From the NCBI RefSeq assembly GCF_022808935.1, contig NZ_JAKZFR010000004.1, positions 62,001 through 126,000 on the forward strand: a DNA stretch of 64,000 bases. The letters are read 5' to 3'. The notes below the pieces were generated by a model that was not told where the DNA came from, did not search any database, and was given only the letters and a program-made list of their open reading frames with translations. Position 1 is the first letter of the stretch. Each line of letters opens with the position of its first letter. Positions 1 through 64,000 of this stretch are shown one piece after another. The position numbers and the translations under genes were made by a program. Source of the stretch: Geothrix sp. SG200 (GTDB lineage Bacteria > Acidobacteriota > Holophagae > Holophagales > Holophagaceae).

Positions 1-843
1 GGCTGGCGCTACTGCGTGTCCGCCTGCCCCTACAAGAAGGTCTTCTACAACTGGAGCACGGGCAAGTCCGAGAAGTGCCTGCTCTGCTACCCCCGCGTGG
101 AGACAGGCCAGGCTCCGGCCTGCTTCCACTCCTGCGTGGGCCGCATCCGCTACATGGGCGTGCTGCTCTACGACGCGGACAAGATCGAGGCCGCGGGCCT
201 GCGCCCGGACGCCGAGCTGGTGACGGCCCACCGGGACCTGCTGGTCGATCCGAACGACCCCGCGGTCATCGAGTCCGCCCGGAAGAACGGCGTCAGCGAG
301 CAGGTGCTGAAGGCCGCCCGCCAGAGCCCCGTCTACCGCTTCGTGAAGGACTGGGGCCTGGCCCTGGCGCCCCACCCGGAATACCGCACCTTCCCCAGTC
401 TCTTCTACGTGCCGGCCCTAGGTCCTGTTACCTACTCGGTGGAGGACGGCGTGGCCCTGAACCCCACCTCGACGGAGGAGATCTTCGCGCCCCTGGACCA
501 GGCCCGCCTGCCCATGTCGTACCTGGCCAGCCTCTTCGGGGCGGGGCAGGAGGCCCCCGTGCGCTACGCCATGAAGAAGATGCTGGCCATCCGCACCTGG
601 AAGCGCGCCACGGAGGTGGGTGACGTGGACCTGAAGGTGGCCCTGGCGGGCCTCCGCGAAGCGGACTGCGATCCCGAGCAGGCGGAGGCCATCTACCGCC
701 TCACCAGCCTCTGCGGCTTCGAGGACCGCTTCGTCATCCCGGCCTCCCACCGGGAGCAGGCGGTGGAGGTGCTCACCAACCCGCTGGAACGGAAGGGGGC
801 CGCGGGCTTCGGCTTCCGCGAAGCGCCCCAGAGGGGGTTCTGA
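1..843 (+). CDS. narH: Respiratory nitrate reductase beta subunit NarH, C-terminal part
   Basis: The reading frame is already open at base 1, so this is the 3' end of a gene that starts upstream; 280 codons are visible. NarH is the iron-sulfur subunit that carries electrons from the NarI haem to the NarG molybdenum site on the cytoplasmic side of the membrane. Visible residues include cluster cysteines at 5 and 9 (RYCVSACPYKK), at 26 and 29 (KCLLC) and at 41 and 45 (ACFHSC), followed by the long NarH-type C-terminal domain. The context confirms the call: narJ starts 2 bp downstream and narI follows, the usual narGHJI order, so narG should lie just outside the window. The N-terminal half and the first clusters cannot be seen. 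Confidence 0.95.
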   Translation, partial: GWRYCVSACPYKKVFYNWSTGKSEKCLLCYPRVETGQAPACFHSCVGRIRYMGVLLYDADKIEAAGLRPDAELVTAHRDLLVDPNDPAVIESARKNGVSEQVLKAARQSPVYRFVKDWGLALAPHPEYRTFPSLFYVPALGPVTYSVEDGVALNPTSTEEIFAPLDQARLPMSYLASLFGAGQEAPVRYAMKKMLAIRTWKRATEVGDVDLKVALAGLREADCDPEQAEAIYRLTSLCGFEDRFVIPASHREQAVEVLTNPLERKGAAGFGFREAPQRGF

Positions 844-845
844 TC

Positions 846-1472
846 ATGCGCATTCCGACGCACCTCATCCCCGGCATCGCCGCCCTGCTGCGCTATCCCG
901 ACGAACGCACCCAGGCCCTCGCGGCCTCCCTGGCGGACGCGGCCATGGCCACGGGCCATCCCTGCCAGGAACACCTGGAGGCTTTCGCCCTCACGGCCCG
1001 CGGCCTGGACCTGCGCGAGCTCCAGGAGCTCTACACCCGCGCCTTCGACCTCACCCCCGAGGGCACGCTGGACATCGGCTGGCACCTCTTCGGCGAGACC
1101 TACCAGCGTGGCCAGTTCATGGCCATGATGCGGCACCACCTGCAGCTCCACGGCCTCGAGGAGGGGGGGAACCTGCCGGACCACCTTCCGAACCTGCTGG
1201 ACCTGGGCATGCGGCTGGAGCGCCAGGACGCCATGGACCTGGTGGACGACTGCCTCCTACCGGCCCTGGAGAAGGTGATCCCGGCCCTCCGGGAGAGCCC
1301 CTACCACCACGTGCTCCAGGCCCTCTTCCTCATCTTCACCGTCGATCGAATGCCATCCGAGGGGGACCGCCCGGGCCGTGCGGCCCTCTGCGTCCCCCCC
1401 AGCTCCCCCCACGCCCGGCCCGGGCAAAGCCCGGACCAGTCGTCACCTGCGGAGGCGGCCTGTGCTGACTAA
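846..1472 (+). CDS. narJ: Nitrate reductase assembly chaperone NarJ
   Basis: NarJ is a TorD-family cytoplasmic chaperone that inserts the molybdenum cofactor into NarG and times its docking on NarI. The 208-residue helical product opens with the family-typical LIPGIAALLRYPDE stretch and contains YTRAFDLTPEGTLDIGWHLFGE near residues 60-80, characteristic of NarJ. The start follows narH by 2 bp. The last about 40 residues are an unusual Pro/Ser/Ala-rich tail that overlaps the start of narI by 11 bp. No other frame continues the family fold, so the tail may be a natural low-complexity extension or the scar of a small insertion. Function rests on gene order plus N-terminal similarity. Confidence 0.9.
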   Translation: MRIPTHLIPGIAALLRYPDERTQALAASLADAAMATGHPCQEHLEAFALTARGLDLRELQELYTRAFDLTPEGTLDIGWHLFGETYQRGQFMAMMRHHLQLHGLEEGGNLPDHLPNLLDLGMRLERQDAMDLVDDCLLPALEKVIPALRESPYHHVLQALFLIFTVDRMPSEGDRPGRAALCVPPSSPHARPGQSPDQSSPAEAACAD

Positions 1473-2136
1473 CTTCCTCTTCGTGGGCTTCCCCTACGTG
1501 GCCCTGGTGCTGGCCATCGTGGTCAGCATCCTGCGCTTCACCTGGCGGCCCTTCAGCTACTCCAGCCTCTCCAGCCAGTTCCTGGAGTCCGAATCGCTCT
1601 TCTGGGGCTCGGGTCTCTGGCACTGGGGCATCCTCTGGGTGCTGTCCGGGCACCTCTTCGCCTTCTTCCTGCCCGAGGCCATCCTGGCCTGGAATGCCCG
1701 TCCCCTGCGGCTCTACCTGCTGGAGATCACCGGGCTCTCCATGGCCCTCCTGGCCCTGGTGGGCGTGGTGGCCCTCCTCGTCCGCCGCTTCACGGACCGG
1801 CGCGTGAAGGTGGTGACGAGTCCCCTTGACCTCGTGCTGCTCGTGGTGCTGCTCTACCAGGTGGCCAGCGGCATCGACGTGGCCATCCGCTACCGCTGGG
1901 GCAGCGCCTGGTTCTCCACCAACGCGGCGCCCTACCTCTGGAGCCTGATCAAGCTCGCGCCCCGTCCCGAGCTCATCGCGCCCCTGCCCTGGATGGTGAA
2001 GCTCCACTTTCTGAGCGGCTTCACCGTCATCCTCCTGCTGCCCTTCACCCGTCTCGTCCACTTCCTCGTGGTGCCCATCTGGTACTACTGGCGCCGGCCC
2101 CAGGTGGTGATCTGGAACCGGAAGGGGCTCCGGTGA
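1462..2136 (+). CDS. narI: Respiratory nitrate reductase gamma subunit NarI (di-haem cytochrome b)
   Basis: NarI is the quinol-oxidising membrane subunit that anchors NarGH and holds two b haems. The 224-residue product has five hydrophobic segments. Candidate haem ligands are histidines in the second helix (GLWHWGILWVLSGHLF) and the last helix (VKLHFLSGF and LVHFLVVP), matching the four-His NarI pattern. I place the start at GTG 1462, because GGAGG lies at 1451-1455 and the protein then begins MLTNFLFVGFPY, a normal NarI start. A longer frame from 1378 would add a Pro/Arg-rich leader with no family counterpart. The stop overlaps the GTG of the next gene (GTGA), which suggests translational coupling of nar to the complex III operon. 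Confidence 0.93.
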   Translation: MLTNFLFVGFPYVALVLAIVVSILRFTWRPFSYSSLSSQFLESESLFWGSGLWHWGILWVLSGHLFAFFLPEAILAWNARPLRLYLLEITGLSMALLALVGVVALLVRRFTDRRVKVVTSPLDLVLLVVLLYQVASGIDVAIRYRWGSAWFSTNAAPYLWSLIKLAPRPELIAPLPWMVKLHFLSGFTVILLLPFTRLVHFLVVPIWYYWRRPQVVIWNRKGLR

Positions 2137-2717
2137 GGATGCGGACCATCGCCATCACGGGCGCGGTGTCCTTCGGCGCCTCGCTCATGATCTTCGCGCT
2201 GAGCCTGGACACGCGCCTGCTCGGGGACCAGAGCGGCTACAAGCCCGCCCAGCCCATCCCCTACTCCCATGCCCTCCATGCCGGCGAGCTGAAGATGGAC
2301 TGCCTCTTCTGCCACACCTCGGCGGAGAACAGCCGCCACGCGGGTATCCCGCCCCTCAGCACCTGCATGAAGTGTCATGAGACGGTGCTGAACCGGGCGG
2401 GCACGCCCGTGGGCAAGTCGGATCCCAGCCCCGAGATCCAGAAGCTGCGGGACGCCTACGCGTCGGGTCGGGGCTTCGCGTGGGTCCGCATCCACCGCCT
2501 GCCCGCCCACGTCACCTTCCCGCACAGCCGTCACGTCCGCGCCGGCGTGGCCTGCCAGTCCTGCCACGGCGAGGTGCAAGGCATGGAGCGGGTGGAGCAG
2601 GCCATGGCCCTGACCATGGGCGAGTGCCTGGCCTGCCACCGCCTCGAGAACCAGAAGCAGCTCCTGGCCGGCCGCCCGCCCCAGGCGCCGACGGACTGCT
2701 CGGCCTGCCATCACTGA
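2133..2717 (+). CDS. actA: Alternative complex III subunit ActA, pentahaem cytochrome c
   Basis: ActA is the periplasmic pentahaem subunit of alternative complex III (ACIII), a quinol oxidoreductase unrelated to cytochrome bc1. The 194-residue product has one N-terminal membrane anchor (about residues 5-25), the family-typical QPIPYSHALHAG segment, and five CXXCH motifs (CLFCH, CMKCH, CQSCH, CLACH, CSACH). ACIII ActA proteins have the same count, and the conserved VTFPHSRHV and MGECLACHR segments are present. GTG 2133 is preferred over ATG 2139 because GAAGGGG at 2121-2127 is well placed for it. The gene overlaps narI by 4 bp and precedes actB by 9 bp. Confidence 0.9.
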   Translation: MRMRTIAITGAVSFGASLMIFALSLDTRLLGDQSGYKPAQPIPYSHALHAGELKMDCLFCHTSAENSRHAGIPPLSTCMKCHETVLNRAGTPVGKSDPSPEIQKLRDAYASGRGFAWVRIHRLPAHVTFPHSRHVRAGVACQSCHGEVQGMERVEQAMALTMGECLACHRLENQKQLLAGRPPQAPTDCSACHH

Positions 2718-2726
2718 GGAGATCCT

Positions 2727-5639
2727 ATGAAGACCTGGAAGAGCCTCGGGGAACGGCGCGGGACGGTGCGGGCGCGGAAGGCGGAGTTCGAAGAGGAGCT
2801 GCCCGTGGGCGAGAGCGTCCGGCAGATCAGCCGCCGCGACTTCTTCCGCTTCTCCGGCCTGGGCTTCGCGGCGGGCCTGGCCCTGGGCTGCAAGAGCAAG
2901 GTGGTCGAGAAGGCCATGCCCTACCTCAACGCCCGGGAGGGCCTCACGCCCGGTGTGGCCCAGTGGTACGCCACCACCTGCGGCGGCTGTGCCGCGGGCT
3001 GCGGCGTCCTGGCCCGCAGCCGCGACGGCCGCCCCGTCAAGCTGGAGGGGAATCCCGACCATCCCGTGAGCCGCGGCGGCCTCTGCGCCATCGGCCAGGC
3101 TCAGACCCGGGGCCTCTACGACGAGGATCGCCTGCGCGGTCCGAAGCTGGCCGGAAAGGCCGTGGACTGGGCCGTCCTGGACGCCGACCTCCAGCGCCGC
3201 TTCGCCGAGCTGCGTGCTTCCGGCGGTGCCATCCGCGTGCTGGCGGGCACCATCCTCAGTCCGACCCTGCGCGCCACCGTGCAGGGCTTCATCGGCACCT
3301 TCAAGGACGGTCGCCTGGTGGAGGCGGATGCCCTCAGCTGCGCGGCCCTGGCCGCTGCGTATGAGCGCACCCACGGACGGCGGATGGTGCCGCACTACAA
3401 GCTGGAGGAGGCGGACCTCGTCGTGGGCATCGAGGCGGACTTCCTCGGCACGTGGATGGATCCTGTGGGCTTCACCCGCGCCTACGCCGACCGGCGCGGA
3501 CCCGACAAGCCCCGGCCCATGTCGAAGCACATCCAGGTGGAGAGCGGCCTCTCGCTCACGGGCAGCAACGCCGATGAGCGCGTGCGCCTGGCGCCCTCGG
3601 AGGCCGTGCCCTTCCTGGAGGCCCTGGCTCGGCACCTGGGCCTGTCCGTGGAGGGCGGGGCGCTGCCGACGGCCCTGGCGGCGAAGGCGCAGGCCCTCGC
3701 CCACGAGCTGGAGGCGCACCGGGGTCATGGCATCCTCCTCTGCGGCCTCAATGATCTGCGCGCCCAGGAGCTCGTCGCCCGCATCAACTACGCTCTCGGC
3801 CACGAAGGCACCACCGTGGATCTGGCCCGCCCCAGCCTCCAGAAGCGGGGGGATGACCGGGCCCTGGAGGCCTTGGTGCGCGAGATGGCCGAAGGCCGGG
3901 TCGCCGCCCTCCTGCTGCTGGGCTGCAACCCCGTCTATGAGCAGCCGGCGGTGTTCGGCGACGCCTTCGCCAAGGTGCCCCTGCGGGTGTCCCTGGCCCT
4001 CATCGAGGACGAGAGCGCCGCCGCCTGCACCCACCTGGCCCCGGACCACCACTGGCTGGAGGCCTGGCGCGACGCGGAGCCCGTGACGGGCACCGTCTCC
4101 CTGGCCCAGCCCCTCCTCCAGCCCCTCTTCGCCACCCGCGACGCCGTGGAGAGCTTCGGCGCCTGGGCCGGGCGGCCCGCGCCAGCGCTCCAGGTGCTGC
4201 GCGAGCACTGGAAGACGGCCGTGTTCCCCCGTCAGAAGGCGGTGGGCGACGTCGAGGCGTTCTGGAACGCGGCGCTCCAGAAGGGGGCCGTGCAGGTGGA
4301 TGCGGGGCCCGCGCCCCGGTACCGCGAGGGCCGCGTGGAAGGCGGGCCGCGCGCCGCGCGCACGGACGGCTATGAGCTGCTGCTCTACGCGAAGGTGGGC
4401 CTGGGCGACGGCCGCCACGCCCACATCCCCTTCCTCCAGGAACTTCCGGATCCCATCACCAAGGCCACCTGGGACAACTACGCCCAGGTCTCCCCGGCGG
4501 CGGCGGCGCGGCTGGGCCTGGAGCAGGGTGACCTGCTGCGCCTGCGGCCCGAGGGCCATGCCCTGGAGCTGGAGTTGCCCGTGGTGGTGCAGCCGGGCCT
4601 GGACGACCGCACCGTGGCCGTGGCCCTGGGCTACGGCCGCACGGAGGGCGGCAAGGCGGGCCTGAGCGTAGGGAAGAACGTCTATCCCTGGCGGACGTTC
4701 ACGTCAGGCTTCCTGGCCGCCGAGGCCGCACCTCTCCAGGTGCGGCGGGGCCAGGGCCGCGTGGACCTCGCCTGCACCCAGGACCACCACAGCCTGGAGG
4801 GCCGGGAGCTGGTGCGGGAGATGGCCCTGGCGCCCTACCTGCGCGATCCCGCCGCGGCCCGTCCCCACGAACAGCCGGGGCCTTCCGTCTACGGCGAGCA
4901 CCCCCACGGCGCCCATCGCTGGGCCATGGTCATCGACCTCAGCGCCTGCACGGGCTGCTCCGGCTGCGTGGTCGGCTGCCAGGTGGAGAACAACATCCCC
5001 GTGGTGGGCCGGGACGAGGTTCGGCGCAAGCGCGAGATGCACTGGCTGCGCATCGACCGCTACTACACGGGCTCCGAGGCCGAGCCCGGCGTCGTCCACC
5101 AGCCCATGATGTGCCAGCAGTGCGACCAGGCCCCCTGCGAGAACGTCTGCCCCGTGCTGGCCACGGTGCACAGCGAGGAGGGGCTCAACCAGCAGGTCTA
5201 CAACCGCTGCGTGGGCACCCGCTACTGCGCCAACAACTGCCCCTACAAGGTCCGCCGCTTCAACTGGTGGGAGTATCCCCACGCCAGCGAGCTGGAGCGC
5301 CTGGGCTTCAACCCGGATGTCACCGTGCGCAGCCGCGGCGTCATGGAGAAATGCTCCTTCTGCGTGCAGCGCCTCATGGAGGCCAAGATCACGGCGAAGA
5401 ACGAGGGCCGCGGGCTGAAGGACGGTGAGGCCCTGCCCGCCTGCATGCAGAGCTGTCCCGCCCAGGCCATCGTCTTCGGCGACATGCAGGATCCGGACAG
5501 CCGCATCAGCCAGGTGCTGCGCGATCCCAAGCGCTTTCTGGTGCTGGGCGAGCTGGGCATCGGGCCCGCCGTGAGCTACCTGACCAAGATACGAAACGTC
5601 ACGCCAGAGGCGAACCGGGGAGGCCACCATGGCGCATGA
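2727..5639 (+). CDS. actB: Alternative complex III subunit ActB (molybdopterin-like plus Fe-S fusion)
   Basis: This 970-residue protein joins a molybdopterin-oxidoreductase-like domain (about 60-690) to a C-terminal four-cluster ferredoxin domain (about 735-950), the ActB architecture. The N-terminus carries a twin-arginine motif (SRRDFFRF) followed by a hydrophobic stretch ending GLALGC, so it is probably Tat-exported. A cluster motif CGGCAAGC lies near residue 90. The ferredoxin cysteines are in [40 protein letters not shown] and CMQSCP. In solved ACIII structures the large domain lacks the Mo cofactor (established); whether that holds here cannot be read from sequence. A clear ribosome site (GAGGAG) precedes ATG 2727. 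Confidence 0.92.
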
Positions 5640-7029
5640 TGCCGACGTGCTGACCGCCGGCGGGATCCCGGCCGCCGAGGCCGAGCGCTACGGCCACAAC
5701 CTGCCCCTCATCGACGGGAACAAGACCTACCGCCAGGTCACGGAGGAGGTCTTCGCGCCCACGGAGCGCCGCCCACCCCTGCGCTGGTGGCTGGCCCTGG
5801 CCATCACCCTCTCCATGCTCTCCCTGGGCGCCTGGGCCGTGGTCCAGACCCTCACCCGGGGCATCGGCACCTGGGGCCTCAACCGCACGGTGGGCTGGGC
5901 CTTCGACATCACGAACTTCGTGTTCTGGGTGGGCATCGGCCACGCGGGGACGCTGATCTCCGCCATCCTGTTCCTCTTCCGCCAGCGCTGGCGCACCTCC
6001 ATCAACCGCGCCGCAGAGGCCATGACCCTCTTCGCCGTCATGTGCGCGGGCACCTTCCCCATCATCCACATGGGCCGGCCCTGGCTGGCCTTCTGGGCCA
6101 CGCCCTACCCCAACACCCGCGGCTCCCTCTGGGTGAACTTCAAGAGCCCGCTGCTCTGGGATGTGGTTGCCATATCGACCTACTTCATCATCTCGCTCAC
6201 CTTCTGGTACATCGGCCTCATCCCCGACCTGGCCACCCAGCGTGACCGCGCGAAGACCAAGCTGAAGCGCGCGATCCTCAGCGTGTTCTCCCTGGGATGG
6301 AACGGCTCGAATCGCACCTGGAGCCGCTACGAGATGGTCTACATGCTGCTGGCGGGCCTCAGCACACCTCTGGTGGTCTCCGTGCACACCATCGTGTCCA
6401 TGGACTTCGCCACGTCGGTGATCCCCGGCTGGCACGCAACGATCTTCCCGCCCTACTTCGTGGTGGGCGCCGTGTTCAGCGGCTTCGCCATGGTACTTAC
6501 CCTCATGATCATCGCCCGCTCGGTGATGGGCCTTCAGGAATACATCACCACCCGCCACCTGGAGGCCATGACCAAGGTGGTGCTGGCCACGGGGATGATC
6601 GTGGGCATGGCCTACGCCACGGAGTTCTTCACGGCCTGGTACAGCGGAAACCCCTACGAGCGCTACGTCTTCCTCAACCGGGCCCTGGGGCCCTACCAGT
6701 GGGCCTACTGGACCATGGTGGGCTGCAACGTGCTCAGCCCCCAGTTCTTCTGGTTCAAGCGGGTGCGCACCACGCCCTGGATGATCTTCGTCCTCACCAT
6801 CTTCGTGAACATCGGCATGTGGTTCGAGCGCTTCGTCATCATCGTGACCAGCCTCCACCGCGACTACCTGCCCTCCAGCTGGGCCATGTACCGGCCCACC
6901 TTCATCGAGGTGGCCATCCTCATCGGCAGCTTCGGGCTCTTCTTCACGCTGTTCCTGGTCTTCACCCGGGTGCTGCCCATGATCGCGGCGAGCGAAGTGA
7001 AGGGAGTCCTCAAACATGGCGACCACTGA
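5629..7029 (+). CDS. actC: Alternative complex III subunit ActC (NrfD-like quinol-oxidising membrane subunit)
   Basis: ActC is an integral membrane NrfD/PsrC-family protein that forms a quinol site next to the ActB clusters. The 466-residue product has about ten hydrophobic helices after a soluble N-terminus rich in charged residues ([13 protein letters not shown], typical for ActC). Conserved stretches include [20 protein letters not shown] and MGRPWLAFW. It starts inside the end of actB (11-bp overlap) and ends inside the start of the actD-actE fusion, so the operon is translationally coupled. Adjacent neighbours make the ActC assignment firmer than a bare NrfD call. Confidence 0.92.
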
Positions 7030-8203
7030 GCTCCGCAACTCCCGCTTCCGGGCCTCCTTCACCGATCCGGAGCAGCTCCTCCGCGCGGTGGCGTACCTGC
7101 GGGCCGCCGGACACCGCGTGCTGGACACCTACACGCCCTTCCCCGTGCACGGCATGGACGAGGCCCTGGACCAGCGCCCCTCGCGGCTGCCCCGGGCCTG
7201 CCTGGCCTTCGCCGCCCTGGGCCTCGCCCTCGCGGCGGGCCTCCAGATCTGGACCTCCGCCGTGGACTACCCGCTGATCATGGGCGGCAAGCCCCTCCTG
7301 GCCATCCCTGCCTTCATCCCCGTGGCCTTCGAGCTGACGGTGCTGCTGGCGGGCCTGGGCGTGGTGGCCAGCTTCTTCCTCGTGGCCCGCATGCGGCCGC
7401 GGTGGCGCGTGCCAGACCTGCATCCGGGCGCCAACGACGACCGCTTCATCCTGGCGGCGGAGCTGGCCACCGATGTGCAGTTCCCCGCCGTAGCCCGCGA
7501 CCTGGCGGACCTGGGCGCCCTGGAATCCAGCCTGCTGGTGGAGGACCGCTTCCAGCGGGGCGGATCCTTCTGGGATCGTCCCGCAGGCGTCGGCGCCCTG
7601 CTGCTGGCCTGCCTTCCGGCCTTCCTCATCCTGCTCCTGGTGCCTGTGCTCAACCGGGACTTCCAGCGCCGGAACCTGGCCTGGGACGGCGGCATGGGTG
7701 CGCCCCTCTCGGCCCAGGCCTTCGACGCCAGCGGCGTGCTGCCCGGCGGGAAGGTGCTCCAGGCCCCGCCGCCGGACACCCTGTCGCGCCGCGGCGAGCC
7801 GCCCCTGGCCTACGGGCCGGGCAAGGCCGAGGCGGATCGCGCGGGGCGCGAGCTGCCGAACCCCTATCAGCCCACCCAGGCCCGCTTCAATCGCGGCAAG
7901 CTCGTCTTCGAGCGGGTCTGCGCCACCTGCCACGGCCGGGAAGGCGACAACAACGGCAGCGTCATCGTGGCCCGCGGCGCCTTCGCGCCCACGGTGCTCG
8001 TCTCCCCCGTGGTGCGGGACATGCCGGACGGCCGCCTCTTCCACATCGCCACCTTCGGCGGCCCCACGAAGATGAAGGGCTACGGCGACCTCCTCAGCCG
8101 CGAGGACCGCTGGAACGTGGTGCTCTACATCCGCGAGCTGCAGAAGGCCGCCCGGCCCGGGCCCACCGCCTCGACGCCCGCTTCCACGGGAGCCCAGCCA
8201 TGA
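7016..8203 (+). CDS. Alternative complex III ActD-ActE fusion (DUF3341 membrane domain plus monohaem cytochrome c)
   Basis: This 395-residue protein combines two subunits that are separate genes in several ACIII operons. Residues 1-185 resemble ActD (DUF3341): a soluble [18 protein letters not shown] start and two helices around 60-125. A third helix (about 197-215) then acts as the anchor for a C-terminal ActE-like cytochrome domain with one haem motif (CATCHG near residue 302) and a candidate axial Met in [15 protein letters not shown]. The frame is continuous through the junction, so it is a true fusion, not adjacent genes. The stop overlaps actF by ATGA. ActE is the likely exit haem to soluble carriers or an oxidase. 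Confidence 0.88.
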
Positions 8204-9342
8204 GCCAGACCTTCACCGTTCCCGTCCGCGACCTCACCAAGTCGGGCATCCCCACGCTGGCGGACATCGGCGAGCGTCTCCGGGGCGGCGCCTGGGCCTT
8301 CGTGCTGCTCGGCGCGGGGCTTCTGGGCCTGGGCCTGGTCCTCCAGGCGGAGCGGGGCTGGGGGAACCTGCTGCTCACGACCTTCAATTTGGCTTGCGTG
8401 GGCCTGGGCGGCCTCTTCCTGCTGGCCATCCAGTCCATCACGGGGGCCCGCTGGAGCGACCCCATCCTCAAGGCCCACCGGGCCATGCCGGCCCTCCTGC
8501 CCCGGGCGGGCCTGCTCATGCTGCTGCTCTGGTTCGGGGCCGCCACGCTCTACCCCTGGGCCCGGCCGGACGCGGCCACCCACGAGGCGCTGCATGGTCG
8601 CCTGGGCTGGCTGAACCCGCCCTTCTTCTTCGGCCGGGTGGCCCTCATCTTCGGCGCCTGGATCTGGACCGGACGCCGGCTCACCCAGCAGGGGAAGGGC
8701 GCGGCCCCCTTCATCCTCGTCTTCGGCCTCACGTTCTCCGTGGCCAACTTCGACTGGCTCATGTCCCTGGAGCCGGTGTGGTCCAGCACCATCTTCGCCA
8801 TCTACGGCTTCTCGGGGATGTTCCTCCAGGGCATCGCCATCGTCACCATCAGCGCCATCGTGCTGCGGCGCGTGGGCCTGCTCCCGGCGGTGTCGAAGGC
8901 CCAGAACCACGACCTGGGCAAGCTGCTCTTCGCCTTCAGCTGCTTCTGGGCCTACATCTTCCTCAGCCAGTTCCTGCTCATCTGGTACGCCAACCTGCCC
9001 GAGGAAACCGGCCCCATGCGCCTGCTGCTCCAGGGCCGCTGGATGCCCCTCTTCTACCTGAACCTGATCCTGAACTTCGGCCTGCCCTTCGTGCTGCTGC
9101 TGGGGCGGAAGGCCAAGACCAGCGAGGCCGTGCTGCTGGCCACCTGCGCCCTCCTGTTGGCGGGCCGCTGGCTGGACCTCTACCTCCAGATCATGCCCCC
9201 CGTGCTTCACGGCCTGACCCCGGCCTTTGGTCTCGCCGAGCTGGGCGGTATCCTCCTCCAGCTGGGCCTGGGCCACCTCTCCTGCTGGCCCGTCTTCATG
9301 AAGGACGCCAACCCCGCCCAGGAGCTGCCCCAGGGCGGGTGA
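8200..9342 (+). CDS. actF: Alternative complex III subunit ActF (second NrfD-like membrane subunit)
   Basis: ActF is the second polytopic NrfD-like subunit of ACIII, shorter than ActC. The 380-residue product has about ten hydrophobic segments, including NFDWLMSLEPVWSSTIFAIYGFSGMF, a stretch typical of ActF. The start is ATG 8200, overlapping the actD-actE stop by 4 bp; a much longer open frame upstream is out of phase with the fusion gene and was discarded. It is the last gene of the operon. No cytochrome oxidase or ActG/ActH-like gene follows, so the terminal acceptor for this complex is encoded elsewhere or is not an oxidase. Confidence 0.9.
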   Translation: MSQTFTVPVRDLTKSGIPTLADIGERLRGGAWAFVLLGAGLLGLGLVLQAERGWGNLLLTTFNLACVGLGGLFLLAIQSITGARWSDPILKAHRAMPALLPRAGLLMLLLWFGAATLYPWARPDAATHEALHGRLGWLNPPFFFGRVALIFGAWIWTGRRLTQQGKGAAPFILVFGLTFSVANFDWLMSLEPVWSSTIFAIYGFSGMFLQGIAIVTISAIVLRRVGLLPAVSKAQNHDLGKLLFAFSCFWAYIFLSQFLLIWYANLPEETGPMRLLLQGRWMPLFYLNLILNFGLPFVLLLGRKAKTSEAVLLATCALLLAGRWLDLYLQIMPPVLHGLTPAFGLAELGGILLQLGLGHLSCWPVFMKDANPAQELPQGG

Positions 9343-9366
9343 ATGACCCTCGGGAAAGATCAAAGC

Positions 9367-9497
9367 CTCCACGAAGGACACGAAGACGCCCCTCGGGCGC
9401 AGGAAGAACACGAAGGAGCAGGGCCTTTCGAAAAACTGGAGAGTCCCTGCCGCACTGGCCTTCGTGTCCTTGCCTTCCCTTCGTGTCCTTCGTGGAG
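9367..9497. repeat. Intergenic inverted repeat, CACGAAGGACACGAAG variant
   Basis: The left arm at 9367-9385 and the right arm at 9479-9497 are perfect 19-base inverted complements (CTCCACGAAGGACACGAAG). Inside are further degenerate units such as GAAGAACACGAAGG. The element fills the gap between the convergent actF and the minus-strand small membrane protein gene, so it may also help end transcription. It belongs to the repeat family seen at 15747, 42640, 48764, 54367 and 57028. Confidence 0.85.
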
Positions 9498-9529
9498 ATC
9501 CTTTCTCCGTTTCTCCGAGCTGCCGATCC

Positions 9530-9754
9530 CTACTCCTTCGGCCCGTGCTCCACGGTGCTCCGGAAGGCCAGGAAGAGCGCGATGGCGCTGAGGGCCAGGG
9601 AGACGAAGAAGGCGCCGGGGAGGACGCTGCGCTGGCCGTCGAGGACGGCGCCCAGGACGGTCTCGAAGAGGTAGAGCTGGATCACCAGCAGCACCAGAAT
9701 GACGCCCAGGGCGGCGGGGGAGATGCGGACGCGGGAGGTGGGGGCCGGATTCAT
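9530..9754 (-). CDS. Small two-helix membrane protein (DUF6755-like)
   Basis: The 74-residue product has two hydrophobic helices (about residues 14-33 and 45-65) joined by a short loop (DGQRSVLPG), and a polar C-terminus ending EHGPKE. The ATG at 9754 overlaps the stop of the Rieske gene (ATGA), so it is the last cistron of the minus-strand molybdenum reductase operon. I know of small proteins of this kind beside such clusters but no established role; the family name is from memory. It may be an assembly or membrane-anchoring subunit. Confidence 0.7.
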   Translation of the reverse strand: MNPAPTSRVRISPAALGVILVLLVIQLYLFETVLGAVLDGQRSVLPGAFFVSLALSAIALFLAFRSTVEHGPKE

Positions 9755-10311
9755 GCGGTCACCTCGCTCTTGTCGCGGGGGCAGGCCGCGCGGTGGTCCA
9801 GGGTCTCCAGGGTGGGCTTGGGCAGCTCGCCCACGGCCCAGAGGCTGCCGTCGGGGCGCACCTCCAGGGCGATGGCGGCCAGGGGCCGGCTGGGCGGGCC
9901 CTGCACGGGGAAGCCGCGATCCGGTTCGAAGAAGCCGCGGTGGCAGGGGCACTCCAGGCGCTCGCCCGCGTAGCGCACCGCGCAGCCCAGGTGGGTGCAG
10001 GTCTGCCGGTAGGCCCGCAGCTCGCCCTTGGGGGTGCGCAGCAGGATGCAGGCGTCGTGGGCATCGCGGAACTTGAAGAGGCGGCTCTGGCCGGGCTGAA
10101 GATCGGCGGCCAGGCCCAGGGCCACGGGCAGTTCGGCGTGCCTGGCCTCGGGATCGGAGGCGCCCTCCAGGGGCGTCTTCCGCCACCAGAGGTAGCCGAT
10201 GCCGGCGGTGAACCCGGCGCTCACCACGGCCAGGAAGCGGGCGAACTCGCGGCGGGAGAAGTGGCCCTCCTCGGCGAGCTCCAGGGGGAAGGCGCGGCGC
10301 CACCAGGTCAT
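9751..10311 (-). CDS. Rieske [2Fe-2S] protein with Tat-type N-terminus
   Basis: The 186-residue product has a twin-arginine-like motif and helix at the N-terminus (SRREFARFLAVVSAGF, about 19-34) followed by a Rieske domain. Cluster ligands are seen in CTHLGC (about 104-109) and CPCHRGFF (about 119-126), the normal Cys-His/Cys-His pairs with both disulfide cysteines. It looks like a membrane-anchored ubiquinol-cytochrome c reductase-type Rieske protein but sits in a Mo-reductase operon, not a bc complex. Its ATG overlaps the ferredoxin gene stop and its own stop overlaps the next gene. It probably relays electrons between quinol and the Mo subunit; direction and compartment are inferred. Confidence 0.9.
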   Translation of the reverse strand: MTWWRRAFPLELAEEGHFSRREFARFLAVVSAGFTAGIGYLWWRKTPLEGASDPEARHAELPVALGLAADLQPGQSRLFKFRDAHDACILLRTPKGELRAYRQTCTHLGCAVRYAGERLECPCHRGFFEPDRGFPVQGPPSRPLAAIALEVRPDGSLWAVGELPKPTLETLDHRAACPRDKSEVTA

Positions 10312-10891
10312 CAGAGGCCTCCATCTATAAGCAAAGCCGCATCCAGGTGCAGGGGCGTGTCCGGATCGGGCACCATGATGGCGTTCTTGGTCTTCACCCG
10401 CACACTGCCGATGAGGAAGTCACGCAGGGGCTTGTTGTGGCGCAGGTTGGCCACCTCGTCCTTGCGGACGAAGAGCAGGGCCTGGCTGGGGCAGACGGTG
10501 GCGCACATGGGTTTGTGGCCCACGGAGGTGCGGTCGTAGCAGAGATCGCACTTGAGCATCTGCTCCAGGCCCGAGAACACGATGGGTACGCCGAAGGGGC
10601 AGCTCAGCTCGCAGTTCTGGCAGCCGATGCAGCGGGGTTTCTGGGCCGCGTGCACCACGCCGTCCTCGCTGCGCTTGATGGCGTCCGATGGGCAGACCTG
10701 GGCGCAGATCGGATCCTCGCAGTGCATGCAGACCGTGGGCACCGTCTGCGGACTGTCGAAGCGGTCCATCTCGTCCAGGTGGATCATGGAGCGGCCGCGG
10801 TGGGTGCCGCACTCGGCGCAGGCGCCCACGCAGGAGCGGCAGCCAATGCAGCGCTGCGGATCAATAAAGAAGCCGTAGTCCTGGGGCACCA

Positions 10892-10892
<1 letters not shown>
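10311..10892 (-). CDS. Four-cluster ferredoxin-type electron-transfer subunit (HybA/NrfC-like)
   Basis: The 193-residue product has four cysteine groups for [4Fe-4S] clusters: CIGCRSCVGAC (about 16-26), CMHCEDPICAQVCP (about 55-68), CIGCQNCELSCPFG (about 88-101) and CDLC with CATVCP (about 115-134). This is the DmsB/NrfC/HybA pattern found in subunits that wire a Mo or Ni enzyme to a membrane quinone module. There is no signal peptide, so it is cytoplasmic unless carried out with a partner. It overlaps both neighbours by ATGA-type junctions, so expression is tightly coupled. Confidence 0.92.
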
Positions 10893-13153
<2,261 letters not shown>

Positions 13154-13155
13154 GG

Positions 13156-14268
13156 TCAGGCCTTCAGCGAGGTGGGATCGGGGATGGGCTCGGCATGCAC
13201 CGGGATGGTGGCGAAGGGATCGAAGGCCCCGTGGAGCCGGTCGCCCTGGGCCTTGGCCACCAGGCGCCGCTTGCACCTGGGGCACAGGTCCAGGTGGTGG
13301 ACGGACGCACTGTGCCGGGCGCCATCCAGCTCCAGCACCTTCCACAGCTCGCCGAGGTCGCGGCGCTGGTTGGCCCGGATGAAGGGCGCGCCGCAGCCCT
13401 TGCAGGCCAGGCGGCCCTCGGCCTCGCCTTCAGCCTTGTAGATCGTCACGCCCAGCTGGGCGGGCCGCTGCACCACGTGGAAGAGCTTGCCGAAGGGCAG
13501 GCCCAGCAGCAGGAGGATGACCGTCAGCTCGTGGAGGAAGGCCAGGGTGGCGAAGTTGCGTCCCTGGAGCCACTTCTCCGAGGCGGTGAGCATCAGGCCC
13601 GTCATGCTCACGGCGATGAGGAGCACCAGGGGCAGCAGGTCCAGGTCGAAGCGCTGGGTGGCGGTGTCTCCTTCGTCCTGCTTGCGGCGGATGAGGCTCA
13701 ACACGCAGCCGGCGATGACCATGACGGCGGCCAGGTCGAGGATGTGGAAGCTGCAGAAGGCGATGAAGCTGTCGAGGGGGAAGGAGCCCGCGGGGAAGCC
13801 CAGCACCCAGGCCTGGTAGCGGGTGGCGTCCAGGCCCTCGCTGGTGAACCGGACCCAGCCGAAGACCAGCGGGATGGTCACCGCGAAGCCCAGGAGGCAG
13901 CCCCAGGCCAAGAGGGCGTGAGCGCCCCAGCGCTTGATGGAACGCTTCTCGATGAACCGCTGGAGGAGGATCTGGTCCAGGGCCAGCAGGGCCATCTTCG
14001 GCAAGGCCTTGAAGACCCGGGGCGAGAACAGGGTGCGCAGGGTGTGGCGGAAGTACATCCGCGTGGCGGGCCGCTCGATCCAGGAGACGTAGCGGTAGGC
14101 CACGCCGAAGCAGGCGAAGAGGGTGGCCAGCAGGTAGCCCAGGAGGGCCGGATCCAGCCAGCGCCCGCCCCGGCTGCCCAGGGCCACGGCCACGCCAAGG
14201 GCCAGGGTGGCGAGGGCGGCTCCCAGCAGGGGCCGGGCTTCGAGGTCGAGTTCGGCGAGGAGGCTCAT
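13156..14268 (-). CDS. Polytopic membrane subunit with C-terminal zinc-ribbon-like tail
   Basis: This 370-residue protein opens the minus-strand Mo-reductase operon. It has about seven hydrophobic helices. The region [28 protein letters not shown] (about 245-275) holds histidines placed as in NarI/HdrE-type cytochrome b proteins, and [16 protein letters not shown] gives another His in a helix. The soluble tail has two CXXC pairs (CKGCG near 293, CPRC near 335) that could bind zinc or an iron-sulfur centre. I infer it is the quinone-side anchor for the downstream Mo, ferredoxin and Rieske subunits. No exact family is recognised, and some databases give such proteins generic transporter names. 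Confidence 0.7.
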
Positions 14269-14312
14269 GGCTGGGCTCCAGGGGCATGCGGGGTGGAAAC
14301 GGACCGATAAGT

Positions 14313-14323
14313 CCTAATTTAGG
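14313..14323. promoter_or_regulatory. Short palindrome in the Mo-reductase operon promoter gap
   Basis: CCTAATTTAGG is an 11-base near-perfect palindrome about 45 bp upstream of ATG 14268, in the only AT-rich patch of the gap between this operon and the rrf2 gene. It is a candidate operator for the adjacent Rrf2 regulator or a promoter element. No second copy was found in the window. Confidence 0.35.
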
Positions 14324-14371
14324 GCAAAACCGGGGCGATTCAAGGCGCAGGATCCAGATCCAGGCCTGAGC

Positions 14372-14818
14372 TCAGGGCTTCTCGCAGGGCGGCCGGCCCT
14401 TGCCATCCTTCTGGTGCCGCAGGTCCATGAGCTGGAGGTCCCGGATGGTGGCCTCGGTCATGGACGTGGCGACCTGGGCTTTCACGGCGCCCCAGGCCTC
14501 GTGCAGGGGGCAGGGGTGGTCGCCGCCGCAGGTGGGGAAGCCCATGATGCAGCCGTCCATGGAGTTCGGACCTTCCAGGGCCACGACCACCTCGCCCACG
14601 GTGATGCGGTGGGAGGGACGCAACAGGCGGAAGCCGCCCTTGGGGCCCCGCACGGATTCGAGGATCTCCGCCTGCACCAGGCCCTGGAGGATCTTCGCCA
14701 GGTAGGGGCCGGGGATCTCCAGACGGGACGACAGGTCCTTGGCCAGGCAGAAGCTTCCATCCTCGGGAAGGGCGGCGAGGGCACGGAGGGCGTAGCCGGT
14801 GGCGGTCGAGAAGATCAT
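14372..14818 (-). CDS. Rrf2-family transcriptional regulator (NsrR/IscR-like), copy A
   Basis: The 148-residue protein starts MIFSTATGYALRAL, the typical Rrf2 helix-turn-helix start, with the wing region GPKGGFRLLRP near 57-67. Three cysteines in CIMGFPTCGGDHPC (C-X6-C-X5-C, about 89-102) match the spacing of [Fe-S]-binding NsrR-type regulators. Members sense NO, iron-sulfur status or redox state. It lies directly upstream of, and on the same strand as, the Mo-reductase operon, so control of that operon is the natural inference. Two further Rrf2 genes with identical cysteine spacing occur at 33040 and 33554. Confidence 0.9.
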   Translation of the reverse strand: MIFSTATGYALRALAALPEDGSFCLAKDLSSRLEIPGPYLAKILQGLVQAEILESVRGPKGGFRLLRPSHRITVGEVVVALEGPNSMDGCIMGFPTCGGDHPCPLHEAWGAVKAQVATSMTEATIRDLQLMDLRHQKDGKGRPPCEKP

Positions 14819-14820
14819 TC

Positions 14821-14836
14821 CGGAATATTACTTCCG
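14821..14836. promoter_or_regulatory. Inverted repeat abutting the rrf2 start codon
   Basis: CGGAA-TATTAC-TTCCG is a 16-base site with perfect 5-base arms ending 2 bp upstream of the ATG at 14818 (minus strand). It overlaps the place where a ribosome site would be, so a protein bound here would block expression. Autoregulation by the Rrf2 product is the simplest reading. Confidence 0.4.
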
Positions 14837-14878
14837 ATTTGTAGCTCAGGAGGGGTGATTCTGGAGTCCATCCCCAGT

Positions 14879-14894
14879 TGTGATCGAGATCAGA
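14879..14894. promoter_or_regulatory. Crp/Fnr-type half-palindromic site (TGTGA-N6-TCAGA)
   Basis: TGTGATCGAGATCAGA fits the TGTGA-N6-TCACA consensus in 9 of 10 fixed positions. It lies about 60 bp upstream of the rrf2 copy A start and overlaps the end of the ywiC-like gene. Similar sites precede the other two rrf2 genes. Confidence 0.4.
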
Positions 14895-15657
14895 GCAGGG
14901 CCCGCCAGAGGAGCAGCAGGCCCAGCACGCTCAGGCCGCCCTCCCGCCAGCCCAGGGTGCGGGCCGGGAGGGGTCGGTAGGGGGCCAGGGCCCGGAGGTA
15001 GAGCAGGCCGGTCCAGGCGGTCCAGACGAGCCCGAACGTTCCACGAGGGGCCAGCAGCAGGGTGGAAACTCCGATCAGCAGGAGGTGGAGGACGTGGACG
15101 GGAACCCTGCGCCGGTCCAGTTCCTCCGCGGCCAGTTTGTGGGCATGCCCGAGGAGACGCCGCACATGGGCGAGGTTGGCGCCGCCCACCAGGGCCGTCA
15201 GCAGCCAGGCCCGGCCGGCTTCGGGAAAGGAACTCCCTCCGGCCGCGAGGATGGCGGCGGCCAGGCCCGCGAAAGCGCCCTGGGCGGCCAGCTCCACGGC
15301 CAGGGAACGCACGGCCCGCTGGAGGTCGGCCCGGAGAGCGAGGAAGACCAGGGGGGCCGCGAGGGCGAGGGGAATCAGGAATCGCGGGCCCGAAAGCCAG
15401 AGGGCAATCCCTCCGAAGGCCCCTGCGAGGCATCCAAACATCAGCAGAGCACGGACCTGGAGAGGATCCCGCTGCCCCGTGAGCACCCGCCGGAGGGGTG
15501 GCCGAGCCAGGAAGAAAGCCAGGGTGGCCAGGCCCAGGCCCAACCCGGCCAGGCTCGGCCGGACCAGAAGCCCCAGCACCAGTGGGAATCCGAGCATGAA
15601 CCAGCTCCCGTGCTCGGCGGGCAGGAGGGTGCGCATGGGGGGCAGGATTCGGGACAT
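14890..15657 (-). CDS. YwiC-like membrane protein
   Basis: The 255-residue product has about eight hydrophobic helices and the signature LPAEHGSWFMLGFPLVLG at the N-terminus, typical of YwiC-like proteins. In Bacillus the family founder lies beside nar/fnr genes (established), and here it also neighbours nitrate-respiration genes, but no biochemical function is known. Translation could start at 15657 or at the internal ATG that gives MRTLLPAEHGSW. It is 71 bp upstream of the rrf2 gene in the same direction. Confidence 0.8.
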   Translation of the reverse strand: MSRILPPMRTLLPAEHGSWFMLGFPLVLGLLVRPSLAGLGLGLATLAFFLARPPLRRVLTGQRDPLQVRALLMFGCLAGAFGGIALWLSGPRFLIPLALAAPLVFLALRADLQRAVRSLAVELAAQGAFAGLAAAILAAGGSSFPEAGRAWLLTALVGGANLAHVRRLLGHAHKLAAEELDRRRVPVHVLHLLLIGVSTLLLAPRGTFGLVWTAWTGLLYLRALAPYRPLPARTLGWREGGLSVLGLLLLWRALL

Positions 15658-15746
15658 TTCGGCCCTTTCAGGTCCGAAATAGAGTCTGACCTCAGATCCT
15701 GCTCCTGGCCATGCCGAAGGTCACAGGAGGGGGATAAAGAAAGAAC

Positions 15747-15916
15747 GGAACGCGAAGGGCGCGAAGAAAAGCGCGAATGACGCGAAATAAGGACCTTGGG
15801 CTCTGCGAGGAACCCTCCGTGCCTGGGGCGGCGTGGTGCAGTTCGGGAAGAGGTGTTCACCGCAGGGCGATATCCCTTCGCGCGCTTCGCGTCCTTCTTG
15901 GCGCTCTTCGCGTTCC
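15747..15916. repeat. Intergenic inverted repeat, GGAACGCGAAGGGCGC family
   Basis: The left arm GGAACGCGAAGGGCGC (15747-15762) pairs with GCGCTCTTCGCGTTCC (15901-15916), 15 of 16 positions. Both arms contain further tandem GCGAAG-type units. The element occupies the gap between the acyl-CoA synthetase gene stop (15928) and the ywiC-like gene start (15657). Confidence 0.85.
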
Positions 15917-15927
15917 AGCCCTTGTCG

Positions 15928-18066
15928 TTACTGTTCTGTGGCGATGAGCCGCAGGCCCTCCAGGGCCTCCTCCATGGTGAGGAAGACGGGGAGGCCGGCC
16001 TCCCGGAGGCCCTGGCGGTAGGCGTCGTAGATGGCGCCGCCTTCCACGGCCACGCCTACCCACTTGCCGCTCTCCCGGGCCAGCTCGGCCAGGGCCTTCG
16101 CGAAGGGGCCGAAGGCCGCCGGGTCGGCGGTGCCCAGGCGGCGGGTGAGAGGCACCAGACCCACCACCACGGCGTCGGCCTCCGACTGGAGCAGCAGCCT
16201 GGTGCCGGCCAGGTAGGCGGCCTCGTCGGCCATGGGTGTGAGGTCCAGGGGCAGGCGGGGGCTCACGAGGCCCGTGAGACCGTGGGCCTCGATGGTGGCC
16301 GTGAGGGCTGACGTCTCGGCTTCCGTAAGCTTCGCGCCCCGGAAGGGGCCCGTCAGCAGATCCGCCGAGGCCACGGACTCGAAGCCCGCGTTGGTCACGA
16401 TGGCCACGCGACGGGGTGTGCCCTCGGCGTAGGCCGCCAGCCAGGAGAGGGCCGCGTCGAAGGCCTCGATGCGCTCGGCGAGCATGGCCCCCGAGCGGCG
16501 GAGGACGCTGGCTTGCAGGGCGTGGTCGCCGGCCAGGGCGCCGGTGTGGCTGCTGGCGGCGGCCATGCCCTCCTGGCTGCGCCCGCCCTTGTAGAGGAGC
16601 ACCCGGCGGCCGGAGGCCCGGAGCTGCTTCGCGGCCTCGGCCGTGGCCCTCAGGTCCCCGGGGGCGAAGCCCTCCAGGTAGGCGCCCACCACCTTCACCG
16701 CCGGGTCCGAGCCGAAGCCCGCCAGGAAGTCCGAGCAGCGCAGGTCCATCTGGTTGCCGATGGCCACGGCGGCGCGGAGGCCCAGCTCGGGGCGGCGGCT
16801 CAGGCGCGTGATGAGGAAGGCTCCGCTCTGGCTCACCAGGGCCGCATGACCTCGGTGGGGCCGCAGGGGCAGCTTCTCGTCGGGGATGAAGAGGGTGTTC
16901 AGATCCTGGTCGGGGCTGTAGAGCCCCAGGCCGTTGGGGCCCACCAGGGCGGGGGTCCACTTGCCGGCGCGGCGGTGCTCGTCGAGGCAGGCCACCAGCC
17001 GCTTCCCGAGACCCTCGGTGTCCGCACCGTCCCCCAGGCCGCCGGCCACCACGTAGACGACGGTGGCGCCGCCCCCCTGGCGGCAGAGCTGCTCCACCAC
17101 TTCCAGCGTCAGGGGCGCGGGCAGGGAGAGGATGAGCTGGTCCGTGGGGGCCGTGGCCAGGTCCGCGACCGAGCCGAGGCAGGGCAGGCCCAGGAACTCC
17201 GTGGCACCGGGCTTGATGAGGCGGATGGTCCCCGCGGGGAGGGCGGAGCGCTGGACGTTCTCCAGGATGATCCGGCCCACGGTGCCCTCGCGGCTGGAGA
17301 CGCCGGCGATCACCAGGTCGCGGGGCGCCACCAGGGCCCGGTACCAGGCGGGATCCGGTGTCGCGGGCGGTTCGATCGCGGCCGCCTCGAGGGTGCCCAC
17401 GCCGTCCAGGGCCGTGGGCAGACCCTCGCTGTCCAGCACCACGGGGTTGAGCTCCAGGAGGGTGACGCCTTCGCGGGCCAGGCCTTCGGCCGCCTTCCAC
17501 AGGCCCTGGAGGAAAGCCAGGAGCTTCGGTTCGTCCGTGAGCGCCTCGGCGCCCCGCTGGCGGCCCAGCCACGTGCGGCCCAGCCAGTGCTCGCCGAGAT
17601 CCGCCAGGGCCTGCTCCGGTGTGCAGAGGGCCAGGGGCCAGATCAGGGGCGGGGCCAGGGCGGCCCAGGCGTCGGCCTGGAGGCCTCCGATGCCGCAGAC
17701 CACCAGCCAGCCGGCCTCGGGATCGCGCTTCAGGGAGACCAGGGCCTCCGTGGGCAGGCCGGCCAGGCGCTTGAACGCGACTTTCTCGCACACCAGCCCC
17801 CCGATCCAGGGATGGCCGGAGACACGCTGCTTCATGGCGGCCGCTTCGGCCTTCAGGGCTTCGGGCTCGAAGGTCCCGAAGTGGACGGCGCCCTGGTCGG
17901 ACTTGTGCCAGAGCTGGTCGGCGATGCCCTTGAGGACGATGGGCTCGCCGGGGGCGAAGGGCAGGGGCCCGGTCTCCAGGAAGCCGTGGCGGGGTACCCG
18001 CAGGCCAGCGGCGGCGAGCAGGCCGTAGGCCCGCCCCTCGTGGAGGAATCCCGTGGTCGTGTGCAT
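15928..18066 (-). CDS. ADP-forming acyl/acetyl-CoA synthetase, alpha and beta domains fused
   Basis: The enzyme converts acyl-CoA + ADP + Pi to acid + CoA + ATP, conserving energy at the end of fermentation. The 712-residue protein has an ATP-grasp (beta) domain first (about 1-225; LLELNPVVLDSEGLPTALDG near its end) and then a CoA-binding Rossmann domain (about 235-350) and succinyl-CoA-ligase-like domains with SQSGAFLITRLSRR near 410. In many bacterial fused enzymes the ATP-grasp part is C-terminal, so the order here is permuted. It follows iorB by 1 bp, which suggests it acts on arylacetyl-CoA or indoleacetyl-CoA made by IorAB, as in archaeal amino acid fermentation. Confidence 0.88.
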   Translation of the reverse strand: MHTTTGFLHEGRAYGLLAAAGLRVPRHGFLETGPLPFAPGEPIVLKGIADQLWHKSDQGAVHFGTFEPEALKAEAAAMKQRVSGHPWIGGLVCEKVAFKRLAGLPTEALVSLKRDPEAGWLVVCGIGGLQADAWAALAPPLIWPLALCTPEQALADLGEHWLGRTWLGRQRGAEALTDEPKLLAFLQGLWKAAEGLAREGVTLLELNPVVLDSEGLPTALDGVGTLEAAAIEPPATPDPAWYRALVAPRDLVIAGVSSREGTVGRIILENVQRSALPAGTIRLIKPGATEFLGLPCLGSVADLATAPTDQLILSLPAPLTLEVVEQLCRQGGGATVVYVVAGGLGDGADTEGLGKRLVACLDEHRRAGKWTPALVGPNGLGLYSPDQDLNTLFIPDEKLPLRPHRGHAALVSQSGAFLITRLSRRPELGLRAAVAIGNQMDLRCSDFLAGFGSDPAVKVVGAYLEGFAPGDLRATAEAAKQLRASGRRVLLYKGGRSQEGMAAASSHTGALAGDHALQASVLRRSGAMLAERIEAFDAALSWLAAYAEGTPRRVAIVTNAGFESVASADLLTGPFRGAKLTEAETSALTATIEAHGLTGLVSPRLPLDLTPMADEAAYLAGTRLLLQSEADAVVVGLVPLTRRLGTADPAAFGPFAKALAELARESGKWVGVAVEGGAIYDAYRQGLREAGLPVFLTMEEALEGLRLIATEQ

Positions 18067-18067
18067 G

Positions 18068-18667
18068 TCAGGCTCCTACGGGGTCGTGGATCAGGCCGCG
18101 TCCGGCCTCGAAGGCCTCGAGGTTCTTCTCGGTGACGCGGGCGCCCTTGGTCTCGAAGCGCTGGGCGATGACCTCGCGCCATGTGTCGTCCTCGATGGGC
18201 AGGAAGCGGGAGGCCATGCCCAGCAGGGCCATGCCTCCGGCCTGGCGGTGGTTGAGGCGCCGGGCCAGGTCCTCGGTGTCGACGAGGTGGGCGCCGCGCA
18301 CGGCCTTGAGAGCCGCATAGACGTCGTCCAGGGGCGGGTAGCCCGCCATGTCCATCTGGGGCTCCTCCGAGACGACCAGGTGCCCGTCCATGCGCACCAT
18401 GGACACGTAGCGCAGGGCCTCCAGGGGTTCCAGGGCGATGAGCAGGTCCGCGCCGCCCTCGTCGAGGATGGGCGAGGTGAGGGGCACCTTCGAGTAGCAG
18501 ACCTGGGCGTGGACGCTGCCGCCCCGCTGGCTCATGCCGTGGATCTCGGATTGCAAGGCGTGAAGGCCGCTGCGGCGCAGGGCCTCCAGCAGGATCTGCG
18601 CGAGGGAGAGCACGCCCTGGCCGCCGACGCCAGACAGGACGATGCCGTGAATGCGGGACTCGCTCAT
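18068..18667 (-). CDS. iorB: Indolepyruvate:ferredoxin oxidoreductase beta subunit
   Basis: IorB is the gamma-domain subunit of the 2-keto acid oxidoreductase that oxidises indolepyruvate and other aryl pyruvates to acyl-CoA with ferredoxin reduction. The 199-residue product begins with GIVLSGVGGQGVLSLAQIL (about 8-26), the family signature, and includes SEIHGMSQRGGSVHAQVCY (about 41-59). ATG 18667 overlaps the iorA stop (ATGA). It is followed at 1 bp by the ADP-forming synthetase. Confidence 0.93.
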   Translation of the reverse strand: MSESRIHGIVLSGVGGQGVLSLAQILLEALRRSGLHALQSEIHGMSQRGGSVHAQVCYSKVPLTSPILDEGGADLLIALEPLEALRYVSMVRMDGHLVVSEEPQMDMAGYPPLDDVYAALKAVRGAHLVDTEDLARRLNHRQAGGMALLGMASRFLPIEDDTWREVIAQRFETKGARVTEKNLEAFEAGRGLIHDPVGA

Positions 18668-20325
18668 GGACGCACCTCCGCGCCGCAGCAGGCGGTTTCC
18701 TGCCGGGCCTTCTCCTCCCGGTCGTGTTCCTTCAGCACGCCCCGGCGGATGGACTGGATGCACTCGCGACGGAACACCACCACCGAAGGGCCGGGATGTC
18801 GCAGGGCCGCCACCATGGCGGCCACGTTGGCCTCGTGCTGCTTGGGCACGGGCAGCAGCACCTGGAGCTGGTCGTCGGCGATGCCCATGCCGCGCACCAT
18901 GCGCTCCACCTGGTCGAGGGCCTGGCTGGGCTGCTGGCCGGTCATGCCCACCACGCGGTTGTCGAGGATGACCACGGTGACGTTCACGCCCGCGTCCGCC
19001 GCCGTGAGCAGGGCCGGCAGGCCGCTGTGGCCGAAGGTGGAATCGCCGATGACGGCCACGGCCGGGGTCTGGCCTGCCAGGGCGGCGCCCACCGCCATGC
19101 TGATGCTGGCGCCCATCTCCACCACCGCGTGGATGGCGGCCATGGGTTCCTGGGCAGCCAGGGTGTAGCAGCCGATGTCCCCGAAGACGCGGGCATCCGG
19201 GGCGCCCACATTGGCCAGGGCCTGCTGCACGGCCCCGTAGGCGTCCACATGGCCGCACCCGTCGCAGAAGCGGGGGGCGCGCACGGGCAGGTCCAGGCTG
19301 ATGGCCGCCTTCCCGGTGGGCGGCTCCAGGTCCAGGGCTCTCTTCAAGAGGCGGGGGGACAGCTCCCCGGTCCGGGGCAGGGCGCCATCCAGGCGGCCCC
19401 GGACAGCGGCCGTGCCGCGAAGGCCCAGGCGCTCCTCCAGCACCGGGTAGTCCTCCTCGAAGACCACGACCTCGTCCACCTGGCTCAGGAAGGCCTGTTC
19501 CAGGGCGGGGTCCACGGGATAGGCGGCGATCTCCAGGCGGGGCAGGGCGGAGAGCCCGGGGTTCTCGTGCAGCAGCTGGCCGAAGTAGGCCCGTCCCATG
19601 CCGGCCAGGGCCACGCCACGACGGACGGTACCGGGAACGAGGCGGTTGAGGGGAGTGGTCTCGGCCATGAGGCGGGGCTGCTTGTCGAGCAGGTCCACAT
19701 AGCGGCGGCGGGCGTTGGAGGGGATGAGCACCCAGTCCTGGATGGTGGATTCAGGCGCCAGGCCGAGGGTGGCGGGCGGCTGGGTGGCCCGGCGGGCCAG
19801 GGTGGCCCGGCAGTGGGCCAGGCGCGTGACGATGCGGAGCATCACGGGCACCTGGAGGGTTTCGGACAGCTCGAAGGCCCGGAACGTGAAGTCGTAACAC
19901 TCCTGGACGGTGGAAGGTTCGAGGCAGGGCAGCCAGGCGAATTCGGCCAGGCGGCGGCTGTCCTGCTCGTTCTGGCTGCTGTGCATGCCCGGGTCGTCGG
20001 CCACCAGGAGGACCAGGCCGCCCCGGACGCCCGTGAGGGCCGAGTTGGCGAAAGCGTCCATGGCCACGTTCAGGCCCACATGCTTCATGGTCACCAGAGC
20101 GCGGTGCCCGGTGTAGCTCAGGCCCAGGGCCAGGTCGTAGGCCACCTTCTCATTGGCCGCCCACTGGGCCACCCGGCCGTCCCGGGCGCCATGGATGAGC
20201 AGCTCGACGGCCTCGAAGCCCTCTGTGGATGGCGTGCCCGGGTAACCGAACGCGCCCTTGATGCCGGCATCGAAGGCGGCGCATCCCACCGCCTCCACCC
20301 CCAGCGCGAGGGTGCTCTGTGTCAT
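18664..20325 (-). CDS. iorA: Indolepyruvate:ferredoxin oxidoreductase alpha subunit, lacking the ferredoxin domain
   Basis: The 553-residue protein has the pyrimidine-binding domain (FGYPGTPSTEGFEAVELL near 27-44) and the TPP-binding domain (CDGCGHVDAYGA near 356, GDIGCYTLA near 388, GDSTFGHSGL near 425). Full-length IorA proteins are about 600 residues or more and end with a two-[4Fe-4S] ferredoxin domain. Here the protein ends soon after the TPP domain (KARQETACCGAEVRP) with only two adjacent cysteines. The start of iorB overlaps the stop, so no missing piece lies downstream. ATG 20325 is chosen for its match to family N-termini (MTQSTLALGVEAVG); upstream codons cross the promoter gap. Confidence 0.9.
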   Translation of the reverse strand: MTQSTLALGVEAVGCAAFDAGIKGAFGYPGTPSTEGFEAVELLIHGARDGRVAQWAANEKVAYDLALGLSYTGHRALVTMKHVGLNVAMDAFANSALTGVRGGLVLLVADDPGMHSSQNEQDSRRLAEFAWLPCLEPSTVQECYDFTFRAFELSETLQVPVMLRIVTRLAHCRATLARRATQPPATLGLAPESTIQDWVLIPSNARRRYVDLLDKQPRLMAETTPLNRLVPGTVRRGVALAGMGRAYFGQLLHENPGLSALPRLEIAAYPVDPALEQAFLSQVDEVVVFEEDYPVLEERLGLRGTAAVRGRLDGALPRTGELSPRLLKRALDLEPPTGKAAISLDLPVRAPRFCDGCGHVDAYGAVQQALANVGAPDARVFGDIGCYTLAAQEPMAAIHAVVEMGASISMAVGAALAGQTPAVAVIGDSTFGHSGLPALLTAADAGVNVTVVILDNRVVGMTGQQPSQALDQVERMVRGMGIADDQLQVLLPVPKQHEANVAAMVAALRHPGPSVVVFRRECIQSIRRGVLKEHDREEKARQETACCGAEVRP

Positions 20326-20854
20326 TGAAAACCTCCAACCTTTTCCAAGCCGGAAGTATGCAGAGTCGCGCCAGTGCCCGGGGTCACAGGGAGCGTGGTC
20401 CGACCAGAGGAAGCAGACCGGATGTCCGGGAGCGGACACTTGGCCCCGTATTCCGCGAACCTGGGGTTCCCATGCCAGAAATCCGGCCTCGAAGGCGGGA
20501 ACCTTCACCCAGTGGCAAAGGTCACAAGTTTGTCCCAGCAGGGGGATATTCTTGAGGCGTGAATGTTTTTTACAATTTTTTTTTGTTCATGGTGTCGAAA
20601 CAAACAACAATAAAATCATATTTTAGGATTAAATTGTTGTAGTTATAAACCAAATAAAATAATCATGTAGTCATTAAAGAATTGAACATTTTCACCCTTG
20701 AGGTCGCCAGAGTGAGGGCTATAGTTTTGTTTCTGACGCCAGGATCAGCTTTTATGGCGCCGAGGCCCGCGCTGGCAGGCCTTTCGACTGACTCAGGCTC
20801 TGCTCCTTCTGCCATTCCACCCCGGTCCATTCACGCCACCGCATGAGGCGAATC
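20326..20854. promoter_or_regulatory. Divergent intergenic region with AT-rich island
   Basis: This 530-bp gap separates iorA (leftward) from the porin-cytochrome operon (rightward). From about 20555 to 20700 the sequence is strikingly AT-rich compared with the rest of the window, with poly-T runs around TACAAT. A degenerate Crp/Fnr-type site (AGTGGCAAAGGTCACA) lies at 20511-20526. The region therefore probably holds the promoter and regulatory sites for both operons. No gene is supported in it. Confidence 0.6.
20604..20640. promoter_or_regulatory. Nested palindromes in the AT-rich island
   Basis: ACAACAAT (20604-20611) and ATTGTTGT (20633-20640) are perfect 8-base inverted arms. Inside them TAAAAT-CAT-ATTTTA (20611-20625) is a second perfect inverted repeat with 6-base arms. 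It is a candidate operator about 215 bp upstream of the porin start codon. Confidence 0.45.
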
Positions 20855-22210
20855 ATGAAGCCACGAACCCAAGTGGTCCTGCTTGCCACCCTGATGTCTG
20901 CCACGGCCTGGGGCCAGGAGGTGAGCCTCTACGGCACCACCATGGCCCAGATGTGGAAGCAGGAGACGCCGGGCTTTGACAAGGCCACCTTCACCCCGGC
21001 CACCCAGTACCTGGGTATTGATGCCACCAAGCTGGGCATGGACAACCTGTCCCTGCACCTCTTCGGCTGGGGCCGGACGGATCTCCGTGACGCCAGCAAC
21101 TTCGACGGTTCGAAGTCCGGCGGCTACCTGAACTACGGCTACCTCCAGTACCGCTTCGACCAGGCGAACGCCGAGATCAAGGCCGGGCGCTTCACCACCA
21201 ACCAGGCCACCGGCTTCGAGCAGGTGGACGGTGTCAGCGTCCGGACCGACCTGCGGGGTGGCTTCACCCTGTCGGCCTTCGGCGGGAAGCCCGTCTACTA
21301 CAAGACGGTGGATCCCCGGAACCAGTCGGACTACGAGTACCAGCGGGACTTCATCTTCGGCACCCGCCTCGGCTGGCGCGTCGCCCAGACCGCCGAGGTC
21401 GGCGTCTCCTACCTCCAGGATGGATCGAAGGCCGCCAAGGATCTCGACATCCCGTCCCCGACCGATTACACCCGCAAAATGCTGGGCGCTGATGTCCACT
21501 TCGGCGCCGGCTCCCTCCTGGACTTCCGCGGGCGGACGGTGTTCAACGTCGCCAACGAGAGGACCAACCTCGCCGAGCACGACTACACCGCCACCGTGAA
21601 GCTGGGCAGCCAGGTCACCATGACCGGCAACTATGCCGAGCGGGATTTCGTCAACTACTTCGCCGGGACGAACCTGCCCTCCCTCTTCCGCCAGGACGAG
21701 AACGACCTGTTCCGCGGCTTCGGAGGCAGCATCACCTGGAACGCCCCCACGGGCGTCCAGCTGGTGGCCGACTACCGCCATATGCACCGCGAGACCTTCG
21801 GCGACGTGAACCGCGCCGGCGGCGAGTTCCGTTGGTCCACCAGCGAGCGGACCTTCCTCGGCGGCATCGGCGCCCACTGGGTGAACGCCGCCAACACCAA
21901 GTTCGTGGATCCCGCCACCCCCTACCGGAGCCTGAGCCACAAGGAGGCCCGCATCTGGGGCATGGTCAACCGGGGCAAGCTCTCCGCCAGCCTGGACGGC
22001 ATTCTCCAGCGCTACGAGAACGATAATCCCTACCTCGTCGGAATCCGGAACCTGTATGAGGTGGTGGGCTCGCTCGGGTACCAGGCCACCTCGAACGTGA
22101 AGGTGTCCGGCGATGTCAGCTACGGCAGCACCGCCGTCGCCAAGCACGAGACCCGCGGCCTGCTGCGGGCCGAGTACCGCTTCGGCTTTGCCAAGAAGGG
22201 AGGCCGCTAA
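20855..22210 (+). CDS. Outer-membrane beta-barrel porin of a putative porin-cytochrome conduit
   Basis: The 451-residue product has a signal peptide (VVLLATLMSATAWGQ, cleavage after about residue 20). The rest alternates polar and aromatic/hydrophobic residues in repeated strands (for example YGYLQYRFDQANAEIKAGRF) and ends in an amphipathic strand (LLRAEYRFGFAKKGGR), as in outer-membrane barrels. ATG 20855 is preferred over ATG 20843 because GAGGCG lies just upstream. It overlaps the next gene by one base (TAATG) and is followed by three multihaem lipoprotein genes. By analogy with MtrB/OmbB it may sheath cytochromes across the outer membrane, but it is much shorter than MtrB and the family is not recognised with certainty. 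Confidence 0.75.
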   Translation: MKPRTQVVLLATLMSATAWGQEVSLYGTTMAQMWKQETPGFDKATFTPATQYLGIDATKLGMDNLSLHLFGWGRTDLRDASNFDGSKSGGYLNYGYLQYRFDQANAEIKAGRFTTNQATGFEQVDGVSVRTDLRGGFTLSAFGGKPVYYKTVDPRNQSDYEYQRDFIFGTRLGWRVAQTAEVGVSYLQDGSKAAKDLDIPSPTDYTRKMLGADVHFGAGSLLDFRGRTVFNVANERTNLAEHDYTATVKLGSQVTMTGNYAERDFVNYFAGTNLPSLFRQDENDLFRGFGGSITWNAPTGVQLVADYRHMHRETFGDVNRAGGEFRWSTSERTFLGGIGAHWVNAANTKFVDPATPYRSLSHKEARIWGMVNRGKLSASLDGILQRYENDNPYLVGIRNLYEVVGSLGYQATSNVKVSGDVSYGSTAVAKHETRGLLRAEYRFGFAKKGGR

Positions 22211-22683
22211 TGGCCCGGAAGACCGTATTCCAGATCATCGGCATCGCCCTGGGGCTCGGCGTCCTGATGGCATGCAGCCTCATCTCGCCCGAGGCGAGCT
22301 TCGCGGCGACCCACCCCCAGGAACTGGGCGCGGGCCGTCCCATCTGCTCCGAGTGCCACAGCAACGATGTGGCCAAGGGCGCGCAGAAGCCCTTCGCCGC
22401 CTTCGATCACACGCCCACCTTCGTGAAGGACCACCGCTTCCAGGCCAACCAGGATTCCAACACCTGCGCCGCCTGCCATGCCCAGTCCTTCTGCACAGAT
22501 TGCCACGGCGGCAAGGTGCCCATGAAGCCCGCTACCCGCTTCAGCGACCGGCCTGACCTGCAGTCGCCGCACCGAGGCGACTTCATGACCCAGCACCGCA
22601 TCGAAGGAAAGATGGATCCGTCGAGCTGCTACGCCTGCCACGGCCGAGCCAACAACGACAAGTGCGCAGCCTGCCACCGGTAG
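22210..22683 (+). CDS. Pentahaem c-type cytochrome lipoprotein
   Basis: The 157-residue product has a lipoprotein signal (LGLGVLMAC, acylated Cys about 22) and five CXXCH motifs: CSECH, CAACH, CTDCH, CYACH and CAACH, the last at the C-terminus. The motifs are densely packed, as in small electron-transfer cytochromes. It shares a start/stop overlap with the porin gene, implying co-translation. In known porin-cytochrome complexes a periplasmic multihaem protein plugs the barrel; this is a candidate for that role, although it has fewer haems than MtrA (10) or OmaB (8). Confidence 0.88.
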   Translation: MARKTVFQIIGIALGLGVLMACSLISPEASFAATHPQELGAGRPICSECHSNDVAKGAQKPFAAFDHTPTFVKDHRFQANQDSNTCAACHAQSFCTDCHGGKVPMKPATRFSDRPDLQSPHRGDFMTQHRIEGKMDPSSCYACHGRANNDKCAACHR

Positions 22684-22712
22684 TGATCCGCATCGCGTCC
22701 AAGGGGAACACC

Positions 22713-23363
22713 ATGAGCCGAATGAAACTGATGGCCGGAAGCTGCTTCGCGCTGGCCCTCGCGCTCCTCGCCTGGGGCTGCGCCGGGACCGCGAGCAAGG
22801 CCGCTCCGTTCAATCCCACCACCGGGCAGCACCCCGCGAACTGGATCCAGGTCCACTACGCGGAATATGTGAAGGCCCCGGACCAGTGCCGAAGCTGCCA
22901 CGGATCGACCTCCGATCCCGCCCAGGCCGGCGGCATCTCCAAGGTGAGCTGCTTCAGCTGCCACACCAGCGTGGATCATCCCGCCGGATGGGCCGACCCC
23001 AGCCAGCACGGACGCCTCGGGGCCCAGGCCGTTCCGGCCGTGACCCAGCTGGCCGGTGGGGCGGTGGTCGATGGCGCCGGCTTCGCCTACTGCACGAAGT
23101 GCCACGGCCCCAACTACACCGATGGCCTCGCCGTCTCCTGCAAGTCCTGCCACACCAAGGCACCGCACCCCGATGCGCCCTGGCGCGGTCCCACGTTTGT
23201 TTCGCCCAGCCATGTCAACACGAACAGCGGGAATGCCCCGGCGTGCGCCCAGTGCCATGCCAACGGCGCCAATTCCTCGCTGAAGCCCGTGACCCCGGCG
23301 CCCGCCGGCACCGCGCCCGGCTGCTTCAACAACACCCTGTGCCACGGCACGAGCTTCCAGTAA
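22713..23363 (+). CDS. Multihaem c-type cytochrome lipoprotein (five CXXCH plus one CX5CH)
   Basis: The 216-residue product has a lipobox (LALLAWGCAG, Cys about 23) and five canonical haem motifs: CRSCH, CFSCH, CTKCH, CKSCH and CAQCH. Near the C-terminus CFNNTLCHG (bases 23322-23345) forms a CX5CH motif that could bind a sixth haem non-canonically. Histidines outside the motifs supply possible axial ligands. ATG 22713 has AAGGGG upstream; the longer frame from 22662 overlaps the previous gene and lacks a signal peptide. With the pentahaem gene it provides the small-cytochrome part of the putative conduit. Confidence 0.87.
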   Translation: MSRMKLMAGSCFALALALLAWGCAGTASKAAPFNPTTGQHPANWIQVHYAEYVKAPDQCRSCHGSTSDPAQAGGISKVSCFSCHTSVDHPAGWADPSQHGRLGAQAVPAVTQLAGGAVVDGAGFAYCTKCHGPNYTDGLAVSCKSCHTKAPHPDAPWRGPTFVSPSHVNTNSGNAPACAQCHANGANSSLKPVTPAPAGTAPGCFNNTLCHGTSFQ

Positions 23364-23448
23364 GGAGGTGCCTATCCAGCCATCTCTTTCAATGATCCAT
23401 CCACCGCTCTCTCAACCGAAGTCCAACTCCCTCTAAGGAGAATGCAGC

Positions 23449-26112
23449 ATGCAACACCGACCTCTGAAACAGCTCTGCGGAGCCGTCGCCGCGGCGGCCG
23501 TCGCCCTCATGGTGATCGGCTGTAACGGCAAGACCGGCTCCGCCGGCGCCAATGGCATCAATGGCACCAACGGCACCAACGGCACCAATGGCACCAACGG
23601 CACCAACGCCGTCATCACCGTCAATGCCGCTCAGCTCACCACTGCCGAGTGGGGCCAGCTCACCCTGGATGGCAACATCACCAGCGTGACCATGGGCGCC
23701 AAGCCCGTCGTGAACTTCACCGTCGTCGACGGCAAGGGCACGCCCGTCAGCGGCCTGGGCTTCACCAGCAAGTCCTCCACCGCCTTGGCCGCCAGTTACC
23801 CGAACTTCGGGTTCAGCATCGCCAAGCTGGTGCCTGGCACCAGCGGCAGCCCCAGCAAGTGGGTGAACTACATCGTCACCACGATGCCCACCACCACCAC
23901 CGCTGCGGCCCCCGGCAGGCCCTCCACCGACAACACCGGCACCTTGGTGGACCACGGGGATGGTTCCTACACCTACACGTTCTACCGGGACATCACCGCC
24001 ACCCAGGCCTTCCTGGACAACTACACCTTCGACGCCACGAAGAACCAGGTCCGCGATGATCTGGGCAACGTGAGCTACGAGCCGAACCTGGTGCACCGCG
24101 TCACCATCCAGATCGGCGGCAATGCCCGCGGCACCAGCACCAACACGCCCACCGGCGTCAACAGCGGCGTCACCGGCGTGCCCGTCCTGACCCCCGCCAA
24201 CATCATCTCTGACTTCGTGCCTGCCACCGGCGCCGCCCCAGCGGCCACGGACGTGCAGCGCAACATCGTGGACACCTCGTCCTGCAACAAGTGCCACACC
24301 AAGTTCAACGGGTTCCATGGCAGCACCCGCATCAAGGCCGAGTACTGCGTGGTCTGCCACACCGACCAGCGCAAGTACGGCAACCCCGAAGCCGCCACCA
24401 CGGCCACCGGCTACACCGGCAACACCAACAAGATCAATGGCCTGGCCGTCGGCGACTTCCCGGCCTTCATCCACCGCCTGCACATGGGCGAGGAACTCTC
24501 CAAGACGGGCTACCTCTACGCGGGTGTCCCCTTCAACGAGACCACCTACCCGCAGGACCTGCGGAACTGCTCCACCTGCCACACCGCGTCCATCGCTGCC
24601 ACCCCCCAGGGTGATGCGTGGAACACCAACCCCAGCCGCATGGCCTGTGGCGCCTGCCACGACGCCATCGACTGGAACTCCGGCGCCAACCACGGCGGCG
24701 GCGCCCAGACCAGCGACCTGCAGTGCTCCGGCTGCCACGGCTCCGCGGGCATCAAGCTGAACCACATCCCCGTGTCGCCCCTGAACCCGGCCTTCGCCAC
24801 CGGCGGCTACGTCAACGGCTCCTACCTGGCCGGCGATCGCAACAACCTGCCTCCGGGCGCCATCAAGATCGACTACGACCTGAAGAGCGTTACGCTGGAC
24901 GCCACCCGGCACCCGGTGTTCACCTTCAAGTTCAAGCAGACCCTCAACGGCACGACCTCGGACGTGGTCTTCAACACCTACGCGGCCGGCACGGTCACCG
25001 AGATGATGGACAACTTCGTGGGCAGCCCCAGCGTCTACCTGGCCTTCGCGGTGCCGCAGGATGGCATCACCGCCCCGGCTGACGTGAACGCCACCGCTTC
25101 CGCCTACATCAAGAAGGTCTGGAACGGAACCGCCACCGGCACCGGCGTCGGCACCCTGACCGGCCCCGATGCCAGCGGCTACTACACGCTGACCATGACC
25201 GGCGTGGCGATTCCCGCCAACGCGGTGATGCTGCGCGGCGGTCTCGGCTACACCTACAACAAGAACAGCCAGCCCCTGACCCAGACCAACGTGCCGAACC
25301 TGGGCACCACCAGCTTCGCCTACGATCCCGTCACCATGTTGGGCGGCTTCAGCGTGCCCGCGCCCAACAAGTTCATGACGGTCACCGGCTTCTCTGCCCG
25401 CCGCAACATCGTGGACAGCGCGAAGTGCAACGATTGCCACAAGACTCTGGGCGTCTTCACCGCCTCCGCCTACCACGCGGGCGAGCGCAACAATGCCGAG
25501 TCCTGCCACTTCTGCCACAACCCCAACCAGACCAGCAGCGCCTGGAGCGCCAACGCCAGCACCTTCCTGCACGGCATTCACGGCGCCAGCAAGCGCACCG
25601 TGGCCTTCAACTGGCACGCCCCGTCCCCGACGGACACCTTCGCCAACGTGACCTACCCGGCGATCCTCAACAACTGCGAAGCCTGCCACGTTCCGGGCTC
25701 CTATGACTTCAGCAACAGCGCCAACGCTGCGGCCATCCCGAACATGCTCTTCAGCACCGTCGCCAAGGGCACCTACAACACGGATCCCACCACCAATCCC
25801 ACGGGCTACTTCTCCATTTCGCCCTACGTGGATGGCACCACTGCGACCAACTACGGCACGGGCCCGAGCTACAGCGCCGCCACCGGCACGCTGACCCAGG
25901 ACGTCGCCGGGACCAACCTCGTGATCTCCCCGATCACCGCGGCTTGCGCCTCCTGCCACGATTCCTCCGCGGCAGTCGCCCACTTCAAGGGCAACGGAGG
26001 CTCCTTCTACGACACCCGCGCCACCGCCCTGCTGAAGGTCGAGCAGTGCATGGTCTGCCACGGCTCCGGCCGCACGGCCGACATCAAGGCCGTCCACATG
26101 ACCTTCAAGTGA
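23449..26112 (+). CDS. OmcA/MtrC-type decahaem lipoprotein cytochrome, copy 1
   Basis: These are outer-surface cytochromes that pass electrons to minerals or other external acceptors. The 887-residue protein has a lipobox (ALMVIGCNG, Cys about 25), a Gly-Thr-Asn-Gly repeat linker (about 35-53), a beta-sandwich-like region, and ten CXXCH motifs in two groups of five: CNKCH, CVVCH, CSTCH, CGACH, CSGCH, then CNDCH, CHFCH, CEACH, CASCH, CMVCH. The pentahaem-domain arrangement matches the OmcA/MtrC family. AAGGAG precedes ATG 23449. It lies 85 bp after the small lipoprotein with no clear terminator between, so it is probably in the porin operon. Two paralogues follow. Confidence 0.93.
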   Translation: MQHRPLKQLCGAVAAAAVALMVIGCNGKTGSAGANGINGTNGTNGTNGTNGTNAVITVNAAQLTTAEWGQLTLDGNITSVTMGAKPVVNFTVVDGKGTPVSGLGFTSKSSTALAASYPNFGFSIAKLVPGTSGSPSKWVNYIVTTMPTTTTAAAPGRPSTDNTGTLVDHGDGSYTYTFYRDITATQAFLDNYTFDATKNQVRDDLGNVSYEPNLVHRVTIQIGGNARGTSTNTPTGVNSGVTGVPVLTPANIISDFVPATGAAPAATDVQRNIVDTSSCNKCHTKFNGFHGSTRIKAEYCVVCHTDQRKYGNPEAATTATGYTGNTNKINGLAVGDFPAFIHRLHMGEELSKTGYLYAGVPFNETTYPQDLRNCSTCHTASIAATPQGDAWNTNPSRMACGACHDAIDWNSGANHGGGAQTSDLQCSGCHGSAGIKLNHIPVSPLNPAFATGGYVNGSYLAGDRNNLPPGAIKIDYDLKSVTLDATRHPVFTFKFKQTLNGTTSDVVFNTYAAGTVTEMMDNFVGSPSVYLAFAVPQDGITAPADVNATASAYIKKVWNGTATGTGVGTLTGPDASGYYTLTMTGVAIPANAVMLRGGLGYTYNKNSQPLTQTNVPNLGTTSFAYDPVTMLGGFSVPAPNKFMTVTGFSARRNIVDSAKCNDCHKTLGVFTASAYHAGERNNAESCHFCHNPNQTSSAWSANASTFLHGIHGASKRTVAFNWHAPSPTDTFANVTYPAILNNCEACHVPGSYDFSNSANAAAIPNMLFSTVAKGTYNTDPTTNPTGYFSISPYVDGTTATNYGTGPSYSAATGTLTQDVAGTNLVISPITAACASCHDSSAAVAHFKGNGGSFYDTRATALLKVEQCMVCHGSGRTADIKAVHMTFK
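23551..23607 (+). repeat. Nine-base repeat encoding Gly-Thr-Asn linker in decahaem copy 1
   Basis: Tandem GGCACCAAC/T units encode (Gly-Thr-Asn)n just after the lipobox. The linker would space the folded cytochrome from the membrane. Unit number differs among the three paralogues, as expected for slippage-prone repeats. Confidence 0.9.
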
Positions 26113-26120
26113 TGTCCCCC

Positions 26121-26150
26121 GCCGGGATGGGGCTCCGGCCCCATCCCGGC
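26121..26150 (+). terminator. Hairpin after decahaem copy 1
   Basis: GCCGGGATGGGG pairs with CCCCATCCCGGC around a CTCCGG-type loop, 9 bp past the stop codon. It is a strong stem but has no T tract of its own. Confidence 0.6.
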
Positions 26151-26168
26151 GACCTTTGAGCACCACCG

Positions 26169-26202
26169 AAAGGACCCGGACGCTTCTCGCTCCGGGTCCT
26201 TT
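26169..26202 (+). terminator. Rho-independent terminator after decahaem copy 1
   Basis: AAAGGACCCGGA pairs with TCCGGGTCCTTT, ending in a short T run and C-rich sequence. Together with the preceding hairpin it should end the porin-cytochrome transcript. Confidence 0.75.
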
Positions 26203-26281
26203 CCCATTTCCCGCCCTCATGGCCGATTGACATGGCCGCCACCGCGGCCGGAGAATTCGGCCTTCGGTTCACGAGGTCCCC

Positions 26282-26689
26282 ATGAAGCACCCTCTTCTGA
26301 AGTTGACCCTGGCCGCCATGGCCCTCCTCTCTCCCGCCCTTCAGGCTCGAGCCCAGGAGGAGACCGACCCGCCGCGAAAGGTCGAATCCAAGAGCGCCAA
26401 GGCCGCCAGGGAAGCCAAGACCAAGACCAATGCGGCCAAGGTCAAGGCCCGGGCCAAGGCCAAGGCCGAAGCCGAAGCAAAGGCCATCGACATCAACAGC
26501 GCCACCAAGGACCAGCTGAAGACCCTTCCTGGCATCACGGACGCCTATGCCGACAAGATCATCGCGGGCCGTCCCTACCTCTCCAAGGCCTTCCTGGTGA
26601 CGAAGAACGTCCTGCCGAACGACCTCTTCCAGACCCTTCGGAAGCGCATTGTGGCCCGACAGCCCGGGGTGAAACCCCAGGCCCGCTAG
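26282..26689 (+). CDS. Secreted helix-hairpin-helix (ComEA-like) protein
   Basis: The 135-residue product has a signal peptide (LTLAAMALLSPALQARAQ, cleavage about residue 25), an Ala/Lys-rich charged linker (about 38-68), and one helix-hairpin-helix domain (IDINSATKDQLKTLPGITDAYADKII, about 70-95). The INSAT..L..LPGI pattern is that of ComEA-type DNA-binding modules. It may be a periplasmic DNA-binding protein; a link to the flanking cytochrome genes is not evident. It is separated from both neighbours by terminators, so it is probably transcribed alone. Confidence 0.85.
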   Translation: MKHPLLKLTLAAMALLSPALQARAQEETDPPRKVESKSAKAAREAKTKTNAAKVKARAKAKAEAEAKAIDINSATKDQLKTLPGITDAYADKIIAGRPYLSKAFLVTKNVLPNDLFQTLRKRIVARQPGVKPQAR

Positions 26690-26711
26690 ACCCAGGCCTC
26701 ACCGCCAGACC

Positions 26712-26740
26712 AGCCCCCGGGGAGGACCCGGGGGCTTTTT
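26712..26740 (+). terminator. Rho-independent terminator after the HHH gene
   Basis: AGCCCCCGGG pairs with CCCGGGGGCT and is followed by TTTTT, 22 bp after the stop codon. Confidence 0.85.
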
Positions 26741-26780
26741 CGTGCCCGGACCTCCGAGCCCGATTCATTGTCATGGGCTG

Positions 26781-26842
26781 TGTGACAGAGGTCACAAGGT
26801 CGGTTGACTCTATAAATTACCGGAGGATCCTCATTGACGAAA
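26781..26842 (+). promoter_or_regulatory. Conserved regulatory module A (Crp/Fnr-type palindrome plus GGTTGACTC box)
   Basis: TGTGACAGAGGTCACA (26781-26796) is a perfect TGTGA-N6-TCACA palindrome. Exactly 21 bp after its first base comes GGTTGACTC, then TAAATTACCG and ATCCTCATTGACGAA. The same order, spacing and sequence recur at 29925 and 32947. It lies 233 bp upstream of decahaem copy 2 and is the likely promoter and operator region. TTGACT would serve as a -35 element; no convincing -10 was found. Confidence 0.75.
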
Positions 26843-26871
26843 TCCTGATGGAGTAGCTGCTCAGGAGGTGT

Positions 26872-26958
26872 GTGCTCCTCATGCCACAGACCACCGGCCA
26901 TGCACTGATCGTCGTCCTCCCCCACCCGGAGGATGGCGGGCGCCACCTGGCCCGCTAG
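26872..26958 (+). pseudogene. Short ORF resembling the first codons of rrf2 (remnant or leader)
   Basis: Starting at GTG 26872 behind GGAGGT, the frame reads MLLMPQTTGHALIVVLPHPE and stops after 28 codons at TAG. Its DNA aligns with the start of the rrf2 gene at 33040 (MLPLSQTTGYALRAM), including the ribosome site and the shared ACAGACCACCGG stretch, with a 2-base deletion between ribosome site and start. It is either a decayed 5' copy of the regulator gene or a retained leader ORF. It begins 142 bp upstream of decahaem copy 2. Confidence 0.6.
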
Positions 26959-27013
26959 CGCTCCTGGCACCTCGTCCCATCCACGCATCCGATTCACTCA
27001 AGGAGGATGAACC

Positions 27014-29689
27014 ATGCAACACCGGCCCTTGAAACACCTCTGTGGCGCCATCGCGGCCACCACCCTGCTCCTGGCGCTGATCGCCTGCGACGGCAAGACC
27101 GGACCGGCCGGAGCGAACGGCGCCAACGGCATCAACGGCACCAATGGCACCAACGGCACCAATGGCTCCAACGGCACCAACGCCGTCATCACGGTGAACG
27201 CCGCGCAGCTCACCAGTGACCAGTGGGCGAAGCTATCTCTCAAGGGGTCCATCAATAGCGTCACCATGGGCGGCGCGCCTGTCGTGACCTTCACGATTAC
27301 GGATGGCACGGGCACTCCGGTGAGCGGCCTGGCCGTCAAGAACGCGAGCGGGAACTACCCCAACTTCGGATTCAGCATCGCCAAGCTGATCCCCGCCGCG
27401 GCGGCCACGGGAACCCCCAGCCGCTGGGTGAACTACGTCGTCACAGAGACGCCCGCCGCCGGACAGACCGCCGTTCCCCACTTCGCGGAGCATGAGAACG
27501 ACGGAACCCTAAAGGACAACCTCGACGGCACCTATACCTACACCTTCGCCTTGGACATCACCAAGGTCAAAGGCTACGTGGATGCGGCCACGGTCTACGA
27601 TGCCACCCACCTCAAGGCTGACCTGGACGACCTGACCTACGACCCGACCCTCACCCACCGGCTGATCATCACGGCGGGCGGGAACCAGCCCGGCACCACG
27701 ATCCAGACGCTGGATTCCGCCAACCTGGCCTACGACTTCATCCCCTCCACGGGCAAGGCCGTCACCGCCACGGATCCCCAGCGGGTGATTGCCGACCAGG
27801 CGGCCTGCAACAGCTGCCATACCAAGCTGTCCTTCCACGCCAACTACTTCCCGCCCATCCATGACGTCCTGCTGTGCGTGGTCTGCCACACCGAGCAGCA
27901 CAAGTACGGCGCCACCGAATCCCTGCCCGCCACGGGCAACGTCCTTGTCCCCGGCGCCTACGGCATCTTCACCGCGCGACTCCAGGATCGCGCGTTGCCC
28001 AACTTCCCCAACATGATCCACAAGATCCACACGGGTGAGCTCCTCACCTACCAGGGCTACAACCAGTTCGGCACCCAGTACAACGAAGTGACCTACCCTC
28101 AGGACCTGCGGAACTGCACCAAGTGCCACAGCGCTTCCGCGGCTCCCCAGGGCGGCAACTGGGCCACCACCCCCAGCCGCCTGGCCTGCGGCGCCTGCCA
28201 TGACGCCATCATCTGGGCCACCGGTGCCAACCATGCCGGCGGCGCCCAGATGAACGACCAGAACTGCGCCGGCTGCCACGGGGCCTCGCAGATGCAGGTC
28301 ATCCACACCCCGCTGGTGGCCCCCAACAGCAACTGGGGCCCCGGAACCCACACCAACGGGTCGTACGTCGCGGACTACAAGGACATCCTGCCGGCCGGCG
28401 CTCACCAGATCACCTACGACCTGAAGAACGTCACCCTGAACAGCAGCGCCCAGCCGGTCTTCACCTTCCGCTTCCTCAAGGACGGCGCTCCGGTGGCATT
28501 CAACACCTACGCGGCCGGCGTCACCACGGAGCTCATGGACGGGTACGTGGGCAGCCCCAGTCTCTACCTGGCTTACGGTCTGCCGCAGGATGGCATCACA
28601 GCTCCGGCCGACTGGAACGCCACCACGAGTGCCTACCTGAAGAACATCTGGAACGGGACCCAGGCCACCAATACTTCTGGATCCTCGAGCGCCGGGACCT
28701 TGACCGGACCTGATGCGGACGGTTACTACACCGCCACCCTCACCGGCGTGATGATTCCCGCCAACGCCACGCAGATCACGGGAGGCATCGGCTACGTCTA
28801 CAGCTACGGCACCCAGCCCCTGACCCAGATTGACCTGCCGGATGCCATCTTCGCCTACGATCCGGTCACGACCAAGGGCGGCCTGAGCGTTCCGGCGCCC
28901 AACGTCACGAAGCTGGTCAGCGGGACCCTGCCCGCCGGCTTCGCGGTCCAGAAGGCCCGCCGCTCCATCGTCTCCAATCAGAAGTGCAACGACTGCCACG
29001 CCTATCTGGGCGTGTTCACCGAGAAGGTCTATCACGCTGGCGAGCGCAACGATGCGCCGACCTGCACCTTCTGCCACAACGTGAACCGTGTGAACAGCGG
29101 CTGGGGCGTGAACATCAAGGATGCCGTCCACGCCATCCACGCGGCCGACAAGCGGGCCAACAAGTTCTCCTGGGAAGTCTCCGCGGGCGACTACTACTGG
29201 GAGGTCACCTACCCGGCCATCCTGAACAACTGCGAGGCTTGCCACGTGGCCGGCTCGTACGACTTCAGCAACAGCACCAACGCCGCCGCGCTGCCGAATC
29301 TCCTCTGGACCACCGTGGCCACCGGCACCACGCCCGCGACGATCAACTACGTCAAGGGTGACGGCACCGACGTCCTTCCGGGCACCTACTATTCGCCCTT
29401 CGTGACCGCGGCGACCACCTACGGCTCCGGCTACGCGTTCAATGTCAACGCCGGCAACACCGGTGCGAACTACACCAACGCGGCGTCCACGACGCTGGTG
29501 AGCTCGCCGATCACAGCGGCCTGCTCCAGCTGCCACGATTCCGCGGCGGAGATCGCCCACTTCCGGGGCAACGGCGGGGCCTTCTATGAACCCCGCGCCA
29601 CGGCGCTCCTCAAGGTCGAGCAGTGCATGGTCTGTCACGGCCCCGGCCGCACGGCGGACATCAAGGCTGTCCACATGACGTTCAAGTGA
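27014..29689 (+). CDS. OmcA/MtrC-type decahaem lipoprotein cytochrome, copy 2
   Basis: The 891-residue paralogue of copy 1 starts MQHRPLKHLCGAIAA and has a lipobox (LLALIACDG, Cys about 25), a Gly-Thr-Asn-Gly linker and ten CXXCH motifs in two sets: CNSCH, CVVCH, CTKCH, CGACH, CAGCH and CNDCH, CTFCH, CEACH, CSSCH, CMVCH. Motif order and flanking residues (ACGACHDAI, NNCEACHV) match copy 1 closely, so these are tandem duplicates. AAGGAGGATG precedes the start. It has its own promoter module upstream and terminator downstream, so unlike copy 1 it is probably monocistronic and separately controlled. Confidence 0.93.
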   Translation: MQHRPLKHLCGAIAATTLLLALIACDGKTGPAGANGANGINGTNGTNGTNGSNGTNAVITVNAAQLTSDQWAKLSLKGSINSVTMGGAPVVTFTITDGTGTPVSGLAVKNASGNYPNFGFSIAKLIPAAAATGTPSRWVNYVVTETPAAGQTAVPHFAEHENDGTLKDNLDGTYTYTFALDITKVKGYVDAATVYDATHLKADLDDLTYDPTLTHRLIITAGGNQPGTTIQTLDSANLAYDFIPSTGKAVTATDPQRVIADQAACNSCHTKLSFHANYFPPIHDVLLCVVCHTEQHKYGATESLPATGNVLVPGAYGIFTARLQDRALPNFPNMIHKIHTGELLTYQGYNQFGTQYNEVTYPQDLRNCTKCHSASAAPQGGNWATTPSRLACGACHDAIIWATGANHAGGAQMNDQNCAGCHGASQMQVIHTPLVAPNSNWGPGTHTNGSYVADYKDILPAGAHQITYDLKNVTLNSSAQPVFTFRFLKDGAPVAFNTYAAGVTTELMDGYVGSPSLYLAYGLPQDGITAPADWNATTSAYLKNIWNGTQATNTSGSSSAGTLTGPDADGYYTATLTGVMIPANATQITGGIGYVYSYGTQPLTQIDLPDAIFAYDPVTTKGGLSVPAPNVTKLVSGTLPAGFAVQKARRSIVSNQKCNDCHAYLGVFTEKVYHAGERNDAPTCTFCHNVNRVNSGWGVNIKDAVHAIHAADKRANKFSWEVSAGDYYWEVTYPAILNNCEACHVAGSYDFSNSTNAAALPNLLWTTVATGTTPATINYVKGDGTDVLPGTYYSPFVTAATTYGSGYAFNVNAGNTGANYTNAASTTLVSSPITAACSSCHDSAAEIAHFRGNGGAFYEPRATALLKVEQCMVCHGPGRTADIKAVHMTFK
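27116..27181 (+). repeat. Nine-base repeat encoding Gly-Thr/Ser-Asn linker in decahaem copy 2
   Basis: Seven AACGGC-containing units encode Asn-Gly-Ala/Ile/Thr/Ser repeats. One unit reads Gly-Ser-Asn and one Gly-Ala-Asn, showing drift from the pure Gly-Thr-Asn unit. Confidence 0.9.
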
Positions 29690-29734
29690 CATGAGGGGCC
29701 AGGCCCTCGGCTCTGGCCCGCCACTCCACCCCTT

Positions 29735-29772
29735 CCGGGACTCGGCGCCTTCAGGCTTCGGGTCCCGGTTTT
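29735..29772 (+). terminator. Terminator after decahaem copy 2
   Basis: CCGGGAC (29735-29741) pairs with GTCCCGG (29762-29768), followed by TTTT. A smaller stem GGGCCAG/CTGGCCC at 29696-29719 precedes it. Confidence 0.65.
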
Positions 29773-29924
29773 CATCTGGTCGACCGGAAAAACCACGCGC
29801 CTGAGTCTCAGCGGAGAGTTGGGAAATCTGCTGCCGTGGAGGTCCTCTATGCATCTTATTGCTACATAGGAAGAGATCTATCGTTTCGATGTCCACCATT
29901 TGATTTTCCAAACAAGGATTCGGT

Positions 29925-29985
29925 GGTGACTCGAGTCACAAGGGCGGTTGACTCATTAAATTACCGTTAGATCATCATTGACGAA
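29925..29985 (+). promoter_or_regulatory. Conserved regulatory module B
   Basis: GGTGACTCGAGTCACA (29925-29940) is a Crp/Fnr-type palindrome (GTGA-N6-TCAC). GGTTGACTC starts exactly 21 bp after its first base, then TTAAATTACCG and ATCATCATTGACGAA, as in modules A and C. It lies 257 bp upstream of decahaem copy 3. Confidence 0.75.
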
Positions 29986-30016
29986 TCCCTGACGGAACAT
30001 TCCTACCGGGAGGTGT

Positions 30017-30178
30017 GTGGTGTCCATGTCACAGGCCATCGCCCGTGCGAGGCGCGCCCTTCCCGGAAGGCGTTCTCCAGTGCTCGTGCTCGCAGGAGGC
30101 GACGACTGCGCTGATACGACGGAATCCCTTTCCAACCCCTACCCCACAACGCAGCTCGACTCCCTGAAAGGAGCATGA
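30017..30178 (+). other. Upstream ORF of 53 codons before decahaem copy 3 (rrf2-like start)
   Basis: Behind GGAGGT, GTG 30017 opens a frame starting MVSMSQAIARARRALPG and ending with TGA at 30176-30178, three bases before the cytochrome ATG at 30182. The first codons and the ribosome site align with the rrf2 start region at 33030-33055. It may be a decayed rrf2 fragment that now reads through by chance, or a leader ORF coupled to cytochrome translation. No known domain is visible. Confidence 0.4.
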
Positions 30179-30181
30179 AGC

Positions 30182-32806
30182 ATGCAACAGAGACCTCTGA
30201 AACAGCTCTGCGGAGCCCTCGTGACGGCCGCGGCGCTTCTGACGCTGATCGCCTGCGACGGCAAGACCGGTCCTGCCGGCGCGAACGGCCTCAACGGCAC
30301 GAACGGCACCAACGGCACGAACGGGACCAATGGCACCAACGGCACCAATGCCGTTCCGCTTGTCGATGTCGCCAAGCTGTCCCCTGAGCAGTGGGCCGCC
30401 CTCAAGCCGGTGGGCCAGATCACGGGCGTCACCATGGGCGCCGCTCCGGTGGTGAACTTCACGCTCACGGACGCCGCCGGCACGCCCATCGTGGGCCTCG
30501 GCGCCGTCACGTCGAAGAGCACCGTCCCCGATCGGAGTGGGAACCTCGCCACGCTGACCGGCTATCCCAACCTGGCCTTCGCCGTCGCGAAGCTGGTGCC
30601 TGAGGATGCCACCACCAAGGCTCCCAGCAAGTGGGTCAGTTACATCGTGACCTCCGTGCCGGTCATCAAGGCCTCCACCGGCGCCGCGATCGCGGCCGGC
30701 CCCACCACGCCAACCACCGACAACACCGGCACGCTGGTGGACAACGGCGACGGCACCTACAAGTACACCTTCTACCGTGACATCACCAAGACGCAGGCTG
30801 CCCTGGACGCGGCGACCTACACCGCTCCCAGCGTCAAGGCCGATCTGGGCGACGTGACCTATGCGCCCACGCTCGTCCATCGCATCACCCTGCAGTTCTC
30901 GGGTAACGCCCCCGGCACCGGCAGCAACACGCCTGATGGTGTGACGCTCACTCCGGGTGTCGCGTTGGAGAACCCCATCAACGTGATCTATGACTTCGTG
31001 CCTTCCACCGGCGCCGCTGTGGCGGCCGGCACGGACATCCGCGATGTCGTCTCCATCAACCGCTGCAACGAGTGCCATGGCAAGCTGGCCTTCCACGGCG
31101 GCGGCCGCGTCGAAGCCCGCTACTGCGTGGTCTGCCACACGGACCAGCGCAAGTTCGGCCGCGCTGAAGCCACCACCACGGCCACCGGCTACAGCGGCAG
31201 CACCTACAAGATCAACGGCAAGGCCGCTGGCGACTTCCCCACGATGGTGCACCAGATCCACATGGGCAAGGAGCTGACCAAGACCGGCTACAACTACGCG
31301 AACGTGCTCTACAACAACATCGGCTACTCCATCCTCGATGGCGGCCAGAAGATGTGCCTGAAGTGCCACTCGGCCGTGCCCCAGTCCACGAACTGGAACA
31401 CCAAGCCGACCCGGCTGGCCTGTGGCTCCTGCCACGACCAGGTGGACTTCGCCACCGGTGTGAACCACATGCCCGGGACCAACGTCCCCCTGACCGACGA
31501 CCAGGCCTGCACCATCTGCCACACGTCCGATGCGATCACGACCTACCACATGGCCAACAACGTGACGCCCAACAACCCGAGCATCCCCGCCGGGCTCAAG
31601 AACGTCACCTACGAGATCAAGTCCGCCGCGGCCACCGACACGACCGCGACCGTGGTCTTCAAGGTCAAGGTCGACGGCGCCGACGCGACCTTCCTGGCCC
31701 CCGCGGCCGGCATGGCCAACCCCCTGGATGGCTTCACGGGCTCCCCCAGCTTCCTGCTGGCCTACGCGCTGCCCCAGGACGGCGTGGCCGCCCCCGCCGA
31801 TTACAACAACCTCGGCAGCGGCGCCTCCAACTTCCAGCCGATCAGCGTCTCCATCGCCAACCTGCTAGATCCCAACTACGCCGCCACCCGTGGGACGCTC
31901 GCCGGCCCCGACGCGGACGGCTACTACACCGCCAACCTGGTGGGCACGAAGATCTTCCCCGTCGGGGCGAAGATGCGTTCCGTGTCCCTGCAGGGTTACT
32001 TCACCCAGGTCATTTCCACGGGTAACGTGGCCCGCCACGCCATCTCGGTCATCAAGCCCGTGACCGGCGACACGGTCCGCCGCACCGTCATCGATTCCGC
32101 CAAGTGCGCCAAGTGCCACGAGTGGTTCGAGGGCCACGGCGGCAACCGCGTCTACGAGGTCCAGGTCTGCGTCCAGTGCCACGTTCCCGGCCTGACCACC
32201 AGCGGCCGCGGCATCTCCGACGCCGCGCTGAACGCCTATGCGTTCTCCACTTCCGACCAGGCCATCCTCACCGCCTGGCAGTTCGACAAGACCCTGCCGA
32301 ACGCCGCCCTGGCGTTCCCGCAGGTCACCAACAACTTCAAGGACATGATCCACGGCCTGCACGCCGGGAAGGATCGCAACGACTCCATCAAGATCGCCCG
32401 CGATCGGACGCCGTCCGCGATCAACCTCATCGACGGGGCGAACATCGGCTTCCCTGGCATCCTGAACAACTGCCAGAGCTGCCACACCCCCACCGGCTAC
32501 AGTGGCGTGCCCGCCAACGCCCTGGCCTCCCGCCAGGAAGCAGACAACGGCGTGTTCCTCAACGGCACCAACCGCGCGCCGGCGGACGCCAAGGCCGCGC
32601 TGGCCACCAACAACGCCAATGACCTGGTGACCACGCCCTTCACGGCCGCCTGTGTCAGCTGCCACGACAGCACCATCGCCAAGGCCCACATGAACCAGCA
32701 GGGCGGGCAGGTCCTGGTGCTCCGTAGCGGCCTCAACCTGGCCGGGGAATCCTGCGGCACCTGCCACGGCGCCGGCGCCACGTTCGATCCCGCCAAGGTG
32801 CACTAG
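30182..32806 (+). CDS. OmcA/MtrC-type decahaem lipoprotein cytochrome, copy 3
   Basis: The 874-residue paralogue begins MQQRPLKQLCGALVTAA, nearly the same as copy 1, with lipobox LLTLIACDG and the longest Gly-Thr-Asn linker of the three. It has ten CXXCH motifs: CNECH, CVVCH, CLKCH, CGSCH, CTICH, then CAKCH, CVQCH, CQSCH, CVSCH and CGTCH. The second half is more diverged than copy 2 (for example CAKCHEWFEGHGGNRVYEVQ), so its exposed haem surface or partner may differ. The 5' flank (CTGAAAGGAGCATGAAGC) matches the flank of copy 1. Two hairpins follow the stop. Confidence 0.93.
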   Translation: MQQRPLKQLCGALVTAAALLTLIACDGKTGPAGANGLNGTNGTNGTNGTNGTNGTNAVPLVDVAKLSPEQWAALKPVGQITGVTMGAAPVVNFTLTDAAGTPIVGLGAVTSKSTVPDRSGNLATLTGYPNLAFAVAKLVPEDATTKAPSKWVSYIVTSVPVIKASTGAAIAAGPTTPTTDNTGTLVDNGDGTYKYTFYRDITKTQAALDAATYTAPSVKADLGDVTYAPTLVHRITLQFSGNAPGTGSNTPDGVTLTPGVALENPINVIYDFVPSTGAAVAAGTDIRDVVSINRCNECHGKLAFHGGGRVEARYCVVCHTDQRKFGRAEATTTATGYSGSTYKINGKAAGDFPTMVHQIHMGKELTKTGYNYANVLYNNIGYSILDGGQKMCLKCHSAVPQSTNWNTKPTRLACGSCHDQVDFATGVNHMPGTNVPLTDDQACTICHTSDAITTYHMANNVTPNNPSIPAGLKNVTYEIKSAAATDTTATVVFKVKVDGADATFLAPAAGMANPLDGFTGSPSFLLAYALPQDGVAAPADYNNLGSGASNFQPISVSIANLLDPNYAATRGTLAGPDADGYYTANLVGTKIFPVGAKMRSVSLQGYFTQVISTGNVARHAISVIKPVTGDTVRRTVIDSAKCAKCHEWFEGHGGNRVYEVQVCVQCHVPGLTTSGRGISDAALNAYAFSTSDQAILTAWQFDKTLPNAALAFPQVTNNFKDMIHGLHAGKDRNDSIKIARDRTPSAINLIDGANIGFPGILNNCQSCHTPTGYSGVPANALASRQEADNGVFLNGTNRAPADAKAALATNNANDLVTTPFTAACVSCHDSTIAKAHMNQQGGQVLVLRSGLNLAGESCGTCHGAGATFDPAKVH
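30284..30349 (+). repeat. Nine-base repeat encoding Gly-Thr-Asn linker in decahaem copy 3
   Basis: Tandem GGCACSAAC/T units encode Asn-Gly-Leu then repeated Asn-Gly-Thr. It is the purest and longest Thr-type run of the three paralogues. Confidence 0.9.
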
Positions 32807-32822
32807 ACAGCCACCACAGCCT

Positions 32823-32892
32823 GGAAGGGACGGGTCTCCCGTCCCTTCCACCACCCATTCGACCCGGAATCCGCCAAGGATCCGGGTCGAAT
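32823..32892 (+). terminator. Tandem hairpins after decahaem copy 3
   Basis: GGAAGGGACGGG/CCCGTCCCTTCC (32823-32849) is followed by ATTCGACCCGGA/TCCGGGTCGAAT (32857-32892), the second ending in TTCTTA. The double arrangement mirrors that after copy 1. Confidence 0.75.
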
Positions 32893-32946
32893 TCTTACGA
32901 AAGGGGCTGGGGTGGATCTGTGTTTTTTTACAATCTCCATCCAGAT

Positions 32947-33007
32947 GGTGACGAAGATCACAAGGATGGTTGACTCGTTAGATTACCGACGGATCCTCAT
33001 TGATGAG
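32947..33007 (+). promoter_or_regulatory. Conserved regulatory module C, upstream of rrf2 copy B
   Basis: GGTGACGAAGATCACA (32947-32962) followed after exactly 21 bp from its first base by GGTTGACTC, TTAGATTACCG and ATCCTCATTGATGAG. It is the third copy of the module at 26781 and 29925. Here the downstream gene is an intact rrf2, 93 bp from the palindrome start, so this is probably the parent arrangement. Confidence 0.75.
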
Positions 33008-33039
33008 GCCTCAATACAACCCTCTTCATGGAGGTGCGT

Positions 33040-33522
33040 GTGCTCCCCTTGTCACAGACCACCGGTTACGCGCTGCGCGCCATGCGATGCCTCCAGGAGC
33101 CCGGTGGGCAACCGGTCCTGGTGGAATCCGTGGCGGACTACACCGGCATCCCGAGATCCTACCTCTCGAAGCTGGTCCACAAGCTGGCCAAGAAGGGCCT
33201 GGTGACCGCCCGTCGCGGCCATCACGGCGGCGTCGTCCTGGCCAAGCCCTCGGCTGAGATCACGCTGGAGGACCTTTCTGAAGCCATCGACGGCGTGGCC
33301 TGGCGCAAGCGCTGCCTGATGGGCCTGGCCGGGTGCACGGAGGAGACGCCCTGCGTGCTCCACGAGTACTGGAAGCAGACCCTGCAGGAGATCCTGGTGC
33401 GGCTGCGCTCCGTCACCCTGGCGGACATGGCCCGCCATCAGGATCCAGGCGTGGAACGCTTCCGCGCCGACCATGGCTTCCTGGCCACGGCAGAGGCGGA
33501 ACGGAATCACGCTCCGGTCTGA
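33040..33522 (+). CDS. Rrf2-family transcriptional regulator, copy B
   Basis: The 160-residue protein (from GTG 33040) starts MLPLSQTTGYALRAM, with the recognition helix region GIPRSYLSKLVHKLAKKGLV (about 37-56) and wing RRGHHGGVVLAKP. CLMGLAGCTEETPC (about 94-107) has the C-X6-C-X5-C cluster spacing of copies A and C. GTG 33040 is preferred over ATG 33028 because GGAGGT sits at 33030-33035 and the resulting N-terminus matches copy C. As the intact regulator under the same upstream module as two decahaem genes, it is the best candidate regulator of the locus. Confidence 0.9.
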   Translation: MLPLSQTTGYALRAMRCLQEPGGQPVLVESVADYTGIPRSYLSKLVHKLAKKGLVTARRGHHGGVVLAKPSAEITLEDLSEAIDGVAWRKRCLMGLAGCTEETPCVLHEYWKQTLQEILVRLRSVTLADMARHQDPGVERFRADHGFLATAEAERNHAPV

Positions 33523-33553
33523 AGACCCGGAGCGGATGATTCGGGGCGGGGGA

Positions 33554-34099
33554 TCAGGCCTTCTTCGCGGTGGCCTTCGCGGCCGCGGGCTTCCGGGCCG
33601 GCGCCTTCGCCCCGGCCGGCTTGGCGGCCTTCCTGGGCTTGGGCTTGAGCTTCTTCTCGGGGAGCGCATCCGCCAGGCGCCAGGTGCGGCTCTGCTGTTC
33701 GAAGGCGCGGATCTCCTCCAGGGAGATGTCCTTCAGGCAGCGATGGATGTGGTCACGCTCGGACTTCCAGAAGGTGTGGGCGGGGCAGGCCCGCTCGTCG
33801 CTGCACTCCTTGAAGCCCAGCAGGCACTGATTGCGCCACTCGGAGCCGTCCACGGCCTCGGCGATGAGGTCCAGGGTGATCTCCTTGGCGGCCAGGGCCA
33901 GCACCACGCCGCCCTTGTTGCCGCGCTTGGCCAGCACCAGACCCACCTTCGCCAGCTTGTGGATCATCTTGGATAGGTAGGGCCGGGGGAAGCCTGTGCG
34001 GGCCGCCACGTCCACCACCAGCGTGGGCTTGCCGCCGGGATCCTCGAGGCAGCTCATGGCCAGGACTGCGTAACCGGAGGACTGGGACAGTGGGAGCAT
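33554..34099 (-). CDS. Rrf2-family transcriptional regulator, copy C, with Lys/Ala/Pro-rich tail
   Basis: The 181-residue protein starts MLPLSQSSGYAVLAM and is clearly paralogous to copy B (PRPYLSKMIHKLAKVGLVLAKRG). CLLGFKECSDERAC carries the C-X6-C-X5-C motif. After about residue 148 it has a basic, low-complexity tail of KPKPRKAAKPAG and AKAPARKPAAAKATAKKA type, like histone H1 or AlgP tails, which is not part of a normal Rrf2 protein. The tail could add non-specific DNA binding or compaction. ATG 34099 has AGGTG upstream; a GTG at 34105 is possible. The gene converges on copy B and ends 31 bp from it. Confidence 0.9.
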   Translation of the reverse strand: MLPLSQSSGYAVLAMSCLEDPGGKPTLVVDVAARTGFPRPYLSKMIHKLAKVGLVLAKRGNKGGVVLALAAKEITLDLIAEAVDGSEWRNQCLLGFKECSDERACPAHTFWKSERDHIHRCLKDISLEEIRAFEQQSRTWRLADALPEKKLKPKPRKAAKPAGAKAPARKPAAAKATAKKA

Positions 34100-34174
34100 G
34101 GTCACCTACGCAGAAATGGAAGATGATTCGATCAAGAATGATAGACGATCTTCAGGTCAATCACATCCAAAGAG

Positions 34175-34190
34175 TGTGATTTCTTTCACA
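34175..34190. promoter_or_regulatory. Perfect Crp/Fnr-type palindrome upstream of rrf2 copy C
   Basis: TGTGA-TTTCTT-TCACA is a perfect palindrome 76 bp upstream of ATG 34099 (minus strand). Read toward the gene, it is followed by a TTGACC element, as the palindromes of modules A-C are followed by TTGACT, though with wider spacing. Confidence 0.6.
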
Positions 34191-34196
34191 ATGGCC

Positions 34197-34222
34197 AAGG
34201 CCCCCGGATCTCCGGGGGCCTT
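34197..34222 (-). terminator. Terminator after the DHOD-like gene
   Basis: AAGGCCCCCGGA/TCCGGGGGCCTT is a strong stem 18 bp beyond the minus-strand stop at 34240. The stem is symmetrical and the T tract is short. Confidence 0.65.
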
Positions 34223-34239
34223 GTGGGTAAAAGAAGGCA

Positions 34240-35232
34240 CTAGGCCTTCCATCCATTGAGAATCCGCATGTAGTTCGCGCGAGTGAAGGCCTGGGCGCTG
34301 GGGCACTTCTGGAGGCTCATGCTGCCGCGGGCCTGGGCCAGGGATTCGTACTCATGTTCGTCCAGCCACTCGTCCAGGGTGGCGCGCGACTGGGCCAGGC
34401 GCTCGGGGCCGTGGATGAGGAGGGCGGAGACCATCTGCACGGCGTCCGCGCCTGCCATGACGGCCTTGAGGGCGCCGATGCCGTCGTGGACACCGCCGGT
34501 CACCGCGAGGCTGCCCTTCACATGGCTGCGCAGCACGGCCAGCCAGCGAAGCCGCAGGAGCAGTTCCTCGGGGCTGGATAGCTGGAGGTTCGGCTCCGCG
34601 GTCAGCTCCTCCACATTGATGTCGGGCTGGAAGAAGCGGTTGAAGAGCACCAGTCCGTCGGCCCCCGCAGCCTCCACCTCGCCGGCGAAGTGGGCCAGGG
34701 AGGAGAAGAAGGGCGAGAGCTTCACGGCGACGGGGATCTTCACCTGGGACTTCACGACCCGGATCACGTCGAGGGTGCGCTTTTCCACCGCGGCGGCGGA
34801 TTCCTTGGGATCCGTGGCCAGGTAGTAGACGTTCAGCTCCAGGGCGTCGGCGCCGGCCTGTTCCATGAGCTTGCTGTAGTGCAGCCAGCCCGCGGAGGTG
34901 GTGCCGTTCAGGGACGCGATGACCGGGACTGAGACTGCCGTCTTGATGCGGCGGATCTGCTCGAGGTACTTCTCGGGCCCAAGGCGGAAGTCGTCCGGCT
35001 GCGGGAAGTAGGACAGGGCCTCAGCGCTGGAGTGCGAGCTGAGCTGCATGTCCATGATGGTGCCCTCTTCCTCGCGGGTGATCTGCTCCTCGAAGAGCGA
35101 GTGCATCACGATGGCGGAGGCACCGGCATCTTCGAGGCGCTTGACCATGCCCATGTCGTCGACCATGGGCGAGGCGCCCGCCATCAACGGATGGGCCAGC
35201 TTGAGGCCGAGGTAGGTGGTGGAGAGGTTCAT
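34240..35232 (-). CDS. Dihydroorotate dehydrogenase-like flavoprotein
   Basis: The 330-residue TIM-barrel protein starts MNLSTTYLGLKLAHPLMAGASP, with DHOD-family phosphate-binding segments near LAVTGGVHDGIGALKAVMAGAD (about 240-261). Enzymes of this type beside nifJ are common in anaerobes and are often only DHOD-like; none of the other pyrimidine genes is nearby. No iron-sulfur subunit (PyrK) follows. The start is 11 bp downstream of the nifJ stop, so the two are co-transcribed, suggesting a redox role linked to ferredoxin instead of, or besides, orotate synthesis. A true DHOD function cannot be excluded. Confidence 0.8.
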   Translation of the reverse strand: MNLSTTYLGLKLAHPLMAGASPMVDDMGMVKRLEDAGASAIVMHSLFEEQITREEEGTIMDMQLSSHSSAEALSYFPQPDDFRLGPEKYLEQIRRIKTAVSVPVIASLNGTTSAGWLHYSKLMEQAGADALELNVYYLATDPKESAAAVEKRTLDVIRVVKSQVKIPVAVKLSPFFSSLAHFAGEVEAAGADGLVLFNRFFQPDINVEELTAEPNLQLSSPEELLLRLRWLAVLRSHVKGSLAVTGGVHDGIGALKAVMAGADAVQMVSALLIHGPERLAQSRATLDEWLDEHEYESLAQARGSMSLQKCPSAQAFTRANYMRILNGWKA

Positions 35233-35243
35233 GGATTCCCCCT

Positions 35244-38804
<3,561 letters not shown>

Positions 38805-38947
38805 GGTTTCGCTCCTTCCGGCGTGCTTCTTCGGGGCGCTTCCGGGGATAGGTTTCAGGACAGGCAATCCAGAATCAGGACGGGCAACAAGGCAGGCCCA
38901 TCATATCTGATGGATCGGTCAATATTCATCACAAGATGGTCCAGTGG

Positions 38948-41725
38948 TCAGACCGCAGCCTGGGGCTCCCCCATGAGCCGGCGGTGCATGGCCGCGGCGG
39001 CCCGGCGGCCCTGGCCCATGGCCAGGATGACCGTGGCGCCGCCCGTGATGACGTCACCGCCCGCGAACACGCCGGGCAGGGAAGTCTCGCCGGTTTCGTT
39101 GTCAACGACAACAACCCCGCCCTTGAGGGTCTTGAGGCCCTTGTCGGTCTGGGCAATGAGGGGGTTCACATCGAAGCCCAGGGCGACCACCAGGGTGTCG
39201 CAGGGGATCATGATGCGCTCGTCGGTCATCCTGGGGCTGCGGCGGCCGTCGGGGCCGGGCTCGCCCAGCTCCATGACCGCGCACTCGGCATGGGTCATCC
39301 AGCCCTTGTCGTTGCCGTGGAGCTGCACGGGCGTGCAGAGGAACTTGAACTCGACGCCCTCCTCCTGCGCGTGCTCCAGCTCCTCCTTGCGGGCGGTGGA
39401 TTCCTTCACCGTGCGGCGGTAGACCACCGTGACCTTCTCGGCGCCCATGCGGCGGGCCGCGCGGGAGGCGTCCATGGCCGTGTTGCCCGCGCCCACGATG
39501 ATGACGTTCTTGCCGACGGTCACCGGCGTGCCGTACTCGGGGAAGAGGTCCGCCCGCATGAGGTTGATGCGGGTGAGGAACTCGTTGGCGGTGTAGACGC
39601 CCTTGTACTCCTCGCCGGGGATGCCCATCATCTTGGGCAGGCCGGCGCCGGTGCCCATGAAGATGGCGTCGTGGTCCCTGCGCAGGTCATCGAGGGTCAT
39701 GCTGCGGCCGACGAGGGTGTTCATGATGAACTTCACGCCCAGGCGGCGGAGGGTCCCCACTTCCTGGTCCACGATCTTGTTGGGCAGGCGGAACTCGGGG
39801 ATGCCGTAGAGCATCACGCCGCCCGGCTTGTGGAGGGCGTCGTAGACCGTGACCTGGTGGCCCTTCTTGATGAGCTCGCCGGCGACCGTGAGACCCGCGG
39901 GGCCCGCGCCGATGACGGCCACCTTCTTGCCCGTGGGAGCCTCGACCGGGGGCAGCTCATCCGAGCCCAGCATGGAGTCGGAGGCGTAGCGCTCCAGGCG
40001 GCCGATGGAGACGGGCAGGCCCTTGATGCCCACCACGCACTTGATCTCGCACTGCTTCTCCTGCGGGCAGACGCGGCCGCAGACGGAACCCAGCGAGGAG
40101 CTCTCCTTGATGATGCGGGCGGCGCCCTGGGGATCCTCGTGGACGATCTCCATGAGGAAGGCGGGGATGTTGATGTTGACCGGGCAGCCCTCGATGCAGG
40201 CGGGGTGCTTGCACTGGATGCAGCGGGCGGCCTCGAGCCGGGCCTGTTCGGGCGAGAGGCCCAGGCTCACCTCGTCGAAGTTGCACACGCGCAGCTCCGG
40301 CGGCTGGCAGGCCATCTCCTGGCGGGGGATCTTCATCTTCTGGCTGGGCTTGATGGTGTTCAGGTCCAGGTTCTGCCAGTCCAGCTCGGTCACGGGCTCG
40401 TTCAGGTACTTGGAGTAGTCCACGGGTCCGGTGGCGGCCACGCGGCCGATCTTGCACTCGGAGGGATCGCAGGCGTCGTGCTCCTCCGACTTGTACCAGT
40501 CCTGGCGCATGCGGAGCATGTTGAAGTCCACCTGGTGGCCGTCGAAGTCGGGACCGTCGAAGCAGGCGAACTTGGTCTGGCCGCCCACGCTCACGCGGCA
40601 GCCACCGCACATGCCCGTGCCGTCCACCATGAGGGCGTTGAGGCTCACGAGCGTGAAGATGCCGTGGGGCTTCGTCAGGTCCGAAACGGCCCGCATCATG
40701 GGCAGGGGGCCCACGGCGACCACCTGGGCGACCTTCTCCCGGGCGATGATGTCCTTGAGGGCGTCGGTCACCAGCCCCTGGCGCCCCAGGGTGCCGTCGT
40801 CGGTGGTGACGATGAGCTCCGCGGAGGCGGCGCCCAGCTCGTCGGCCAGCAGCACGCGCTCCTTGCTGCGGCCGCCCAGGATGGTGATGACCCGGCGGCC
40901 CTGGACATGGAGCTCCTCGGCGGCGGGCAGGATGGCGGCGGAGCCGTAGCCGCCCGCCATCAGCACGATGGTGCCTTCCTCCACCAGCTCCGTCGGGGTG
41001 CCCATGGGGCCGGCCACGGCGAAGAGGCGATCGCCGGCGCTGAGCCTGCCCATGGCCTTCGTGGTGGCGCCCACCTCCTGCATGATGAAGTGGATGTAGC
41101 CCTTCTTCGCGTCGCCGCCGGCCAGGGTGAGGGGGATGCGCTCGCTTTCGGGGAAGGGGGCGACCATGAAGAACTGGCCCGGCTTCCGGCCGCGGGCCAC
41201 CTGGGGGGCCTGCACGATGAAGGACCAGGTCTCGGGCGCGATGAGCTTCTTCTCGAGGATGAGGTAGCCGTCCTGGGTCTCCTCATCGGACCAGTACATG
41301 GACCTGCCCTTGAGGAGGGGCAGCATGAGCCGCTCTTCCATCTCGATGTGGTCGCGGACGAGGTCCACGAGCCGCTGCCCCTGCAGCGTGAGGGCCTGGG
41401 GCGCCCGGACCTGGCCGTCGTTGATCTCGGACAGCAGCTGGAGGGTCAGGTCCCACATCTGGCGGTGCTCGTCCTGGATGCGCTGCACCAGGGCCTCGGC
41501 CCCGAGCTCCTCCAGCAGGGGCAGCAGCTCGCGCTCCTCGGCCTCGTTGTGGGGCTTGAGCTCCTCATAGACCCACCGGGCCCCGAGGTCCACGCGCTTC
41601 CAGTCGCCGGCCCCGATGGCCTTGGCCATGTCAGTCAGCTGCTTCTGGGCTTCCTGGTGGGTGGCATGCCAGTGCGGCGCGGGCAGGTTCTCGGCGGTGA
41701 TGAGCGGGCGGGCCGTGTCGGACAT
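38948..41725 (-). CDS. Hemerythrin-NfnA-NfnB fusion (NADH-dependent ferredoxin:NADP oxidoreductase)
   Basis: The 925-residue protein has three parts. Residues about 15-148 form a hemerythrin-like domain: PHWHATH, HNEAEERELLPLL, DEHRQMW and DHIEMEERLMLPLL supply the expected His and Glu iron ligands. Residues about 155-440 resemble NfnA: a ferredoxin-NADP reductase fold with a [2Fe-2S] motif (CGGCRVSVGGQTKFAC). Residues about 450-925 resemble NfnB/GltD: two [4Fe-4S] motifs (CIQCKHPACIEGCP, CGRVCPQEKQC), an FAD site (VIGAGPAGLTVAGEL) and an NAD(P) site (VGAGNTAMDASRAARRMG). Nfn bifurcates electrons between NADPH, NADH and ferredoxin. The diiron domain in front is not typical and may sense O2 or NO. 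Confidence 0.88.
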   Translation of the reverse strand: MSDTARPLITAENLPAPHWHATHQEAQKQLTDMAKAIGAGDWKRVDLGARWVYEELKPHNEAEERELLPLLEELGAEALVQRIQDEHRQMWDLTLQLLSEINDGQVRAPQALTLQGQRLVDLVRDHIEMEERLMLPLLKGRSMYWSDEETQDGYLILEKKLIAPETWSFIVQAPQVARGRKPGQFFMVAPFPESERIPLTLAGGDAKKGYIHFIMQEVGATTKAMGRLSAGDRLFAVAGPMGTPTELVEEGTIVLMAGGYGSAAILPAAEELHVQGRRVITILGGRSKERVLLADELGAASAELIVTTDDGTLGRQGLVTDALKDIIAREKVAQVVAVGPLPMMRAVSDLTKPHGIFTLVSLNALMVDGTGMCGGCRVSVGGQTKFACFDGPDFDGHQVDFNMLRMRQDWYKSEEHDACDPSECKIGRVAATGPVDYSKYLNEPVTELDWQNLDLNTIKPSQKMKIPRQEMACQPPELRVCNFDEVSLGLSPEQARLEAARCIQCKHPACIEGCPVNINIPAFLMEIVHEDPQGAARIIKESSSLGSVCGRVCPQEKQCEIKCVVGIKGLPVSIGRLERYASDSMLGSDELPPVEAPTGKKVAVIGAGPAGLTVAGELIKKGHQVTVYDALHKPGGVMLYGIPEFRLPNKIVDQEVGTLRRLGVKFIMNTLVGRSMTLDDLRRDHDAIFMGTGAGLPKMMGIPGEEYKGVYTANEFLTRINLMRADLFPEYGTPVTVGKNVIIVGAGNTAMDASRAARRMGAEKVTVVYRRTVKESTARKEELEHAQEEGVEFKFLCTPVQLHGNDKGWMTHAECAVMELGEPGPDGRRSPRMTDERIMIPCDTLVVALGFDVNPLIAQTDKGLKTLKGGVVVVDNETGETSLPGVFAGGDVITGGATVILAMGQGRRAAAAMHRRLMGEPQAAV

Positions 41726-41800
41726 GGAAGCCTCCAGATCCGTTCAGCATGCGATGACCGCCCGGGGAATTCTGTGTCTAAAAACCTAATCGGGGACACT

Positions 41801-41816
41801 TGTGACTCATGCCACA
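41801..41816. promoter_or_regulatory. Crp/Fnr-type site upstream of the hemerythrin-Nfn gene
   Basis: TGTGA-CTCATG-CCACA differs from the palindrome at one position and lies 76 bp upstream of ATG 41725 on the minus strand, the same distance as the site before rrf2 copy C. Confidence 0.45.
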
Positions 41817-42181
41817 GGGGCCTGGAATCATAAGGACTTAGCTAGAGTATCAAGCATTCTGTATGGATTATCTGGTTGTTAATATCCGGCCCTCTCCACC
41901 AGGCGGCCCCTGACCTCGGGTCAGCAACTGGCGGATCCGGAAGGGCTTCGGGAGAACACCCCCAGGCGGCGGAACAGCGGTGTCCTTTGGGATCTCCGCC
42001 TGGTCCCGGTTGTGGAGCGGCCGTGGAGCGGCTGGGGGGATGCGATGGGATCGAGACTCTGAATCGATTCTGTTTCTCAGCCCCCATCCCCAGAGGGACG
42101 TGCAGCCGCGGCATGCCGCATGGAATGGCGCCCCGGGAGAGGCCGGGCCTGCGGTAGGGTGGAGGCCCCGGAGGCCTCCCT
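41817..42181. other. Non-coding gap between the Nfn fusion and an orphan gene
   Basis: The first about 70 bp are AT-rich (TAGCTAGAGTATCAAGC and following) and then the sequence becomes GC-rich without a supported gene. A hairpin GGAGGCC/GGCCTCC at 42161-42179 stands directly before GTG 42182 and could mask its ribosome site. No RNA family was recognised. Confidence 0.4.
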
Positions 42182-42628
42182 GTGGACCAGCTCGACGAAT
42201 TCCTGCCCTACGCCCAGAGCTGCCTGAAGCATGCCTCGGAGCGGGCCCGGCTGGCCGCCATCCTCACCCTCTGGGTGGCCAAGTGGCGGGGGAAGCACCG
42301 GGTCTTCGACTACTCCCGCAGCCACCACGGGGCCTTCTTCCACTTCAACCAGCTCATGGACGGCAAGTGGGTCCAGGCCTTCACCTTCGTGGCCACCCGC
42401 CGCGAGGGCGTCTGCCTGCGCGGGCCCGATCCCGACCGTACGCGGAAATCCCACAAGCTCCGCCGCAACGCCCTGGACGCCGCACCGCTGGACGCCCTCT
42501 TCGAGGCCTGGTCGCAGCACCCCGAGGCCCGGCCCGCCGGCCATGCCGTGGAGTTCTTCCTGGACGAGACCCCCGACGACGTGTGGGCCGCCTGCCTGGC
42601 GGAGGCCTTGGCCCAGCTCGGGGCCTGA
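42182..42628 (+). CDS. Hypothetical protein, 148 residues
   Basis: Not recognised. The soluble product is rich in charged and aromatic residues, with AAILTLWVAKWRGKHRVFDY (about 25-44), HHGAFFHFNQLMDGKWVQAFTF (about 48-69) and a C-terminal acidic helix (TPDDVWAACLAEALAQL). There is no signal peptide or membrane segment. The proposed GTG start follows a hairpin and lacks a strong ribosome site. The codon usage is like that of flanking genes, so it is probably a real gene. It stands alone between a non-coding gap and a repeat element. Confidence 0.6.
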   Translation: MDQLDEFLPYAQSCLKHASERARLAAILTLWVAKWRGKHRVFDYSRSHHGAFFHFNQLMDGKWVQAFTFVATRREGVCLRGPDPDRTRKSHKLRRNALDAAPLDALFEAWSQHPEARPAGHAVEFFLDETPDDVWAACLAEALAQLGA

Positions 42629-42639
42629 AAACCAAAGAC

Positions 42640-42745
42640 GGAACGCGAAGGGCGCTAAGAAAAGCGCGAAGGCAGGAAGGGAGTTCTTAATGGACAGAGC
42701 ATCTGTTCGCGGTCTTCGCGCCTTCATTCGCGCCCTTCGCGTTCC
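42640..42745. repeat. Intergenic inverted repeat, GGAACGCGAAGGGCGC family
   Basis: The left arm GGAACGCGAAGGGCGC (42640-42655) and the right arm GCGCCCTTCGCGTTCC (42730-42745) are perfect 16-base complements. Degenerate internal units (AAAGCGCGAAGG, TCTTCGCG) extend the pairing. It lies between the orphan gene and the pheA leader. Confidence 0.9.
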
Positions 42746-42797
42746 ATGGAATCTCCTTGCAGGCCAAGGGCTTTTCCGGCAAGGTGTCTAGACCGTG

Positions 42798-42863
42798 ATG
42801 ACCGCCGCCCGCGCCTTCTTCTTTAGCTTTCGCACCCCGGGTGCGAGGGTAGGCGGCGTCTAG
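42798..42863 (+). CDS. pheL: Phe-rich leader peptide of the pheA attenuator
   Basis: ATG 42798 opens a 21-codon frame, MTAARAFFFSFRTPGARVGGV, ended by TAG 42861. Four of its residues 7-11 are Phe (codons TTC TTC TTT and TTT with one Ser). A perfect inverted repeat TCGCACCC/GGGTGCGA (42830-42846) overlaps the second half, and a rho-independent hairpin follows at 42888, before pheA. This is the standard layout of a transcription attenuator: ribosome stalling at Phe codons when charged tRNA-Phe is scarce would favour read-through into phenylalanine synthesis. Gene symbol follows the enterobacterial name. Confidence 0.75.
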   Translation: MTAARAFFFSFRTPGARVGGV

Positions 42864-42887
42864 AACCGGAACCGCTTCGAACCATCG

Positions 42888-42916
42888 CCCCCGAGACCGC
42901 CAGGCTCGGGGGTTTT
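42888..42916 (+). terminator. Attenuator terminator of the pheA leader
   Basis: CCCCCGAG (42888-42895) pairs with CTCGGGGG (42905-42912), followed by TTTT. It lies between the Phe leader peptide and ATG 42936, so it must be read through for pheA to be expressed. Confidence 0.8.
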
Positions 42917-42935
42917 CGCATTCCAGGAGAACCCC

Positions 42936-44033
42936 ATGACCGAGATCCCGTCCCTCCCCGGCCTCCGCCAAGCCATCGACGCGGTGGACGACCAGGTGCT
43001 GGCCCTGCTGAACCGCCGGGCGACCCTGGCCGCGGAGGTGGGCCGCCTCAAGGCCGCGGCCGCGCCCGACGCCCTCTTCCATGCGCCCGCCCGGGAGCGG
43101 GAGGTGCTGGCCCGCCTGGAGGCCGCGAGCGCCGGACCCTTCCCCGCCCCGGCCGTGCGCACGGTCTTCCAGGAGATCATGAGCGCCTGCCTCAGCCTGG
43201 AGAAGCCGCTGCGGGTGGCCTTCCTGGGCCCCGAGGGCACCTTCACCCACCTGGCGGCGCGCCACCAGTTCGGCGGCTCTGGCCAGGCCCTGCCGCAAGG
43301 CACCATCCAGGCCGTGTTCCAGGCCGTGGAGCGCCAGCGCGCCGACTACGGCGTGGTGCCCGTGGAGAACGCCACCGAGGGCGCTGTGGACTCCACGCTC
43401 GACGCCTTTCTCGACAGTTCCCTGGCCATCTGCGCGGAGATCCTCCTGCCCGTGGACCAGGCCCTGCTGATGCGGCCGGAACTCGAGGTCGGCGGCGTGC
43501 GGCGGGTCTACTCCCATCCCCAGGCCCTGGGCCAGTGCCGCCGCTGGCTGGAGGCGCACCTCCCGGGGGCGGACCGCATCGAGGCGCCGTCCACGTCGGA
43601 AGCCGCCCGCCTGGCCCGGGAGGACGCCGAGGGCGCGGCCGTGGCCTCGGAGCTGGCCGCGGACCTCTTCGGCCTGCGCGTGGCTGAGACGAAGATCCAG
43701 GACCTGGCCGCCAACGCCACCCGCTTCCTGGTGCTGGGGCCCAGGTCCGCCGAGCCCACGGGCCGCGACCGCACCACCCTGCTGGCCATGGCCCAGGACG
43801 GCCCCGGCGCCCTGCTGCGCCTGCTGGAACCTCTGGCCCGCCGGGGCCTGAACCTCAGCCGCATCCAGAGCCGGCCCACCCGGCGCAAACTCTGGGAATA
43901 CGTCTTCTTCCTTGATGTCGAGGGCCACGCGGCGGATCCGGCGCTGGCGGAGGCCCTGGAGGAGCTGCGGGGCGTCTGCGCCTCGCTGAAGGTCCTGGGC
44001 AGCTATCCCCGGGCGCTGGAGGTGGCGCGATGA
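42936..44033 (+). CDS. pheA: Bifunctional chorismate mutase / prephenate dehydratase
   Basis: The 365-residue protein makes phenylpyruvate from chorismate. Residues about 5-85 are an AroQ-type chorismate mutase (GLRQAIDAVDDQVLALLNRRA), about 92-275 the dehydratase (FLGPEGTFTHLAA, VENATEGAVDSTLD, ATRFLVLG), and about 285-360 an ACT domain. The regulatory GAL motif is present (GPGALLRLL) but the usual ESRP is QSRP (RIQSRPTRRKLWEYVFFLD), so Phe feedback may differ. AGGAG precedes ATG 42936. A Phe leader and attenuator lie directly upstream. The stop overlaps the DAHP synthase start (ATGA). Confidence 0.96.
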   Translation: MTEIPSLPGLRQAIDAVDDQVLALLNRRATLAAEVGRLKAAAAPDALFHAPAREREVLARLEAASAGPFPAPAVRTVFQEIMSACLSLEKPLRVAFLGPEGTFTHLAARHQFGGSGQALPQGTIQAVFQAVERQRADYGVVPVENATEGAVDSTLDAFLDSSLAICAEILLPVDQALLMRPELEVGGVRRVYSHPQALGQCRRWLEAHLPGADRIEAPSTSEAARLAREDAEGAAVASELAADLFGLRVAETKIQDLAANATRFLVLGPRSAEPTGRDRTTLLAMAQDGPGALLRLLEPLARRGLNLSRIQSRPTRRKLWEYVFFLDVEGHAADPALAEALEELRGVCASLKVLGSYPRALEVAR

Positions 44034-45358
44034 CTGGCCGGACCTGGACCCCCGATTCCTGGCGCGGCCTGCCCGCGGCCCAGCAGCCGCACTACCGCGA
44101 CGCCGCGGGGGTGGAGGCGGCCCTGGCGGAGCTGCGGGAGCTGCCGCCCCTGGTGGTGGCCGAGGAGGTGGACCACCTCCGGAGCCTCATCGCCGAGGCC
44201 GCCGCGGGAAAGCGCTTCCTCCTCCAGGGGGGCGACTGCGCCGAGGCCTTCGCGGACTGCCGTGGGCCGATCATCCAGGACAAGCTGCGCGTCCTGCTCC
44301 AGATGTCCGTGCTCATCACCCACGGCGGCCGCACGGGCGTGGTCCACCTGGGCCGCATCGCGGGCCAGTACGCCAAGCCCAGAAGCGGGGACACGGAGCT
44401 GGTGGACGGTCATCGCGTGCCCGTCTACCGCGGGGACCTCATCAATGGGCTCGATCCGGCCCAGCGCGAGGCCGATCCCCGGCGACTCCTGGAGGCCTAC
44501 CACCGCGCCGCGGCCACCCTCAATCACCTGCGGGCCCTGGTGGACGGCGGCTTCGCGGACCTGCACAACCCCGAGCACTGGGACCTTCCCTGGAGCCGCG
44601 AGGACGCGGGCCACTACCTGGAGACGCTGGAGCAGGTGCGGGCCTCCCTCGACTTCGTGAGGTGCCTGGGCGGCCTGCCCGAGCACCTGCGCACCGGCGA
44701 GCTGTTCACCAGCCACGAGGCCCTGCACCTGCCCTTCGAGACGGCCCTCACGCGCTGGGTGCCCGAGAAGGGGGCCCACTACAACCTGGGCGCCCACTTC
44801 CTCTGGATCGGCGAGCGCACCCGCCAGATGGACGGCGCCCACCTGGAGTACATCCGGGGCCTGGCCAATCCCATCGGCCTGAAGGTCGGCGCCGCCATGA
44901 CGCCGGACCAGCTGCGACAGGTGCTGTCCAAGCTGGATCCGGAGCGCCAGCCGGGACGGCTCACGCTCATCACCCGCTTCGGGGCAGGGAAGGCGGGCCG
45001 CGTGCTGCCGGGCCTCATCGAGGCCGCGCGCGCCGAGGGTCATCCCGTGCTGTGGAGTTGCGATCCCATGCACGGCAACGGGCGCACGACCAAAGGAGGG
45101 CTCAAGACGAGGGACTTCGGCGACATCCTCCAGGAGCTGCGGGAGGTGGCCGACCTCCACCGCGCCCACGGCTCGAAGCTGCGCGCCGTCCACTTCGAGC
45201 TCACCGGCGAGCCCGTCACCGAGTGCACCGGCGGCGTCGAGGGCCTCGTCGAGGCAGACCTCGAGCGCGCCTACAAGAGCGGCTGCGACCCCCGCCTCAA
45301 CCGCAGCCAGAGCCTGGAGATGGCCTTCCTCATCGCGCAGATGATGCGAAGGGCGTGA
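44030..45358 (+). CDS. Class II 3-deoxy-7-phosphoheptulonate (DAHP) synthase
   Basis: DAHP synthase condenses PEP and erythrose-4-phosphate, the first step of the shikimate pathway. The 442-residue class II (plant/mycobacterial type) protein has the metal and substrate motifs LLQGGDCAEAF (about 64-74), GRIAGQYAKPRS (about 107-118), SCDPMHGNG (about 344), HFELTGEPVTECTGG (about 386) and SGCDPRLN near the end. It overlaps pheA by 4 bp, so both are under the Phe attenuator: the entry and Phe branches of aromatic synthesis are regulated together. Confidence 0.96.
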   Translation: MTGRTWTPDSWRGLPAAQQPHYRDAAGVEAALAELRELPPLVVAEEVDHLRSLIAEAAAGKRFLLQGGDCAEAFADCRGPIIQDKLRVLLQMSVLITHGGRTGVVHLGRIAGQYAKPRSGDTELVDGHRVPVYRGDLINGLDPAQREADPRRLLEAYHRAAATLNHLRALVDGGFADLHNPEHWDLPWSREDAGHYLETLEQVRASLDFVRCLGGLPEHLRTGELFTSHEALHLPFETALTRWVPEKGAHYNLGAHFLWIGERTRQMDGAHLEYIRGLANPIGLKVGAAMTPDQLRQVLSKLDPERQPGRLTLITRFGAGKAGRVLPGLIEAARAEGHPVLWSCDPMHGNGRTTKGGLKTRDFGDILQELREVADLHRAHGSKLRAVHFELTGEPVTECTGGVEGLVEADLERAYKSGCDPRLNRSQSLEMAFLIAQMMRRA

Positions 45359-45360
45359 GG

Positions 45361-46347
45361 CTACTGCGCCACGCTCCACGCCATCTGGCGGCGGTAGTCG
45401 GTGACGAAGGCCTTCTTCTCGGCGCTGTAGTTGCAGCCGCCGCCGGTGGTGCTGGGGCCGACGGCGACGAGGCCGAGGTCGATGGTGGGGGGGAAGGCCC
45501 TGAGGGCGCGGTCCACGGCCTCCTGGGCGGGGAGGCCCCGGGCCAGCAGGTCGTAGGTGGTTTTCGCCACCAGGTGCTTGATGATGTCCTCGCCGTTGCC
45601 GGTGCAGGCCACGGCGCCCTTGGGGCCCGCGTAGATGCCCGCGCCGAACATGGGCACGTCGCCCACGCGACCGTAGAAGGTGATGGTGGTGCCGCCGGTG
45701 CTGATGGCGGCGGCGAAGTTCCCCTTGGCGTCGCGGGTGACGCAGCCCACGGTGTCCGAGGGTCCCAGCGCTTCTTTCAGCGGCGTGGGGAAGTTCCAGG
45801 CCTTCTTCCAGTCGTAGCGCTTCCAGGCCTCGATCTGGCGAGGGTCCGAGCCCTTGAGGATGGCCTGCACGCGCTGGAAGCGGGCCTTGTTCTCGGCGCA
45901 GGTGGGGTCGTAGTCGGGAAAGCCCATGGCCCGGGCGAAGCGGGTGGCGCCTTCGCCCACGATGAGGAGGTGGGGCGTGTCCATGACCTTGCGGGCCACC
46001 AGCACGGGATTCCTCACGCGCTCGATGGCGGCCACGGCGCCGTAGCCGCCGGTGGCGCCATCCATGCAGGCGGCGTCCATCTGGATGGTCCTGCCGTCCA
46101 GGCGGATGTTGGCGCCGGTGCCGGCGTTGAAGCGGGGATCGTCCTCCAGCACCACCACGCCGGCCAGGGCACCGTCCAGGGCGCTGCCGCCGGCCTTCAG
46201 GGTCGCCAGGGCCTTCGCCGCGGCCGGATCCGTCCCGTCCATGCGGGCGCGCGGGCTGCCGGCGCCCCCATGGACGACCGCCGCGGGAGGCGCCGCCAGG
46301 AGGCCCGCGGCCAGGAGGAGGATCGCGAAGGGGGGGCGGATGCGCAT
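45361..46347 (-). CDS. Isoaspartyl peptidase / L-asparaginase (Ntn-hydrolase), exported
   Basis: The 328-residue precursor is cleaved autocatalytically to expose a nucleophilic Thr. The probable site is Thr199 in GPSDTVGCVTRDAKGNFAAA, with the family stretch STGGTTITFYGRVGDVP downstream. The N-terminus has a signal peptide (FAILLLAAGLLAAPPAAV), so the enzyme is probably periplasmic. It cleaves beta-aspartyl peptides and asparagine. The gene converges with the DAHP synthase gene (2 bp between stops) and is followed by moaA on the same strand. Confidence 0.9.
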   Translation of the reverse strand: MRIRPPFAILLLAAGLLAAPPAAVVHGGAGSPRARMDGTDPAAAKALATLKAGGSALDGALAGVVVLEDDPRFNAGTGANIRLDGRTIQMDAACMDGATGGYGAVAAIERVRNPVLVARKVMDTPHLLIVGEGATRFARAMGFPDYDPTCAENKARFQRVQAILKGSDPRQIEAWKRYDWKKAWNFPTPLKEALGPSDTVGCVTRDAKGNFAAAISTGGTTITFYGRVGDVPMFGAGIYAGPKGAVACTGNGEDIIKHLVAKTTYDLLARGLPAQEAVDRALRAFPPTIDLGLVAVGPSTTGGGCNYSAEKKAFVTDYRRQMAWSVAQ

Positions 46348-46381
46348 GGGGAGCCTCGGGGATCGGTTCGCAGGCCGGGTG

Positions 46382-47386
46382 TCATCCCCCCATGCGGGAC
46401 ATTTCCACCTTGGGGAGACCGGGCGTGGCGGCGTGACGGATCTCTGAATAGTGATCGCCCCGCCGCTTCCAGTGGAAGCCCAGCAGGGCCGTCAGGCCCG
46501 GATCGTCATGCCCGTTCCGGAGGAACCCCTTCAGGTCGAGACCGTCTCCGGCGAAGAGGCAGGTATAAAGGCGGCCTTCCGCCGAGAGGCGGGCGCGGTC
46601 GCAGCCCCCGCAGAAGGGCTGGGTCACGGAGGCGATGAGTCCCACCTCGCCTTTCCCGTCGCCATAGCGCCAGGTGCGGGCCACGGCGTCGCCCTCGGCC
46701 TCCACGGGCTCCAGGGGCCAGTGGGCATGGATCAGGGCCCGGACCCGGGAGGCGGGCACCACTTCCTCCATCCGCCAGCCGTTGGTGGTGCCCACGTCCA
46801 TGAACTCGATGAAGCGCAGGGTGTGGCCTTCCTCGCGGGCGAAGGCGGCCAGGTCGAGGATCTCGTCGTCATTCACGCCGCGCTTGAGCACGCAGTTCAG
46901 CTTGACGGGGCCGAAGCCCGCGGCCCGGGCGGCCGCCACGCCCGCCAGCACACGGTCCAGGGGCAGGTCCGTGTCGCTGATGGCCCGGAAGCGGTCGGGG
47001 CGCAGGGTGTCGAGGCTGACGGTGATCCGGTTCAGGCCGGCGTCCTTCAGGGGGCGGGCTAGGTCGGGCAGGAGCACGCCGTTGCTGGTGAGAGCGAGAT
47101 CCTCCAGGCCGGGCAGCGCCGAGAGCATGCGCACCAGGACCGGCAGCTCCCGGCGCATGAGGGGCTCACCGCCCGTGAGGCGGATCTTGGTGACGCCGAG
47201 GCGGATGAAGATCCGCGCCAGCCGGGTGATCTCCTCGAAGCTGAGCAGGGCCTCCCGGGCCAGGAAGGGATAGTCCGGCCCGAAGACATCCTTGGGCATG
47301 CAGTAGGTGCACCGGAAGTTGCAGCGGTCGGTGACCGAGATGCGCAGCGCCTTGAGGGGGCGGCCCAGGGTGTCGCGAGGCTCCAT
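46382..47386 (-). CDS. moaA: GTP 3',8-cyclase MoaA (molybdenum cofactor biosynthesis)
   Basis: The 334-residue radical-SAM enzyme starts cofactor synthesis from GTP. The N-terminal SAM cluster motif is CNFRCTYC (about 22-29) with LTGGEPLMRREL (about 69-80), and the second cluster uses CGGC and C-terminal C in CDRARLSAEGRLYTC (about 267-282). Length and order match MoaA. It supports the two Mo enzymes in this window, though it is not in their operons. The ATG at 47386 is followed by MEPRDTLGRPLKALRIS, a normal start. Promoter sequence upstream overlaps the divergent gene at 47446. Confidence 0.95.
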   Translation of the reverse strand: MEPRDTLGRPLKALRISVTDRCNFRCTYCMPKDVFGPDYPFLAREALLSFEEITRLARIFIRLGVTKIRLTGGEPLMRRELPVLVRMLSALPGLEDLALTSNGVLLPDLARPLKDAGLNRITVSLDTLRPDRFRAISDTDLPLDRVLAGVAAARAAGFGPVKLNCVLKRGVNDDEILDLAAFAREEGHTLRFIEFMDVGTTNGWRMEEVVPASRVRALIHAHWPLEPVEAEGDAVARTWRYGDGKGEVGLIASVTQPFCGGCDRARLSAEGRLYTCLFAGDGLDLKGFLRNGHDDPGLTALLGFHWKRRGDHYSEIRHAATPGLPKVEMSRMGG

Positions 47387-47445
47387 TCCCCAAGCATAAT
47401 TTCATTTAATGCGTCAGAATGGACTGTTTGATTGGACCGCTGAAT

Positions 47446-48738
47446 ATGGGCTTTTTCGATCGCTTCCGTTCCCGCGCCGACGAGGCGCCCCTGCCGTCGC
47501 TGGCCACCCTGCTGGAGACACGGGGCCTGCCAGCCTCCCTGCCGGGACTGGAGGCGCTTGTGCCGACCTTCGAGGCCCATCGCCGGGCGGAGGAGCGTGA
47601 GGCCTGGGCGGATGCGGTGGCGGAGACCCACCGGCTGGGCCTGCCCCTCCCGGAGCCGTGGATCGATGCCCAGGACCACCTACTGCCAGAGCTGGTGCCC
47701 ACCTGGCGGGCCGAGCGCGAGGGCCGCTGGAGCCACGCCTTCATCGATGGCCTGACAACTCGGATCCGGGTGGCTGAGGTGGTGATGCCTGCCGCCTGGC
47801 TCCGGATCTGGGACCAGCCCGCCGAGGACGTGCTGGATCTGGCCCTGGACCAGCTGCGTCACCGCAGCGAGGGGGCCTTCGTGCGGCTGCCCTCGGGCAT
47901 CTACCAGGCGCCCTGGCACGACGGGGCCGACGCGGCCCGCCTGCTGCTGCCCGAGGTCTGGCATGGCCTCTTCAAGGACCAGCATCCCTTCCTGGCCATC
48001 CCCATGGCGGACACCCTGCTGGCGGCGCCCCAGATCCTCCTGCCCAAGCTCATGGAGGAAGTGGGCCGGGCCCTCCAGGCCAAGAGCCAAGCCGGGAGCC
48101 AGGCCGGCGCTCCGCCCCTCCAGCTCGCAGTGCTGGAGCGCATCGGCGACAAGCTGGTGACCGCCCGGCTCCAGGAGCCCCATCCCATGTCGGCCCCCCA
48201 GCGGGAGCTGAAGAACATGGACTTCCTGGAGGCCCTCCGGAACCAGGAGAAGGACCTGGATCCCGAGCTGGGGCGCCCGGCTCCGGTCCTGCTGCTGAAG
48301 ACCGCCCAGGGCAAGCCGCTCACCATGGCCACCTGGACCGGCGGGGCCCCGACCCTGCTCCCCGAGGCCGACCTCATTGGCTTCGCCGGCCCGGATGGCG
48401 AGCCGCTGGGGATCTACTGGCGCCAATCCCTGCCCCGCATGCACGAGGTCCGCGGCACTGCCGTGGACATCTGGGGGCCCCGGCGCGTCCGCTACGAAGG
48501 CTTCCCCACCGCCGAGCAGATCGCCCGCCTGGAGCCCTTCGCCACGGCCGAGCAGATGAAGTCCCTCCAGGCCCAGCCTGGGGCCCAGCCAGGTGCCCAG
48601 CCAGGTGCCCAGCCGGGGCCCCGGCCCTCCGCGCCGAAGGCAGTGGCCCCCGCCGGCGCCCCGTTCAGCGCCCAGGGCGCGGCGCCCCTGCCGAAGCATC
48701 TGCGGGGGGCGGGCCTGGGCGTGCAGGACAAGGACTAG
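47446..48738 (+). CDS. Hypothetical protein with C-terminal Ala-Gln-Pro-Gly repeats
   Basis: Not recognised with confidence. The 430-residue product starts MGFFDRFRSRADE, has an alpha/beta body, and contains RLPSGIYQAPWHDGADAARLLLPEVWHGL (about 142-170), reminiscent of YtpQ/DUF1444 proteins, but the match is weak. A Pro/Ala/Gln-rich linker with four Ala-Gln-Pro-Gly units (48571-48618) precedes a short basic end (LPKHLRGAGLGVQDKD). No signal peptide or helix is seen. ATG 47446 is preferred to ATG 47419 for its typical small-protein start; neither has a strong ribosome site. Confidence 0.6.
   Translation: MGFFDRFRSRADEAPLPSLATLLETRGLPASLPGLEALVPTFEAHRRAEEREAWADAVAETHRLGLPLPEPWIDAQDHLLPELVPTWRAEREGRWSHAFIDGLTTRIRVAEVVMPAAWLRIWDQPAEDVLDLALDQLRHRSEGAFVRLPSGIYQAPWHDGADAARLLLPEVWHGLFKDQHPFLAIPMADTLLAAPQILLPKLMEEVGRALQAKSQAGSQAGAPPLQLAVLERIGDKLVTARLQEPHPMSAPQRELKNMDFLEALRNQEKDLDPELGRPAPVLLLKTAQGKPLTMATWTGGAPTLLPEADLIGFAGPDGEPLGIYWRQSLPRMHEVRGTAVDIWGPRRVRYEGFPTAEQIARLEPFATAEQMKSLQAQPGAQPGAQPGAQPGPRPSAPKAVAPAGAPFSAQGAAPLPKHLRGAGLGVQDKD
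48571..48618 (+). repeat. Twelve-base tandem repeat encoding Ala-Gln-Pro-Gly
   Basis: Four units of GCCCAGCCNGGN lie in frame in the linker of the preceding hypothetical protein. Copies 2 and 3 are identical. Repeat number may vary between strains. Confidence 0.85.
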
Positions 48739-48763
48739 CTTCACCCGCCCAGCGGAAAGATTG

Positions 48764-48935
48764 GGAACGCGAAGGGCGCTAAGACGCCATGCGGACGCGC
48801 GAAGACCGCGAAGAAGCTTCGAGCCATCCTGGGCATCCTTTGGTGGGCTGGGCGCGACCGGGGGGCCGAAGGCCCAGATCCTGCACCGGAGCAATGGAGG
48901 CGCCTTCGCGTCCTTGCCTTTCCCCTTCGCGTTCC
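48764..48935. repeat. Intergenic inverted repeat, GGAACGCGAAGGGCGC family
   Basis: GGAACGCGAAGGGCGC (48764-48779) is identical to the core of the repeats at 15747 and 42640. The right arm CCCTTCGCGTTCC ends at 48935, giving 13 paired bases; the inner part contains extra GCGCGAAG and TTCGCGTCC units. It sits between the hypothetical gene and the recA terminator. Confidence 0.85.
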
Positions 48936-48956
48936 CGTCTTTCACATTCGGTCAAA

Positions 48957-48995
48957 TCAAAAACGGCGGCGGCCTTTGGGGACCGCCGCCGTCTG
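48957..48995 (-). terminator. recA terminator
   Basis: On the minus strand ACGGCGGCGG pairs with CCGCCGCCGT (48963-48992), followed by a T-rich run (complement of AAATCAAAAA at 48954-48963). It is 38 bp past the recA stop. Confidence 0.85.
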
Positions 48996-49030
48996 CCGAC
49001 CCCTTCCAAGGGCGTGCAGGTCGATGATGC

Positions 49031-50092
<1,062 letters not shown>

Positions 50093-50188
50093 GGGGTCCT
50101 CCGGAAGGGGTGCTTTCCAGGATGGATTCAAAAAGCGAAAAAAACAAGAAAATCTTTTCGGCCGCCCGCGAGAGGCGGGTCCACCAGC

Positions 50189-51316
50189 CTAGCGCAGCTT
50201 GACGTCTCGCCCACGCCAGTGGTTCACCCCCCGGAGGCGGTCCGCGAAGGCCCAGGCGGTGCCGGCCGTAAAGACCAGGGCGTCCAGGGGCCAGAGGGCC
50301 CAGAGCAGGTCCATGGGCCGGCCGGTCATGCGCTGCTGGACGTCCCCCGCCAGGGCCGGCACCAGCAGCCAGAGGAAGAGGGCCAGGCCCGGGTGGCCGG
50401 CGAAGGGCAGCCAGAGGGGGGCGAGCATCACCAGGGCCACGGGCGGGAGGAGCAGGGGCAGGAGGCCCCAGGCGGGCAGGGCGGCGGCGTTCTTCCGCAT
50501 GGCCCGCACCAGCTCCCCCAGGCCGTGGTACATCCGCAGGTGCAGGTCCGGGCCGCCCCGGGCCACTCGGTTCACGAAGCCGGCCCGCTTCATCCGCCGG
50601 GCCAGCATCATGTCGTCGATGGCCTCCAGGGGAGCCGCCGCGTGGCCGCCGGCGGCCTCGTAGGCCTCCCGCCTCACCAGGGTGAAGCCGCCCACGCCGC
50701 AGAAGGCGGGATGGCGGGGGTTCGGCACCTGGTGGGGGGGCACCAGCAGCTGGAAGGCCGAAGCCGCCAGGGGCAGCACCACCCGCTCCGCCGGGTCGAC
50801 CGCGTCCACCCCGGGGATGAGGGCCAGGATGTCCGTGGGCTGGGCCAGGGCGAAGGCCACGGCCCGCCGGAGGAGATCCGGCGAAGCCTGCACGTCCCCG
50901 TCCGCGAAGAGCAGCCATGCGGCGCCCTGGGCTTCGGGTTGGCGGGCGGCCAGGTCCAGGGCGTGGTTCTTCCCCAGCCAGCCGGCGGGCAGGCTGTCGT
51001 TCCGAACGACCCGGAGACGGTCCGGCCGGCCGGCTTCGCGGCCCTGGAGGATCTCGGTGCTGCCGTCCGTGGAGCCGTCATCCACCACGACGATTCGCAG
51101 GGCCGGGTAGTCCTGCGCCAGCCAGGAGTCGATGGCGGCCGGCAGCTCGAGGGCCTCGTTCCGGACGGGGATGCAGAGGCACACGGAGGGCGGGTCCGCA
51201 GGCAGGGCGGGATCCGGGGTCAGGGCGGGCAGCCGGGCCCAGTGCCGGCGCAGGAGGACCAGCCCCGCGAGAAGCAGGGTGGTGGCGGTCCAGGCGGCAG
51301 CATCGATCCAGGGCAT
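50189..51316 (-). CDS. Membrane-anchored family 2 glycosyltransferase
   Basis: The 375-residue protein has an N-terminal helix (about 8-25), a GT-A domain (PSVCLCIPVRNEA about 43-55, VVDDGSTDGS about 75-84, LLFADGDVQ about 135-143, CGVGGFTLVRREAYEAAGG about 207-225) and three C-terminal helices (about 290-365). The layout resembles CrtQ/HpnB-type glycosyltransferases of lipid or carotenoid-like substrates, but the acceptor is unknown. It begins divergently from the GNAT gene, 69 bp away, and ends upstream of recA. Confidence 0.85.
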   Translation of the reverse strand: MPWIDAAAWTATTLLLAGLVLLRRHWARLPALTPDPALPADPPSVCLCIPVRNEALELPAAIDSWLAQDYPALRIVVVDDGSTDGSTEILQGREAGRPDRLRVVRNDSLPAGWLGKNHALDLAARQPEAQGAAWLLFADGDVQASPDLLRRAVAFALAQPTDILALIPGVDAVDPAERVVLPLAASAFQLLVPPHQVPNPRHPAFCGVGGFTLVRREAYEAAGGHAAAPLEAIDDMMLARRMKRAGFVNRVARGGPDLHLRMYHGLGELVRAMRKNAAALPAWGLLPLLLPPVALVMLAPLWLPFAGHPGLALFLWLLVPALAGDVQQRMTGRPMDLLWALWPLDALVFTAGTAWAFADRLRGVNHWRGRDVKLR

Positions 51317-51385
51317 GCCTCAGGCTAGCCCGAACGGCCTGGCTGGCGGGGTGGGTTAACCTGAAGAGCCATTTCCGGGAGCGCC

Positions 51386-52015
51386 ATGGACGACCGTTGC
51401 CCATCCACCCCCGTAATGCGCCTTCGGACCCCGGGAGACATACCGGGGATCCAGGCCTTGATGACCCGGGTTTATCCCCCACCCCACGGCCCCGAGGCGG
51501 TATGGTCCGCAGAGAACCTCATGCGCCACATCGAACGGTTCCCAGAAGGCCAGATGGTGGTGGAGGCCGGGGGGAGGATCGTGGGGACGGCCACCGCCGA
51601 GCGAGTGCCGATGGCCGCGGCGCTGGCCCCCCACTCCTGGTCCGAGATCACCGGGCGCGGCAGCCTTTCCACCCACGATCCCGGAGGAGACGCCCTCTAC
51701 GGCGTGAACATCGCCGTGGATCCGGCCTGGCAGGACCAGGGCATCGGGCGGCTCCTCTACCAGGGCCGCATCGAACTGGGCCGGCGCCTGGGCTGCCGCG
51801 CCTTCGTGGCCGGGGCCCGCATCCCTGGCTACCACCTCGAGGCCCACAGGATGAGCCTCGAGGCCTATGTGGAGGCCGTGGTGGCCGGCCGGATCTTCGA
51901 CTCCACCCTGTCCAAGCAGCTCCGTGTGGGGTTCCAGGTCCGCGGCGTGCTCCGGGACTACGCTCCGGACCCGGAGACCCTGGGCCACGCGGCTCTCATC
52001 GTCATGGAACTCTGA
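51386..52015 (+). CDS. GNAT-family N-acetyltransferase
   Basis: The 209-residue protein has the GNAT motif A (NIAVDPAWQDQGIGRLLYQGRIELG, about 110-134) with acetyl-CoA loop Q-x-x-G-I-G. The last third (LRVGFQVRGVLRDYAPDPETLGHAALIVMEL) resembles the linker found in proteins that fuse a GNAT domain to a carbon-nitrogen hydrolase, such as Bacillus YhcX. Here the two halves are separate genes, with the hydrolase 12 bp downstream. Substrate unknown. Confidence 0.87.
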   Translation: MDDRCPSTPVMRLRTPGDIPGIQALMTRVYPPPHGPEAVWSAENLMRHIERFPEGQMVVEAGGRIVGTATAERVPMAAALAPHSWSEITGRGSLSTHDPGGDALYGVNIAVDPAWQDQGIGRLLYQGRIELGRRLGCRAFVAGARIPGYHLEAHRMSLEAYVEAVVAGRIFDSTLSKQLRVGFQVRGVLRDYAPDPETLGHAALIVMEL

Positions 52016-52027
52016 GGAGGCGACGGC

Positions 52028-52993
52028 ATGCGATTCAAGGCTCCCACCCCATTCCTGTCCCGTCCCGTGCGGGTCTGCGGCATCCAGTACGCCCTGCGCC
52101 CCGTGGCCGACTTTGCCGCCTTCGCCACCCAGGTGGAGAACTACGTGGATGTGGGCGACGACTACGACGCCGATGTCATCGTGTTTCCCGAACTGCTGGC
52201 GGTCCAGCTGCTGAGCTGTCTGCGGCCCGGCTTCCCGCCGCCGGAGGCCATGCGGGAGCTGGCGGAGCGGTTCACGGTCGACTACGAGGGACTGTTCCTC
52301 CACCTCTCGCGGAAGTACGACCGCATCATCGTGGCGGGCACCCATCCCCGCTTCGTGGACGGGAAGCTGCAGAACGTGGCCTCCATCTTCGTGCCGGGCC
52401 ACGGGCCGGTCCACCAGCCCAAGCTTCACCTCACCCCCACGGAGCGGAACGTCTGGCGCTTTGAGCCGGGCCAGGAGATCCACATCATCGACACGGACTT
52501 CGGCCGGATGGGCGTGTCCATCTGCTACGACGTGCAGTTTCCCGAGGTGGCGCGGATCCAGGCGGAGCAGGAGGTCCAGCTGCTGGTGGTGCCCTATCTC
52601 ACGGACGACCGGCGGGGCTACAGCCGCGTCACCACCTGCGCCCGGGCCCGGGCCGTGGAGAACCAGATCTACGTGGTGACTGCCGGTATGGTGGGCAGCC
52701 TGCCCCTCATCACGGATCTCACGGCGCAGTACGCCCAGAGCGGCGTCTACACGCCCTCCGACTACCACTTCCCCATGGATGGCATCGCCACCGAGGCCGC
52801 CCCGAACTCCGAGATGGTGCTGGTGGGGGACATCGACTTGGCCGTGCTGGACCAGACCCGGGCGCGGGGCTCCGTGCTGAACCACCAGGACGCCGCGCGC
52901 GACGGGCTTCACGTAACCTTCGAGGGCCGCATCCATGTCCACCACCTGCCCTGGCTGAAGCAGGGCGAGGGAACCGGTACGGCAGAGAGCTGA
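52028..52993 (+). CDS. Carbon-nitrogen hydrolase (nitrilase superfamily)
   Basis: The 321-residue protein has the Glu-Lys-Cys triad: Glu in VIVFPELLA (about 51-59), Lys in HQPKLHLTPTE (about 125-135) and Cys in GVSICYDVQFPE (about 161-172). These enzymes cleave amides. GAGGCGACGG precedes ATG 52028 and only 12 bp separate it from the GNAT gene, so the pair works as a split version of the fused GNAT/nitrilase family. The physiological substrate is not known. Confidence 0.9.
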   Translation: MRFKAPTPFLSRPVRVCGIQYALRPVADFAAFATQVENYVDVGDDYDADVIVFPELLAVQLLSCLRPGFPPPEAMRELAERFTVDYEGLFLHLSRKYDRIIVAGTHPRFVDGKLQNVASIFVPGHGPVHQPKLHLTPTERNVWRFEPGQEIHIIDTDFGRMGVSICYDVQFPEVARIQAEQEVQLLVVPYLTDDRRGYSRVTTCARARAVENQIYVVTAGMVGSLPLITDLTAQYAQSGVYTPSDYHFPMDGIATEAAPNSEMVLVGDIDLAVLDQTRARGSVLNHQDAARDGLHVTFEGRIHVHHLPWLKQGEGTGTAES

Positions 52994-53095
52994 GGGTGCC
53001 CATCCGCTGGTGGTGGCCCGTTGTGGCTCCGGCTGAGCGGGAATGTCCATGAACCGTGGGGTATCCTCGGGTCACACCATTTCCCGAGGTACCGG

Positions 53096-54358
53096 ATGAC
53101 CCTGGCCTTCCTGGTTCACGACCCCCTCGCCGGCACCCTGATGCTGCTGGCGCTGCTGTGGCTCTCCGCCAAGGTGGGTGGGGAGCTGGCCGTGCGCCTG
53201 AAGCTGCCCGCGGTCACCGGCGAGCTGGCCGTGGGGCTGGCCCTCACGGCCCTCCACCGGGCCTGGCCCCTGGTGCCGGAGGTGGCGGCCTCCCCGGCCG
53301 CCGAGCTGCTGGGGGGCCTCGGCGTGGTGGTGCTCATGTTCGCCGTGGGGCTGGAATCCACCGTGCCGCAGATGATGAAGGTGGGCGCGGCCTCGCTGCG
53401 GGTGGCCTCCATCGGCGTGGTCGCGCCCATGGCCGCGGGCCTGGCGGGGGCCTGGCTCCTGCTGCCCGCGGGCTCGCCCTTCGTGCTCGACCTCTTCATC
53501 GGTGCCTGCCTCTGCGCCACCAGCATCGGCATCTCCGCCCAGGTTCTGCGGGAGAAGGGTGCGGCGGATTCCGTGGAAGGCCGCATCATCGTGGGCGCCG
53601 CTGTGGTGGATGACGTGCTGGGCCTGCTGGTGCTGGTGGCGGTCTCGGGTCTCGTGGGGGCCTCGGCCACGGGCGGGCTGGGCGGACCAGGCGGATCCCT
53701 GGGTTCCGAGCTGGCGAGAACCCTCCTCCTCGCCCTGGGCTTCCTCGCGGCGGCCCTCACGCTGGGTCGCGTCGCGACGCCGCGCCTCTTCCGCCTGGCC
53801 AGCCGGTTCCGAGGCGAGCAGGTGCTGCTGCCCCTGGGCCTCGGCTTCGCCTTCCTGCTGGCCTGGCTGGGCAGCCTGGCGGGCCTGGCCTCCATCGTGG
53901 GCGCCTACGCCGCGGGCCTCATCCTGGAGCCCGCCCACATCGTGGACCTGGAGCACCGGGAGAAGCACTCCCTCGAGGAACTGGTCCACCCCCTCGTGAC
54001 GGTGCTCTCCCCCCTCTTCTTCGTGCTCATGGGGGCCAAGGTGGATCCCACGGCCCTCTTCCGACCCAGGACCCTGGGCTTCGCGGCCGTGCTGGCCCTG
54101 CTCGGCGTGGTCGGGAAGTACGTGGCGGGCTACACGGGAGGCCGGGGCACCCGCGCGGCGGTGGTGGGCTGGGGCATGGTCCCCCGCGGCGAGGTGGGCC
54201 TCATCTTCGTGGCCACCGGCGCTCAGCTCCAGTGGCATGGCACCCCCCTGCTGAGCCCCGACATCCAGGCCGGCATCATCGGCGCCCTCCTGCTCACCAC
54301 CGTGGCAGGGCCCGTGGGGCTGGGGTGGGTGCTGTCCCGGCAGGCGCCGAAAGCTTGA
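53096..54358 (+). CDS. CPA2-type Na+/H+ antiporter
   Basis: The 420-residue protein has about twelve hydrophobic helices. The motif GAAVVDDVLGLLVL (about 163-176) has the two consecutive Asp of electrogenic NapA-type antiporters; GIVGAYAAGLILEP and VPRGEVGLIFVATG near the C-terminus fit the family. It probably exports Na+ in exchange for protons. ATG 53096 has GAGGT just upstream; a frame extending to 53021 is GC-rich noise. Ion selectivity is inferred from the DD motif only. Confidence 0.88.
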   Translation: MTLAFLVHDPLAGTLMLLALLWLSAKVGGELAVRLKLPAVTGELAVGLALTALHRAWPLVPEVAASPAAELLGGLGVVVLMFAVGLESTVPQMMKVGAASLRVASIGVVAPMAAGLAGAWLLLPAGSPFVLDLFIGACLCATSIGISAQVLREKGAADSVEGRIIVGAAVVDDVLGLLVLVAVSGLVGASATGGLGGPGGSLGSELARTLLLALGFLAAALTLGRVATPRLFRLASRFRGEQVLLPLGLGFAFLLAWLGSLAGLASIVGAYAAGLILEPAHIVDLEHREKHSLEELVHPLVTVLSPLFFVLMGAKVDPTALFRPRTLGFAAVLALLGVVGKYVAGYTGGRGTRAAVVGWGMVPRGEVGLIFVATGAQLQWHGTPLLSPDIQAGIIGALLLTTVAGPVGLGWVLSRQAPKA

Positions 54359-54366
54359 AACAGCCT

Positions 54367-54422
54367 TTCACCGCAAAGAACGCGAAGGGTGATCTTCTTC
54401 CCTCCGCGTTTTCTGCGGTGAA
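54367..54422. repeat. Intergenic inverted repeat, CACCGCAAAGAACGCG variant
   Basis: TTCACCGCA (54367-54375) pairs with TGCGGTGAA (54414-54422), and the inner ACGCG/CGCGT and GGG/CCC extend the stem with small mismatches. It lies between the convergent antiporter and btuD stops and could terminate both. Confidence 0.8.
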
Positions 54423-54430
54423 TAGACCGC

Positions 54431-55156
54431 TCAATCCTGTGGCAGCTCAGGCACCAGGGACTCGACGAACGTGGCCTCCACGCGGAAGACCTGGCGGATG
54501 AGGTCGGCGGTGAGGACCTCGTGGGGCCCGCCGTTGCCCACAAGGCGGCCCCGATCCAGGACGAGCACGCGATCGAAGCGATAGGCGGCGCGCAGGTCGT
54601 GGAGGCTCACCAGGACGGTGCCGCCGCCGTCCGCCCGGCGTCGGGCCAGGCGCATGACCTCCAGCGCGTGCCGCACGTCCAGCTGAGCCACAGGCTCGTC
54701 CCAGAGCTGGATGGGCGCCTGGGTGGCCAGGGCCCGGGCCAGGGCCACTCGGTGGCGTTCGCCGCCAGAGAGACGCGTCGCCGGGCGGTCCGCCAGGAAC
54801 GTCAAGTCCAGTTCCGCCAGAGCCTCGGCCACACCCGTGGGATCGTCGCCCCAGGCGTAGCGGCCCTGGGCCACCACCTCGCGCACCGGGAAGGCGAACT
54901 CGAAGTGGGCCTCCTGTCCCACCCAGGCCAGGCGCCGGCCCCGCTCTGCGGCAGGGATGTGCGACAGCGATTGGCCATTCCAATGGATGGCTCCGTGGGC
55001 CGGCAACAATCCTGCCAGGGCCTGGATCAGCGTGGACTTGCCCGCCCCGTTGGGCCCCACCATCGCCACCAGTTCACCGGGGCCGAGATCGAGCGACACG
55101 GCATCCAGCCGGCCCGGCACGGACAATCCAGCGGCATGGAGGGCGGGCGTGCTCAT
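54431..55156 (-). CDS. btuD: Vitamin B12 ABC transporter ATPase
   Basis: The 241-residue ATPase has Walker A GPNGAGKST (about 35-43), signature LSGGERHRVALARAL (about 130-144), Walker B IQLWDEP (about 152-158) and H-loop VSLHDL (about 185). It powers the FecCD-type permease encoded upstream. ATG 55156 was preferred over longer frames because it gives MSTPALHAAGLSV, a normal start for the family. The operon leader is a cobalamin riboswitch, which assigns the substrate as B12. Confidence 0.88.
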   Translation of the reverse strand: MSTPALHAAGLSVPGRLDAVSLDLGPGELVAMVGPNGAGKSTLIQALAGLLPAHGAIHWNGQSLSHIPAAERGRRLAWVGQEAHFEFAFPVREVVAQGRYAWGDDPTGVAEALAELDLTFLADRPATRLSGGERHRVALARALATQAPIQLWDEPVAQLDVRHALEVMRLARRRADGGGTVLVSLHDLRAAYRFDRVLVLDRGRLVGNGGPHEVLTADLIRQVFRVEATFVESLVPELPQD

Positions 55157-55211
55157 GGCGTCGCCTCCGTGTCCGGGCTGAAGACTGAGGACTGTGGACC
55201 GGGGACTCGCC

Positions 55212-56198
55212 TCACCGCGGCCTCCGCAGCAGCCACAGGAAGAAGGGGCCGCCCACCAGGGCCGTGACGACGCCCAGGCGCAGGCCGATGGGGAAGGTGC
55301 GGGTAACGAGATCGCAGGCCAGGAGGAAGGCCGCGCCGCCCAGCATGGAATGGGGAAGCAGGCGCCGGTGCGCCGGACCGAAGGCCAGTCGGAGGATGTG
55401 CGGCACCACCAGGCCCACGAAGCCGATGACGCCGGCCGTGGCCGTGGCCAGGGCCGTGAGCACCGTGGACAGGGCAATGAGCTGGCGGCGCAGGCGGCGC
55501 ACGTCCACGCCCAGGCTCTGGGCGCTGTGCTCGCCCAGGCTCAGCAGGTCCATGGCCCGCCCCAGGGGCAGCAGGAGGAGGCAGCCCGCAAGGATGGCCG
55601 GCACGCCCATCCAGACGTGCTCCCAACTGCGGCTCTCCAGGCCGCCCATGAGCCAGAAGAGGATCTGGGCGTTCACCTCGAAGTGGCCCACCGTGGTGGT
55701 GAGCAGGAAGCTGGTCCCCGCGCCCAGGAGAGCGTTCAGAGCCACGCCGGAGAGCAGGAGCCGCTCGGTGTCCGCGCCCCGCTGGGCGAGCATCAGCACC
55801 GCACCCGTCGCACCGAAGGCGCCCAGAACCGAGGCCGCGGGCAGCGCCCACAGCGTGGCGGAGGCGAAACCCAGCATGGGGCCCAGCGCCAGCACCGCCA
55901 CGGCGCCCAGGGCGCCCCCGCTGCTCACCCCCAGGAGGCCGGGGCTGGCGAGCGGGTTGCGGAAGAAGGCCTGCATGACGACGCCACTGGCGCCCAGGGC
56001 CGCGCCCGCCGCCATGCCCACCAGGGCGCGGGGCAGGCGGAAGTCGCGTACCACCGTCCGGGCGATGTCATCGCTGCCGCCGCCCAGGGCGGCCACGACC
56101 TGCGAGAAGGACAGCCGCAGCTCGCCGAAGGCCAGCGAGGCCAGGAAGGCCATGACCAGCAGCGTCACGAGAATGGGGATGGCCAGGCGGGTTCTCAC
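55212..56198 (-). CDS. btuC: Vitamin B12 ABC transporter permease (FecCD family)
   Basis: The 328-residue protein has about ten hydrophobic helices with the family segments RLPRALVGMAAGAALGASGVVMQ (about 53-75) and GFVGLVVPHILRLAFGP (about 260-276). GTG 56198 starts the gene, overlapping the btuF stop (GTGA); the longer upstream frame reads through btuF. Two copies form the inner-membrane channel. Confidence 0.9.
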   Translation of the reverse strand: MRTRLAIPILVTLLVMAFLASLAFGELRLSFSQVVAALGGGSDDIARTVVRDFRLPRALVGMAAGAALGASGVVMQAFFRNPLASPGLLGVSSGGALGAVAVLALGPMLGFASATLWALPAASVLGAFGATGAVLMLAQRGADTERLLLSGVALNALLGAGTSFLLTTTVGHFEVNAQILFWLMGGLESRSWEHVWMGVPAILAGCLLLLPLGRAMDLLSLGEHSAQSLGVDVRRLRRQLIALSTVLTALATATAGVIGFVGLVVPHILRLAFGPAHRRLLPHSMLGGAAFLLACDLVTRTFPIGLRLGVVTALVGGPFFLWLLRRPR

Positions 56199-57097
56199 CG
56201 GAAGCGTTCCGGATGGAGGCCCCTGGCCAACATCTCGTAGGCGTCGATGCGGCGGTGGGAGACGCTGGACATGAGGGCGCCGGGGAGAACCACGAAGCGG
56301 CCGGCCTTGAAGGCGGGCAGGACGCGGTAGTGGGGGATCTCCGCCAGGCGGGCGCGCGTATCTGATGCGTCGGCCCGGTCCCCGGAGATCACCAGCACCT
56401 CGGCGTTCCAGGTGAGCAGCCTTTCCGAAGGCGTGGGCGCGTGGCCCTTGAGCCCGGCCTCGGCGGCCACGTTGATGGCCCCGGCGTGGTCGCAGAGGTC
56501 CTGGAAGGTCGTGCCGGAGCCGGCGGTGAAGGGATAGGCCCCGGCGGTGAGGACGCGGACGGGACGGACGCCCCTGAGGCGTCCCGCGAGGGCCTGCACC
56601 CGGCCGCGGCACTGGGCGATGAGGGCCTCGGCGCGGGCCTCCTGGCCCAGTTCGCGACCCAGGATCCTGATGCTGGCGTAGACATCTTCCAGCGTGTCGA
56701 AGCGGTCCAGCACCACCAGCCGGACCCCGGCCCGCCGGAGCAGGGCCAGGGTCTCAGGGCGGGTGAAGCTGGCGGCCAGCACCAGGTCGGGCCGGAAGCG
56801 GAGCACGCTTTCCGCGTCGCTGTCCTTGAGGGCCGGGAACCGCTGGGCCTCGCTGGCCGCCGCGCTGAACCGCGCGTCCCGGCCGATGTGACTCAGGGCG
56901 GCGATCTGGCCGGGATCCGCCAGGGCCAACAGCAGCTCGTCCGTGCCGACCGACTGGCTCACCACCCGCTGGGGTCGCGCGGCGAGCAGGGAGACGGTGG
57001 CGATCAGAAGAAAAAGAAAACGTCTCACCGCCAAGACGCCAAGAAGGGCTTTGCTTGGCGTCCTGGCGCCTTGGCGGGGATCCGTTCCGTGTTTCAC
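56195..57097 (-). CDS. btuF: Vitamin B12 periplasmic binding protein
   Basis: The 300-residue protein is a helical-backbone metal-chelate binding protein: PQRVVSQSVGTDELLLALADPGQIAALS (about 44-71), RPDLVLAASF and a C-terminal LPGALMSSVSHRRIDAYEMLAR. It delivers B12 to BtuCD. GTG 57097 has GGAGGCGAGG upstream; it gives 23 extra residues encoded by an inverted repeat (57028-57077) before the signal-peptide core RRFLFLLIATVSLLAA. An internal GTG at 57028 would give the clean signal peptide. The repeat therefore seems to lie inside or just before the coding start. Confidence 0.85.
   Translation of the reverse strand: MKHGTDPRQGARTPSKALLGVLAVRRFLFLLIATVSLLAARPQRVVSQSVGTDELLLALADPGQIAALSHIGRDARFSAAASEAQRFPALKDSDAESVLRFRPDLVLAASFTRPETLALLRRAGVRLVVLDRFDTLEDVYASIRILGRELGQEARAEALIAQCRGRVQALAGRLRGVRPVRVLTAGAYPFTAGSGTTFQDLCDHAGAINVAAEAGLKGHAPTPSERLLTWNAEVLVISGDRADASDTRARLAEIPHYRVLPAFKAGRFVVLPGALMSSVSHRRIDAYEMLARGLHPERFR
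57028..57077. repeat. Inverted repeat (CACCGCCAAGACGCCAAG variant) at the btuF start
   Basis: CCGCCAAG (57028-57035) pairs with CTTGGCGG (57070-57077); inner GACGCCAAG/CTTGGCGTC gives a second pairing. It has the layout of the other intergenic repeats in the window but lies in frame in the presumed 5' end of btuF. Confidence 0.75.
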
Positions 57098-57109
57098 GCC
57101 TCGCCTCCG

Positions 57110-59134
57110 TCACCACTTCCAGGTCGCGGCCAGGGTCCAGCGGGGGCCGGGGGCGGGGAACCCGTAGACCAGGCTGGCGTCGCCGTCCTGATCGTAGCGT
57201 CCGCTGAGCCAATCCTGGACGGTCTGCTTCGGCTCCAGCAGGTGTTCGCCGCGAAGGGCCAGGGTGAGGTGCTTCACGGGCTCATGGCGCAGGCCCAGGC
57301 TGAGGTCGCGGTAGGGTCTGCGTGTGGAGAGCACCTGGTACGTGGTGTCGTTCAGGTCGTAGCGGGGGCCCACGCGGGCGAAGCGGAGGTCGGCGCGCCA
57401 AGTGCCGGACTGGACGAAGGCCGCCAGGGCAGCCGTGAAGAAGGGGTGGCGCAGGATGGCAGAGGTCTGGGCGCCGAAGCGGTCGGCTTCCGTGTTGTGG
57501 TCCAGGTCGCGGGTCTCCTGGCTGCGGAGGATCACGTCCCAGCCGTAGGCCACGGTTTCGCCGCCGCGCCAGCCCAGGGCGCCTTCCAGACTCTGGGCCC
57601 GGATGGAGCCCTGGTTCGCGTAGTGCGAGGTGAAGAGAGGCGGAAAGGCGAAGCTGGTGTCGTAGACGTAGCCCAACAGCTCGGACACGCGCGTGCGCTG
57701 GGCCTCGAGGCGATACTCCCAGTGGTCGCCGAACTGGCCCGTGGCGCCGAGCTGAACGGTGCGGCTGCGCTCGGGGCGGATCGGGTAGGCCGTGTTGTCC
57801 TGGCTTTCCGCCTGGGCGTTCAGGGCGAACTCGGTGGTGTTGGGCATGCGGAAGCCCTGGCCTGCGCTGGCGTAGAGGCGAAGCGCCGGCGCCACCACCC
57901 AATTTAGGCCCGTGCGCCAGGTGCCCGCCCCGGCGCTGCCCGCGCGGCTGCGGAGGCCTGTGTCCGAGCGGGTGAGGTCCCGGTGGCCCGCGTCGCGGCG
58001 CAGGCCCGCGGTCCAGTCCAGGCCTTCGGCCAGCATCCAGCGCAGCTCCAGCGCTCCGGCAAGGTCCGTGCCCTCTCCCCGGTACTGCACAGCGGTAAAG
58101 GTGTCGGGGTCGTAGTAGTTCCGGGCATGGCTGGTGTCCTGGCGGCCCTCCAGCCGGCCGGAGAGGCGGAAGGCGGGGGCTGGTGTCCAGTGCAGCGTGA
58201 GCTGGTCCTCCACGCGGCGGAAGTCGCGGTCCGTCTGCTGGCGCTTGGGCCCGCTGGGATCGCCCGTCCGGCCCTCCAGGGCCTGGAGTGTGTTCTCTAG
58301 CGCCAGCCCGGGCGCCAAGGCCCAGTGCAGCCTGGCGCCCCAGCTCTCCTGCCGGGCGCGCATCTCGCGCTGGGGTTCGTAGCTGCGGGCCGCGGGCCAG
58401 CCGGAGGTGGTGAAAGGGATGGAAGCCGTCTGGCCGCTGTTGCGATAGAAGGCCGTCAGGTCGGCCCCGCCGAGCTTCGTCCCCATCCTCAGGAAGCCGC
58501 CGGCCTGGCGGAAGGCGTCGTCGGGGAAGCCGCTCTCCTGCTTCTGAGCTTCGGCGCCGGCGGCGATCCAGCCGCGGCTTCCGGTCACCTGGGCCTGGGC
58601 GGAGCCGCCCAGCAGGCTGTCGGTGCCCGCCTTCAAGGTGGCCTGGCCGTGGCAGCCTTCGGCGCCGCGCCCTGTGCTGGTGAGGGCGATGACGCCGCCG
58701 ATGGCGTCGCTGCCGTAGAGGACGGACGAGGGCCCGAGGATCAGCTCCACGCGCTCGATGCCCACGAGGCTGAGGGCGCCCATGTCAGGCGAGAGAGCCG
58801 TGGGGTCGTTGAGCCGCAGGCCGTCCAGGAGCACCACCACGTTGCGGCTGAGGGTGCCGTTGAGGAAGGCGGAGGCCTGCTTGCCCGTGCCGCCGGTGCC
58901 CATGACGGCCCCGGGCTGGAGGGTGTCCAGTAGGTCGGCCAGGGTGCGGGCGCCAAGGCGGGCCAATTCCTCGGCCTCCAGGATGCGGACGGGGCCCGGA
59001 GTCCGGGTGACCTCCACGGGCTGGGCCTCGGCGCTGACGGTGACCGTGGCCTCGGCGGGCTTGCGGTCGGCCTCCGCGGCCACGGAGAGGGCGGATACGG
59101 CCGCCAGGGAGAAGAGAATGCGGGCAGAACCCAT
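57110..59134 (-). CDS. btuB: TonB-dependent vitamin B12 receptor
   Basis: The 674-residue outer-membrane receptor has a signal peptide (ILFSLAAVSALSVAAEA), a TonB-box-like ATVTVSAEAQ, a plug domain (TRTPGPVRILEAEELARLGART, GLRLNDPTALSPD, LGPSSVLYGSDAIGGVI) and a beta barrel ending in ATWKW with a terminal aromatic. ATG 59134 is preferred because GGAGG lies 4 bp before it; in-frame ATGs at 59137 and 59149 are less well served. It follows a cobalamin riboswitch and is the first gene of btuBFCD. Confidence 0.92.
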   Translation of the reverse strand: MGSARILFSLAAVSALSVAAEADRKPAEATVTVSAEAQPVEVTRTPGPVRILEAEELARLGARTLADLLDTLQPGAVMGTGGTGKQASAFLNGTLSRNVVVLLDGLRLNDPTALSPDMGALSLVGIERVELILGPSSVLYGSDAIGGVIALTSTGRGAEGCHGQATLKAGTDSLLGGSAQAQVTGSRGWIAAGAEAQKQESGFPDDAFRQAGGFLRMGTKLGGADLTAFYRNSGQTASIPFTTSGWPAARSYEPQREMRARQESWGARLHWALAPGLALENTLQALEGRTGDPSGPKRQQTDRDFRRVEDQLTLHWTPAPAFRLSGRLEGRQDTSHARNYYDPDTFTAVQYRGEGTDLAGALELRWMLAEGLDWTAGLRRDAGHRDLTRSDTGLRSRAGSAGAGTWRTGLNWVVAPALRLYASAGQGFRMPNTTEFALNAQAESQDNTAYPIRPERSRTVQLGATGQFGDHWEYRLEAQRTRVSELLGYVYDTSFAFPPLFTSHYANQGSIRAQSLEGALGWRGGETVAYGWDVILRSQETRDLDHNTEADRFGAQTSAILRHPFFTAALAAFVQSGTWRADLRFARVGPRYDLNDTTYQVLSTRRPYRDLSLGLRHEPVKHLTLALRGEHLLEPKQTVQDWLSGRYDQDGDASLVYGFPAPGPRWTLAATWKW

Positions 59135-59214
59135 CATGCCTCCACGCATGAGGTCGCGGCGGCAGGGCGTCCCGCAGGGGGAAGGCCCGGCCCGTTCCCG
59201 CGACGGGGGGTGAG

Positions 59215-59385
59215 GTGCGGGACCGGTCTCCGGGCTCGCACGCGACAGGAGCCTTTCGGCGCCCTCCGAGCCTTCCCGGGACGATCCCAGTGACTCGGAC
59301 TTGAGGTCTCACACCCGGTGACACGTGGGCGTGGTGCATACCGTTGCGGGGCAGCGCAGGAGTCTCACCTGCTTCCCGTGCATCC
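59215..59385 (-). ncRNA. Cobalamin (B12) riboswitch
   Basis: Read on the minus strand from 59385: GGGAAGCAGGTGAGACTCC (paired region), GCGCTGCCCCGCAACGGTA (the CCCGC core), GTCACTGGGATC, GGGAAGGC and the B12 box AGCCCGGAGACCGG at about 59221-59236. These are the conserved elements of the cobalamin riboswitch in the right order. A GC-rich stretch after the box may be the expression platform. It lies 81 bp before btuB, so B12 excess should turn off btuBFCD. Confidence 0.9.
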
Positions 59386-59449
59386 AGCACGAAATTGTCA
59401 AACTTCAGAGAACCACGGCGCCGGTGGATTCCGCAAGTACAATGGCCGC

Positions 59450-60325
59450 ATGCGAGCACCCATCGGCATCATCGGCGGCAGTGGACTCTACCGGATGGAA
59501 GGGCTCTCCCTCGACCGGACGGAGCTGGTGCAGACTCCCTTCGGTGCCCCCTCGGGGCCTGTGCACCTCGGCGCCCTGGACGGCATCCCCGTGGCCTTCC
59601 TGGCCCGCCACGGCGAAGGCCACCGCTTCACCCCCAGCGAGGTGAACTACCGCGCGAACCTCTGGGCCCTGAAGTCCCTGGGCGTCGAGCGCCTCATCTC
59701 CGTCTCCGCCGTGGGCAGCCTCCAGGCCCGCCACAAGCCAGGCGAACTGCGCCTCGTGAGTCAGTTCATCGACAAGACCCGCCATCGGAAGGACACCTTC
59801 TTCGGCGAGGGGCTGGTGGCCCACGTGAGCTTCGCGGAACCGGTCTGCGCCCACACGACCGCGGCCCTGCTCAAGGCTGGACAGGCCCTGTCCATTCCCA
59901 TCGAGGGGGGCGCCACCTACGTCTGCATGGAGGGGCCGGCCTTCTCCACCCGCGCCGAGAGCCGCCTGCACCAGAGCTGGGGCGCGGACCTCATCGGCAT
60001 GACCCAGGTGACCGAGGCCCGTCTGGCCCGCGAGGCCGAGCTCTGCTATGCCTGCATCGCCCTGGTGACGGACTACGATGCCTGGCGCGAGGAGGAGGAG
60101 GGCGTGGACGCCGCCTCGGTGCTGGAGGTCATGCACGCCAACGTGGACAAGGCCCAGCGCCTGCTCCGCGCGGCGGTGCCCGATCTTTCCGGGGCCCCGC
60201 GGGCCTGCGCCTGCGGCGATGCCCTGAAGGCGGCCCTCTTCACCGCCCCCGACGCGGTCACCGAGGACGCCCGCAAGCGGCTGGACCTGCTGGTGGGTCG
60301 GTACGGATACGGGACCCGCGGATGA
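59450..60325 (+). CDS. mtnP: S-methyl-5'-thioadenosine phosphorylase
   Basis: MtnP cleaves methylthioadenosine to adenine and methylthioribose-1-phosphate in the methionine salvage pathway. The 291-residue protein has GIIGGSGLY (about 7-15), FLARHGEGHRFTPSEVNYRAN (about 50-70), GATYVCMEGPAFSTRAES (about 160-177) and ALVTDYDAW near 207, the MTAP-type specificity region. ATG 59450 matches family N-termini but has no strong ribosome site. It overlaps the next gene by ATGA. Confidence 0.92.
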   Translation: MRAPIGIIGGSGLYRMEGLSLDRTELVQTPFGAPSGPVHLGALDGIPVAFLARHGEGHRFTPSEVNYRANLWALKSLGVERLISVSAVGSLQARHKPGELRLVSQFIDKTRHRKDTFFGEGLVAHVSFAEPVCAHTTAALLKAGQALSIPIEGGATYVCMEGPAFSTRAESRLHQSWGADLIGMTQVTEARLAREAELCYACIALVTDYDAWREEEEGVDAASVLEVMHANVDKAQRLLRAAVPDLSGAPRACACGDALKAALFTAPDAVTEDARKRLDLLVGRYGYGTRG

Positions 60326-60849
60326 GTCCGGCCCAGGCCAGCCCCAAGCTCCAGGCCCTGCTGAAAGACTTCCAGCAGATCGCGAGCATGTCGGGCTACC
60401 TGAACCATGCCTTCGACCCGCCGCAGCTGCGGCTGTTCTTCACGCTCTACGGCCGCGTGATGGTGGCCTCCCCAGAGGAGGGCCTGTCGCTCACGCCGCG
60501 GCTCCAGGCCTGGTGCGAGCGCCTGTCGGTGGACCTTCGGGAGAGCAGCTCCTCGGCCATCATGCCGCCCCAGATCCAGGTCAGCACCCCCCAGACCCTG
60601 CCGGACGGCCGCGACTACCTCGTGGCGACCCTGACCTTCAACACCAAGGTCACCGACACCTCGTACCTCCGCGTCCGCACCGCCGTCCTGGCGGCCTATC
60701 AGGAGGCTGTGAAGATGCGAGAGGCGGGTTTCAAACTGGAGGACAAAGTCGCCGTGGCTGTGGAGACGGAGCGAGCACAGGTGGAAGTGATTTCAAATTC
60801 TGGGGAACCGGACAAGTCTAGTCAGGCTGCAACTGACCCGAATCCTTGA
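60322..60849 (+). CDS. Hypothetical protein coupled to mtnP
   Basis: Not recognised. The 175-residue soluble product has an N-terminal helical part (SPKLQALLKDFQQIASMSGYL), a beta-rich centre (RDYLVATLTFNTKVTDTSYLRV, about 93-114) and an acidic, Ser/Asn-rich end. The ATG 60322 overlaps the mtnP stop (ATGA), so it is translated with mtnP. The last about 20 codons are less GC-biased than the rest. No enzyme motif was seen. Confidence 0.65.
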   Translation: MSPAQASPKLQALLKDFQQIASMSGYLNHAFDPPQLRLFFTLYGRVMVASPEEGLSLTPRLQAWCERLSVDLRESSSSAIMPPQIQVSTPQTLPDGRDYLVATLTFNTKVTDTSYLRVRTAVLAAYQEAVKMREAGFKLEDKVAVAVETERAQVEVISNSGEPDKSSQAATDPNP

Positions 60850-61137
60850 ATCCCTGGAATAAGAGGCCAAAAGGGCAACGCAGATGCTCAAGGGCAAAGT
60901 CCTATCTGTGATCTGGAGACACCTGGAAGGTGAAATGGGGTATCCCGTTCACGGGCGGAAAAGACTGTTTGTGGATCAAACTCCATCTGGACTGGAACCC
61001 TCGATCTCATAAATCATTCCTCGTTGAGACAAGGCTGCTCTCCATCTCCCAGGTGACCAGCTTGCTTAACCCATCGTCAAACCTGGATCCGGCTGCAGGT
61101 GCATGGTTTGGTTAGCTCCGTCCGTTAGGTGCCCCCA
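60850..61137. other. Low-GC interval, no supported gene
   Basis: This 288-bp stretch is less GC-rich than its neighbours and has scattered stops in all frames except a 61-codon frame (60930-61115) that lacks a ribosome site and any recognisable motif. No hairpin terminator or RNA family was found. Confidence 0.4.
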
Positions 61138-61542
61138 ATGAGTCTCCCCGTTTCAGATCTGAAGCAGCTCCTTCAATGCATGGAGCCCATTCTGAATGAG
61201 GGGGCGTTTGTGTTCGCATCTCTGCCGCTTGATGCCGATGTGAGCCCGCTTCAGCCCCTGGCGACGATCCGCGAACCCGAGGGGCTATCGGTGGTCGTGA
61301 CGGGGGCAACGGCGCAGCGGTACCAGCTGACGCCTTTGTTCGAGGCCGCCTGGATCACCCTCAGGGTCCACTCCGATCTTTACGCGGTGGGCCTAACCGC
61401 GGCCTTTGCTGGTGCGTTGGGAGCGGCGGGCATCAGCTGCAATGTAGTGGCTGGTGCCTACCACGACCATCTGTTTGTTCCCGTGGATCGGGCCCAAGAT
61501 GCCATGACCACCCTTCGGGCTTTACAACACCCTTCTGATTGA
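61138..61542 (+). CDS. ACT-domain protein (small ligand-binding)
   Basis: The 134-residue product seems to contain an ACT-like pair: LPVSDLKQLLQCMEPILNEG start, GLSVVVTGATAQRY in the middle and RVHSDLYAVGLTAAFAGALGAAGISCNVVAG (about 82-112) near the end, as in ACT_3/ACT_7 proteins. Those domains bind amino acids or similar ligands, but no target is known. ATG 61138 is used; GTG 61129 in frame is possible. Codon usage is less GC-biased than in most neighbours. Confidence 0.78.
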   Translation: MSLPVSDLKQLLQCMEPILNEGAFVFASLPLDADVSPLQPLATIREPEGLSVVVTGATAQRYQLTPLFEAAWITLRVHSDLYAVGLTAAFAGALGAAGISCNVVAGAYHDHLFVPVDRAQDAMTTLRALQHPSD

Positions 61543-61712
61543 GCGCCTCGACCTCCAGTGGATCCGTTGAGGAAGGGGGGTGAGTTGGGAATCACCTTGC
61601 AGCATCGGTTACCGCCGGTTGAAGAGCTTCTCCAAGCGGCTCCCTGGCGCCGGCTCGGTCGCCCCCTTCGGTATCCTGGAAACCCAGCCTGTGCGAGGTT
61701 TCAGGAATGACC

Positions 61713-62528
61713 ATGATTCGATGCCTTTCCGCCTGCCGCTCCCTGGGCCTGATGGCCGTGGCGATGGCCACCTGGGCGGCGCCGGCGGTGCTTCCCTTCA
61801 AGCCCTCGCCGGTGCCCGGCGGCGTGGCGATCGTGACCATCCCAGGCCAGGGCCCGGCGCCCAAAGTGACCTACCACGGGGAGTCGGTGTTTGTGCGGCG
61901 CGCGGCCAAGGGCTGGGTGGCGGTGGTGGGCATTCCGTTGGGCGCGAAGCCGGGCCGGCAGGAGATCGAGGTGGGGGGGCGATCCATCCCATTCACCATC
62001 CGTCCCAAGCGCTACCCGGAGCAGCGCATCCGCCTGAAGGACGAGCGCCGGGTGACGCCCAACGCGGAGGACGAGGCGCGCATCGCCCGGGAGCAGGCGC
62101 TCATGGCGCCGGCCTGGCGGGCCTGGCCCGAGGGCCTGGTGCCCACGCTTCAGTTCCAGCAGCCCACGCCTGGTGGCCTCACCAGCTCTTTCGGCCTGCG
62201 TCGGGTCTTCAACGGCCAGCCCAGGGCCCCTCATTCGGGCCTGGACATCAAGGCCCCGGCGGGCCAGGCCGTGCGCGCGCCCGCCGCGGGCGTGGTGGTG
62301 CTCACGGGCGACTTCTTCTTCAGCGGCAACGCCGTGTTCCTGGCCCATGGCGAAGGCGTGGTGAGCCTCTTCGCCCACTTGTCGAAGGTCACGGTGACCC
62401 AGGGCCAGGTGGTGAAGGCTGGCGACCTCCTGGGCGAGGTCGGCATGACGGGCCGGGCCACGGGCCCGCACCTGCACTGGTCCCTCAGCCTCAACAACGC
62501 CCGCGTGGATCCGCGCCTCTTCCTCTAG
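61713..62528 (+). CDS. M23 (LytM-type) peptidase, exported
   Basis: The 271-residue protein has a signal peptide (MIRCLSACRSLGLMAVAMATWA), a beta-rich domain (about 25-115) and a C-terminal M23 domain: HSGLDIKAPAG (His-x3-Asp zinc ligands, about 180-190), AHGEGVVSLFAHLSKV and HLHWSLSLN near 261. The catalytic His/Asp/His set appears complete. It would cut peptidoglycan cross-links. AGGAA precedes ATG 61713; the ATG at 61707 is closer to the same signal. Its stop overlaps the converging gene by 4 bp. Confidence 0.88.
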   Translation: MIRCLSACRSLGLMAVAMATWAAPAVLPFKPSPVPGGVAIVTIPGQGPAPKVTYHGESVFVRRAAKGWVAVVGIPLGAKPGRQEIEVGGRSIPFTIRPKRYPEQRIRLKDERRVTPNAEDEARIAREQALMAPAWRAWPEGLVPTLQFQQPTPGGLTSSFGLRRVFNGQPRAPHSGLDIKAPAGQAVRAPAAGVVVLTGDFFFSGNAVFLAHGEGVVSLFAHLSKVTVTQGQVVKAGDLLGEVGMTGRATGPHLHWSLSLNNARVDPRLFL

Positions 62529-63439
62529 GCACGGGCCAGACGGTACCCCTTCGTCTGCACCAGGACGACGCCCAGGATGGCAATGGCGCCGCCCAGGATG
62601 GTGAGCGGGGAGGGCACCTCGCCGAGCCACACCCAGGCGATGAGGCTGGCCAGCACCGGCGAGAGGTAGAGGAAGCTGGAGAGCAGGGAGGCGGGCATCC
62701 GGGAGAGGGCGAGGTTCCACAGCACGTAGGCGATGGCACCGGGGAAGACGCCGAGGTAGATCACGGCCGCCGTCGCCGAAGGCGCGGCCACGGGCATGCG
62801 GTGGACCAAGCCCGGCAGGAAGACGAGCATGGGCAGGGTGCCCGCCCAGATGGAGTAGCAGGTGAAGGCCAAGGCGGAATGGCGCCGGAAGCTCCGCTTG
62901 GAGAGGATGGAATAGACGGCGGCCACGCCGGCGGACAGCAGGATGAGCAGGGCTCCAGGCGTGAAGCGCAGGCCCCGGCCGCTGCTGAGGGCGATGAGGG
63001 CCACGCCGGTGAAGGCCACCAGGATGCCGCCCCAGCCGAGGCGCGTGAGGCGCTCGCCCAGGAAGAGGGCCGAGAGCAGGGCGGTGAACACCGGGCCCGC
63101 CGCGATGAGCAGGGAGGCCGCGCCCGCCTGGACCGTCAGCTCGCCGAAGTTGAGGGCCACGTGGTAGACGCTGATGCCCAGGAAGCCGGCCAGGGCGATC
63201 ACGGGCAGATCGCGCCGTTCCGGCAGCCGCATGCGCGTGGCCAGCGCGTACAGGGTCAAGGCGACGGAGGCCGTGCCGAAGCGCAGCAGGGCCAGCTCGC
63301 CGGGGCCGTAGCCATCCAGGTCGGGCAGGCCCGCCGGTGTGATCCGCAGGCCGGCCCGGATGCCTGCGAAGGCCGAGGACCACAGCAGCAGCACACCGGC
63401 AATGGCCAGCCAGGTCCGGGGATCGCGCTTCCAGGTCAT
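62525..63439 (-). CDS. DMT-family (EamA) transporter
   Basis: The 304-residue protein has ten hydrophobic helices in two EamA repeats: N-terminal LLLWSSAFAGIRAGLRITPA (about 17-36) and FGELTVQAGAASLLIAAGPVFTALLSALFLGE (about 97-128), then SILSKRSFRRHSALAF and YLGVFPGAIAYVLWNLALSR. Such proteins export metabolites or drugs; the substrate is unknown. It starts 9 bp downstream of the rdgB stop, so the two may be co-transcribed. Confidence 0.88.
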   Translation of the reverse strand: MTWKRDPRTWLAIAGVLLLWSSAFAGIRAGLRITPAGLPDLDGYGPGELALLRFGTASVALTLYALATRMRLPERRDLPVIALAGFLGISVYHVALNFGELTVQAGAASLLIAAGPVFTALLSALFLGERLTRLGWGGILVAFTGVALIALSSGRGLRFTPGALLILLSAGVAAVYSILSKRSFRRHSALAFTCYSIWAGTLPMLVFLPGLVHRMPVAAPSATAAVIYLGVFPGAIAYVLWNLALSRMPASLLSSFLYLSPVLASLIAWVWLGEVPSPLTILGGAIAILGVVLVQTKGYRLARA

Positions 63440-63448
63440 GCTTCCACG

Positions 63449-64000
63449 CTAGCGCGGCAACCGGGCCAGCCGCTCCCGCAAGGCCGCGCAGGCCCGGGCG
63501 CGGTGGCTGAGGGTGTGCTTGGTCTCCGGGGGCAGCTCGCCGAAGGTCCGGTCGAAGCCGTCGGGGATGAAGATCGGGTCGTAGCCGAAGCCGCCCTCGC
63601 CGCGGTGATCGAAGGCCAGGGAGCCCTCCACGGAACCGCTGGCGGTGAAGGGCTCGCCGTGGGAAGGCACGTAGGCCAGCACGCACACGAACCGGGCCGA
63701 GCGGTCCGCCCCATCGGGGACCATCGCCAGCAGGCGCCGGTTCTTGTCGCGGTAGGCGGGCAGGTCCGGGGCGAAGCGGGCGGAGAGCACGCCCGGACCG
63801 CCCCACAGCGCATCCACGCAGAGCCCCGAATCATCCGCCAGCACGCCATCCACGGGCTCTGAGCCGTGCGCGAGCCACCAGGCCCTTGCGCCCTCCGCCT
63901 TCTGCAGGGAGTTGTCCTGGAAAAAGGCGCCCGTTTCCGGCAGCTCCGGTGCCTCGGCCGGCCAGGGCACGAGCGTGACGCCCGACAGCAGCTCCGCGAA
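63449..64000 (-). CDS. rdgB: XTP/dITP pyrophosphatase RdgB/HAM1, C-terminal part
   Basis: The gene runs off the window end; 183 codons are visible on the minus strand. The enzyme hydrolyses non-canonical purine triphosphates. Seen are TGAFFQDNSLQKAEGARAW, VLADDSGLCVDALWGGPGVLSARFAP (with the Asp-Asp-Ser-Gly-Leu active-site stretch), GEGGFGYDPIFIPDGFDRTFGELPPETKHTLSHRARA (metal and substrate loop). The N-terminus lies outside. Confidence 0.95.
   Translation of the reverse strand, partial: FAELLSGVTLVPWPAEAPELPETGAFFQDNSLQKAEGARAWWLAHGSEPVDGVLADDSGLCVDALWGGPGVLSARFAPDLPAYRDKNRRLLAMVPDGADRSARFVCVLAYVPSHGEPFTASGSVEGSLAFDHRGEGGFGYDPIFIPDGFDRTFGELPPETKHTLSHRARACAALRERLARLPR

Follow-up and report, generated by a model that had tools for sequence, protein, structure and literature searches.

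Tandem duplication or deletion is an established route to promoter capture, with his in Salmonella, citT in the Escherichia coli long-term evolution experiment and TDAH constructs as examples, as described in PMC11111574. The Geothrix locus described below resembles those cases in that a duplication joint appears to have fused an existing promoter to a gene without it, changing its control. It differs in being natural, in being shared by many species of the genus, in keeping codons of the donor and in having as donor a regulator gene that lies beside its new targets. Metal reducers commonly duplicate their cytochromes, and in Geobacter, as in Geothrix, multihaem cytochromes have duplicated repeatedly and diverged fast, for example in the growth of the omcS/omcT/omcJ paralogs (PMC12977616); on a text search, the words "promoter" and "recombination" were absent from that paper. 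In the titles and abstracts of the literature on Rrf2 with multihaem cytochromes and on Geothrix decahaem cytochromes, no recognisable report of the present arrangement was found. Capture itself is already known, and what is added here is a well-preserved natural example, a genus-wide series with readable donor codons and a regulator gene as the donor.

The window analysed is a stretch of 64,000 nt from a Geothrix genome (Holophagaceae; 3.36 Mb in total; label G000, contig C5, positions 62001 to 126000). The locus was compared in this genome and in 39 further genomes. By rrf2, the named species closest to it are Geothrix terrae (G049), G. paludis (G012), G. fuzhouensis (G007), G. campi (G004), G. 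oryzisoli (G011) and G. fermentans (G006); the label G008 is that of G. limicola. The features of the locus, in window coordinates, are as follows.

23449 to 26112, plus strand: CYT1, a decahaem lipoprotein cytochrome of the OmcA/MtrC family, part of the porin-cytochrome run (TIGR03507, 467.8 bits against a cut-off of 209.3; 10 CXXCH)
26282 to 26689, plus strand: helix-hairpin-helix (HHH) protein, PF12836, whose counterpart stands directly before the rrf2 promoter in single-cytochrome loci
26781 to 26842, plus strand: module A, a copy of the rrf2 promoter/operator, TGTGACAGAGGTCACA - TTGACTCTATAAATTACCG - GATCCTCATTGACGAA
26863 to 26958, plus strand: fragment A, the rrf2 ribosome site, a GTG at 26872 and the remains of about 23 rrf2 codons, in a 28-codon frame (MLLMPQTTGHAL...) closed by TAG at 26956 to 26958
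27014 to 29689, plus strand: CYT2, a decahaem cytochrome from the CYT1 lineage
29925 to 29986, plus strand: module B, a copy of the rrf2 promoter/operator
30008 to 30178, plus strand: fragment B, the rrf2 ribosome site, a GTG at 30017 and the remains of about 13 rrf2 codons, in a 53-codon frame (MVSMSQAIARAR...) closed by TGA at 30176 to 30178
30182 to 32806, plus strand: CYT3, a decahaem cytochrome whose body is a separate old lineage and whose 5' end is CYT2-like
32948 to 33007, plus strand: module C, the rrf2 promoter/operator itself and the ancestral copy, present upstream of rrf2 at 40 loci in the genus
33040 to 33522, plus strand: intact rrf2 (Rrf2a), with cysteines spaced C-x6-C-x5-C (PF02082, E = 1.7e-30; TIGR00738, 99.9 bits)
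33554 to 34105, minus strand: Rrf2b, the product of another rrf2 gene in convergent orientation, sharing about 52% identity with Rrf2a

All three cytochromes score between 442 and 468 bits on TIGR03507, over the cut-off of 209.3, and have ten CXXCH motifs each. In both respects, and in having a porin gene in the same run, they agree with the outer-membrane decahaem cytochromes of the OmcA/MtrC family; they differ in that Geothrix has two to four tandem paralogs, the later ones with promoter copies of their own. No module was found upstream of CYT1 by motif or profile search. G. fermentans has a further module-plus-cytochrome unit, with four decahaem cytochromes in tandem (L067) and modules before three of them, the first strongly decayed. 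At the lipobox (23449 to 23530, 27014 to 27095 and 30182 to 30263), CYT1 has C-N after the signal peptide and the module-bearing CYT2 and CYT3 have C-D; in E. coli, Asp after the Cys holds lipoproteins in the inner membrane.

Rrf2a exceeds the Rrf2-family cut-offs (PF02082, 106.3 bits against 30; TIGR00738, 99.9 against 73.3), and its three cysteines, C-x6-C-x5-C in the effector part, were present in 40 of 41 loci. It has the Rrf2 domain and three cysteines in common with the Fe-S regulators of that family (IscR, NsrR, RsrR and SufR-type) and differs from them in the spacing of the cysteines; it scores far under the equivalog cut-offs of IscR, NsrR and RirA (64.1 against 207.55 bits, 54 against 182 and 45.8 against 193, respectively), for which reason its signal is left unnamed. 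Fe-S regulators of the Rrf2 family commonly control their own promoters. The two rrf2 genes are adjacent in most relatives, with about 3.3 kb between them at one locus (L085, genome G038), and a CRP-like site, GTGATTTCTTTCACA, lies at 34176 to 34192, upstream of rrf2b. In genome G036 (L104, contig C237), a second rrf2a relative (66%) lies close behind a cytochrome and matches the profile described below without its promoter part.

In loci with a single cytochrome, the gene order is porin, two small cytochromes, CYT, HHH, rrf2a with its promoter, and the convergent rrf2b. The promoter before rrf2a was kept in all 40 genus loci with upstream DNA, including one-cytochrome loci that have no other copy. 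Since rrf2 has the promoter in every relative and the cytochromes have it only in the multi-copy group, rrf2 is the donor throughout the genus. Modules A, B and C have in common a block comprising a GTGA-N6-TCACA palindrome, GGTTGACTC, ATTACCG and GATC-TCATTGA, together with the spacing within the promoter and a 5' leader stretch of about 20 bases. A pattern search of the whole 3.36-Mb genome with the promoter motif returned exactly these three sites, the next best having 3 mismatches; the CRP-like half of the motif, taken alone, is also present elsewhere in the genome. A wider regulon under the same promoter in the window genome was considered and rejected on that search.

Module copies before cytochromes were found in ten genomes, all of the multi-copy group (G000, G004, G005, G006, G007, G010, G011, G012, G020 and G049). 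They total 19, one of which, at position 5600 in G006, is weak (E = 0.004). At conserved positions, the copied modules track the rrf2 promoter with a rank correlation of 0.82, part of which would be given by shared descent alone. No module copy was found before the cytochromes of G014 and G037, which have two each, or of G035, so cytochrome duplication also occurs without capture.

The earlier note had placed 5'-end fragments of rrf2 before the second and third decahaem genes, and alignments, a profile search and the promoter match all bear this out, as they do the 28- and 53-codon frames and the end of the second frame three bases before the CYT3 ATG at 30182. Its coordinate for the intact rrf2 start, 33030, needs correction, the GTG being at 33040. 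After the start codon, 26 of the first 33 bases of fragment A agree with rrf2, a level reached at two of 127,928 window positions on both strands, as expected for A and rrf2 themselves. The ungapped alignment with rrf2 extends over 67 bases for A (p < 1/2000 by shuffling) and 35 bases for B (p = 0.006 by shuffling). Searches with a profile of the promoter and rrf2 start, built from 41 rrf2 loci in 41 genomes, gave E = 6e-19 for A and E = 3e-16 for B, the matches ending about 12 and 15 codons into rrf2, respectively. The part of fragment A past codon 12 does not reach significance by itself, its only support being that it continues the alignment without a gap; beyond about 13 codons, shuffling gives no support for B. 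Site A of G020 matches rrf2 codons 13 to 26 (p = 0.006). The same promoter thus stands before the donor and the new genes, with homology running past it into donor codons, which is the pattern by which capture is recognised.

The fragments are very probably what remains of duplications by which the 5' part of rrf2, from its promoter through the ribosome site to the first codons, came to lie directly before cytochromes. If a stretch running from a few tens of bases upstream of the CYT start into the first rrf2 codons were duplicated in tandem, the result would be the order CYT1, HHH, promoter with truncated rrf2, CYT2, as seen in the window. The HHH gene lies directly left of module C in single-copy loci and directly left of module A in the window. 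The rrf2 codons fade into the DNA upstream of the cytochrome, and the exact joint is no longer readable. In G010, G020 and G035, CYT3 is located downstream, and because of this a simple duplication also needs the later loss of one CYT3 and of copies of HHH. In a second step, the CYT2 promoter, the rrf2 remnant and the signal peptide would have been joined to the old CYT3 body by recombination near an Asn-Gly-Thr repeat. Selection would afterwards have held the promoter, and the rrf2 codons, having lost their use, would have decayed.

The cytochrome trees agree with two such steps. CYT2 bodies branch within the CYT1 lineage, and CYT3 bodies form an old separate branch that supplies the sole cytochrome in three genomes (L079, L083 and L101, in G019, G034 and G032), where the one cytochrome read has a CYT3-type body and a CYT1-like 5' end. 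In the tree of 5' ends, based on 98 columns, the 5' ends of module-bearing CYT3 genes fall together with the CYT2 ones on a branch that is not starred (88/82). A topology forcing them to group with the module-less genes of related body was rejected (AU p = 0.0001 with all, 0.012 with the nearest), the tested groups having been named after the first tree was seen. The similarity of CYT3 switches at about residues 45 to 100, from the Asn-Gly-Thr repeat onward. This repeat occupies residues ∼35 to 60, after the signal peptide, in most CYT copies, and it seems to be the place where the 5' ends and bodies of paralogs are exchanged. Modules A and B carry features missing from C (AAATTACC and GACGAA), and B therefore probably derives from A; promoter, fragment and signal peptide probably passed to CYT3 as one block with CYT2 as the source.

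These same observations lend some weight to a rather unlikely alternative, namely that gene conversion or short-patch recombination carried the promoter and the 5' end of rrf2 away from rrf2 in a small block, no cytochrome unit being duplicated. The old CYT3 gene seems to have acquired module B along with a new 5' end, and B probably came from A. Against it, the flanks of A, with HHH on the left and a CYT1-derived cytochrome on the right, are those predicted by tandem duplication.

The fate of the fragments across species bears on a second alternative. At the B sites of eight species, mean pairwise identity was 91% in the module, 84% in the stretch to the ribosome site, 82% in the ribosome site and first codons and 48% in the linker; at the A sites of ten species, the corresponding values were 84%, 46%, 46% and 27%. 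The earlier note had proposed comparing upstream DNA in relatives, and on that comparison the promoter persists and the fragment degenerates, through frameshifts, altered stops or outright loss. Fragment A of G. paludis is frameshifted by a one-base deletion, and most rrf2 codons are lost at four A sites. In G. campi, site A is promoter only, the similarity ending inside it; at other A sites it ends 2 to 5 codons in. Homologous loci without any fragment and without similarity past the ribosome-site region had been named beforehand as the observation that would tell against the fragments; one orthologous site, G. campi A, has none.

The earlier note had left the choice between capture by duplication and leader ORFs, and it is the former that is well supported, by the genus-wide donor and by homology through the ribosome site into codons. 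That the fragments are working leader ORFs, starting at the rrf2-like GTG with translation coupled to the cytochrome or attenuating it, is improbable. It would fit the preservation of the ribosome site and first codons over the linker at B, where the ribosome site is kept in all eight species, and the pattern in A, where the window and G. terrae differ at 1 of 36 bases in the first codons and at 14 of 48 in the rest (p = 0.001). The B frame is also open for at least 36 codons in the eight species, but the other two frames are often equally open, and its stop lies 3 bases before, 22 bases before or 19 bases after the CYT start, or the frame enters the cytochrome, depending on the species; the three-base gap before CYT3 occurs in the three closest species only. 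The changed codons between the window and G. terrae are mostly non-synonymous (10:1 in A and 4:2 in B), and because of this and the varying position of the frame relative to the cytochrome, conservation of a leader peptide is unlikely. The frameshift and losses at A sites also speak against leader ORFs, as does RNA folding, which is not above that of shuffles (z = -0.8 and -1.5). Two specific candidates were rejected: a conserved leader peptide, whose frame and residues are not kept across species, and an RNA attenuator, the folding of three leaders being no better than that of shuffles. On these comparisons, plain decay does not explain the better-kept ribosome site and first codons (in B, and in A of close relatives), and the 5' leader may be under some constraint.

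It is similarly doubtful that the promoter, the rrf2 ribosome site with the first 6 to 12 codons and the signal peptide make up a mobile 5' cassette swapped between cytochrome bodies at the Asn-Gly-Thr repeat, in which the retained rrf2 start would still be a translated leader tying cytochrome output to rrf2 expression. That only the operator and ribosome site are common, through convergence or regulon growth and without duplication of rrf2 codons, is highly improbable: the early end of the similarity at G. campi A and other A sites would suit it, but it is contradicted by the codon homology (∼23 codons ungapped in A, unique in the window, and ∼13 in B), by the G020 match and by the common promoter spacing and 5' leader.

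With capture by duplication as the preferred reading, the common promoter block makes it plausible that CYT2, CYT3 and rrf2 are under common regulators, and the claim of the earlier note that capture explains the shared control is plausible to that extent. The expected regulators are probably a CRP/FNR-type activator and an Fe-S Rrf2 protein that controls its own gene; the palindrome is similar to CRP/FNR-type sites, and the remainder of the block could hold an Rrf2 operator. CYT1, which is without the block, is expected to follow the porin operon. The prediction is that in Geothrix rrf2 shares a regulon with cytochromes 2 and 3 and not with cytochrome 1. For annotators, the locus carries a warning that the short frames A and B are not to be called genes. 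With about ten species at several stages of decay, it illustrates how the promoter of an adjacent redox regulator can come to govern duplicated respiratory cytochromes, a fossil trace of new genes joining an existing switch in the iron-reducing Geothrix.
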